Under the pieces are notes generated by a model. The model made no database searches and had not been told where the DNA came from. It was given only the letters and a program-made list of their open reading frames with translations. A DNA stretch of 36,072 nt from an uncultured Thermoleophilia bacterium (lineage in GTDB: Bacteria; Actinomycetota; Thermoleophilia; Miltoncostaeales; Miltoncostaeaceae). Location: assembly GCA_947258365.1 (NCBI GenBank), contig CAMYIK010000004.1:1-36072 (forward strand), in the 5' to 3' direction. The translations under genes and the position numbers were made by a program. The first letter of the stretch is position 1. Each line of letters starts with the position of its first letter. Positions 1 to 36,072 of this stretch are shown here, piece after piece.

Positions 1-369
1 CTGGCCCTGCTGATCGCCTTCAACTCGACGTCGATCTCCACCGACGAGCGGGTACGCGAGCACGCCACCATGTTCGCCTTCGGAGTCCCCGTGAGGTCGG
101 TCATCACCATCAACGTGATCGAGAACGCCATCGTCGGCGCCGTTGCGACGCTCGTCGGGCTCGGCGCCGGGCTGCTCGTCACGGACTGGGTGATGACCAA
201 TCAGCTCCGTGAGGTCTTGCCGGATCTCGAAGCGGTTGCGGACCTCTCGCCACTGTCGATCGGACTCGCGGCCGGCGCCGGCGTCCTCGCCGTTGCGGTC
301 GCCCCCATCCTCACCATTCGTCGGCTACGGCGCCTCGATCTCCCGTCCTCGCTCAGGGTGGTCGAATAG
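1..369 (+). CDS. FtsX-like ABC transporter permease, C-terminal fragment
   Basis: The frame is open from the first base, so only the last 122 residues are present. It has the end of an FtsX/MacB-type permease domain. A hydrophobic stretch is followed by a short cytoplasmic loop with the typical RVREHATMFAFG pattern, resembling the R-E-x-A-x-x-x-A-x-G loop thought to contact the ATPase. Two long hydrophobic segments follow, at about residues 36-60 and 82-102, and then a basic tail. Such proteins pair with an ATPase to move lipids or lipoproteins or to do mechanical work at the envelope. The substrate cannot be told from this piece. The gene converges on the DUF72 gene, whose stop begins 26 bases downstream. 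Confidence 0.8.
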   Translation: MALLIAFNSTSISTDERVREHATMFAFGVPVRSVITINVIENAIVGAVATLVGLGAGLLVTDWVMTNQLREVLPDLEAVADLSPLSIGLAAGAGVLAVAVAPILTIRRLRRLDLPSSLRVVE

Positions 370-395
370 CTGACGCCACACCGACACGCCGCGGT

Positions 396-1307
396 CTAGT
401 CGGGTCGAAGAAGATCACGAAACTGCTGGGCGTTTCGTAGCGCGTAGTCCTTGGCGTTGTTGTTGAAGACGACCGCGACCTCCTGGGCTTGCCGGGCGAG
501 CTCCAGAGCCGGATCGAGCCAGCCGGCGATCTCCTCCTGGGAGTAGGCATAGTCGTACTTCTCCGCCACGGACTTCCCGGATTTCCATGTGTGCTTGTTG
601 CGTCCGTGGAGCCGGATGTAGCCGAGCGCCGGCGAAGTGCACTCAAGAACCGTTGGCAACGCGTTGGCGGCCTCGATGTCCGGGGCATCGACTGCAACCC
701 AGGCGGCGTCACGCTCCCCGAGCAACTCCAGGGTTGGCGCGAGCTGGTCGGGCTGGATCCATGATCGGTGGCGCGGCTCAAAGGCAACGCGAGCGGGCGC
801 GAAGCGATCGATGATGCGTGCGACCTCGCGGCGCTGAGCGTCACCGGCAACCACGAAGGGGGGCAACTGAAGCAGGATGGCGCCCAGCTTGTCGCCGAGA
901 CTGCTCGCGGCCTCCAGCAGGGAATCGATCACGGCGTCCCGGAGCTCACGGCTTGGTCGGCGGATTCGCCCACGTGCATCGAGGGTCGCCGGAAGCCCCC
1001 TCAGAGGCGCGGGCAAACGACCGGGATCACATGGGTGACCGGAGACGACCCGGTGGGCTTTCACGTGGAACCGGAAGCCTTCTGGGGTGCGCCGATTCCA
1101 GTTCTCGACGGTCTGGATGTTGGGAAGCGCATAGAAGCTCGCGTTCACCTCGACCATGTCGAGGTGCTCGGCGTAGTAGCGCAGACGCGCGGCGGAGTCG
1201 TTCTTCACCTCGTCCGGATACCATCCCTCCTTGATGAACTCGGGATCGGTCCATGAAGCGGTGCCCACGCGCACGCGCCCGTGGCGTGTTTCGCCTCCAT
1301 CGCTCAC
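396..1307 (-). CDS. DUF72 (YecE-like) family protein
   Basis: The 303-residue protein begins with the DUF72 signature RVGTASWTDPEF, near residue 12. It continues with the family's conserved blocks: the VEVNASFYALPN segment, the FRFHVKAHRVVSGH segment, LLQLPP, the VAFEPRHRSW segment, YIRLHGRN, and a C-terminal VVFNNNAKDYALRNA block. The length and order match full members, which have a TIM-barrel-like fold and no firmly established reaction. The start is GTG at 1305-1307. An internal in-frame GTG just before RVGTASW is possible, since neither has a good ribosome site. The gene is divergent from rsgA, and a perfect 6-bp hairpin (1320-1335) lies just upstream. Confidence 0.88.
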   Translation of the reverse strand: MSDGGETRHGRVRVGTASWTDPEFIKEGWYPDEVKNDSAARLRYYAEHLDMVEVNASFYALPNIQTVENWNRRTPEGFRFHVKAHRVVSGHPCDPGRLPAPLRGLPATLDARGRIRRPSRELRDAVIDSLLEAASSLGDKLGAILLQLPPFVVAGDAQRREVARIIDRFAPARVAFEPRHRSWIQPDQLAPTLELLGERDAAWVAVDAPDIEAANALPTVLECTSPALGYIRLHGRNKHTWKSGKSVAEKYDYAYSQEEIAGWLDPALELARQAQEVAVVFNNNAKDYALRNAQQFRDLLRPD

Positions 1308-1319
1308 CCGTCAAGCCAA

Positions 1320-1335
1320 GCAGACGCGTGTCTGC
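1320..1335. repeat. Short perfect inverted repeat upstream of the DUF72 gene
   Basis: GCAGAC, a 4-base GCGT centre, then GTCTGC. It lies 13 bases upstream of the GTG of the DUF72 gene, in the divergent gap with rsgA. It could be an operator or a leader hairpin. Nothing in the sequence decides between these. Confidence 0.3.
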
Positions 1336-1403
1336 CGCGCGTGAGGCACCGAGAGTCAGCCCCTCTTGGCTGCCGGGCGGGCTCGTGAGGAGTGGCGCTC
1401 GGC

Positions 1404-1560
1404 TATGCTCGAATGAGTGGCTCGTCGGATAGCCACCCAGTCGGTGAGGGAGGTGGGGTTTCGTGAGTGTGCACGTCGGAATCGACCATCTCCCCCGCGC
1501 TTAGGCAGCCGCCCTCAGAGGAGGTCGTATGGCTACGCGCAGCCCTACGACTCCGAGGTT
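1404..1560 (+). promoter_or_regulatory. Candidate promoter and structured leader of rsgA
   Basis: A possible -10 (TATGCT, 1404-1409) has no convincing -35. Downstream is a perfect hairpin, GTGGCT (1417-1422) and AGCCAC (1431-1436) with an 8-base loop. Next, a strong ribosome site GGGAGGTGG (1448-1456) can pair over nine positions, one of them G-U, with CCATCTCCC (1486-1494). A second strong site, AGAGGAGGT (1517-1525), precedes an ATG at 1529 that is not in the rsgA frame. The pairings are read directly; a regulatory role is inference. Confidence 0.35.
1463..1504 (+). CDS. Possible 13-residue leader peptide upstream of rsgA
   Basis: A GTG at 1463 follows a strong GGGAGGTGGGG ribosome site and opens a 13-codon frame (MSVHVGIDHLPRA) ending at TAG 1502-1504. 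The start lies in a small CGTG/CACG stem, and the ribosome site can pair with codons 8-11 of the frame itself. I do not recognise the peptide. It is a candidate leader rather than a proven gene, because a 13-codon open frame can occur by chance. Confidence 0.25.
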   Translation: MSVHVGIDHLPRA

Positions 1561-1565
1561 CCACC

Positions 1566-2633
1566 TTGTCCGACACATCTTCGGGTCGCTCCGCGACCCC
1601 ACCGCCCATCGACCACATTCTCACATCTCTCGGTTGGACCGGACGATGGCAGGCGCTCGTGGCCGAGGCGCTCGATGGCACACCCGGCCGACTCGTGCGG
1701 CACGACGGCCACGCGGCGTTGGTGTGGAGCCAAGACGCCGTAACGAGTCTTCCCATTCGCCCCTCGGTCCCCGACCTGGCGGTTGGCGACTGGGTCATCG
1801 TCGCCGACGGCCGGATCGTCGACCTTCTTCCCCGCTCTTCACTGCTCCAGCGACGCGACCCCTCCACAGGCCTCGGTCAGCCCATTGCGGCCAACGTCGA
1901 CATCGTCGGGATCGTCTGCGGACTGGATCGACCGGTCCGCACCGGGCGCATCAGTCGCTTCGTCGCCCTTGCATGGCACGCAGGAGCATCACCCCTTGTC
2001 ATTCTCACCAAGGCCGACCTCCAGGCGGACCTCGGCGCGATCGAAGACGAGATCCTCGCCTCGGCCCCGGGATGCGAGGTGATCAGCGTCTCCGCGCAGG
2101 AGGCGACGGGCCTCGCCGACCTGCTGGAGCGCTGCTCGGGAAAGACCCTGGTACTCGTCGGCGAATCGGGCGCAGGAAAGTCGACTCTTGTCAACGCCCT
2201 CGTGGGGCGAATGGATGCGGCGACCGGGTCCGTGCGCGCGGGCGATCACAAGGGCCGGCATACGACCACGTCCCGGCAGCTCTACGTCCTGCCGAACGAC
2301 TGCCGCTTGATCGACACGCCGGGCATGAGAGAGGTTGGACTCGCCACCGACGCGGAGACCATCGAGCAGGGATTCGATGACATCGCGGTCCTCGCGGAGA
2401 ACTGCCGGTTTCGCGACTGCGAACACGACGCGGAGCCAGGATGCGCGGTGAGGGCGGCGATAGAGCTCGGCGATCTCCCGGAGTCACGCCTACGTCGCTG
2501 GGCGGAGTTTCGTGAGGAGGCGCGGGGCGCGGAACTCCGTGCTGACGTGGCCGCTCGGCGCAAAGAGGATCGGCGCAAAGGCAGGATCGTTCACGAGGCG
2601 CAACGCCTCAAGCGCGGAAGGCGGACTCGCTAG
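1566..2633 (+). CDS. rsgA: Ribosome small-subunit-dependent GTPase RsgA
   Basis: A circularly permuted GTPase that helps mature the 30S subunit. From a TTG at 1566 it has 355 residues. An OB-like N-terminal domain (about 35-95) precedes the G domain, whose motifs come in permuted order: TKAD (G4, 148-151), then GESGAGKST (Walker A, 199-207), a GDHKGRHTTTSRQL switch, then DTPGM (250-254). A zinc site follows (C280, C285, H287, C293), then a basic helical tail. The start is uncertain. TTG 1566 is preceded by a weak GAGG, the frame stays open back to a GTG at 1467, and the best ribosome site upstream (1517-1525) drives an ATG in another frame. Confidence 0.93.
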   Translation: MSDTSSGRSATPPPIDHILTSLGWTGRWQALVAEALDGTPGRLVRHDGHAALVWSQDAVTSLPIRPSVPDLAVGDWVIVADGRIVDLLPRSSLLQRRDPSTGLGQPIAANVDIVGIVCGLDRPVRTGRISRFVALAWHAGASPLVILTKADLQADLGAIEDEILASAPGCEVISVSAQEATGLADLLERCSGKTLVLVGESGAGKSTLVNALVGRMDAATGSVRAGDHKGRHTTTSRQLYVLPNDCRLIDTPGMREVGLATDAETIEQGFDDIAVLAENCRFRDCEHDAEPGCAVRAAIELGDLPESRLRRWAEFREEARGAELRADVAARRKEDRRKGRIVHEAQRLKRGRRTR

Positions 2634-2657
2634 GGCGAGACGGGGCCGGAGGACCGA

Positions 2658-2685
2658 GGAGCGGCGCTCAGCCGTTCGGTGCTCC
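2658..2685. terminator. Hairpin between convergent rsgA and liaF-like genes
   Basis: GGAGC (2658-2662) pairs with GCTCC (2681-2685), and inside it CGGC (2662-2665) can pair with GCCG (2671-2674). There is no U tract. It lies in the 103-base gap between two convergent genes, where a bidirectional terminator would be expected. Confidence 0.28.
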
Positions 2686-2736
2686 ACCCAGGTGCTCTCA
2701 CGGAGGACCACCAGGGCGCCGTTTCCCGAGTGGAGA

Positions 2737-3429
2737 TCACGCCACCCGAGCGCGATCCGGGTTCTTGATATCGACCCCGCCGAAGATCGATACACCGTCG
2801 ATCACAATCGTCCGGTCGATGTCATCATCGCGGGGCTCATACTCGGTCTCATCGGCGACGCCACCCATGATCGGCGTCACTCTGAGCTCCACCTTCCAAT
2901 CTCGGGGAACGGTGATGTCGGTACCGGCGAAGACGTTGAGTGTGCCCACCGATGCGCCCTTCGCACCCAGCGTCGCTTCGCTGAGATCGAGCGACGTTCC
3001 CGCGAAGACCGACGTAAGCGAGGCTGCTTCGAATGGATCGGCGCGGCTTACGAGCTCCCGCCCACCGAAGGCGACGAAGGAGTCGAGTGAACTCGGCGTG
3101 TGCGAGATGACCTTGCGGTCACGAAGCGCGGACCGAATGACGACGCCGCCGATCACGATCAAGATCACCGCCAGGATCACGATTGCGGGCGATGCGCCGA
3201 ACAGATCGGCCGTGCTCCCGAGCAGTACCACTCCGATCGTGGCGACGATGAGGGGGCCAATGAACTCGCGAGGACGACTGAGCCACTGCAGCGCCGCAAG
3301 CCAGACAAGCGCCAGCGGCCACCAGTCGCCGATCAGCTGCTCGGCGTCGAGTACATCGGCCTGGCCGAGGATGATGATCGCGCCGAGCGCGACGAGCAGC
3401 GTCCCGACACCGAGGAATGACAGTCTCAT
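2737..3429 (-). CDS. LiaF-like membrane protein (DUF5668 plus LiaF C-terminal domain)
   Basis: The 230-residue protein has four hydrophobic helices in the first 100 residues (about 3-21, 36-50, 57-72, 80-98), as in the LiaI/LiaF transmembrane family. A soluble domain (about 125-225) of short beta repeats follows, with VFAGTSLDLSEATL, VGTLNVFAGTDI and VIDGVSIFGGVDIK, the signature of the LiaF C-terminal or cell-wall-active-antibiotic response domain. In Firmicutes LiaF restrains the LiaS sensor kinase. No liaS or liaR is visible here, so the role is open. Its ATG overlaps the stop of the DUF4389 gene by 4 bases, so the two are translated together. Confidence 0.8.
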   Translation of the reverse strand: MRLSFLGVGTLLVALGAIIILGQADVLDAEQLIGDWWPLALVWLAALQWLSRPREFIGPLIVATIGVVLLGSTADLFGASPAIVILAVILIVIGGVVIRSALRDRKVISHTPSSLDSFVAFGGRELVSRADPFEAASLTSVFAGTSLDLSEATLGAKGASVGTLNVFAGTDITVPRDWKVELRVTPIMGGVADETEYEPRDDDIDRTIVIDGVSIFGGVDIKNPDRARVA

Positions 3430-4880
3430 TCTGCGCCTCTGAGTTCAGAGTTGTGATCGCGCGACTCGCGAGGGCCCTGGTCCAGACGGAATGGCGGGTA
3501 CTCGTCAGTCATGAGTGAGACGTAGGCCTGCACCCTAAAGACCCAGCGATTGAGTCCCATGACGAAGTCGAAGATGCCTCGGGGATAGCGACCGGTGAAC
3601 AGCAGGGCCGCGCCGGCGATGATCACCAAGACGAAGACCAGGCTCGTGGGTCCCCCCCAAAACGGGCCCTGGGGCGAGTCCGGGATCGAACCGACCGACC
3701 AGACTGCGGGCCACTGCAGCCCTCCGCCGACGACCCCCAGCACGAGATAGTGAGGTATCGCGAGCAACCACCACTTGATGAGTACCAGGCCCCGCGAAAG
3801 TCGGTCGGGATAGGCAACGTCGAAGTCCGCGGGATAGTCCGCCTTCTGCAGGGTGAAGGGCGGGTACTCGTCCGTGCCGATGGCCGACGTGGCGTAGAAA
3901 GCGACCCGCCAGGTCCAGCGCATCACTCCGACGTTGAAGTCAAAGAGTCCCCGTGGGTATCGCCCCGTGAACAGAATCGCGAAGAACGCGATGACCGTCA
4001 CCACCCAGAAAGCAACCCAGAGCACGATCAGGATCAGGAAGTGCGGTATTGCCAAGAGCCACTTCACGAGCCAGAGGCCTCGGCTCAGCCCCTTGTCGAG
4101 TGTTCCCTCCAACCTGGCCGGATAGGGGCCCTCCTCGAGAGCGGATGTGCGGGGCGCGGCAGTGTCGCGTGAAGGCGCGCCGAGGCCTCGCACCCCGAAG
4201 ACGACCAGGGCAAGGCTCGCAAGCAGCAGTACCGTGCCCAGGCCGAGCAGCACCAGAGTGCCGGTCAAAAGCAGCTTCGTCTTGACGCCCACCTCGACCC
4301 GCTGATCCACACCCAAGGAGCCATCGGCGTTCATGAGGACCAGGGCCCAGCGGCCTTGTTCCACCTCCCACTCGAGAACTTGCTCCCCTCCGCCGGACGC
4401 CTGGACCTCCCAGAACGTTTGCTCACCTGGAGGGGCCGGGGTCCGCTGCCCTTGGCGGAAGGTCGTCTCATACTCGAACGGATCGAACTCAACGTCCTCG
4501 ATCTCTTCGTGCACGACGCCCGACAGATAGCGATCGACATCCTGTTCCCGACCGATGCCGATGAAGACCGGTGCGTCTCCGGAGCCCGAACTGCCGCTGA
4601 CCCGGATCGTTGCGAGATCCAGATCCCAAATCGGATTGTCGGGCTCGAGGTCGCTTCCGAGATCGATTTCCTCCGCGGTGAGCGCGTGGGTCGTGGAGAC
4701 GATGCGCTCCCGCGGTGTCGTCAGAAAGCCGTCGTCATCTCGCTCGACGACGTAGAGAAAACTCAGCAGGATGCCGAGAGCAATCAGAATCGCGCCGAGA
4801 AACGCAAGAAGGCCCCCGGCCGCGAGCGCGACCACGTGGAGCGCGTGGGTCTGCCTGCTGCCTGTCTCTGGCTCTGACAC
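3426..4880 (-). CDS. Membrane protein with two DUF4389 repeats
   Basis: The 484-residue protein starts at a GTG preceded by GGGAGG (4885-4890) 4 bases away. The frame runs open further upstream but without a good start. An N-terminal helix (about 16-45) leads to an outside domain (46-195) rich in acidic residues and beta strands, then a second helix (202-230). Two homologous membrane modules follow, at about 262-344 and 358-466. Each has LSRGL.L.KW.LAIPH, FTGRYPRG.FDF, a tryptophan-rich helix and a closing DEYPPF. This is the tandem DUF4389 layout seen in actinobacteria, whose function is unknown. Coupling to the LiaF-like gene suggests an envelope or stress role. Confidence 0.8.
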   Translation of the reverse strand: MSEPETGSRQTHALHVVALAAGGLLAFLGAILIALGILLSFLYVVERDDDGFLTTPRERIVSTTHALTAEEIDLGSDLEPDNPIWDLDLATIRVSGSSGSGDAPVFIGIGREQDVDRYLSGVVHEEIEDVEFDPFEYETTFRQGQRTPAPPGEQTFWEVQASGGGEQVLEWEVEQGRWALVLMNADGSLGVDQRVEVGVKTKLLLTGTLVLLGLGTVLLLASLALVVFGVRGLGAPSRDTAAPRTSALEEGPYPARLEGTLDKGLSRGLWLVKWLLAIPHFLILIVLWVAFWVVTVIAFFAILFTGRYPRGLFDFNVGVMRWTWRVAFYATSAIGTDEYPPFTLQKADYPADFDVAYPDRLSRGLVLIKWWLLAIPHYLVLGVVGGGLQWPAVWSVGSIPDSPQGPFWGGPTSLVFVLVIIAGAALLFTGRYPRGIFDFVMGLNRWVFRVQAYVSLMTDEYPPFRLDQGPRESRDHNSELRGAE

Positions 4881-5530
4881 CGCGCCTCCCTCGTGCTTTC
4901 GGATGAGGCTAAGGGCACTCCGGCCCATACGGCCTCCGCACAACGCCACGACGCGAGCGCGGTTTGGCCACAGCCGGTGGGCGCTGATCACCTGCCATGA
5001 GGTGAAGCCGAAACATCGAGTTCCGCTGCAGACAGGCCCACAGGATGGTGACAAGCTGCTCGAAGCCGTCGAGCGTCGCGGATGCCTACCGTTCGTGCAG
5101 GACCGGCACCGCGCCACGTCCGAAGAACGATCCCGGGATGGTGATTGCTTGGACTCCTGAGCGAGTCCCGTGGGAAACGACGAGCCGGCGCTCAGACCCA
5201 GTTGTTCTCGCCGCATTGGCCGAGGAAAGGTCGCTTAGCAGGGCCTTTATCGCCACTATCGCCATCGGCGACGCATTCCGACGCACGGCGACGCGCTCGA
5301 GAACCAAGAGCGGCGAGAGATCATCGCGGCGCCTTCGCCCGGCCAGTCGGGGATTGCGGCGAGGCAACTCGACGTCCCTGCCAGCGCCTCGGCGCTACCT
5401 TCGGTCGACCCCCTGAGCGACGGGGAAGATCACCGGTCCCGCGGCGGAGCCGGCTCACGGCAGACCGCGCCGGATCGTGGCGGGAACGTGAGCTCGACCG
5501 CGACCGACCCACCCGCGCCCGATGCGTCGG
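4881..5530. other. 650-base stretch without a supported gene
   Basis: Several open frames exist on both strands, but none has recognisable protein features. The frame of the DUF4389 gene also stays open to about 5216 without a convincing start. The one clear item is a copy of the 3' end of the downstream LuxR-type gene at 5192-5246, entered separately. The stretch must also hold the promoter of the DUF4389/liaF-like unit and the 3' region of the GGDEF gene, but I see no clear -10/-35 pair or terminator. Confidence 0.5.
5194..5246 (-). pseudogene. Possible remnant of a LuxR-type gene tail
   Basis: The 18 bases at 5194-5211 are identical to 7404-7421, the end of the HDOD-LuxR gene. On the minus strand both encode ENNWV followed by a stop (TGA here, TAA there). 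A second 10-base block (5237-5246) matches 7430-7439, in the same order but 17 bases farther away. No full helix-turn-helix can be read upstream in one frame. This may be the decayed end of a second LuxR-type gene or a small duplication. Confidence 0.3.
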
Positions 5531-7006
5531 TCAGCGCCCGGCCAGCGCCAGGCGGTTCCGGCCGGCGTTCTTCGCGTTGTACATCGCTGCGTCGCTTTGG
5601 CGGATGAGGTCCTCCATGTCGGTCACGTCGACCGACGGGAACGAGGCGGCGCCGAGGCTGATGGTGACTCGGATCTCCGCCGCGCCTTCGGCGACTGCGA
5701 TCGACTCGACCACCCGCCGGATCCGTTCGCCGAGATTGCGGACGTCGTCCTCGCCGGCCCCCGGGAGCACCGCGAGGAACTCCTCGCCACCGTATCGCAT
5801 GAGGGTGTCGCCCTCGCGCAGCACGCCCTTGACGCCGTCGGCAACGGCCTTCAGCACACGGTCGCCGGCATCGTGGCCGTATGTGTCGTTGACGGCCTTG
5901 AAGTGATCGATGTCGAATAGCACCACGCCTAGCGGCTCCTGCGATCGAATCGTTCGGCTGAACTCCTGGCTGAGACGCTCGAGACCGAAGCGTCGATTGT
6001 AGAGGCCGGTGAGCGGGTCGATCGCCGCCACTTGTTGGAGACGCTCGTGCGCCAAGGCGTTGTTCAACGCAACGGCGAAGTTCGGGAGCAGCTGCTCGAT
6101 CAGCTGTTGCGCCTCGTCGGTTGTCGGCTCGGTCGAGGCGAACAGCACGACGCCGACCGGTACAAGTCGGATGTGGAGCGGGTACGCCACGACCGAGCGC
6201 GGCCTGAACGCGACGAATCCACCGTCGAGGCGGACATCGTCGGGAAGATCGATGGCGACCGTGTCCAGGGTGCGATACGACTGCTCCACCAGTGCAGTGC
6301 CGGCTAGCTCAGAGGGGTGGTCGACGCCGTTCGAGGCCAGCGTCACCAGCTCACCGTCGCGCACGATGCAGAGTGCAGACGCCGTATACCCGCCCGCGGC
6401 GGCGAGATCGGCAAGAGCCGCCTCAACGAGCGGCGAGATCTCGATGTGCGAGGAGAGCGTTGTCGCGAAGCGACGCGCCGAACCCGTCTGGCGATGCGAC
6501 GCGGCGAGCGCTTCGACCAGTCGGTTGAACGAGGTCGCTGCGGCCCCGATCTCGTCCTCGGAATCGACCGGAATCGAACACCGCTCCGGCGTGCACTCGT
6601 CGGCATTCTCGATGAGGCTGGCGCGGCGAAGCGTTAACTCGACGTTCGACATCTTCGCACGCATGAACTGCAACCGCGATCTTACGACCGCCCGCGAGAG
6701 AAACTGGTTGGTCACACCGACCATGAGGCCCGCGCCGATGGTCGCCACGAAGAAGCGGGGGGTCAACACGTATTCGGCCGGGACGCCGAGCGCCACGACG
6801 AAGAACGGGAACGCGACGCCCATCGCGAGGCCGAGTCCCGACATCCAGATCGCCAGGTCGGTGAATACTCGCTTCGTCAGCCGGGGGAGCGGGTGGCGGA
6901 ACTCGGTCGGCGAGACCGACGGATCTTCTGGACCCGCCCTGCGAGGGGCCGGTCGAGCGGCGTTGTCGGACATAGCAATCTCATCGGCGCGTGGAGGGTC
7001 CGTCAT
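5531..7006 (-). CDS. Membrane-anchored GAF-GGDEF diguanylate cyclase
   Basis: The 491-residue protein has two transmembrane helices (about 51-75 and 85-105), a HAMP-like linker (105-170), a GAF-like domain (185-320) and a C-terminal GGDEF domain (325-488). The domain is complete: DPLTGLYNRR, the FDIDHFKAVND metal site, and GGEEF at 406-410. RxxD at 397-400 forms an intact inhibitory I-site five residues before GGEEF, so it should make c-di-GMP and be inhibited by it. The second start (Met12, 6973) is possible, as neither site has a strong ribosome signal. The gene stands alone, 395 bases beyond the HDOD-LuxR stop. Confidence 0.93.
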   Translation of the reverse strand: MTDPPRADEIAMSDNAARPAPRRAGPEDPSVSPTEFRHPLPRLTKRVFTDLAIWMSGLGLAMGVAFPFFVVALGVPAEYVLTPRFFVATIGAGLMVGVTNQFLSRAVVRSRLQFMRAKMSNVELTLRRASLIENADECTPERCSIPVDSEDEIGAAATSFNRLVEALAASHRQTGSARRFATTLSSHIEISPLVEAALADLAAAGGYTASALCIVRDGELVTLASNGVDHPSELAGTALVEQSYRTLDTVAIDLPDDVRLDGGFVAFRPRSVVAYPLHIRLVPVGVVLFASTEPTTDEAQQLIEQLLPNFAVALNNALAHERLQQVAAIDPLTGLYNRRFGLERLSQEFSRTIRSQEPLGVVLFDIDHFKAVNDTYGHDAGDRVLKAVADGVKGVLREGDTLMRYGGEEFLAVLPGAGEDDVRNLGERIRRVVESIAVAEGAAEIRVTISLGAASFPSVDVTDMEDLIRQSDAAMYNAKNAGRNRLALAGR

Positions 7007-7012
7007 GAGTGA

Positions 7013-7264
7013 ATGAGTGGGCCGCGCCGTCGCTCGACAGTTCAGGACTCATGGTTGTATCGGGAGCAGGACGCGGCAGGGCTCCCACGCACGGGATGGC
7101 ACGCGCTCAGGCGCTCGGCGCTGCTGCTGCCCGAGGTAACGGCGCTCTCGCCGATTGACCAACGCGACTTCGCGCGGCACCGGAACGTCGACGAGACCTT
7201 CAACGCCTACCAGCGCCAAGCCCCGGAGGCGACGGCGCGACGGCTGGTCGAGGCGCTGGGGTAG
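7013..7264 (+). pseudogene. C-terminal remnant of a tyrosine recombinase (integrase)
   Basis: This 83-residue frame reads like the last part of a phage-type integrase: AGLPRTGWHALRRS, a 21-residue helical gap, RHRNVDETFNAYQRQ, then a helical tail. Catalytic spacing fits box II of the family: H30 and R33 (3 apart), R33 to H56 (23 apart), H56 to the nucleophile-like Y66 (10 apart). XerD has H244, R247, H270 and Y279. The usual glycine before the second histidine is an arginine. A stop codon lies directly before the ATG, and the N-terminal domain and the first catalytic arginine and lysine are absent, so it cannot be active. Confidence 0.6.
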
Positions 7265-7294
7265 GACCGACGCACGGGCGACGCATCGTTACCA

Positions 7295-7384
7295 CACGCG
7301 ACGACACAGCGGAAACCGGCATAAAGTGGCAGGAAACCCGCTATTAGCTGGGGGGAAGCTGTCCGGTGCCGCACGCGACGACAC
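7295..7384 (+). repeat. 13-bp direct repeat next to the recombinase remnant
   Basis: CACGCGACGACAC occurs at 7295-7307 and again at 7372-7384, 77 bases apart. Each copy is followed by GCGG, directly or after one base. The pair lies between the recombinase remnant and the stop of the HDOD-LuxR gene. It could be a relic of an attachment or excision region, or chance in GC-rich DNA. Confidence 0.35.
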
Positions 7385-7401
7385 GCGGCAGTACGGTCAA
7401 A

Positions 7402-8445
7402 TTAGACCCAGTTGTTCTCGCGGGCGACCAGCAGGGCCTGAGCCTGTCCGCTGACCTTGAGCTTTCGGTAGACGTGGTGCAGGTGGTTGTGGATCGTCGA
7501 TGGCGAGCAGCCGAGGCGATGGGCGACCTGCTTGGCCGTCTCACCTTCGGCGAGCAGCCGCAGTACCTGAACTTCACGATCAGTGAGTCCGGGCGGGCGA
7601 CGAGGTCCCTCCCCGGGACCGCCGCCGACGATGAGCTGCTCGAAGGCGCTCACCGGCAAGCCGCTTGCCTCTACCCCACTTCGGGCGACGCGCATGTTGT
7701 CGCCGTCACCGGAGGACGCCCGCACGAGGAGGTTGCCGAGCCAGACGCTGCGCTCGACGACGCCCTCAGGCGGAGAGGGAGCGTGGTGGCTCGAGATCGC
7801 CTTTACGACCTGATCGGGAAAGCCCCAACGCTCGCCGAGCCACGCACCGACGCGAGCGTGATCGACACCGAATACCTCGCGCTCGCCGCCGTTCGCGCGC
7901 TCGAGCTGAGTCGGGTCGACAGCGTCGGCGATGGATGCCAGGACGATCTTGCCGAAGTCATGCAGCGCGCCACCAAGCGAGGCGACATCCGCGAGTGCCC
8001 CTGCGCCGAGGGAGCGCGCGGCGCGCTCACTCATGTCGGCGACGTCGCCTGCGTGGCGAAGGAAACTCGCCTTGGTGGTGTTATAGAAGCCCATGGACGT
8101 GCCGGTGAGACGATACGTCTTGCGGCTGGTCAGCAGGGTTGCGATACCGCGATGGCCTGCGCGATCGATGGCGTCCTCGATCGAGCTGATCGCACCGCCG
8201 CGCTCACTGGCCCCAAGACGGAGCACGAGCGCGGTGATCTCCGGACTGCGCGCAACGCGAGCCGCAAGGCTGCGGCTGGTTACCGTCGAGCTCTCGAGGA
8301 CCTCCAGGATTCCGCTCGCGACGACCGCCGGCACGGCCAGCGACTCGGCGTGGTCGAGAATGGCCTGCGCCCGAGGAACCCGTGCGGTGCCAGAGCGCCG
8401 GTTCTGTGCTGCCGTTGTGGGGGTATGACGTGCCCGGGAGCTCAT
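7402..8445 (-). CDS. HDOD domain protein fused to a LuxR-type DNA-binding domain
   Basis: The ATG at 8443-8445 overlaps the upstream stop by 4 bases (ATGA), giving 347 residues. Residues about 22-240 form an HDOD domain: a helical bundle, then H131, the HDFGKI motif (H162, D163), the GVDHARVGAWLGERWGFP block, and SHH at 219-221. A glycine-rich linker (about 273-286) leads to a LuxR/GerE helix-turn-helix (287-347): LTDREVQVLRLLAEGETAKQVA, LGCSPSTIHNHL, YRKLKVSGQAQALL. There is no receiver domain. HDOD domains act in bacterial signalling and usually sit alone or with EAL or GGDEF domains. A direct tie to a promoter-binding domain suggests a transcription factor driven by signals from the coupled HD-GYP protein. 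Confidence 0.88.
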   Translation of the reverse strand: MSSRARHTPTTAAQNRRSGTARVPRAQAILDHAESLAVPAVVASGILEVLESSTVTSRSLAARVARSPEITALVLRLGASERGGAISSIEDAIDRAGHRGIATLLTSRKTYRLTGTSMGFYNTTKASFLRHAGDVADMSERAARSLGAGALADVASLGGALHDFGKIVLASIADAVDPTQLERANGGEREVFGVDHARVGAWLGERWGFPDQVVKAISSHHAPSPPEGVVERSVWLGNLLVRASSGDGDNMRVARSGVEASGLPVSAFEQLIVGGGPGEGPRRPPGLTDREVQVLRLLAEGETAKQVAHRLGCSPSTIHNHLHHVYRKLKVSGQAQALLVARENNWV

Positions 8446-10349
8446 TGCTGCCGCTCCGGACTGTCGAGATAACCGTCGTCGGCGAGCGAACTGAGCGCAT
8501 CGACGACCTCGGTGGTGAACTGGCTGCCGGCGCACTCCTGCAGCTCCGCGATAGCGGCATCCACGGGAATCGCGTTGCGGTATGGGCGGTCGGCGGTGAG
8601 CTCGTCAAAAGCCTCCGCGACGCCGATGATCTGAGCCTCGATGGGAATGTGCTCGCCTTCCAAATTGTCCGGGTAGCCGGTTCCGTCGGCCCGCTCGTGG
8701 TGGTGGCGGATCCAGAGGCGAACGTCGTTGAAGGGTGTGCCCGCCAATAGCTGGGCACCTATGTCCGGGTGCTCGCGCACCTCGTCCTGGGCGGCGACCT
8801 CGAGCTCGTCGGGAGAGCCGAGGGTCTCCTCGCTCATGGAGATCTGCCCAATGTCGTGAAGCATTGCCGCGACGTAGACGCGCTCGGCACGGTCGCGCTC
8901 GAGGCCCATTCGGCCGGCGAGTTGCCGTGCGATTCGTGCCACGCGCATCGCGTGCCCGTTAGCGCCACGACGGCCGTCTACCGCGTCCGCGAGCATGCGG
9001 AGCGATTCGGCGATAGCGTCGTTGCGCTCGAGGTCCTCGGCGACCTCGTCTTCGAGAGACGCGGCGATCTCTCGCTCATATACGAAGGTGCGATCCGTGC
9101 CGTCGGCTCGGGCCCATCCGAGGGCCTTGGAAGCGGCTTCGCGCAGCTCCTTTGCGGAACCCGCGCGAGCGGGGAACGTGGCGGCGCCCACCGAAACTGT
9201 GGTGGCTACGCCGAAGGCGTCGGACTCCCGTGCCTTGGCGCGGAGTCGATCGGCGATCAAGACCGCGTCCATGGTTTCGACGTCAGCGAGGATTACACCG
9301 ATCTCGTCTTCGGCGATGCGGCACGGCACATCCCCGACTCGTAGGTCGGAGCCCGCGATTCGGGCGAGCTCGATCAGATCCTTGTCCAGCTGCTCGCTGG
9401 GAACGTCGAGGCCCATGACCAGGACGCTCACGGAGCGAAGGTGTCGCTCGGCTTGTGCGGTCTCCTGAGACAGACGCTCCTCGAAGTACGAGATGCCCGG
9501 CATGCCCGTCGCCGGATCGACCAGATCGCGCCGCTCGGCGTTCTCGCTGGCGCCGGTCTGAAGTCGTGGCGCGATCGATACGCCGAAGTCCGTCAGAGCG
9601 GAGGTTTCCGCGCCGCCGAAGTCTTCGATGCTCGCCGAGAGGACCATCAGTGTCGCCTCGCCGGCCTCGGCACCGAGACCGATGGCGGCAACCGCGCCGA
9701 GCCCCTGGCGGGCCAATGGACCGTCGGCGACCGCTCCGCTCCACATCTCGCCGAGGGCGAGCGGCGGAGCCGCTTGAGGCAGCAACGTGTGCAGTTCGTC
9801 GTCGCTGATCTTGTAGAGGCCGTCGTGCCACATACGTGCGGACGGCGGCTGGCCGCTGACGAGGACGCCCGCGCTGCCATGAAGCAGGCGCCGAGCCTGG
9901 GTCACGATGCGCGTTGCGACGGTTTCGAGATCTGCCGGCGGACCCACCTGAGCGATGGCTGACGCAACGCTGGTGCGCCATGCCTGCTGCTCGGCGAGTG
10001 CGTGCTCCAGCTCCGAGGCGCGTAGGCCTAGGGCAAGGCGATCGGCAAAGCTCTCGAGATCTTCGTAACCGAACTCACCGCCCCAAAGGGCGATTGAGCC
10101 GAACTCGCGATCGCCGATCCGAAGATCGACCATCCATGGGTTCTGGATCGGTCGAGCACCAGACCCGAAGCTCAGGCCGTGCTCGGTCGCTCCGCGCCAG
10201 TCAAGTTCACCGTGAGAAGCACCAGTGAGCTCGCGCAGAGAATCAAGGGTCGCCACAGCAGCTTGTGCTGGACTCCCTTGAACTGCCGCCTGGCCGGCCG
10301 TCCGAAGATGGCCAAGCACGAGCGACATATCCCGCTTCCCTGCGGACAT
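8442..10349 (-). CDS. GAF/degenerate GGDEF/HD-GYP hybrid signalling protein
   Basis: The 635-residue protein has a GAF-like N-terminal half (about 25-265), then a GGDEF fold (275-425) starting DPATGMPG. Its catalytic signature is AEDEI (346-350), and the metal-binding first motif is lost, so it should not make c-di-GMP. The HD-GYP domain (445-630) is complete: HAMRVARIA, HDIGQI (H499, D500 region), REHPDIGAQLL, and HHERADGTGYP (550-560). It should therefore hydrolyse c-di-GMP or a related dinucleotide, with the dead GGDEF as a possible nucleotide sensor. A GGAGGT (10353-10358) precedes the ATG, slightly close; Met8 is an alternative. It has no membrane segments and is coupled to the HDOD-LuxR gene. 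Confidence 0.92.
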   Translation of the reverse strand: MSAGKRDMSLVLGHLRTAGQAAVQGSPAQAAVATLDSLRELTGASHGELDWRGATEHGLSFGSGARPIQNPWMVDLRIGDREFGSIALWGGEFGYEDLESFADRLALGLRASELEHALAEQQAWRTSVASAIAQVGPPADLETVATRIVTQARRLLHGSAGVLVSGQPPSARMWHDGLYKISDDELHTLLPQAAPPLALGEMWSGAVADGPLARQGLGAVAAIGLGAEAGEATLMVLSASIEDFGGAETSALTDFGVSIAPRLQTGASENAERRDLVDPATGMPGISYFEERLSQETAQAERHLRSVSVLVMGLDVPSEQLDKDLIELARIAGSDLRVGDVPCRIAEDEIGVILADVETMDAVLIADRLRAKARESDAFGVATTVSVGAATFPARAGSAKELREAASKALGWARADGTDRTFVYEREIAASLEDEVAEDLERNDAIAESLRMLADAVDGRRGANGHAMRVARIARQLAGRMGLERDRAERVYVAAMLHDIGQISMSEETLGSPDELEVAAQDEVREHPDIGAQLLAGTPFNDVRLWIRHHHERADGTGYPDNLEGEHIPIEAQIIGVAEAFDELTADRPYRNAIPVDAAIAELQECAGSQFTTEVVDALSSLADDGYLDSPERQQ

Positions 10350-10423
10350 GTGACCTCCGTGTCGTACTGCGCTGGTCTCCTATCGGCCGTCGAGGGCAAA
10401 AGCTGAAGTCCTGCCCGCGACCT

Positions 10424-10870
10424 TTACTTTCCGGCTGACCGCCTCCGCAGCTCTCGCTCGAGACGCTCGAGCTCATCAGGGCTGGTCACACCCACTCCGG
10501 CCTCCACCGGCCGATTGCGCCGCCGCCAGCTGCGCACAAGGAACGGGATCAGCGCGAGGCCCATGAGCACGGCACCAAGCGGCACCAGCCAGGCCAACAA
10601 ATCGAAGCCTTCCTTGGGAGGCACCGCCAGCACACTCGGACCGAACTCCACGACCAGTGCATCGATGATCTCCTGCTTGGAATCACCTTCCGCGATGCGA
10701 TCGGCGATGAACTCCTTCATGTCCAGCGCCACCGGGGCCTCAGACACGTTGAGCGGTGTGCTGCAGGTGGGGCACTTCACCTCTTTGGCTACTTCACCGA
10801 CCGTCACCCCCATGGCGGCGGCCGGAAGTGCCAACACGAGCGCGGCGACGATGAGCAAAAGCCATCTCAC
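10424..10870 (-). CDS. ccmH: CcmH-family cytochrome c maturation protein
   Basis: The 148-residue protein has a signal peptide or anchor (1-22), then the CcmH/NrfF domain. It contains EVKCPTCSTPLNVSEAP with the redox pair C33/C36, a helical DMKEFIADRIAEGDSKQEIIDALV segment split over two helices, and FGPSVLAVPP. A second transmembrane helix (91-112) and a basic cytoplasmic tail follow. The family reduces the apocytochrome CxxCH thiols before heme attachment outside the membrane; the usual motif is RCxxCQ, and here the residue after the second Cys is Ser. It overlaps the thioredoxin gene by 4 bases. CcmF and heme-export genes are not in the window. Confidence 0.85.
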   Translation of the reverse strand: MRWLLLIVAALVLALPAAAMGVTVGEVAKEVKCPTCSTPLNVSEAPVALDMKEFIADRIAEGDSKQEIIDALVVEFGPSVLAVPPKEGFDLLAWLVPLGAVLMGLALIPFLVRSWRRRNRPVEAGVGVTSPDELERLERELRRRSAGK

Positions 10871-11460
10871 AGCACGGCCTCGATCGCCTCGGCAAGCTGC
10901 TCTTCGCTCGTGACTGGCCCGACCCGGAGGGCAGCGACGCGCCCCTGCTTGTCGATCACGAAGGTCTCAGGCACGCCCGTCACCTCGAAATCGCGCATCG
11001 TGGAGTCATCGCCGTCGCGTACCGATGGATAGGTCAGGCCGAATTCCTCGTCGAACTCCTTCGCCTTGCCGGTCAGGTCTTGGACATCGACCCCCAGCAC
11101 CAGCAGCCCGCGGTCCTGATACCGCGACCATAGGCGCTCGAGTACCGGCGCCTCGGTACGGCATGGCACACACCACGAAGCCCAGAAGTTGAGCACGATC
11201 GGCGTGCCGCGTAGGTCGGAAAGTCGCACCGACTCACCTTCCTTGATGGGACCACCACCCACGAGCACGGGAAGCTCCAGGTCCGGGGAGAGCGGCCGCT
11301 CATCGGCCGATACGGCGCGCGCGATGGAGTTGCCGCGCTCCTGGTTGAGCAGCCCGATCGTCATCAACGCGAGCAGGGCAACAACGCCCAAGCCCGCAGC
11401 AATAGCGCCAATCAAGCGTCCGCGGCCGGTGCCTTCGTCGATCTCGAGGTCGTCATCCAC
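10867..11460 (-). CDS. TlpA/ResA/CcmG-like membrane-anchored thioredoxin
   Basis: The 197-residue protein has a short acidic cytoplasmic start, one transmembrane helix (about 15-38), and an extracytoplasmic thioredoxin fold. FWASWCVPCRTEAP holds the active pair C97/C100. GVDVQD and a cis-proline loop, VTGVPETFVID, are also present, as in TlpA, ResA and CcmG/DsbE. It likely keeps cytochrome c cysteines reduced together with the CcmH protein encoded next. The start codon overlaps nothing upstream. A 52-base gap with a hairpin (11487-11500) separates it from the beta-helix gene, so a promoter may lie there. Confidence 0.88.
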   Translation of the reverse strand: MDDDLEIDEGTGRGRLIGAIAAGLGVVALLALMTIGLLNQERGNSIARAVSADERPLSPDLELPVLVGGGPIKEGESVRLSDLRGTPIVLNFWASWCVPCRTEAPVLERLWSRYQDRGLLVLGVDVQDLTGKAKEFDEEFGLTYPSVRDGDDSTMRDFEVTGVPETFVIDKQGRVAALRVGPVTSEEQLAEAIEAVL

Positions 11461-11486
11461 CCGCAGGTGATGCTACCCCGATGCCC

Positions 11487-11500
11487 GCCTCTGGCGAGGC
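11487..11500 (-). terminator. Hairpin after the beta-helix gene
   Basis: GCCTC, TGGC, GAGGC form a perfect 5-bp stem with a 4-base loop, 12 bases beyond the beta-helix gene stop and before the thioredoxin gene. There is no U tract, as is common in GC-rich genomes. Confidence 0.33.
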
Positions 11501-11512
11501 AAACCTGTGACC

Positions 11513-13444
11513 TCAGGGACGAACGGTCCTGAAGGTCCACGAACGTCGGGCGAGCAGGCCGTCCTTGTCACGAACGATGACGCGCACACGATGTTTGCCT
11601 TGAGGCAGATTGACCACGGCGCGAAGCCGACCGCGGCGCAGTCTCGATGAGACTCGGCTGCCGTTGACGAGAATCTGCGCCCGTCGGTTCACCAGGGGCG
11701 CGTCGTCGGTGACGGGAACGCTGATCGTGACCCGGCCTCGGGAGAGCTTGAATGACCCCGGCTTTGGCAGCGCCTTGGCAAGCGCGACCGTCGGGCGAGC
11801 GTTCACGACCTGGAAGCGCCACTGCCTGATCGCGGCCTGCCCTGCCGGATCGGTGACCTTCAGGATCGCGCGATGCCGGCCGACCTTGAGGCGGGTCGAG
11901 AAACGCACGATGCCCTTGCTGATCGTCGGGCGACGGCGCTGCACCTTGCCATCGACGACCAGACGGTATGCGGCGGGCGCGAGTGCGTCATCGTCGACCA
12001 CTCGGGCCGTGAGTACGACCTTGCGCCCCCGCACCACGCGGTCCGGTCGTGGCCGGACGGCGGCGATGATCGGAGAGCTATCCGGCGGACCAAATGGCGC
12101 GTAGGTCGCAAACCGATTGTCCGCCCCCGAGGCGATCTGGGCATCGGCGAGGGTGACGTCCAGAGTGCTTCCGGTCCCGATGGGCGTCGTGGTCTGAGCC
12201 TGCCATGCACCGGCATTGCCCGGTCGGTCGTCCTCATAGACGGCCAGACCAGATCGGCGAAGTCCGGAGAGCTCACCGCCGCCGAGGCGATAGCGCAGGG
12301 TCAGCGCACTCGCCGCTCCCGCCCCAGTGTCCTTCACACGAACGAATCGACCCGTCGAGCGCAGGGTGGCGGGCACCGCCGTGAGCCCGGCCCGTTGGGC
12401 AGCGGTCGCGGAGGACACGACCACGCCTACCGGGTCACCAGGAAGGTCCACCGGCGTGTCGAGGAACGTCAATCCCGTGAATTGCCCACCCGTACGTGCG
12501 TGGGGAGAAAAGCGAATGTCGCCGCGCCGATTGGTTCCGTTGAAGCGCGTGTCTGAAATCCGGAAGGCGCCGCCTCGCCCCACCGTTACACCGAAGCCGC
12601 GATTGCCGGCGACCTGTGAGCCGATGAGGGCATGGCCCGTGCCGCGCGCAACGGCGAGACCGGAGCCGCGGTTCCGCGTCAGAACGCTGGAGCTGACCGT
12701 CGTGCCGAGAGACGTCTCGTGGTCGTTCTCAATGCCGTGTCCGGCGTTACCTTCCGAGGAGAGACCGAACACGCTGAGACGATCGACGTCGCTCACCACG
12801 TCCAGGCCGTCATCACCGTTGCGCAGCACCGCGCCGCCCTCGACGCGATACGGACCGGTTCCCGCCAAACGGTTCAGCCGAATTCCGTCACCCTTGGCAC
12901 CGGTGACCAGTGCCCGGTTGACCAGGACGCCACGAACTCGGTCGACGCTGATTCCCGCTCCACCGGCGCCCGTAACGACGACACGTCGCAGTTCGATGTT
13001 GCCCGCGTTTGCACGTGGGCCCACCTGAATTCCCACGCCGCTCGGGCGCAGACAGCGAAGCCCCTGAACCAGAACGCCGCCCCGCAATACGTCAATACAG
13101 CCGCCGCTGGTGTTGTTGGTGCCACCCGTGCCGGAGATCGTTACCGTCGCTCCACGGGCAGGACGGATGGTGAGGTTGGGCTCGAGCACCGAAAAGTCGC
13201 CGTAGCTGCCGGAGCCGATCATGATCGACCAGCGCTTGACGTCGCTGCGTCGCCGCAGTGAGCCGGTACGAGCTCGCCTCTCGGCGACCTGAATCGCGTC
13301 AGGCCCCTTGATCACCGCGCCGATGCGTTGGTTCTGGGCGTTGCGGAGCTCTACTTCGCCAGCGCTGGGCGCGGCGATTGCTGGAGTTGCCATAGCCCCG
13401 AGCACAGCAGCGCCGAGGGCCAGAGGGAGGAGGCGGGCCGTCAT
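11513..13444 (-). CDS. Secreted right-handed beta-helix protein with Ig-like C-terminal domains
   Basis: The 643-residue protein has a signal peptide (1-24, ending TPAIA-A). Residues about 90-320 are repeated short rungs of the NosD/pectate-lyase-like beta-helix type, such as GVLVQGL, IELRRVVVTGAGGAGI and GVLVNRALVTGAKGDGI, with glycine and asparagine turns. Residues 320-450 form another beta-rich region. The end (about 455-643) has two Ig-like repeats (RVVRGRKVVLTARVVDDDA, FKLSRGRVTISVPVTDDA) with RRSWTFR closings. It is probably a cell-surface or secreted carbohydrate-binding or structural protein; no catalytic residues are evident. GGAGG lies only one base before the ATG, so the exact start is somewhat unsure. 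Confidence 0.82.
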   Translation of the reverse strand: MTARLLPLALGAAVLGAMATPAIAAPSAGEVELRNAQNQRIGAVIKGPDAIQVAERRARTGSLRRRSDVKRWSIMIGSGSYGDFSVLEPNLTIRPARGATVTISGTGGTNNTSGGCIDVLRGGVLVQGLRCLRPSGVGIQVGPRANAGNIELRRVVVTGAGGAGISVDRVRGVLVNRALVTGAKGDGIRLNRLAGTGPYRVEGGAVLRNGDDGLDVVSDVDRLSVFGLSSEGNAGHGIENDHETSLGTTVSSSVLTRNRGSGLAVARGTGHALIGSQVAGNRGFGVTVGRGGAFRISDTRFNGTNRRGDIRFSPHARTGGQFTGLTFLDTPVDLPGDPVGVVVSSATAAQRAGLTAVPATLRSTGRFVRVKDTGAGAASALTLRYRLGGGELSGLRRSGLAVYEDDRPGNAGAWQAQTTTPIGTGSTLDVTLADAQIASGADNRFATYAPFGPPDSSPIIAAVRPRPDRVVRGRKVVLTARVVDDDALAPAAYRLVVDGKVQRRRPTISKGIVRFSTRLKVGRHRAILKVTDPAGQAAIRQWRFQVVNARPTVALAKALPKPGSFKLSRGRVTISVPVTDDAPLVNRRAQILVNGSRVSSRLRRGRLRAVVNLPQGKHRVRVIVRDKDGLLARRSWTFRTVRP

Positions 13445-13517
13445 GCCTCCCTTTTCTCTGACGCGCCGAGAAGGCGCAACAGCCGCGGACGGTGTCCGAA
13501 CACTTCTCTTAGACGGC

Positions 13518-13533
13518 TTGGGTGGCTCCCCAA
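13518..13533 (-). terminator. Nested hairpins after trpC
   Basis: TTGGG (13518-13522) pairs with CCCAA (13529-13533). This stem sits inside a wider inverted repeat, GTCCGA (13494-13499) and TCGGAC (13539-13544). A third stem, GCGCC/GGCGC (13463-13477), lies further on, close to the next gene. All are in the 114-base gap after the trp operon, which suggests transcription termination there. Confidence 0.38.
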
Positions 13534-13558
13534 ACCTGTCGGACGCGCAGTCCGGGTT

Positions 13559-14344
13559 TCAGCGGCCGCCGTTCATCAACGCGTCGACCGCCACCGACGT
13601 GTCCTCAGAATCCATGAGGGCCTCACCAACGAGAACGGCATCAACGCCGGCGTCTTGCAGTTGCCGAATGTCGTCGTGGCTCGTGATGCCGGACTCAGCG
13701 ACCACCACCGTGCCCGCGGGTACGTCGGCGAGGAGCTTGAAGGTCGTCGAGAGATCGACCTCGAGCGTGTGAAGGTTGCGATTGTTGACCCCGATGACCT
13801 CGGCGCCGGCCTCGATCGCGGTCTCGACCTCTTTTTCGTCGTGGGTCTCGACGAGCGTGTCCAAACCGAGCTCGGCCGCGGCGGCCATGAGCTCCGAGAG
13901 CCGATCGAGACCAAGTCCCGCGACGATCAGCAACGCGGCATCGGCACCCGCTACCCGTGCTTCGAGCAACTGGTACGGGTCGACGATGAAGTCTTTTCGC
14001 AGCAGCGGAAGATCAACCGCCGCACGAGCCGCGACGAGGTCCTCGAGGCTCCCTCCGAAGTATCGGTGCTCGGTAAGCACCGAACAGGCGCGCGCGCCGG
14101 CCTGCTCGTACGCGGTCACGATCCGCTCGACGCTTGCATCGGGACGAATCGCGCCGCGCGACGGACTTGCGCGCTTCATCTCCGCGATCAGGGAGACGCC
14201 TTCGGCGACGAGCGCCTCAGAGAACGGTCGCCCTACGGGCGTGGGACCGAGCTTCTCCTCCAACGCTGAGGCTGGGGTAAGACGCTTCGTCGCCTCGAGG
14301 TCGGCTTCGATCTCGGAGATCACCGTGTCGAGAAACGTGCCCAT
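13559..14344 (-). CDS. trpC: Indole-3-glycerol phosphate synthase TrpC
   Basis: The 261-residue TIM-barrel enzyme converts CdRP to indole-3-glycerol phosphate in tryptophan synthesis. Conserved parts are IAEMKRASPSRG (E55, K57), YFGGSLEDL, LLRKDFIVDPYQLLEAR (K117), LVETHDEKE, VIGVNNRNL, AESGI and LVGEALM. The length is normal and there is no fusion to TrpF. Its ATG directly follows the trpD stop (TAG-ATG), so it is the last gene of the operon. trpF, trpB and trpA do not follow it, and a beta-helix gene comes next instead. Confidence 0.97.
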   Translation of the reverse strand: MGTFLDTVISEIEADLEATKRLTPASALEEKLGPTPVGRPFSEALVAEGVSLIAEMKRASPSRGAIRPDASVERIVTAYEQAGARACSVLTEHRYFGGSLEDLVAARAAVDLPLLRKDFIVDPYQLLEARVAGADAALLIVAGLGLDRLSELMAAAAELGLDTLVETHDEKEVETAIEAGAEVIGVNNRNLHTLEVDLSTTFKLLADVPAGTVVVAESGITSHDDIRQLQDAGVDAVLVGEALMDSEDTSVAVDALMNGGR

Positions 14345-15379
14345 CTAGCTTGCTGACGCCAATCGTTGCGTGGCAGCGACATACGCCTCGAGGCGCTCCT
14401 TTGCGGCGCCGGAGTCGATGCTCTGCCTCGCGGTAGACACCCCAGCGGTCATGTCAGCCGCGAGGCCGGTGACCCGAAGCGCCGCAGCCGCGTTCAAGAT
14501 CACGATGTCGCGCGCCGCTCCCGCCGCGCCACTCAAGACGGTGAGCGTGATCGCCGCGTTGTCCTCCGGCTCGCCACCCGCGAGCTCTTCGTCCGTCGGA
14601 GACGAGAAACCGAGCTCCGCGGGGTCGATTTCCTCCCGCACGACCCGACCGTTCTCAATTATCGCCACGTCGTTGACAGCGCTCGTAGAAAGCTCGTCGG
14701 TGGCGTCGCGACCATGTACCACCATGCCTCGCTCACAGCCGAGAGCCACCAGCGCTTCGGCAATCCGGTCGAGGTAGTTCGGATCGGAAACCCCGATCAG
14801 TTGGCGCTTGGCGCCGGCAGGATTGGTGAGCGGCCCGAGCAGGTTGAAGATCGTCCGCACCCCAAGCGCCTTGCGCACAGGGACGATGTGCTTGAACGCC
14901 GGATGGTGAAGTGGCGCGAACATGAAGCAGAAGCCCGACTCTGCAAGACACTGCGCAACCGCGTCCGAGTCGAGATCGATCCTGGCGCCCAGCGCTTCGA
15001 GAACGTCTGCGCTTCCGCTTCTGCTGGTCGCCGAACGATTGCCGTGCTTGGTGACCGGCACTCCGGCTCCTGCCACGACGAACGCCGTCGTGGTGGAGAT
15101 GTTGAACGTGCTGCGGCCGCCGCCGGTTCCGCAGGTATCGATCGCGTCTGACACCGCGGCGCTCACCGGTTCGGCCTTGGCCCGGATCACCGAGGCGAGA
15201 CCCGCCAACTCCTCCGCGGTCTCCCCCTTCGCCCGCAGTGCAATGAGGAAGCCCGCCGTCTGCGCCTCACCAGCCTCGCCGGCCATGATGACCTCGAGCG
15301 CCTCGGCCGCACCGTCGCGCCCGAGATCCTCCCCGGCAAGGAGGGTATCGATCGAGGCGGAGATGACGGAGCTCGGCAT
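14345..15379 (-). CDS. trpD: Anthranilate phosphoribosyltransferase TrpD
   Basis: The 344-residue enzyme joins anthranilate and PRPP. It shows DTCGTGGG (GTGG at 84-87), NISTTTAFV, the KHGNRSATSRSGSADVLEALG block (111-130), FMFAPLHHPAFKHI, R-T-IFNLLGPLTNPA, and VHGRDATDELS. The length is normal and the glutamine amidotransferase TrpG is a separate protein. The start lies 9 bases after the trpG stop. Two slightly unusual positions (SRSGSAD for the more common SKSGSAD) do not affect the call. Confidence 0.97.
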   Translation of the reverse strand: MPSSVISASIDTLLAGEDLGRDGAAEALEVIMAGEAGEAQTAGFLIALRAKGETAEELAGLASVIRAKAEPVSAAVSDAIDTCGTGGGRSTFNISTTTAFVVAGAGVPVTKHGNRSATSRSGSADVLEALGARIDLDSDAVAQCLAESGFCFMFAPLHHPAFKHIVPVRKALGVRTIFNLLGPLTNPAGAKRQLIGVSDPNYLDRIAEALVALGCERGMVVHGRDATDELSTSAVNDVAIIENGRVVREEIDPAELGFSSPTDEELAGGEPEDNAAITLTVLSGAAGAARDIVILNAAAALRVTGLAADMTAGVSTARQSIDSGAAKERLEAYVAATQRLASAS

Positions 15380-15388
15380 GAACGACCC

Positions 15389-15961
15389 TCAGGCGGCCAT
15401 GGCCAAGAAGTTTGCCAGCAGGCTCATGCCGGCGGTCGTCAAGATCGACTCGGGGTGGAACTGAACACCCTCGATCGGCAGTTCCCGATGCCGGACGCCC
15501 ATTACGGTGTCGCCGTCACACCACGCGGTCAGCTCGAGTTCGTCCGGTAGCTCGCCCTCCACGATCAGCGAGTGGTAGCGCGTCGCGACCATCGGATTGT
15601 CTATCCCGGCGAAGATGGTCTTGCCGTCGTGTTCGACCTGACTGGTCTTGCCGTGGACGGGCTCATCCCCGCGGGAGATCGTCGCGCCGAATGCCGCGCC
15701 TATCGCCTGATGGCCAAGGCACACGCCGAGAATCGGGATCTTGCCGGCGAAGTGGCGGATTGCGTCGACAGAAATGCCTGCTTCTGCAGGCGTTTTCGGG
15801 CCAGGAGAGATGATGAGGTGGCTCAGTGACTCCGCTTCGAGCTCCTTAGGCGTCACCGCGTCGTGTCGATGCACGATCACCTCGGCACCCAGCTCACCGA
15901 CGTACTGCACCAGGTTGTAGGTGAAGCTGTCGTAGTTGTCGACGATCGCGACCCGCGCCAT
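15389..15961 (-). CDS. trpG: Anthranilate synthase glutamine amidotransferase subunit TrpG
   Basis: The 190-residue class I amidotransferase supplies ammonia to TrpE. VDNYDSFTYNLVQY opens the protein, then ISPGPKTPAEAG, ILGVCLGHQAIG with the nucleophile C81, the RYHSL block, and VQFHPESI with H169 and E171 completing the triad. Proteins of this type often also serve folate synthesis as PabA. The position between trpE and trpD makes the tryptophan role certain, but a shared use is possible because no separate pabA is seen here. The gap to the trpE stop is 12 bases. Confidence 0.96.
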   Translation of the reverse strand: MARVAIVDNYDSFTYNLVQYVGELGAEVIVHRHDAVTPKELEAESLSHLIISPGPKTPAEAGISVDAIRHFAGKIPILGVCLGHQAIGAAFGATISRGDEPVHGKTSQVEHDGKTIFAGIDNPMVATRYHSLIVEGELPDELELTAWCDGDTVMGVRHRELPIEGVQFHPESILTTAGMSLLANFLAMAA

Positions 15962-15973
15962 AGGGACTAGTGC

Positions 15974-17500
15974 CTACCAGTCGGGCTGGCGGGCCGCTAC
16001 CTCGATCGCTCGAAATAGGGCCGCAGCCTTGTTCTGGGTTTCCTCGTATTCCTTGCTCGGCACGGAGTCGGCGACGATGCCGGCGCCCGCCTGCACGTGG
16101 GCGGCGCCATCGGCACAGACGATGGTGCGGATGGTGATGCATGTATCGAGATTGCCGCTGTAGCCCACGTAGCCGACCGCTCCGCCGTACGGGCCGCGCT
16201 TCGTGGTCTCGATCTCGTCGATGATCTCCATGGCGCGCACCTTGGGCGCGCCCGACAACGTGCCCGCCGGAAATGCGGCCCTGAGCGCCTCGACCGGCGA
16301 GCGCCCATCCGCGAGCGTCCCCTGAACGGTGCTCTCGATGTGCATGACGTGGCTGTAGTGGCGAACGCGCATCAGTTCGCTGACGTTGACGGAGCCGACC
16401 TCGCATACGCGGCCAAGGTCGTTACGCCCGAGATCGACGAGCATGACGTGCTCGGCCCGCTCCTTCGGATCTTCAAGCAACTCGCGAGCGAGGGCCTCAT
16501 CCTCGGCCGGATCGGCGCCACGCCAGCGGGTGCCGGCGATCGGATTCATCTCGACGTTGCGATCCTGGACCTTCACCATCGTCTCGGGTGAACCCCCCAC
16601 CAGCGCAACGTCTCCGAACTCGAAGTAGAACATGTACGGCGACGGATTGACGGTTCGCAAGCCGCGATAGACCGAAAAAGGCTCGAGCGCGATCGGGGCG
16701 CTGAACCGCTGACTCGGAACGACCTGAAACGCATCGCCGGCAAAGATGTACTCCCGGCAGGCCTCGACGCCGCTCTCGAAGTCTTCCCGGCTGACGTTGC
16801 TCGAGACCTCGCCGGCCGCCGGCCCCGGACGCCGCGGGCGGGCCGCGGGAATCGGGCCGTCCAACAACGCCTTGAGCTCCCTCAAGCGCTGAACGGTGTC
16901 GCCGTAGGCCGCGTCAAGATCTCCGCCGCTCACGTCACACAACGCCACGAGCGTCAACGTCCGCCGAAGATGATCGAAGACCGCGACCGGGCCGGTCAGC
17001 ACGATCGACAGGTCGTCGATGCCGAGGTCGTCGTTCGGAACATCAGGCAGGCGTTCGATGTGCCGCACCAGGTCATAGCCGAAGAACCCGACCGCGCCGC
17101 CCCAGAAGAAGACGTCGTCTTCTGGCGGAGCCACGCGCATCTCGTCGACCAGCCGCTGGACCGCGAGGAAAGGGTCCTCGTCGGAGTGCTCATCAGGCGC
17201 CCCCGACCGGCTGATCGTGAGCTGCTGGCCTGTCGCCCGGACAACGGCCTCCGGACTGACGCCCACGATCGAGTAACGGCCGACCTGCTGGGCTTCTTCG
17301 ACCGACTCCAGCAGGAAGGCCGGCCCTCCGTCGCGCAGCTTCAGAAAGGCGCTGACCGGTGTCTCGCAGTCGGCGATGTAGGTGTGCACCAGCGGAACCC
17401 GCCCGTAGCCGGACGCAAGCTCCCGCGCCCGCTCGAGGCCGGGCGAGACCTCCAGGTCCGCCTCCTGCCCGGTAGGCAACCGGATGCTGAGGTCGGTCAT
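15974..17500 (-). CDS. trpE: Anthranilate synthase component I TrpE
   Basis: The 508-residue enzyme converts chorismate to anthranilate. The N-terminal domain carries the LLES motif (63-66) that binds feedback tryptophan in this family. The chorismate-binding half has [82 protein letters not shown], and [10 protein letters not shown] near the end. Its start overlaps the hisIE stop by 4 bases. No leader peptide or attenuator is seen, so control is probably by feedback and at the deoC promoter. Confidence 0.97.
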
Positions 17501-18129
17501 TCCGGGGCTCGGCGCCGGGCGAGCTCGCTCGCAACCTCGTCGTAGCTCACGCCCGTGGCCTTCAGTAGCACCGTGAGGTGATAAAGCAGGTCCGCGGCCT
17601 CATAGACGATCTGATCGTGCTCATCCCCTTTTGCGGCAAGCACTACCTCAGTCGCCTCCTCCCCCACCTTCTTGCACACCGTGTCGATGCCCTTGGCCAG
17701 CAGACGGGCGGTGTAGGAGCTATCGGGATCAGCAGCCTCCGCGCGTTCGGCGATGACGCCTTGAAGATCACCAAGCGCGGCGAACAGCTCCGCGGGCTTG
17801 CCCCCGAGGCGCGTGAAAAAGCATGTCGGCTCCCCGGTGTGGCAGGCCACACCGGTTTGGTCGACGCGGACCACCAGTGCGTCGCCGTCGCAGTCCAAGA
17901 GAACCTCGCGGACCGCCTGGGTGTTGCCGCTTGTCGCGCCCTTGCACCAGAGCTCTTGCCGTGACCGGCTCCAGAACCATGTCTCGCCACGCTCCAGCGT
18001 CATCTGGAGCGATTCGCGATTCATGTACGCCAAGGTAAGCACCCGGCCGTTGGTCGCATCCTGGACAATGGCCGGAACGAGTCCGTCGGAATCGAAGCTG
18101 ACAGCGTCGAGCAGCGCCTCAGGCGCCAT
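17497..18129 (-). CDS. hisIE: Bifunctional phosphoribosyl-AMP cyclohydrolase/phosphoribosyl-ATP pyrophosphatase HisIE
   Basis: The 210-residue fusion catalyses steps two and three of histidine synthesis. The HisI half (about 15-112) has [30 protein letters not shown], the metal site DCDGDAL (79-85), and [10 protein letters not shown]. The HisE half (about 117-206) has [26 protein letters not shown] and EAADLLYHL. In many actinobacteria hisI and hisE are separate, so the fusion is worth noting. It is transcribed with trp genes rather than a his operon. Its ATG shares one base with the deoC stop (TAATG). Confidence 0.95.
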
Positions 18130-18827
18130 TAGCGCGCAGCCTCGCGCGCCAGTGCTTCCTCGATGATCGAGATCGCGTGTGAGCTACCGACCCGAGTAGC
18201 GCCGGCGTTCACCAGCTCCTCGGCCGCCTCTAGCGTGCGAATGCCACCGGACGCCTTGACGCCAACGTTCTCCGAGAGAGCGTCGCGCATGATCTCCACG
18301 TGGTGAACGGTCGCCTCTGTGCCGATGCCGGTACAGGTCTTCGCGTAGTCGGCGCCACAGTCGTCGACGATCTTGCACGCCAGGCGGATCAGCTTCTCAT
18401 CCAGGACGGGCGCTTCGATGATCACCTTGATGATCACGTCGCCGCGTCCGTTGTTCACCGATCGGGAGCGAACACCGTGCACGAGGTGGGCAAGATCGTC
18501 ACGGACCATGATGAACTGTCCGCTCAACATGGCCGGAACGTTCATCACAACGTCGATCTCGTCAACGCCCTCGGCAATCGCGGCTTCCGCCGCCGCCGCC
18601 TTGACCGGTTGTGGGTCGTCGCCATGAGGCAACGCGATGACCGCGCAGCTCTTGACGTCGGCGCCAGCCAGCGCGTCGACCATGTCGGGGATGAACTTCG
18701 GCTGAGTGCAGACCGCGGCGAAATGGTGCTCTCGTGCCTGAGTACACGCCTCCACGACCTGCTTCTTGGTCGTGTTCGAGTCGAGCAACGTCAGATCGAG
18801 GGTCTTCGCAAGCTCCTCGGCTTTCAT
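18129..18827 (-). CDS. deoC: Deoxyribose-phosphate aldolase DeoC
   Basis: The 232-residue TIM-barrel aldolase splits deoxyribose-5-phosphate to acetaldehyde and glyceraldehyde-3-phosphate. Key residues are visible: DEIDVVMN with the proton-relay D92, the Schiff-base K163 in YAKTCTG, K191 in [10 protein letters not shown], and the phosphate loop near VGSSHA. The usual VKTSTGF variant reads AKTCTGI here. It is the first gene of the deoC-hisIE-trp operon, a link between nucleoside catabolism and two amino-acid pathways that I cannot explain biochemically. Confidence 0.95.
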
Positions 18828-18860
18828 CCGCTAGTGCGGCCTATCCCCTGCATTCTGACG

Positions 18861-18866
18861 AGTATA
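18861..18866 (-). promoter_or_regulatory. Candidate -10 box of the deoC-hisIE-trp operon
   Basis: On the minus strand TATACT lies 33 bases before the deoC ATG. It matches the TATAAT consensus at five of six positions. A -35 is not evident. The remaining leader would be about 25 bases, too short for a tryptophan attenuator or T-box. Confidence 0.4.
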
Positions 18867-18889
18867 CCCAGAGCGCCAGGCGGCCCATG

Positions 18890-19738
18890 ATGCCGGAGCT
18901 ACCAGAACTTCAGGCGCTTGCGGAAGGACTCAATACCGCCCTGTCCGGCCAGAAAATCTCCACTGTGCGGGCCCATCTGCCCGGCGCCCTCAAAAGTGCG
19001 GATCCGCCGGCCCAGGAGCTCGTGGGCCAAAAGATCACCAAGGCATGGCGCCGCGGCAAGCTGATCGGCATCGACACGGACCACCTGAGCATCGTCATTC
19101 ACCTGATGAGCGCCGGACGCCTGGGCATCACCGACAGCCAGGCTGCCCGTCCGCCAAGGAACGCCATCTTCGATGTCGGCCTCGCCGATGACCGGCGCCT
19201 TCGACTTCGTGAACTCTCCAGCAAGCATCGGGCGACCGTCCACGTCCTCACGCCGGAGGCACTTGGGACGCACGGCCCGCTCGCTCGGCTGGGGCCAGAG
19301 CCTCTCGGTCTAGCTCCCGAGGCGTGGAAGGCGGCAATCAGCGAACCCCAGGCACGGCTGCACACCGCGCTGCGCGCGGGCCGGCGAGTAGCGGGCATCG
19401 GCCGCTGCTATGCCGACGAAATCATGTGGGCAGCCAAGCTCGCTCCATTCACAAGCACCACACGACTCGACGACGAGCATTGGGTACGGCTTGCAAAAGC
19501 CGCCGACATCGTCCTGGGGCAGGCGATCGATCGCGCCCGCGAGCGCATCAGCATCGACCTGCCTAACAAGGAGGCGCGCGTGACCGCCGCCCATGGGCAC
19601 TACGGCGATCCATGTCTGCGCTGCTCGACGGACCTCGAGCGGGTCTCGTATGTCAGCTACGAGCTCGTCTATTGCCCCCAGTGCCAGACCGGCGGCAAGG
19701 TCTACGCCGATCGACGTCGCAGCCGTTTTTTGCGCTGA
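18890..19738 (+). CDS. mutM: Fpg/Nei family DNA glycosylase
   Basis: The 282-residue enzyme removes oxidised bases. The start is set at the second ATG so that Pro2 and Glu3 (MPELPELQ) form the N-terminal active site; an ATG three bases earlier would mask the proline. RRGKLIGID holds K57, equivalent to the family lysine. HLMSAGRL, a helix-two-turn-helix region, and the C-terminal zinc finger (CLRC and CPQC, then GKVYADRRRSRFLR) are present. Substrate preference is not clear: the closing motif differs from the classic GRSTFFC form of Fpg, so it may be a divergent actinobacterial member. It is divergent from deoC. Confidence 0.88.
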   Translation: MPELPELQALAEGLNTALSGQKISTVRAHLPGALKSADPPAQELVGQKITKAWRRGKLIGIDTDHLSIVIHLMSAGRLGITDSQAARPPRNAIFDVGLADDRRLRLRELSSKHRATVHVLTPEALGTHGPLARLGPEPLGLAPEAWKAAISEPQARLHTALRAGRRVAGIGRCYADEIMWAAKLAPFTSTTRLDDEHWVRLAKAADIVLGQAIDRARERISIDLPNKEARVTAAHGHYGDPCLRCSTDLERVSYVSYELVYCPQCQTGGKVYADRRRSRFLR

Positions 19739-19804
19739 TTTCGCCGTTTTCTTCGCCCGTGCGGCGGTCTGACATGCGGACCTCGTTAGGTCAGGCCTCT
19801 CTGA

Positions 19805-19836
19805 CAGGAGTCCGGGGGAACACGGCGAAACTCCTG
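19805..19836 (+). repeat. Inverted repeat just before the helix-turn-helix gene
   Basis: CAGGAGT (19805-19811) and ACTCCTG (19830-19836) are exact inverse copies with an 18-base centre, ending 3 bases before the ATG. A smaller repeat, GACCT/AGGTC (19779-19792), lies upstream. It may be an operator bound by the gene's own product, or an RNA hairpin affecting translation. Confidence 0.4.
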
Positions 19837-19839
19837 GGC

Positions 19840-20247
19840 ATGACTACTTCACACCTCCCATCCGAGATCACCGTCTCCGATGCCGCCGAGCGACTTGGCG
19901 TCTCCGAGAGAACGGTGTGGCGTTACCTCAAGTCCGACAAGCTCGCAGGCCACACTGTTGGCGATGCCGGGTCACAGCGCACGCTGATCGACCAGGACAG
20001 CGTTACGCAAATGGCGTCAAAGCGCGGGCGTGATCCTCAGGCCGCGGCCTTGAGGGCAGAGCGCGATCGCCTCGCGACCGAGCTCGAGCGGATCTCCGCC
20101 GAGCGGGACGAGCTTCGCGGCAGGGTCAGCCTGCTGCAGCGCACCGCGAGTCGGCCCAGCAACTCCGTGGCCGAACGGGTCATGGGTCTGATCTTCTTCG
20201 CATTGTCGCGGATCCCCTCGCGGGGCCGCTCCTTGCCGGCTCAGTAA
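19840..20247 (+). CDS. Small helix-turn-helix protein with coiled coil and hydrophobic tail
   Basis: From the ATG at 19840 the protein has 135 residues. Residues 10-57 form an excisionase/MerR-like helix-turn-helix (ITVSDAAERLGVSERTVWRYLKSDKLAGH). Residues 66-103 are a charged coiled coil (heptads in ALRAERDRLATELERISAER), and 112-126 a short hydrophobic helix (VMGLIFFALSRIP) that may touch the membrane. An earlier ATG at 19774 would add 22 residues. I know no named family for this layout. It ends 4 bases before the convergent gene's stop. Confidence 0.65.
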   Translation: MTTSHLPSEITVSDAAERLGVSERTVWRYLKSDKLAGHTVGDAGSQRTLIDQDSVTQMASKRGRDPQAAALRAERDRLATELERISAERDELRGRVSLLQRTASRPSNSVAERVMGLIFFALSRIPSRGRSLPAQ

Positions 20248-20251
20248 CCGG

Positions 20252-21190
20252 CTACTGGAAGATCACCAGCGCGGGCGCCGGGTCGAGCTTTCGTAGCTCG
20301 TCCGGCGTCAGTGCGTTGGGCTCCAGGTTGGGGAACAGCTTGATTCCCCACTGCCAAGCGCCGTCCTCAGCCGTAAGGGCCGAGTAGGTCAACCTCTTGT
20401 TGGCGGGATCACCCTGCCCATTGATGTCGACGATCAGGCGGACACCCGCGCGTTGGACGATGCCGTGTCGATTGACGATCATCCCCGGCGCGAACTGATG
20501 GACGACCATCAGCTTGTCGGGGAGATCGTTCTCCAGGGCAAGCTCTCCGACGAAACGCGACAGCTGGTTGATCGTGCTGGCGGTGATCTCGCCGACCTGC
20601 TGGCCCGGGACTCCATCAGGGCCGGTCTTCCACTCGGGATCAAGCGAAACGCCGACGTCCGGCTGATTCAAGAACGGTCTGAGATAGCGGAGCTCGTCGA
20701 TCCACCGCGCCCGACCGGGGCGAACGTCAAGGATCAGCTGAGCGTCGATGCTCCTCGCCAGATCGAGGTAGGCCTGAATGGTCTCAACGGTTTCGCGTGT
20801 GCGATAGAGCCCGTCCGGCCCAGGCTCGTTCGTGGCCCTTACGGCCGTGAGGTGGATGGCGGGCACGATTGCGCCGCGTTCGGCGCCGAAGCTCTGCACG
20901 CGTGTCGTCAAATCTGCCTTCACGTCCGCGAGCGCGCCGCCCAACAGTCCGGCACTCGCGTCGCCCGCGGCGCCGTGATGGGCCACGATCAGCGCGCCAT
21001 CGGCGACTCCGGAGGCCGCGGCGGCACCGACCGGAGCCTCAGAGGCGGGCCCATCGACCGCGATCGCCAGCGCGACCGACGCGAGCATCACGAAGGTCGC
21101 GACCAAGAACGCGAGGCGCCGCTGACCCTCGCGTCGGCGGTGAGTGCGGCGACGGACAGGAGGGTGCGAGCTTTGGGCCGGTTCGGACAT
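20252..21190 (-). CDS. Anchored extracytoplasmic protein, unknown function
   Basis: The 312-residue protein has a strongly basic start (residues 11-25), one transmembrane helix (26-45), and a soluble outside domain of about 250 residues. Alternating strands and helices with short polar ends (LIVAHHGAAG, LILDVRPGR, VGVSLDPEW, LMVVHQFAP, RLIVDINGQG, WGIKLFPN, ALVIFQ) look like a TIM-barrel with acidic residues at strand ends, as in glycoside hydrolase relatives. That is an inference. No lipobox is present. It follows era on the same strand across a 76-base gap containing a hairpin. Confidence 0.68.
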   Translation of the reverse strand: MSEPAQSSHPPVRRRTHRRREGQRRLAFLVATFVMLASVALAIAVDGPASEAPVGAAAASGVADGALIVAHHGAAGDASAGLLGGALADVKADLTTRVQSFGAERGAIVPAIHLTAVRATNEPGPDGLYRTRETVETIQAYLDLARSIDAQLILDVRPGRARWIDELRYLRPFLNQPDVGVSLDPEWKTGPDGVPGQQVGEITASTINQLSRFVGELALENDLPDKLMVVHQFAPGMIVNRHGIVQRAGVRLIVDINGQGDPANKRLTYSALTAEDGAWQWGIKLFPNLEPNALTPDELRKLDPAPALVIFQ

Positions 21191-21215
21191 CCTTCGAGAC
21201 CAGGACTCCGGTCGT

Positions 21216-21231
21216 GGTCCCTAGTGGGACC
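21216..21231 (-). terminator. Hairpin after era
   Basis: GGTCCC, TAGT, GGGACC form a perfect 6-bp stem with a 4-base loop. A competing stem, CCGGTC (21208-21213) with GACCGG (21228-21233), overlaps it. It lies 36 bases after the era stop and 26 bases before the next gene. There is no U tract. Confidence 0.4.
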
Positions 21232-21266
21232 GGAACAGTGATCTCGATTGAAGCGCCCGGGCGGGC

Positions 21267-22145
21267 TCAGACACCTAGTCGATCGAGCAGACTTTCGTCG
21301 TCACGCCAGCGTTTACGGACCTTTACATGGAGCGACAGATGCACCGTCTCGCTCCAGAGCCGGCCGAGCTCCTCGCGTGCGCTCGCCCCGATGTCGCGCA
21401 CCATCTGACCGCCCTTACCGACCACGATGCGCTTCTGCGACTCCGTCTCGACGATGATGCTCGCCGCCAGACGAAACCCCGTCGAGCTCTCCTCGGCCGC
21501 CTCGATCTCGACCGCCAAGGCATGAGGGATCTCATCCCTGACGCGCACCAGCGCCGCTTCACGGATGAGCTCGGCCGCGAGCTCCTGCTCGGTCTGGTCG
21601 GTGGTCATGTCCTCCGGGAAGTACGCCGGTCCGGGTGAAAGAAGGGGCACTAGGCCATCTCGTAGCGCCTCGAGCCCATCTCCGGTCATCGCGCTGACCG
21701 GATGGAGGGCCACGAAGTCGACGAGCTCCGCTGCACTCGCGATGAACTCGGCGATCTGTCCCGGCTTTCGCTTGTCCACTTTGTTGACGACCACGATGGT
21801 CGGCGTCTCGGTCGCCCGGAGCCGCTCGGCGATGAAGCGGTCCCCCCCTCCGATCGCCTCCTCCGAGTTCAGCACCAGTAACGCGCCGTCGACATCCTCG
21901 AGAGCAACGTCAACCGTGGCCTGCATCCGAACCGTGAGCCCGTCTCCGGGGCGCTGAAAGCCCGGTAGGTCGAGCAACACCGCCTGCCATTGGTCGCCGT
22001 GCACCACGGCGGTCACCCGACGCCGCGTGGTCTGTGCGCGAGGCGAGACCGCGGCGACGTGTTTGCCCGAAAGGGCGTTGGCCAGCGTCGACTTGCCGAC
22101 GTTGGGCCGGCCCGCGAGAGCGATAAGCCCGGAGCGGTACTCCAC
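21267..22145 (-). CDS. era: GTPase Era
   Basis: The 292-residue GTPase binds 16S rRNA and helps 30S assembly. G1 is GRPNVGKST (12-20), G2 lies in the RAQTTR switch, G3 reads DLPGF (59-63) instead of the usual DTPGI/DTPGF, and G4 is NKVD (121-124). The KH domain in the last 80 residues has VVGKGGQMVRDIGASAR. The start is GTG, sharing one base with the dgkA stop (TAGTG). The G3 substitution (Thr to Leu) is shared by some Ras-like GTPases and does not preclude activity. Confidence 0.95.
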   Translation of the reverse strand: MEYRSGLIALAGRPNVGKSTLANALSGKHVAAVSPRAQTTRRRVTAVVHGDQWQAVLLDLPGFQRPGDGLTVRMQATVDVALEDVDGALLVLNSEEAIGGGDRFIAERLRATETPTIVVVNKVDKRKPGQIAEFIASAAELVDFVALHPVSAMTGDGLEALRDGLVPLLSPGPAYFPEDMTTDQTEQELAAELIREAALVRVRDEIPHALAVEIEAAEESSTGFRLAASIIVETESQKRIVVGKGGQMVRDIGASAREELGRLWSETVHLSLHVKVRKRWRDDESLLDRLGV

Positions 22146-22489
22146 TAGAACACGCCGAATTCGTCATAGAACACCGCGATAGCGACCGCGATGGCGGCCA
22201 GCGACGAGGCCAGCACCGCTCCGGCCGCCATGTCCTTCGCCCGGCCCACCAGTGGGTTCCGCTCCGGCGCGACCGCGTCCAACGCCTGCTCGAGCGCGCT
22301 ATTGGCAAGCTCAAGAGAAATCACGAGACCGATGGCGAGCGCGAGTAGTGCCGCCTCGATAGCCGACACCTGAGTCACCAGAGCCAGCAACGCGACCAGG
22401 GCCGCGACCAAGAGATGGAGGCGCATGTGGCGCTCCTGCCGGATCGCGGTAGCAACCCCCATGAACGCCCACTTGAATGAGGCGAGCAC
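22145..22489 (-). CDS. dgkA: Diacylglycerol/undecaprenol kinase, DgkA family
   Basis: The 114-residue membrane kinase of the Gram-positive undecaprenol kinase type has three helices (about 25-43, 45-66, 88-110). The family core E..NSALE..LD..... is seen as ELANSALEQALDAV (60-73), followed by RAKDMAAGAVLASS. It probably recycles undecaprenol to the phosphate form. The start is GTG and codes for the typical LASFKWAF opening. It lies 26 bases after ybeY. Confidence 0.9.
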   Translation of the reverse strand: MLASFKWAFMGVATAIRQERHMRLHLLVAALVALLALVTQVSAIEAALLALAIGLVISLELANSALEQALDAVAPERNPLVGRAKDMAAGAVLASSLAAIAVAIAVFYDEFGVF

Positions 22490-22515
22490 TTCTCCGTGCC
22501 GCCGTCCGATCCTGC

Positions 22516-22917
22516 TCAGCTGAGAGCCTCCACAAGTGCGTCTTGGCGATCGAGCATCTCCCCGTCGTCGGTCTCATGGTCATACCCCAGCAAATGCAAG
22601 GTGCCATGAATGGCGAGAGTGGTGAGCGGCTCCTGGGCCGCCGCCGGGCAGATCACGACGTCGCCGAGTTCCGCCGGTGGACCATCGTCCATGTCCTCGG
22701 TTCCCTCCATCCCGTCGATCGGAAAGGCCAAAACGTCCGTCGGCTGATCGAGCCCGCGATGCTCTCGGTTGATCTCGGCCATACGCGGCTCACCTATGAC
22801 CATGACCCCGACGGTGGCGCGCCTCACACCCTCGCGCTCGCAGACACCGCGGATGCGGTCGACCAGGGGAGCAGGGTCGATTTCGGGCAGCTCACAGGCC
22901 ACCTCGACCTCGATCAC
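22516..22917 (-). CDS. ybeY: Endoribonuclease YbeY, shorter than usual
   Basis: The metal-dependent RNase is needed for 16S rRNA 3' maturation. The zinc motif HGTLHLLGYDH (H104, H108, H114) and the TDVLAFP segment are intact. At 133 residues it is short. Between GDVVICP (85-91) and HGTLH (104) only about a dozen residues remain where the family usually has a longer helix (A..QA.E.G.....EL), so an in-frame loss of about 12 residues is likely. The catalytic part is whole. The start is GTG, close to the phoH stop. Confidence 0.93.
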   Translation of the reverse strand: MIEVEVACELPEIDPAPLVDRIRGVCEREGVRRATVGVMVIGEPRMAEINREHRGLDQPTDVLAFPIDGMEGTEDMDDGPPAELGDVVICPAAAQEPLTTLAIHGTLHLLGYDHETDDGEMLDRQDALVEALS

Positions 22918-22919
22918 TC

Positions 22920-23864
22920 CTACGACTCCGCCTTCTCGTAGGCATCGATGATGCTCTGCACCAACCGATGTCGCACGACGTCGCCGCGACCGAGGCGCAC
23001 GAAGGCCAGGTCGTCGACGCCCCCGAGGATCTCGCCCGCGACCAAGAGGCCCGAGCGTCGCTCCTTCGGCAGGTCGATCTGCGTGTCATCGCCGGTCACG
23101 ACCATTCGACTGCCGTGCCCGAGCCGGGTGAGAAACATCTTCATCTGCTGAGCGGTCGCGTTCTGCGCCTCATCGAGGATGACGAAACTGTCGTTCAGCG
23201 TGCGTCCACGCATGAACGCCAGTGGCGCAATCTCGATCTGACCTCGCTCGAGCATGGCGGCGACCCGATCGGGATCGAGCATGTCGTAAAGCGCGTCAAA
23301 GAGTGGCCGCACGTATGGATCGACCTTTTCCGAGAGGTCGCCGGGCAGGAAACCGAGATTCTCTCCGGCCTCTACCGCGGGACGCGAAAGGATGATGCGG
23401 CTGACGTCGCGCCGCGCGAGCGCCGCTGCGGCCATGGCAACCCCGAGATAGGTCTTGCCCGTCCCCGCCGGTCCCACGCCGAAGGTGATCGTCGAATTTC
23501 GGATCGCCCGGACGTACTCGGCCTGCCCCGCCGTGCGGGGTGCCACGACCAGTTGGCCATTGCGCCAGACGATGTCATCCAGCGAGTCGCGACTGGCCCC
23601 GACCTCGACCGCACGGGCTACGGCATCGATCGTGGTGGCCTCAACGCGCTGACCCGACTCGGCCAGGCTCGCCAGTCGATCGATCACGCTTTCCGCCGCA
23701 TCGACGCGGACTGCGTCGCCTTCGAGAGTCACACGGTTTCCGCGCAGATCGATGGTGAGATCCAGGCGCTCCTCGAGCGACCGCAGGTTGCGGTCGTGCT
23801 CGCCGGCGAGCTCCTCCGCGATGTCGCGGTCGAGCTCGATTGTTTTGATCGATCGGGTGCCCAT
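22920..23864 (-). CDS. phoH: PhoH-like ATPase
   Basis: The 314-residue protein has an N-terminal KH-like part (about 1-70), a linker, then a PhoH P-loop ATPase: FGVGPAGTGKTYL (Walker A, 131-138), SRPAVEAGENLGFLPGDL, PLAFMRGRTLNDSFVILDEAQN (Walker B split over two motifs), and VVTGDDTQIDLP. The family is tied to RNA metabolism and usually sits next to ybeY, as here. Its ATG follows a GGGG-rich ribosome site, and a dyad (23873-23910) lies upstream. Confidence 0.95.
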   Translation of the reverse strand: MGTRSIKTIELDRDIAEELAGEHDRNLRSLEERLDLTIDLRGNRVTLEGDAVRVDAAESVIDRLASLAESGQRVEATTIDAVARAVEVGASRDSLDDIVWRNGQLVVAPRTAGQAEYVRAIRNSTITFGVGPAGTGKTYLGVAMAAAALARRDVSRIILSRPAVEAGENLGFLPGDLSEKVDPYVRPLFDALYDMLDPDRVAAMLERGQIEIAPLAFMRGRTLNDSFVILDEAQNATAQQMKMFLTRLGHGSRMVVTGDDTQIDLPKERRSGLLVAGEILGGVDDLAFVRLGRGDVVRHRLVQSIIDAYEKAES

Positions 23865-23872
23865 ACCCCTAC

Positions 23873-23910
23873 ATACTCGCGTGCCGGACCGAATCGCCCA
23901 ACCCGAGTAT
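23873..23910 (-). repeat. Dyad in the rsmE-phoH gap
   Basis: ATACTCG (23873-23879) and CGAGTAT (23904-23910) are exact inverse copies with 24 bases between. The first ends 8 bases from the phoH start codon. It could be an operator or an RNA stem near the ribosome site. Confidence 0.3.
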
Positions 23911-23948
23911 CAACCTCCATCCCCGGAACTCCACCGAAAAGCGCGCCA

Positions 23949-24698
23949 CTACGAGTGCTCCTGCCTGTCGAACGCGCCAAGGACGGCCATGGCGCTACTG
24001 ACCCCGACCACGGCTGCGGTGCCGGTGCGAAGCACGCGGTGGCCAAGCCCGCAGACGGCTATCCCGAGGCCCTCCGCACGCGCCACCTCGTCTGAGCTGA
24101 AGCCTGCTTCCGGGCCCACCACCAGAGTTGCGGTGCCCTCGTGACCACGAAGCGCAGCCGGCAGCGTCGCGCGCGCCTCTGGATGAAGCAGGTAACCCTC
24201 ACCTGGTGCGATCTCCTCGAGAACGGTGTCGAGAGCCACCACCCCACGGACACTTGGGCGGACGCCGGAACCCGATTGCCTCGTAGCGGAATCGGCAACC
24301 CGATCGAGGCGAGACACACGCCGCACCCACTCCTTCGGACCGGGTGTGCGACCGGCACGCTCGGAGGTGAACAGAACTACCTCGTGTACGCCGAGTTCGG
24401 TCAAGTGACCATGCACGGCATCCAGCCGAGCCCAGTCGAGTAGCCCTAGGTACAACCGTACGGGCGCGGGTGCGGGCGGTGGCGACGCCGGCCCGAGGAT
24501 CTCGACGCGCGCGGGAGGCCCGGACTCCACCACGCGAGCGGGCCAGAGAGCGCCGGCGGCGTCGATGACCTCAATCTGGTCACCAGCCCTTCGACGCACG
24601 ACGCGCGCGAGGTGATGGGCGTCATCCTCGGCCAGCGTCACCTCATCCCCAGAGCGCGGGATGGTCTCGACGCGGTAGCGAAACGTGTGAGTGCTCAT
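23949..24698 (-). CDS. rsmE: 16S rRNA m3U1498 methyltransferase RsmE
   Basis: The 249-residue SPOUT-family enzyme has a PUA-like N-terminal domain (HTFRYRVE, DAHHLARVVRRRAGD) and the knotted C-terminal domain: LVVGPEAGFSSDEV and LGHRVLRTGTAAVVG. The start ATG overlaps the prmA stop by 4 bases; the longer open frame upstream is only overlap with prmA. The KxxRxxRI-type block reads RRVSRLDRVADSATRQSGSG here. Confidence 0.94.
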   Translation of the reverse strand: MSTHTFRYRVETIPRSGDEVTLAEDDAHHLARVVRRRAGDQIEVIDAAGALWPARVVESGPPARVEILGPASPPPAPAPVRLYLGLLDWARLDAVHGHLTELGVHEVVLFTSERAGRTPGPKEWVRRVSRLDRVADSATRQSGSGVRPSVRGVVALDTVLEEIAPGEGYLLHPEARATLPAALRGHEGTATLVVGPEAGFSSDEVARAEGLGIAVCGLGHRVLRTGTAAVVGVSSAMAVLGAFDRQEHS

Positions 24699-25495
24699 CT
24701 CTGCAGAAGCAATGTTGCCCACGGATCGACCTCGCGTCGAGCCTGCTCCGTGAGGCCGAGAGGCCCGAAAGCGGCCGCGGCATTCTCCGCCTCGAAATGC
24801 CGCAATCCGCTGATGATCATCCATTCCGGTGGAGAGCCCGTGAGGGCGTCCGCGAGCAGCGGCATGACGGTCGCGGTGAGATTGGCGACCATCCCACGAC
24901 TCGCCGGAAGTGCGTCGACACCAATCCGGGCGGCACGAACGTCCACCGCGACATCGTTGACCACCGCGTTGGCCGCGGTGCTGGTGATGGACTCGGGGTC
25001 ATCGTCGATGGCGATCACCGGATCGTGGCCCAGCTTGCACGCGGCGATTGCCAAGACCCCCGAGCCGCAGCCCGCATCGAGCAAGGAACCGGCGGGCCGA
25101 GTCACGAGGAACTCCAGGCACGCTCGCGTCGTCGGGTGCTGGCCGGTGCCAAAGGCCATACCGGGATCGATGACGACATCGAGTGCCCCCTCCCGCTCCG
25201 GCTCCCAGGGTGGCCGCAGATAAAGAGGCGCCACCGCAATAGGGCGGTGAAAGTCGCGCATGGTTGCTTGCCAGTCCGTCGAGTCGACGCCGACGGTTGT
25301 CTGCGCGCGGACCGGTTCGGCCCGCAGCGCGACCGCCAACTCACGTTCCTCGCCTGGTTGCGCAAACCAGAACTCAAGCGCGACCTGACCGTTGCCCAGC
25401 TGGCGCTCCTGGCAACCCGAGGGATGGAGCTCGGCGGCGATGACCAGCGCATCCGCGGTGCGTTCGGCCAGAACGGTGGCCGTGAGCCGGGTCAG
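24695..25495 (-). CDS. prmA: Ribosomal protein L11 methyltransferase PrmA
   Basis: The SAM-dependent enzyme has an N-terminal L11-recognition part and a methyltransferase domain: IDPGMAFGTGQHPTTRACLE, LLDAGCGSGVLAIAA, VIAIDDDPESI, and an N-L-T block (VANLTATVMPLL) in place of the usual NIL. The start is odd. In this frame there is no ATG, GTG or TTG between a TTG at 25609, deep inside dnaJ, and a TTG at 25339 that would delete the first domain. CTG at 25493-25495, one base after the dnaJ stop, sits exactly where the natural LTRLTATVL strand begins and gives 266 residues. I chose it. Confidence 0.9.
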   Translation of the reverse strand: MTRLTATVLAERTADALVIAAELHPSGCQERQLGNGQVALEFWFAQPGEERELAVALRAEPVRAQTTVGVDSTDWQATMRDFHRPIAVAPLYLRPPWEPEREGALDVVIDPGMAFGTGQHPTTRACLEFLVTRPAGSLLDAGCGSGVLAIAACKLGHDPVIAIDDDPESITSTAANAVVNDVAVDVRAARIGVDALPASRGMVANLTATVMPLLADALTGSPPEWMIISGLRHFEAENAAAAFGPLGLTEQARREVDPWATLLLQR

Positions 25496-25496
25496 C

Positions 25497-26612
25497 TCAG
25501 CGAAAGGCTTGTTTGAGTCGCCCGAGGAGACCCGCGTCGCCCCCGTAGGCGCGCTCGTCGATGGAAGACTCCAAGGCGCCGAGGGCGGCTTTGGCGTCGC
25601 TTCCCTCAATCTTCGGAATCATGACCTCGACGATCACGCGCTGGTTGCCGCGCCCGCGTTGATTGATGGCGGGAAAGCCCTTGCCGCGAAGCACGACCTC
25701 ATGGTGTGACTGGGTACCTGGCTCGAGCTCGACCTCGAGCTCGCCTTCGACCGTCGGCACTTCGATCGTCGTACCGCGCATGGCGTCGAACGCTGTGATC
25801 TGGGCCGTGGAGATGATGTCGAGGCCGTCTCGCACGAACCTGTCGTCACTCGCTACGGCTACGTGTACGTAGAGATCGCCGGGAGGCGCGCCTGGACCGC
25901 CCGCGTGACCGCGGCCGCGCATTGCGATGCGCTGGCCATGATCGATTCCGGCGGGAATCTCGATCTCGACGGTCTCGATACGAGCGTGGCGGCCGCGCCC
26001 AAGGCAGGTCGCGCAGCGCTCACTGGGAACCTCTCCTTGACCCTGGCACTGCGGGCAGACCGTGCGTCGCATGACCTGACCCAGCATCGTGCGCCGCACC
26101 TGTTCCACCTCGCCCGCACCCTCGCAGACAGTGCACGTCGCCAACTCGGCGCCGGGAGCGGCGCCAGTCGCGTCGCACTCCTCACACGGACCGATCAACT
26201 CGACCTCGATCTCACGCGTCGTGCCGCGGGCTGACTCGAGAAAGTCGATGTTGACCTCGGCGGCCTGGTCTTCGCCGCCAGCCGGAGTGGCCGCTCGCTG
26301 GAAACCACTGAACGGGTCCCCGCCCGCACCGAAGAAGGCGTCAAAGAGGTCTTGGAACGACCCGAAGTCGGCGAAGTCCGGCTGGCCGGTGCCCTTGAGG
26401 CCCTCCTCGCCAAACTGGTCGTAGCGCGCCCGGCTTTCAGGGTTCGAGAGGGCTTCGTAGGCGGCCGCGAGCTCCTTGAAGCGCTCCTCGGCATCGGGAT
26501 CGTCGCTGACGTCCGGGTGAAGCTCGCGCGCCCGCTTCCGAAACGCCTTTTTGATCTGCTCTTCGGAGGCGTCGCGCTGCACCCCGAGAAGCTCGTAGTA
26601 GTCCTCACTCAT
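25497..26612 (-). CDS. dnaJ: Chaperone DnaJ
   Basis: The 371-residue Hsp40 starts with a J domain (5-70) with HPD at 32-34. A Gly/Phe-rich region (about 73-105) precedes the zinc-finger region (about 143-205) with four CxxC units: CEECDATG, CTVCEGAG, CPQCQGQG, CATCLGRG; the first has lost one glycine. Two C-terminal substrate domains follow. It works with DnaK and GrpE, which are not here. hrcA normally lies directly upstream in this gene order, but here 3.7 kb of other genes intervene, so dnaJ must have its own promoter in the 107-base gap to the divergent PPOX gene. No CIRCE operator is seen there. Confidence 0.96.
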   Translation of the reverse strand: MSEDYYELLGVQRDASEEQIKKAFRKRARELHPDVSDDPDAEERFKELAAAYEALSNPESRARYDQFGEEGLKGTGQPDFADFGSFQDLFDAFFGAGGDPFSGFQRAATPAGGEDQAAEVNIDFLESARGTTREIEVELIGPCEECDATGAAPGAELATCTVCEGAGEVEQVRRTMLGQVMRRTVCPQCQGQGEVPSERCATCLGRGRHARIETVEIEIPAGIDHGQRIAMRGRGHAGGPGAPPGDLYVHVAVASDDRFVRDGLDIISTAQITAFDAMRGTTIEVPTVEGELEVELEPGTQSHHEVVLRGKGFPAINQRGRGNQRVIVEVMIPKIEGSDAKAALGALESSIDERAYGGDAGLLGRLKQAFR

Positions 26613-26719
26613 GCGCGCCCGACCACACTAGCAACGGGGTTTCGTACGACGTCTTTCACAGCAGGATCAACATCGGCCGAAGTTGGCTCTTTCTCAAGGC
26701 CCAAACTGAGGAAGAAGCC

Positions 26720-27151
26720 ATGAGTTGGAGCTGGGACGAAGTTGTCGGATTCATCACGGAGGAGCCACGCATCGGCCGGCTGGCGACGGCGTCGGAGGAC
26801 GGCGAGCCTCACGTAGGGCCCATTTGGTTCCATGTTGACGGGACCGAACTGCAGATCCACACCATGCTCGAGTCGCGGAAGGCCAAGAGCATCATGGCCA
26901 ACGGAAAGTTCGCGCTCACCGTCGACAAAGAGGACGCTCCGTACAAGGGCGTGACGATGCGCGGCGAAGCCAGAGTCGCCGCGGAGAATGAGATCGATTG
27001 GTCCGGGCTGGTGCGCCAACTTGCGGTTCGCTACCTCGGAACAGAGATGGGAACCGGATACGGCGACTACATCGCGGGAATGGAAGGCGCTCACACCACG
27101 CTCGTCATCACGCCCAATGACTGGGAGACCTGGGACTACAGTCAGGGCTAA
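26720..27151 (+). CDS. PPOX/flavin-binding split-barrel family protein
   Basis: The 143-residue protein is of the pyridoxamine-5'-phosphate oxidase-like class. ITEEPRIGRLATASEDGEPHVGPIWFHVDG is the typical opening, then LQIHTMLESRKAKSIMANGKFALTVD, YKGVTMRGEARVA, and a terminal ITPNDWETWDY. Actinobacterial relatives bind F420, FMN or heme and act as small reductases. The cofactor cannot be told from sequence alone. It is the first gene of the insert between dnaJ and hrcA, and its stop is three bases from the stop of the convergent unknown gene. Confidence 0.85.
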   Translation: MSWSWDEVVGFITEEPRIGRLATASEDGEPHVGPIWFHVDGTELQIHTMLESRKAKSIMANGKFALTVDKEDAPYKGVTMRGEARVAAENEIDWSGLVRQLAVRYLGTEMGTGYGDYIAGMEGAHTTLVITPNDWETWDYSQG

Positions 27152-27154
27152 CCG

Positions 27155-27916
27155 CTAGTCGAGTTCGTCTTCGGCGTCGACGTCGTCGGGGTGCGTCGCG
27201 AGATTCTCTTGCGCCGCCTCGATGATGTCGTGCGCCTCGCGAAGGTTGCGCGCGTCGAGAATGAGCCGCGTAAGGCTGCGCGCGTCGCGAGCGGCGACAT
27301 GGTCGACAGCGCCGTCCTCGACCCAGAAGGGCGCTGCGTCCGGATCTTGCCTCAGCAGCTCCACCGCCTGATGGCCGCACTCCAGTGTGTAGGTCGCAAC
27401 CGCGTATGAGCTGATCCGCTCCTGCTGGTTCGCGACTTCCATCTCGTCTTTTGGCGTCCATAGGACCAGCGACTGTGACCTCAAGCCGCCCGGTTCGACG
27501 ACCTCCGCGGTGAGATCGATCTCGCGCCATGCGAGGTCGACGGGGACGCGCAGATCAAAGAGCAGGCCCTCCGCCGACTCCACACGATCGGCGGCGCTCG
27601 AGATCACGGCCGCCACCCAATGCGCTTCGGCGAACGTCAAGCCGGTGAACAGATCGGCCTCGTCGAGTAGCGGCGCCAGCTGAGCGTCGGGCACGGTGGT
27701 GACGCCTACGGCGTACTCCTCCGGGCCGTACGCGCCCGCTTCGACCTTGGCCAACACCCGCACCGCGGCGCCTTCTTCAGCCAGCAGCGGCCGTCGCCAC
27801 ACCTCGAGGATTTCGTAACGGTCGTCTATGCCGCGCCTCCACTTGGAATTATCCCTGCTGAGCGACCATTTCCGAGTCGCTTGGCGACGCGAAGGGTACA
27901 CGCGTGTTTGACGCAA
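27155..27916 (-). CDS. Uncharacterised protein behind the AraC gene
   Basis: I do not recognise the family. It is an acidic, soluble protein with no signal peptide or membrane helix, ending DVDAEDELD. The N-terminal end is uncertain. A TTG at 27916 and a GTG at 27901 are available after a weak GAGGTGA, and they add a basic stretch that looks unlike the rest. A perfect GGAGG (27836-27840) sits 6 bases before an ATA at 27827-27829, exactly where DDRYEILEVWRR begins. It follows the AraC stop by 18 bases, so it is likely cotranscribed with that gene. Confidence 0.6.
   Translation of the reverse strand: MRQTRVYPSRRQATRKWSLSRDNSKWRRGIDDRYEILEVWRRPLLAEEGAAVRVLAKVEAGAYGPEEYAVGVTTVPDAQLAPLLDEADLFTGLTFAEAHWVAAVISSAADRVESAEGLLFDLRVPVDLAWREIDLTAEVVEPGGLRSQSLVLWTPKDEMEVANQQERISSYAVATYTLECGHQAVELLRQDPDAAPFWVEDGAVDHVAARDARSLTRLILDARNLREAHDIIEAAQENLATHPDDVDAEDELD
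27836..27840 (-). promoter_or_regulatory. Ribosome site in front of an ATA codon
   Basis: On the minus strand GGAGG is followed after 6 bases by ATA (27829-27827), in the reading frame of the uncharacterised gene. The spacing is ideal, and no ATG, GTG or TTG follows until a GTG at 27802. Confidence 0.4.
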
Positions 27917-27934
27917 TCGACCGCGACTCTCACC

Positions 27935-28879
27935 TCACACGGCGGATGCGAGGCGCTCGCGATGCTCCTGGGGGCTGACACCGCGCACGCGTTTGAACGC
28001 CGTACTGAGGGCAAACGGGCTGCTGTAGCCGACCTTTTCCGCCACGGCGCCAACCTTCGCGTCCGGCTCATGCAGCAGATCGGCGGCCAGCGTGAGTCGC
28101 AGGTTGGTGAGGAAAGCCATCGGAGGTTCGCCGACCAGATCGCGGAAGCGTCGAGCGAGTGCCGCGCGCGAGACGCGCACCTCGTCGGCGAGGCTGGCAA
28201 CCGTCCACGGATACGCCGGATTGCTCTGCATGGCGCGGAGGGCATGGCCGACGATTGGATCGCCCTGGGCCTGATACCACGCCGGGGCATCGGCCTCCGG
28301 TCTCGCGAGCCACGCGCGAAGTACCCCGATCAAAAGCAGATCCAGGAGTCTGTCGAGGACGGCCGTCTGTCCAGGCTCATCCTTGACGACCTCCTCACAG
28401 AGGACCGGAATCAGTGGAGAGTCCCAGTCGTCGCGCGCCATCGAGAGCACCGCCGGCAGCGCCCTGCGCAAGCGCTCGCTCATCTCCCCCATGGTCTCGT
28501 AGGCACCGACCAGCATCACTGTCTCGCCGTCAGGATCGTTTCCCCACGAGCGCACGCCCAGCGCCATCGCCTGCTCCATGGGAGCACCATCCGGCGTCGT
28601 GCAGCGCTGCCCCGGGTGGATCACGACATCCGGGACGCTGTCCGGTTTGTCAGCGACCGTGTAGTGATCCGGGCCGCGGGTGACGGCCACATCACCCGGG
28701 CCAAGCCACACGGGCGCCCCACCGTCCGGCAGGACCCACGCCTCACCGGTAACCATCGCTATCAGGGTCAGCGGCGACTCCGCGAGGACCCTGATCGACC
28801 ATGGTGGACTCATGACCGAGCGCAGGAGAAAAGCGCCGCGGGCGCGAGGTCCGTCGAGCAGTGCGGCGAGGGCGTCCAC
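27935..28879 (-). CDS. AraC-family transcriptional regulator with cupin domain
   Basis: From a GTG at 28879 the protein has 314 residues. The N-terminal cupin half (about 12-190) has LLDGPRARGAFLLRSVMSPPW, GDVAVTRGPDHY and HPGQRC, the cupin_6 type. The C-terminal part (212-310) is a two-helix-turn-helix AraC domain: WTVASLADEVRVSRAALARRF, GEPPMAFLTNLRL, and VAEKVGYSSPFALSTAFKRVRGVSPQEHR. The frame stays open 28 residues further upstream, but the cupin fold begins at this GTG. It diverges from the NmrA-like/DUF1772 pair, which it probably controls. Confidence 0.9.
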   Translation of the reverse strand: MDALAALLDGPRARGAFLLRSVMSPPWSIRVLAESPLTLIAMVTGEAWVLPDGGAPVWLGPGDVAVTRGPDHYTVADKPDSVPDVVIHPGQRCTTPDGAPMEQAMALGVRSWGNDPDGETVMLVGAYETMGEMSERLRRALPAVLSMARDDWDSPLIPVLCEEVVKDEPGQTAVLDRLLDLLLIGVLRAWLARPEADAPAWYQAQGDPIVGHALRAMQSNPAYPWTVASLADEVRVSRAALARRFRDLVGEPPMAFLTNLRLTLAADLLHEPDAKVGAVAEKVGYSSPFALSTAFKRVRGVSPQEHRERLASAV

Positions 28880-28897
28880 GATCCAATCGTAGACGGC

Positions 28898-28923
28898 TGA
28901 GCATGCAAATGAGCATCTGAGCC
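28898..28923. repeat. TGAGCAT direct repeats in the AraC/NmrA divergent gap
   Basis: TGAGCAT occurs at 28898-28904 and 28910-28916, 12 bases apart, with a partial third TGAGCC at 28918. They lie 19 bases from the AraC start. AraC-family sites are often direct repeats, so this is a possible binding site. Confidence 0.3.
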
Positions 28924-28994
28924 ATGGAGCGTCTGAAGAATCGTGCGGAGACTGCTCCCGCACTGACCCGACGCTCGCCTTAGGAGGCGTGGAA

Positions 28995-29843
28995 ATGACT
29001 ATGCCGAACCCCGTTCAACCCATTCTCGTGATTGGCGCCAACGGCAAGACCGGCCGGCGCGTCGCCGACCGCCTCGTCGCGGCGGGACGGCCGGTACGCG
29101 CCGCGTCCCGTTCGGGAGCCACCCGATTCGACTGGAATGACACGTCCACATGGGCTCCCGCGATCGACGGTACGAGCGCCGCGTACATCACCTACCACCC
29201 GGATCTGGCGTTCCCCGGCGCGGCCGAGATCGTTGGAGCGTTCATCGATCTCGCCGTAGCCCGCGGCACGCGGCGACTCGTGCTGCTGTCGGGCCGTGGC
29301 GAGGCCGGCGCCCGAGATGCGGAGATGCGCCTCGAGGACTCGGGGGCGGATTACACGATCGTGCGCTGCGCGTTCTTCAACCAGAACTTCAGCGAGACGT
29401 TCGTCGATGCCGTGCGCCACGGCGTACTGGCCATGCCCGGAGGTGAGACGGTTGAGCCGTTCGTCGACGCCGACGACATCGCGGACGTCGTGGTTGCCGC
29501 ACTCACCGATGAGCGCCACATCGGTGAGCTCTATGAGCTCACGGGACCGCGGCTCATGACGTTCGCCCAGGTCGCCTCTGAGCTTGGCACCGCCATGGGG
29601 CGCCCACTCCGCTACCTGCCCGTGAGCGCCGCCGAGTTCGCCGCAGGACTCACCCGGCACGGCCTGCCTCCCGAGGTGGCGACGCCGGTGTCCGAGCTGA
29701 TCGCGGAGGTCTTGGACGGCCGCAACTCCTACCTCACCGATGGCGTGCACCGTGCGCTCGGGCGACCCCCGCGCGACTTCGCTGACTACGCCCACGACGC
29801 CGCTGCCACCGGGGTGTGGAGCCTGGAGGCCAACGCCGCATGA
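28995..29843 (+). CDS. NmrA-like NAD(P)-binding protein
   Basis: The 282-residue protein is an atypical short-chain dehydrogenase. PILVIGANGKTGRRV is the NAD(P)-binding GxxGxxG, VRAASRSG follows, and RLVLLSGRGEAGARDAE, ADYTIVRCAFFNQNFSE and VEPFVDADDIADVVVAAL are typical of the NmrA/azoreductase-like group that senses or uses NADPH. AGGAGG at 28982-28987, 7 bases away, decides this start over a GTG at 28989. It overlaps the DUF1772 gene by 4 bases and is divergent from the AraC regulator. Confidence 0.9.
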   Translation: MTMPNPVQPILVIGANGKTGRRVADRLVAAGRPVRAASRSGATRFDWNDTSTWAPAIDGTSAAYITYHPDLAFPGAAEIVGAFIDLAVARGTRRLVLLSGRGEAGARDAEMRLEDSGADYTIVRCAFFNQNFSETFVDAVRHGVLAMPGGETVEPFVDADDIADVVVAALTDERHIGELYELTGPRLMTFAQVASELGTAMGRPLRYLPVSAAEFAAGLTRHGLPPEVATPVSELIAEVLDGRNSYLTDGVHRALGRPPRDFADYAHDAAATGVWSLEANAA

Positions 29844-30322
29844 GCACCTTCGCCCAAACCCTCACCATCATCTGCGCGATCGGCGCGGCGGCCATGGCAG
29901 GGGTCTTCTTCGCCTACTCGACGTTCACCATGAGCGGACTGAGGCGTCTGGAGCCCTCCTCCGGCGCGGCGGCCATGCAGGCCATCAACAGGGAGGCCCC
30001 GAAGCCGCCGCTGATGCTCCTGCTCTTCGGTACCGGCGCGGCGTCGATCGTCCTCGTGGGCTACGCGCTGGCGAACCTCGACGAGTCCGCCGCGGCGTAC
30101 CAACTGATCGCCGGCGCCCTCTACATCGTCGGTGTGATCGTGATGACCGGCGCCTACCACGTCCCTCGAAACAACAGGCTCGACCGCCTGGACCCCAACA
30201 GCGTCGAGGGGGTGAACTACTGGAGCACGTATCTGCGGGAGTGGGTCAGGATGAACCACGTTCGTACCCTCGCCCCGCTGCTGGCCGCGATTCTGCTCAC
30301 GATCTCCTTGGTCATCTACTGA
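29840..30322 (+). CDS. DUF1772 (anthrone oxygenase-like) membrane protein
   Basis: The 160-residue protein has four predicted helices (about 5-27, 55-76, 88-108, 140-159), with the family's VPRNNRLDRLDP block and the WSTYLREWVRMNHVRTLAPL segment before the last helix. DUF1772 includes fungal anthrone oxygenases, but the bacterial members are mostly uncharacterised. The ATG overlaps the NmrA-like stop (ATGA), and the pair is a common bacterial arrangement next to AraC or TetR regulators. It ends 16 bases before the hrcA stop, converging with it. Confidence 0.88.
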   Translation: MSTFAQTLTIICAIGAAAMAGVFFAYSTFTMSGLRRLEPSSGAAAMQAINREAPKPPLMLLLFGTGAASIVLVGYALANLDESAAAYQLIAGALYIVGVIVMTGAYHVPRNNRLDRLDPNSVEGVNYWSTYLREWVRMNHVRTLAPLLAAILLTISLVIY

Positions 30323-30338
30323 CCGACCGAGACCGCGG

Positions 30339-31379
30339 CTACTCGTAGACCTCTTCGACGTATTCGGAAAGCAGCTGAGCCGCCTCTCTGACCGAGGCGA
30401 TCGCCAGGCGATAGTCCATGCGCGCCGGGCCGAGGACCGAAACGGTGCCAAGGTTCTGGCGCGCAATCCCGTAGTTGGCTGCGACGAGCGCTGCCCCTGT
30501 CAGCGAATTGTTGCCGAACTCGGAACCGATCCGCAGGTAGACCTCTTGCTGAGATAGCGCGGTCCGCAGGAGCCCGAGTAGCGCGTAGCGCTCCTCAAGG
30601 GTCCGCATCAGGGCGTCCATCGCATCGAGATCGGTATCGCGTCGCTCCGCCAACACCTGAGCCTGACCACCGATGTACAACAGCTCCGCTTCGTCGTCGT
30701 GAATCTCGACGATCGCCGGCGCGAGCGCATCGATGAATGCCTGCTCGCCTGGCGAGAGCCCCGGCTCCTGGAGGCGATTCACGAGGGTCCTCGAGCCGAG
30801 AGGGCTTCCGACGACGCGGTCATTCAAGAAGGCCCCGGCCCACTCCACGAGACCGGCGTCCACGACGTTGTCGAACGCGAAGACGCGCTTGCCGACGCTA
30901 CCCGTGGAGGCGATGACCACCACCATCACCAGCTGAGGCTGCAGTTGCAGCACCTCGACATGGCGGACGGTGGCGGTGCTCGCGGCGGGCGCGGTGATCA
31001 CGCCGAGCAAGTTCGTGACCCGGCCGAGCGCGTCGGAGAGCTGCGTCAACGCGGTGTCGATCTCGTGCCGAGGCTCGACGGCGGACAACGCGTCAGTCAA
31101 TACCGCGGGAACTCGCCGAGGCCGCTCCTGAACCAACTGGTCGGCGTAGAAGCGGTATCCGGCCTCGGTCGGCACGCGCCCCGCCGAAGTATGTGGGTGA
31201 TCGAGGTAGCCAAGCTCCTCGAGACGAGCCAGCTCGTAGCGCACCGTGGAGGACGCAACCTCCAGACCCGGGGTCCCGGCGATGTGCTTGCTGCCGACCG
31301 GGGCGCCGCTTTCGACATGCGCCTCGACGATAAGCGAGAGGATGCGCTGCTGGCGGTCGGTGAGGCCCTCCGGGTTCAC
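30339..31379 (-). CDS. hrcA: Heat-inducible transcription repressor HrcA
   Basis: The 346-residue repressor of the CIRCE operator has a winged helix (about 5-75: LTDRQQRILSLIVEAHVESGAPVGS, STVRYELARLEELGYL), the HTSAGRVPTEAGYRFYAD linker, and the GAF-like and terminal domains (FNNSLTG variant GNNSLTG, SVLGPARMDYRLAI). Its GTG overlaps the hemW stop by 4 bases. No full CIRCE (TTAGCACTC-N9-GAGTGCTAA) is seen in the window, so its targets (dnaK, groEL) must lie elsewhere. Confidence 0.96.
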   Translation of the reverse strand: MNPEGLTDRQQRILSLIVEAHVESGAPVGSKHIAGTPGLEVASSTVRYELARLEELGYLDHPHTSAGRVPTEAGYRFYADQLVQERPRRVPAVLTDALSAVEPRHEIDTALTQLSDALGRVTNLLGVITAPAASTATVRHVEVLQLQPQLVMVVVIASTGSVGKRVFAFDNVVDAGLVEWAGAFLNDRVVGSPLGSRTLVNRLQEPGLSPGEQAFIDALAPAIVEIHDDEAELLYIGGQAQVLAERRDTDLDAMDALMRTLEERYALLGLLRTALSQQEVYLRIGSEFGNNSLTGAALVAANYGIARQNLGTVSVLGPARMDYRLAIASVREAAQLLSEYVEEVYE

Positions 31380-32461
31380 GCGTACTCCATCAGTCGATGC
31401 AGCACCGAGTTCTGTACGAAACGGCCCTCACGGGACAGTGCCAGCGGCTCGTCATCGAGTAGGCCGTGCGTGCGCAGCAGATCAAAGTTCTCCGGATGAT
31501 CGGGCTCACCAAGCCGGGCGATATCGATCGGCTCCTCGAGCCTGAGCGCCAGCATCCATCGCTCGCGCCTGCGCAAGTCCTCATCCAGGTCTTCGTTGGT
31601 CTGAGATGGCTGACCGGCTGCCGCGACGTAAGCGTCGACTCCTGACGCGTTGCGCCAACGCCGGCCCTCCACGGTGCTCACCGCGCCGACCCCGATGCCG
31701 AGGTAGTCGTGCGCATGCCAGTAGCCCAAGCTGTGACGGCATTCAAAGCCGGGGCGGGCGAAGTTGGCGGTCTCGTACCAGCGATACCCCGCGTCCTCCA
31801 GAACGTCCACCACGCGTCGGTAGGCCTCAGCGCTTGCGTCCTCATCAGGCGGCAGCGTCCCGATGCGCTCAAGCGCGGTGCCGGGCTTGATCTCGAGCTC
31901 GTACCACGAGACATGCTCCGGGGACAGTTCGCGAACGACCGCGATATCGGCCTCGAGATCGGCCGGGGTCTGCCCCGGCACGCCGAACAGCAGATCGATG
32001 CTGACGCTTTCAAAACCGGCGTCCTGCGCGCACTCCACGGCGGCCCGTGCTTGTTCCGCTGACGCGCCTCGATCCAGCGCCGCCAGTAGGTGAGGCTGAA
32101 ATGACTGCACCCCGATCGAGGCCCGCGTGACACCCGCCGCACGAAATGCGCGTAGTGCTGCATGGTCCACCGTTTCCGGGTTGATCTCCATCGAGACCTC
32201 GGCATCGGCGGCGAGGCCAGGGTGGATGGACTCGAGAAGCCGGCCAATGCGTCGCGCGCGCATGAGGCTCGGTGTTCCACCGCCCAAGTAGACCGTGTCG
32301 AGCTCACCCAGCTTCTGCTCCTGGGCGTCGAGTTCCGCAATGACCGCATCGAGGTACGCGTCCCGGCGATCCAAGCCCCCTGTCTCGACCACGAACGCGC
32401 AGTATCCGCAGCGGGAGCTGCAGAACGGCAAGTGGGCGTACAGGTGGCGGACGCCGGTCAT
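31376..32461 (-). CDS. hemW: Radical SAM heme chaperone HemW
   Basis: The 361-residue protein has the HemW radical SAM motif C14-SSR-C18-GY-C21. Then come [47 protein letters not shown], the [16 protein letters not shown] block and a C-terminal heme-chaperone domain. It was formerly annotated as oxygen-independent coproporphyrinogen oxidase. Since the third-cysteine context is CGYCAF, it fits HemW. It overlaps lepA and hrcA by 4 bases at each end. Confidence 0.95.
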
Positions 32462-34284
32462 TTGTCTGAGTTCCCGTCGTCGCCGAACTCGAGCACGGCG
32501 AGGAACGCCTCCTGGGGTACCTCGACGCTGCCGACGTGCTTCATGCGCTTCTTCTTCCCCTCCTTCTGGCGCTCCAACAGCTTGCGCTTACGACTCACGT
32601 CACCGCCGTAACACTTGGCCAGAACGTCCTTGCGCTTCGCTTTGACCGTCTCGCGGGCGATGATCTTGCCGCCGATCGCGGCCTGGATCGGAACCTCGAA
32701 CATCTGCCGCGGGATTGTTTCGCGCAAACGCTCCACGAGGTGCTTGCCGCGCGCATAGGCGAGTTCTCTGTGCACGATCATCGAGAGGGCGTCGACCGGC
32801 TCCCCCGCCAGCAGAACATCCAGCTTCACGAGGGGGCTCTCGCGAAAACCCGCGAGCTCGTAGTCGAGTGACGCGTAGCCGCGGGTGCGGCTCTTGAGCT
32901 GGTCGAAGAAATCGAGCACCACCTCGGCCAACGGCAGGTCGTAGGAGATCTGCTGTCGTTGCTCGATGGCCTCCATTCCGACATAGACCCCGCGGCGGTC
33001 TTGACAAAGGCCCATCACGGCGCCGACGTAATCCTTCGGAACGAGGATCGTGCACCGGACATAAGGCTCTTCGATGAATTCGATCTCGGTCGGCGCGGGG
33101 AGGTCGCCCGGTGAGGTAACCGGCTTCATGTCACCCCGCGTGGTGGTGACCTGGTACTGAACGTTGGGTGTCGTGGCGAGCAGATCGAGGTCGTACTCGC
33201 GCTCCAGACGCTCTCGCACGATGTCCATATGGAGCAGGCCGAGGAAGCCGCAGCGGAAACCGAACCCGAGCGCCTGAGAGGTCTCTGGCTCCCACACCAA
33301 CGAAGCGTCGTTCAGCGACAGCTTCTCCAACGCGTCACGCAGAGCCGGGTAGTCGTCGCCGTCGACCGGGAACAGACCGCAGAAGACCATCGGCTTGACC
33401 TCCCGGTAGCCGGGAAGCGCCTCCTCAGCCTGATTCGAGGACAGCGTGAGCGTGTCGCCTACTCGGAGCTCTCCGAGATCCTTGAGGCCGGTCACGATGT
33501 AACCGCTCTCCCCTGTCTTGAGTGAGCCGGTCGGCACCATCTCCGGGGTCATCACCCCGAGCTCCTCGGCGTCGAAGGTCAGTCCGGTCTGCATCGCGCG
33601 GAGGTTCACTTTCCCGTCCAGCGCGCCATCGACCACCCGAACGAACACAACGACACCTCGGTACTGGTCGTAGACGGAGTCGAAGATCAACGCACGTGTC
33701 GGTGCCTCGGCGTCGCCGGTGGGCGGAGGCACGAAGGTCACGATGCTCTCGAGCACCTCCTCGATGCCGACACCCGTCTTGGCGGAGATCTTGAGCACCG
33801 AGGCCGGGTCCTCCCCGACGAGCTCCGCAATGGCGCGGGCATGAAGCTCCGGCTCGGCGGCGGGGAGGTCGATCTTGTTGAGCACCGGGATCAACTCGAG
33901 GTCCGCCTCGAGCGCCAAGTAGGTGTTGGCCAGAGTCTGCGCCTCGATGCCCTGGCTGGCATCGACGACCAGCAATGCGCCTTCACACGCGGCCAGGCTG
34001 CGTGAGACCTCGTAGCTGAAATCCACGTGGCCGGGCGTGTCGATGAGGTTGAGCTGGTACTGCTGCCCATCGTAGGCCGTGTAGAGCACACGGACGGCCT
34101 GAGCCTTGATGGTGATGCCACGCTCGCGTTCGAGGTCCATCGAGTCGAGCACCTGCTCGCGCATCTCCCGCTCGTCGACGGTGTTCGTCAGCTGGAGGAT
34201 GCGATCGGCCAGAGTCGACTTGCCATGGTCGATGTGGGCGATGATGCAGAAGTTCCTGATGTGCTCCTGGTTCACGGAATTCAT
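32458..34284 (-). CDS. lepA: Elongation factor 4 (LepA)
   Basis: The 608-residue back-translocating GTPase carries [13 protein letters not shown] (16-28), [10 protein letters not shown] (54-62), DTPGHVDF (82-89) and NKID (136-139). Domain II and the EF-G-like domains follow, with [12 protein letters not shown] and [16 protein letters not shown]. The C-terminal domain is unique to Lep[20 protein letters not shown], then [17 protein letters not shown]. The length is normal. It overlaps murJ and hemW by 4 bases, so this part is one transcription unit. Confidence 0.97.
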
Positions 34285-35867
34285 CGTAGCGACAGGCGTT
34301 CGCGAACCAGCCCGCGCACCTCGGGAATGGCTACAAACGCCAGCCCGGCGAACGCGCCTCCCCCAACGATCAGCGCTCCGGACATGTTCACGATCTGCGC
34401 GATGAGTGAACGGCCGAACAGCTCGTCACCGAGCGTCCACACCCCAAAGGCGAGGGCGCCGGCGATCAGGCCGATGGCGAGCGACAGGATGAACCCCTGG
34501 GCCAGCTGCGGCGTTCCAAGCCCTGAGAGCTCTCGCCGCAGCAGCGCGTACAGAACCAGGAAGGTCACCAAGCTGACGATGGACGTCGCCAGCGCGATGC
34601 CGTCGATTTCCATGACCTCGGCCAAGCCCACCGCAAGTGGCAAGAACAGCACCGCCCCGATCCCCGCGACGGCGGTCGGTAGCCATGGCTTTTGCAAACC
34701 GAAGAACGTGCGGATCAACAGCAGGCTCGCACCGTTGAAGACGAGCCCGAGCGCATAGAAGACCAACGCGCTGCTGGTGATGTCGGTACTGGAGGCAGTG
34801 AACTCGCCGTACTCGAACACCAGGCGCACGATTGGCTCAGCCAACAGGATCATTCCTACCGAGGCCGGGATGAGGACAACGAAGATCTGGCGCAGCCCGG
34901 TGGTGATCGTGGCCCGCAAAGCGGCGGTCGCTTTGCGGGCCGCCAAGCGTCCGATGTCGGGAAACAGCACCGTGGCAACCGCGACGCTGAAGATCCCCTG
35001 TGGCAGCAGGTAGAGCCGGAACGCGAGGTTCAACGGCTGAACGCCTTCATCGGCATTGACCTCGGAGGCGATTGCCGAGCCGACGACGAGGTTCACGTTG
35101 ATCAAACCCAGACCGATCACGACCGGCAGCATCAGGACGACGACTTTCTGGACGTACTCGTTCCACAATTCGCGCGGACGCGGAAACGGCCCCAAGCCGC
35201 GAAGGAATGGGATGAGAAACAGCAACTGCCCGAGCGTCCCGACCACGATGCCGACCGAATAGCCGATCAGGCGATCGTCGCCGTCAAGAGCCAAAGCTGA
35301 GATTCCGAGCACGCCGATGATCAGGACGTTCCAGAGCACTGGCGCGAAGGCCGTCGCGCCGAACTTCCCGCCGATCTGCAGCACGGCCATCACGAGCCCG
35401 GTCAGTGCCAGCAGCGGCACGATCGGGAACATGATCTGGGTGTAAAGTACGAGATCGTCCGCCGCCTCGCCCTCGAAGCCGCCAATCAGCGGCATGACCC
35501 AAGGCGCGAGGGCTATCGCGACAAGCGTGATCAGCCCGATGACCAGCGCGAAGAGCGCCGCGAGCGACATCGCCAGCCGGCGGGCCTCCTCAGCGCGCTT
35601 TTTCTCCTCCAGTTCAGTGAAGACCGGGATGAACGCGGCAGATAGCGCCGAGTCGGCGACCAGACTTCTGAGCAGGTTGGGAACCTGGAACGCAAGCGTG
35701 AAGGCGTTGACCAGTCCCGTCGTGCCGAACAGGGCTGCCGCGAGAATCTCCCGCGCCAAACCCGCGACTCGGCTGACCGCCGTCCAACCCGCGAATACGG
35801 CGGTGGACTTGAGGCGTCGGCGGGCGATCCCGTCCGCGTCGGTGGCCGTAGAGTCAGGCTCTGTCAC
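34281..35867 (-). CDS. murJ: Lipid II flippase MurJ
   Basis: The 528-residue MOP-family membrane protein has about 14 hydrophobic helices. [28 protein letters not shown] is the typical opening, with [21 protein letters not shown], a PLIGGF loop, and [24 protein letters not shown] in helix 8. It moves lipid II across the membrane in peptidoglycan synthesis. The start is GTG. It is divergent from rpsT and is the first gene of the murJ-lepA-hemW-hrcA unit. Confidence 0.95.
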
Positions 35868-35898
35868 GGCAGCTCAGGGCGCGAGCGCATCGCGGTGG

Positions 35899-35904
35899 TA
35901 CGAT
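35899..35904 (+). promoter_or_regulatory. Candidate -10 of rpsT (overlapping reverse -10 for murJ)
   Basis: TACGAT on the plus strand lies 36 bases before rpsT; the overlapping minus-strand TATCGT (35905-35900) lies 33 bases before murJ. Neither has a clear -35. Confidence 0.28.
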
Positions 35905-35939
35905 ACGCGGTCGTTCGGTCGAAGGGGACTTTCGCAAAC

Positions 35940-36072
35940 GTGGCCAATCTGAAGCAGCAGAAGAAGCGCAACCGCCGCACCATCAAGCAGCGGGACACCA
36001 ACATTCACTACGGTTCGCAGATCCGCACCCTGTTCAAGCGGGTCGAGGACGCGGTCGACGCGGGCAACGCCG
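35940..36072 (+). CDS. rpsT: 30S ribosomal protein S20, N-terminal part
   Basis: The frame starts at GTG (35940) with AAGGGG 12 bases before, and is cut by the window edge after 44 codons. It reads MANLKQQKKRNRRTIKQRD, then NIHYGSQIRTLFKRV and EDAVDAGNA, matching the basic first helix and second helix of S20 (MANIKSQKKR.RQ... pattern). The remaining half lies outside the window. Confidence 0.92.
   Translation, partial: MANLKQQKKRNRRTIKQRDTNIHYGSQIRTLFKRVEDAVDAGNA

What the first reader, a model, noticed from the sequence alone, without database searches (positions are those of the whole stretch)
7402..10349. HDOD-LuxR transcription factor coupled to a GGDEF-dead HD-GYP protein
An HD-GYP hydrolase whose GGDEF is degenerate (AEDEI) overlaps by 4 bases an HDOD protein that carries its own LuxR helix-turn-helix and keeps its HD motif. 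A complete GGDEF cyclase with an I-site lies next to them. Synthesis, breakdown and a DNA-binding output would thus lie in one cluster. HDOD fused to LuxR is, as far as I know, not a described system; HDOD domains are usually alone or with EAL/GGDEF.
Basis: partly seen in the sequence, partly recalled or inferred. Interest (0 to 1): 0.55.

Follow-up and report, generated by a model that had tools for sequence, protein, structure and literature searches.

The report
HDOD-LuxR regulator under WhiG-type promoter
A DNA-binding protein that joins a nucleotide-enzyme-like HDOD domain to a LuxR-type DNA-binding tail is widespread in one bacterial class, and its gene usually carries a promoter of the kind that the second messenger c-di-GMP can switch, which ties the family to that signal before any experiment has been done on it.

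Summary
In detail: 7402-8445(-) encodes HDOD fused to a LuxR/GerE helix-turn-helix, overlapping by 4 bases a GGDEF/HD-GYP protein with a dead cyclase site. (1) The fusion is not rare: at least 141 of 399 genomes sampled from the class Thermoleophilia carry it; none was seen outside the class. (2) The HD-GYP pairing is conserved only in the window's family, in 11 of 12 fusion-bearing genomes. (3) The complete cyclase is not part of a conserved cluster. (4) New: the operon and most class-wide HDOD-LuxR genes are preceded by a sigma-28/WhiG-type promoter, CTNNA-N16-GCCGATA; in 40 freshly fetched loci it lay upstream in 23, never elsewhere in 136,376 bases. In this class WhiG is the sigma factor held by c-di-GMP-loaded RsiG (PMC8325347). 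(5) The dead GGDEF keeps the RxxD I-site motif in 12 of 12. Best reading: a one-component regulator expressed from the c-di-GMP/WhiG switch and, in this family, together with a phosphodiesterase. That HDOD binds c-di-GMP is inference. New variant of a known kind.

The parts
7402..8445 (-). HDOD-LuxR regulator, 347 aa (the longer GTG start at 8535 is not preferred)
   Evidence: relatives begin near the same ATG
7777..8328 (-). HDOD domain; HD-type ligands H131, H162-D163, H196, H220-H221 kept; seventh position N238 (D in 8 of 11 family members and 25 of 25 class members)
7423..7587 (-). LuxR/GerE helix-turn-helix of a distinct subfamily
8442..10349 (-). HD-GYP protein, 635 aa: two GAF-like alpha/beta domains (model only), dead GGDEF, HD-GYP
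9093..9521 (-). degenerate GGDEF domain (AEDEI)
9330..9341 (-). RxxD (RVGD) at the I-site position; R337 and D340 invariant in 12 of 12
8517..8969 (-). HD-GYP domain with H466, H498-D499, H527, H550-H551, D582 and GYP
10381..10408 (-). sigma-28/WhiG-type promoter-like site CTTCA-N16-GCCGATA in the gap between ccmH and the HD-GYP gene
5531..7006 (-). complete GGDEF (GGEEF) protein with RxxD I-site; neighbour, not part of the conserved unit

Best explanation
HDOD-LuxR is a one-component transcription factor of the class Thermoleophilia, made when the flagellar-type sigma factor WhiG is free. Shown by sequence: its gene, or in Miltoncostaeaceae the HD-GYP/HDOD-LuxR operon, carries a sigma-28/WhiG-type promoter in most class genomes tested and in part of the family. 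Inferred: because c-di-GMP-loaded RsiG restrains WhiG, low c-di-GMP releases WhiG, the operon is transcribed, the HD-GYP enzyme lowers c-di-GMP further (a latch by positive feedback), and the HDOD domain, by binding a nucleotide such as c-di-GMP or its breakdown product, sets the dimer state of the LuxR tail and so the target genes. The dead GGDEF with its kept RxxD would let c-di-GMP itself tune the phosphodiesterase. Target genes are unknown.
For: Fusion conserved: at least 141 of 399 class genomes. Promoter: strict CTNNA-N16-GCCGATA in 23 of 40 fresh loci, 0 elsewhere in 136,376 bases, shuffles mean 0.01 and at most 1; over all 65 class loci 52 have at most 1 mismatch against 1 of 325 shuffled, and the CT[AC]AA form has the 16-base spacer in 41 regions against at most 3 at any other spacing from 8 to 24. 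Window operon: exact site, also exact in G001, G025 and G015 with different spacers. FliA/WhiG gene over its cut-off in 62 of 80 genomes; none of the 15 g9 genomes, which lack the fusion, has it. RsiG-(c-di-GMP)-WhiG is shown for Rubrobacter and Conexibacter proteins, with WhiG promoters before 5 DGC/PDE genes in R. radiotolerans (PMC8325347: abstract, passages, one section). Another HDOD protein, SadB, binds c-di-GMP (PMC6543031, passages) and is a structural match of the model. HD-GYP ligands kept, RxxD invariant. The same HTH on a receiver domain in family f2 also has the promoter in 3 of 4 loci.
Against: No transcription start, binding or enzyme data. The window's -35 box (CTTCA) departs from TAAA; by the two-mismatch rule of PMC8325347 the window site would have 3. 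Nine of 18 family upstream regions have three or more mismatches, and 13 of 65 class ones have two or more. WhiG was not found over the cut-off in the window's own assembly (87% complete), only in the sister species; RsiG was not found near whiG in 16 loci and was not sought elsewhere. All 68 tested fusion-bearing genomes have GGDEF domains, but so do 34 of 36 without the fusion, so that test does not discriminate. Five family genomes keep the HD-GYP gene with the fusion missing, and one keeps the fusion without HD-GYP. In SadB a YbaK-like domain could be the binder instead of HDOD.
Confidence: 0.5

Rival explanations
1. The HDOD domain senses something other than c-di-GMP (a metal, a redox state or another nucleotide). 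The HD-GYP gene is only a co-regulated neighbour in one family, and both are in the WhiG regulon for separate reasons.
For: In 22 of 25 class-type loci no GGDEF or HD-GYP gene lies within about 6 kb; in the window's family five genomes lack the fusion but keep HD-GYP; HDOD is said to be metal-regulated in the V. cholerae ZpdA paper (PMC12607878, passages); in the class the gene adjoins Rrf2 and cysK/cysE.
Against: 52 of 65 class loci keep a WhiG-type promoter, which puts the gene downstream of c-di-GMP anyway, and SadB gives a precedent for c-di-GMP binding.
Confidence: 0.35
2. Trigger-phosphodiesterase model: the HD-GYP protein binds HDOD-LuxR directly and releases it when it degrades c-di-GMP, in the manner described for PdeR and its transcription-factor partner in E. 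coli.
For: Overlapping genes (4 bases), conserved order in 11 of 12 family genomes, two N-terminal GAF-like folds and a dead GGDEF as possible docking surfaces; concept in PMC5052742 (abstract and one section).
Against: Most HDOD-LuxR genes of the class have no such partner gene nearby; each gene is found without the other within the family.
Confidence: 0.2
3. HDOD-LuxR is itself an enzyme: its HD ligands are intact, so it hydrolyses a nucleotide and acts like PdeL (LuxR-type HTH plus EAL), being phosphodiesterase and transcription factor in one chain.
For: H, HD, H, HH kept in 36 of 37 HDOD-LuxR proteins, with D at the seventh ligand position in 33 of 37.
Against: The window protein has N at the seventh ligand; 36 of 49 other HDOD proteins, a set chosen partly by its HD motif, keep the same six residues although HDOD is described as lacking catalytic activity (PMC6543031, passages), so retention is not evidence of catalysis.
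Confidence: 0.1

Closest known systems
PdeL (E. coli), LuxR-type HTH fused to an EAL phosphodiesterase domain (PMC5052742, section read)
   Same: A LuxR-type HTH and a c-di-GMP-pathway-related domain in one chain; presumed second-messenger-gated transcription factor
   Different: PdeL has the HTH at the N-terminus and an active EAL; here the HTH is C-terminal on an HDOD domain of unknown ligand
SadB (Pseudomonas), YbaK-HDOD
   Same: HDOD domain; sequence hit (9qzk) and Foldseek hit of the model; SadB binds c-di-GMP
   Different: SadB carries a YbaK-like domain in place of a DNA-binding one
[quoted passage not shown]
   Same: Promoter type and class; places HDOD-LuxR downstream of a c-di-GMP-gated sigma factor
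   Different: HDOD and LuxR do not occur in that paper's main text; targets named there are type IV pili and DGC/PDE genes
NarL/FixJ-type and VpsT-type response regulators
   Same: GerE/LuxR HTH
   Different: Receiver-type N-terminus; in family f2 of this class the same HTH subfamily is indeed on a receiver domain
Degenerate GGDEF receptors of the PelD/PopA kind (recalled, not from a call)
   Same: Dead GGDEF with kept RxxD I-site
   Different: Here followed by an intact HD-GYP domain

Membership tests
HDOD (PF08668) | Score over the curated cut-off | tested here: met
   90.9 bits against 22.9, aa 40-223
LuxR/GerE HTH (PF00196) | Score over the curated cut-off | tested here: met
   64.5 bits against 23.5, aa 287-341
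Quorum-sensing LuxR | Autoinducer-binding domain | tested here: not met
   No such Pfam domain among the 23 matches of P0001
Two-component response regulator | Receiver domain | tested here: not met
   No Response_reg match in P0001
HD-GYP phosphodiesterase (P0002) | HD, downstream H, HH and D ligands and a GYP motif | tested here: met
   H466, H498, D499, H550, D582 invariant in 12 of 12, H527 and Y559 nearly so; the second H of HH varies in 3
HD-GYP phosphodiesterase (P0002) | Hydrolysis of c-di-GMP or cGAMP | not testable with these tools
   Nearest solved sequence is a 3'3'-cGAMP phosphodiesterase (5z7c), then 4mcw and 4r8z
Active diguanylate cyclase (P0002) | GG(D/E)EF and first metal-binding Asp | tested here: not met
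   No member of 12 has both glycines; the first Asp, placed by eye, is absent in 12 of 12
c-di-GMP I-site | RxxD five residues before the GGDEF position | tested here: met
   12 of 12; binding itself not tested
Active diguanylate cyclase (P0003) | GG(D/E)EF | tested here: met
   GGEEF, 163.7 bits; activity not tested
WhiG/sigma-28 regulon | -35 TAAA-like and GCCGATA-like -10 at fixed spacing upstream of the gene | tested here: met
   Class: 23 of 40 fresh loci strict. Window: CTTCA-N16-GCCGATA, weaker -35
WhiG/sigma-28 regulon | whiG gene in the same genome | tested here: inconclusive
   Not over cut-off in the incomplete window assembly; present in sister G001
[quoted passage not shown]
   Absent from 16 whiG neighbourhoods; rest of the genomes not searched; reported for 3 Thermoleophilia in PMC8325347

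The most novel reading that the evidence does not exclude
HDOD-LuxR is the dedicated output regulator of the ancestral actinobacterial c-di-GMP/WhiG switch in Thermoleophilia, gated twice by the same messenger: its synthesis through RsiG-WhiG and its DNA binding through the HDOD domain. The DNA-binding module and its WhiG-type promoter have stayed together through at least three genomic locations and two different sensor domains (HDOD and receiver).
Probability: 0.3. Interest if true: 0.75.

Novelty: new variant of a known kind. Interest (0 to 1): 0.6.

Why it matters
HDOD domains are common but their mechanistic role is described as not established (PMC6543031, passages). Here one is fused to a DNA-binding tail, kept across a class, and placed under a promoter type that a c-di-GMP-controlled sigma factor reads. 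That makes the question 'what does HDOD sense?' directly testable with a DNA-binding read-out, and gives the WhiG switch of early-branching actinobacteria a named candidate downstream regulator.

Tried and rejected
A single cluster of synthesis, breakdown and output: rejected as a conserved unit. P0003 has no full-length match in the 22 other family genomes (best matches cover the GGDEF only; one, in G011, covers residues 41-317 at a contig end, so a distant cut-off relative there is not excluded), and a 50% full-length match in G043 of another family.

A palindromic binding site for the LuxR tail: dyads of half-site 4-6 with gaps 0-12 upstream of 25 class genes and 10 family genes did not exceed shuffles clearly. 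The same call turned up GCCGATA by word counts.

One origin of the fusion: the HDOD tree of 86 rows places class-type and family-type apart, but holding them together is not rejected (p-AU 0.382 on 49 rows; 37 rows dropped as long or redundant). The HTH tree (64 columns) is unresolved (the G010 row, with a gap in its HTH, was left out). So one or two fusions: undecided.

c-di-GMP dependence from co-occurrence: 68 of 68 with and 34 of 36 without the fusion have GGDEF; not informative.

A recombinase remnant between HDOD-LuxR and P0003 was suspected by eye; Pfam and a plasmid tblastn found nothing. Dropped.

G005 as natural experiment: its only GGDEF match is weak (2.8e-17) and its HDOD part is gone while the HTH remains. 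One event in a 93% complete assembly; suggestive only. I read that single match as the degenerate GGDEF, but one search does not print its place.

Regulon of the promoter in G000: 13 strict matches against 2 for the reversed pattern. Several lie inside genes. Ten downstream genes, chosen by me from G000, G012 and G025, were mixed (glycosyltransferase, DUF1800, LuxR HTH, response regulators, a housekeeping-type sigma factor, four without a clear Pfam match). No clear theme.
Full report
OBSERVATION. The coordinates are right. On the minus strand, 7402-8445 encodes 347 aa with HDOD (9.9e-26) and a C-terminal GerE/LuxR HTH (6.6e-18); 8442-10349 encodes 635 aa with HD-GYP (1.7e-32) and a weak GGDEF (4.5e-11); the genes overlap by ATGA. 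The complete GGDEF protein at 5531-7006 (3.8e-48, GGEEF, REGD) follows after 395 bp. The window is contig 4 of an 87% complete assembly of 337 contigs. A relative of the same family, G003 (same contig as L060), is deposited as Miltoncostaeaceae, and the sister species G001 (L056) as a Thermoleophilia bacterium.

THE PAIR. Of 37 family genomes (G000-G036), 12 have HDOD-LuxR (one, G016, as two frames). In 11 of the 12 the HD-GYP gene is immediately upstream on the same strand; G010 has HDOD-LuxR alone. The order trp genes - dsbE-like - ccmH - HD-GYP - HDOD-LuxR - DUF72 recurs, with extra genes in some. Five genomes (G002, G006, G013, G020, G023) keep HD-GYP with DUF72 next to it and no HDOD-LuxR between; G005 keeps HD-GYP and only a short HTH frame. 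So the two are linked but separable.

THE HD-GYP PROTEIN. In 12 aligned members the HD-GYP ligands H466, H498-D499, H550 and D582 are invariant. In the GGDEF none has both glycines and none has the first metal-binding Asp (placed by eye), while the RxxD of the I-site (R337, D340) is invariant. A degenerate GGDEF alone does not prove inactivity (an AGDEF cyclase is active: PMC3974145, title in search listing), but here several positions are lost. The model (mean pLDDT 76.9, pTM 0.37, 8 sequences) shows two alpha/beta folds before the GGDEF that look like GAF to me; Pfam does not call them; the best structural match is a phytochrome-type cyclase.

THE HDOD-LuxR PROTEIN. H131, H162-D163, H196, H220, H221 are all kept in 36 of 37 HDOD-LuxR proteins (10 of 11 family, 25 of 25 class, 1 of 1 second copy in G025); the seventh ligand is D in 33 of 37 and N in the window. 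The comparison set of 49 other HDOD proteins has the six in 36, but it was chosen in part by an HD pattern and by similarity, so the two figures cannot be compared as rates. The model (pLDDT 73.9, pTM 0.57, 9 sequences) matches HDOD structures 3m1t, MmoQ and SadB (6.8e-06 to 1.9e-05) and its HTH matches DegU/VraR-type tails.

DISTRIBUTION. With the family profile, 163 of 399 genomes drawn from the class match at 1e-25 or better; among the matches printed (the list is cut) 141 genomes have one that reaches the HTH end, at least four of them starting inside the HDOD. With a wider profile, 43 of 396 genomes drawn from the phylum match; the 15 matches that reach the HTH end are all in genomes of this class; in other classes matches stop by position 275. 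In 249 genomes of the phylum of Rhodoferax 57 match and none passes position 279. In these wide scans only 5 to 8 candidates per genome were scored, so misses are possible. A genome-contig scan with two peptide patterns gave 40 loci; the 9 high-identity ones are titled Thermoleophilia, Miltoncostaeaceae or less specific actinobacterial MAGs.

SECOND CONTEXT. Outside the window's family the gene lies between gltX (dnaE further upstream) and an Rrf2 regulator, cysK and cysE: in 25 of 25 loci a member of the gltX cluster lies upstream and one of the Rrf2 cluster downstream (clusters were named from representatives in two loci). A GGDEF or HD-GYP gene was found within the fetched stretch in 3 of 25 (a fourth hit was HDOD-LuxR itself).

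PROMOTER. Word counts in upstream regions showed GCCGATA. The discovery set (25 loci) has CTNNA-N16-GCCGATA upstream in 10, against 3 matches elsewhere in 317,655 bases on both strands. A fresh set of 40 loci, not used to define the pattern, has it in 23, none elsewhere in 136,376 bases, shuffles mean 0.01, at most 1. Over all 65: 34 with no mismatch and 18 with one to CTNAA-N15/16-GCCGATA, against 1 of 325 shuffled; with CT[AC]AA and GCCGAT the spacer is 16 in 41 regions and at most 3 for any other length from 8 to 24. Thirteen of 65 have two or more mismatches. In the family, 4 of 18 HD-GYP or HDOD-LuxR upstream regions are exact (window, G001, G025, G015), 3 have one mismatch, 2 have two, 9 have three or more; shuffled sequences reach one mismatch or better in 2 of 720. 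The window site is at 10381-10408, inside the gap between ccmH and the HD-GYP gene. The consensus TAAA / GCCGATAA is that of flagellar-type sigma factors including WhiG (PMC8325347, section read). Rows of closely related genomes are not independent, but spacers differ while boxes do not.

WHY c-di-GMP. PMC8325347 (abstract, passages and one section read) reports that RsiG armed with c-di-GMP restrains WhiG, that single-motif RsiG occurs in three Thermoleophilia including Conexibacter, and that in R. radiotolerans 12 WhiG promoters have mapped starts, 5 of them before DGC/PDE genes. FliA/WhiG is over its curated cut-off in 62 of 80 genomes tested; the 18 without are all 15 genomes of genus g9 (which lack HDOD-LuxR), G013, G023 and the window's own assembly, while the sister G001 has it. 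No RsiG motif lies near whiG in 16 loci.

SAME TAIL, OTHER SENSOR. In family f2 a receiver-domain protein carries the same HTH subfamily (106-113 bits against at most 60.5 for other LuxR tails) and CTAAN-N16-GCCGAT upstream in 3 of 4 loci, the only matches in 59,814 bases. The tail and its promoter thus travel with different sensors.

LITERATURE. In the held library HDOD with LuxR gives 2 papers, neither on a fusion in the passages read; HDOD with helix-turn-helix 4; other searches listed none by title or abstract. Subscription journals and preprints are not held. SadB (HDOD) binds c-di-GMP (PMC6543031, passages). PdeL joins a LuxR-type HTH to an EAL domain (PMC5052742, abstract and one section).

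VERDICT. Real, conserved, apparently undescribed, and tied to c-di-GMP by promoter rather than by a three-gene cluster. The mechanism of ligand sensing remains inference.

Noticed in passing
L024, L025, L026, L027: Receiver-LuxR response regulators of family f2 carry the HDOD-LuxR type of HTH and, in 3 of 4 loci, the same sigma-28/WhiG-type promoter.
   Followed up: partly
L052 7525-7743: G005 keeps the HD-GYP gene but only a short HTH frame of HDOD-LuxR; the genome shows a single weak GGDEF match, so c-di-GMP synthesis may be lost there.
   Followed up: partly
window 7013-7264: Plus-strand stretch between HDOD-LuxR and the GGDEF gene that looked like a recombinase C-terminus by eye; Pfam and a plasmid search found nothing.
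   Followed up: yes
window 11513-13444: 643-aa protein with a right-handed beta-helix (4.2e-09) between trpC and the dsbE-like gene, with relatives in the same place in G001 and G010 and beside dsbE in G011.
   Followed up: no
L055 5978-7057: A second, divergent HDOD-LuxR-like protein (29%) in G025 in another location.
   Followed up: no
L047 5486-6109 and cluster members in L049, L096, L097, L102, L110: A gene of one cluster (a receiver-LuxR response regulator in L047) lies on the opposite strand right after class-type HDOD-LuxR in 6 of 25 loci.
   Followed up: no
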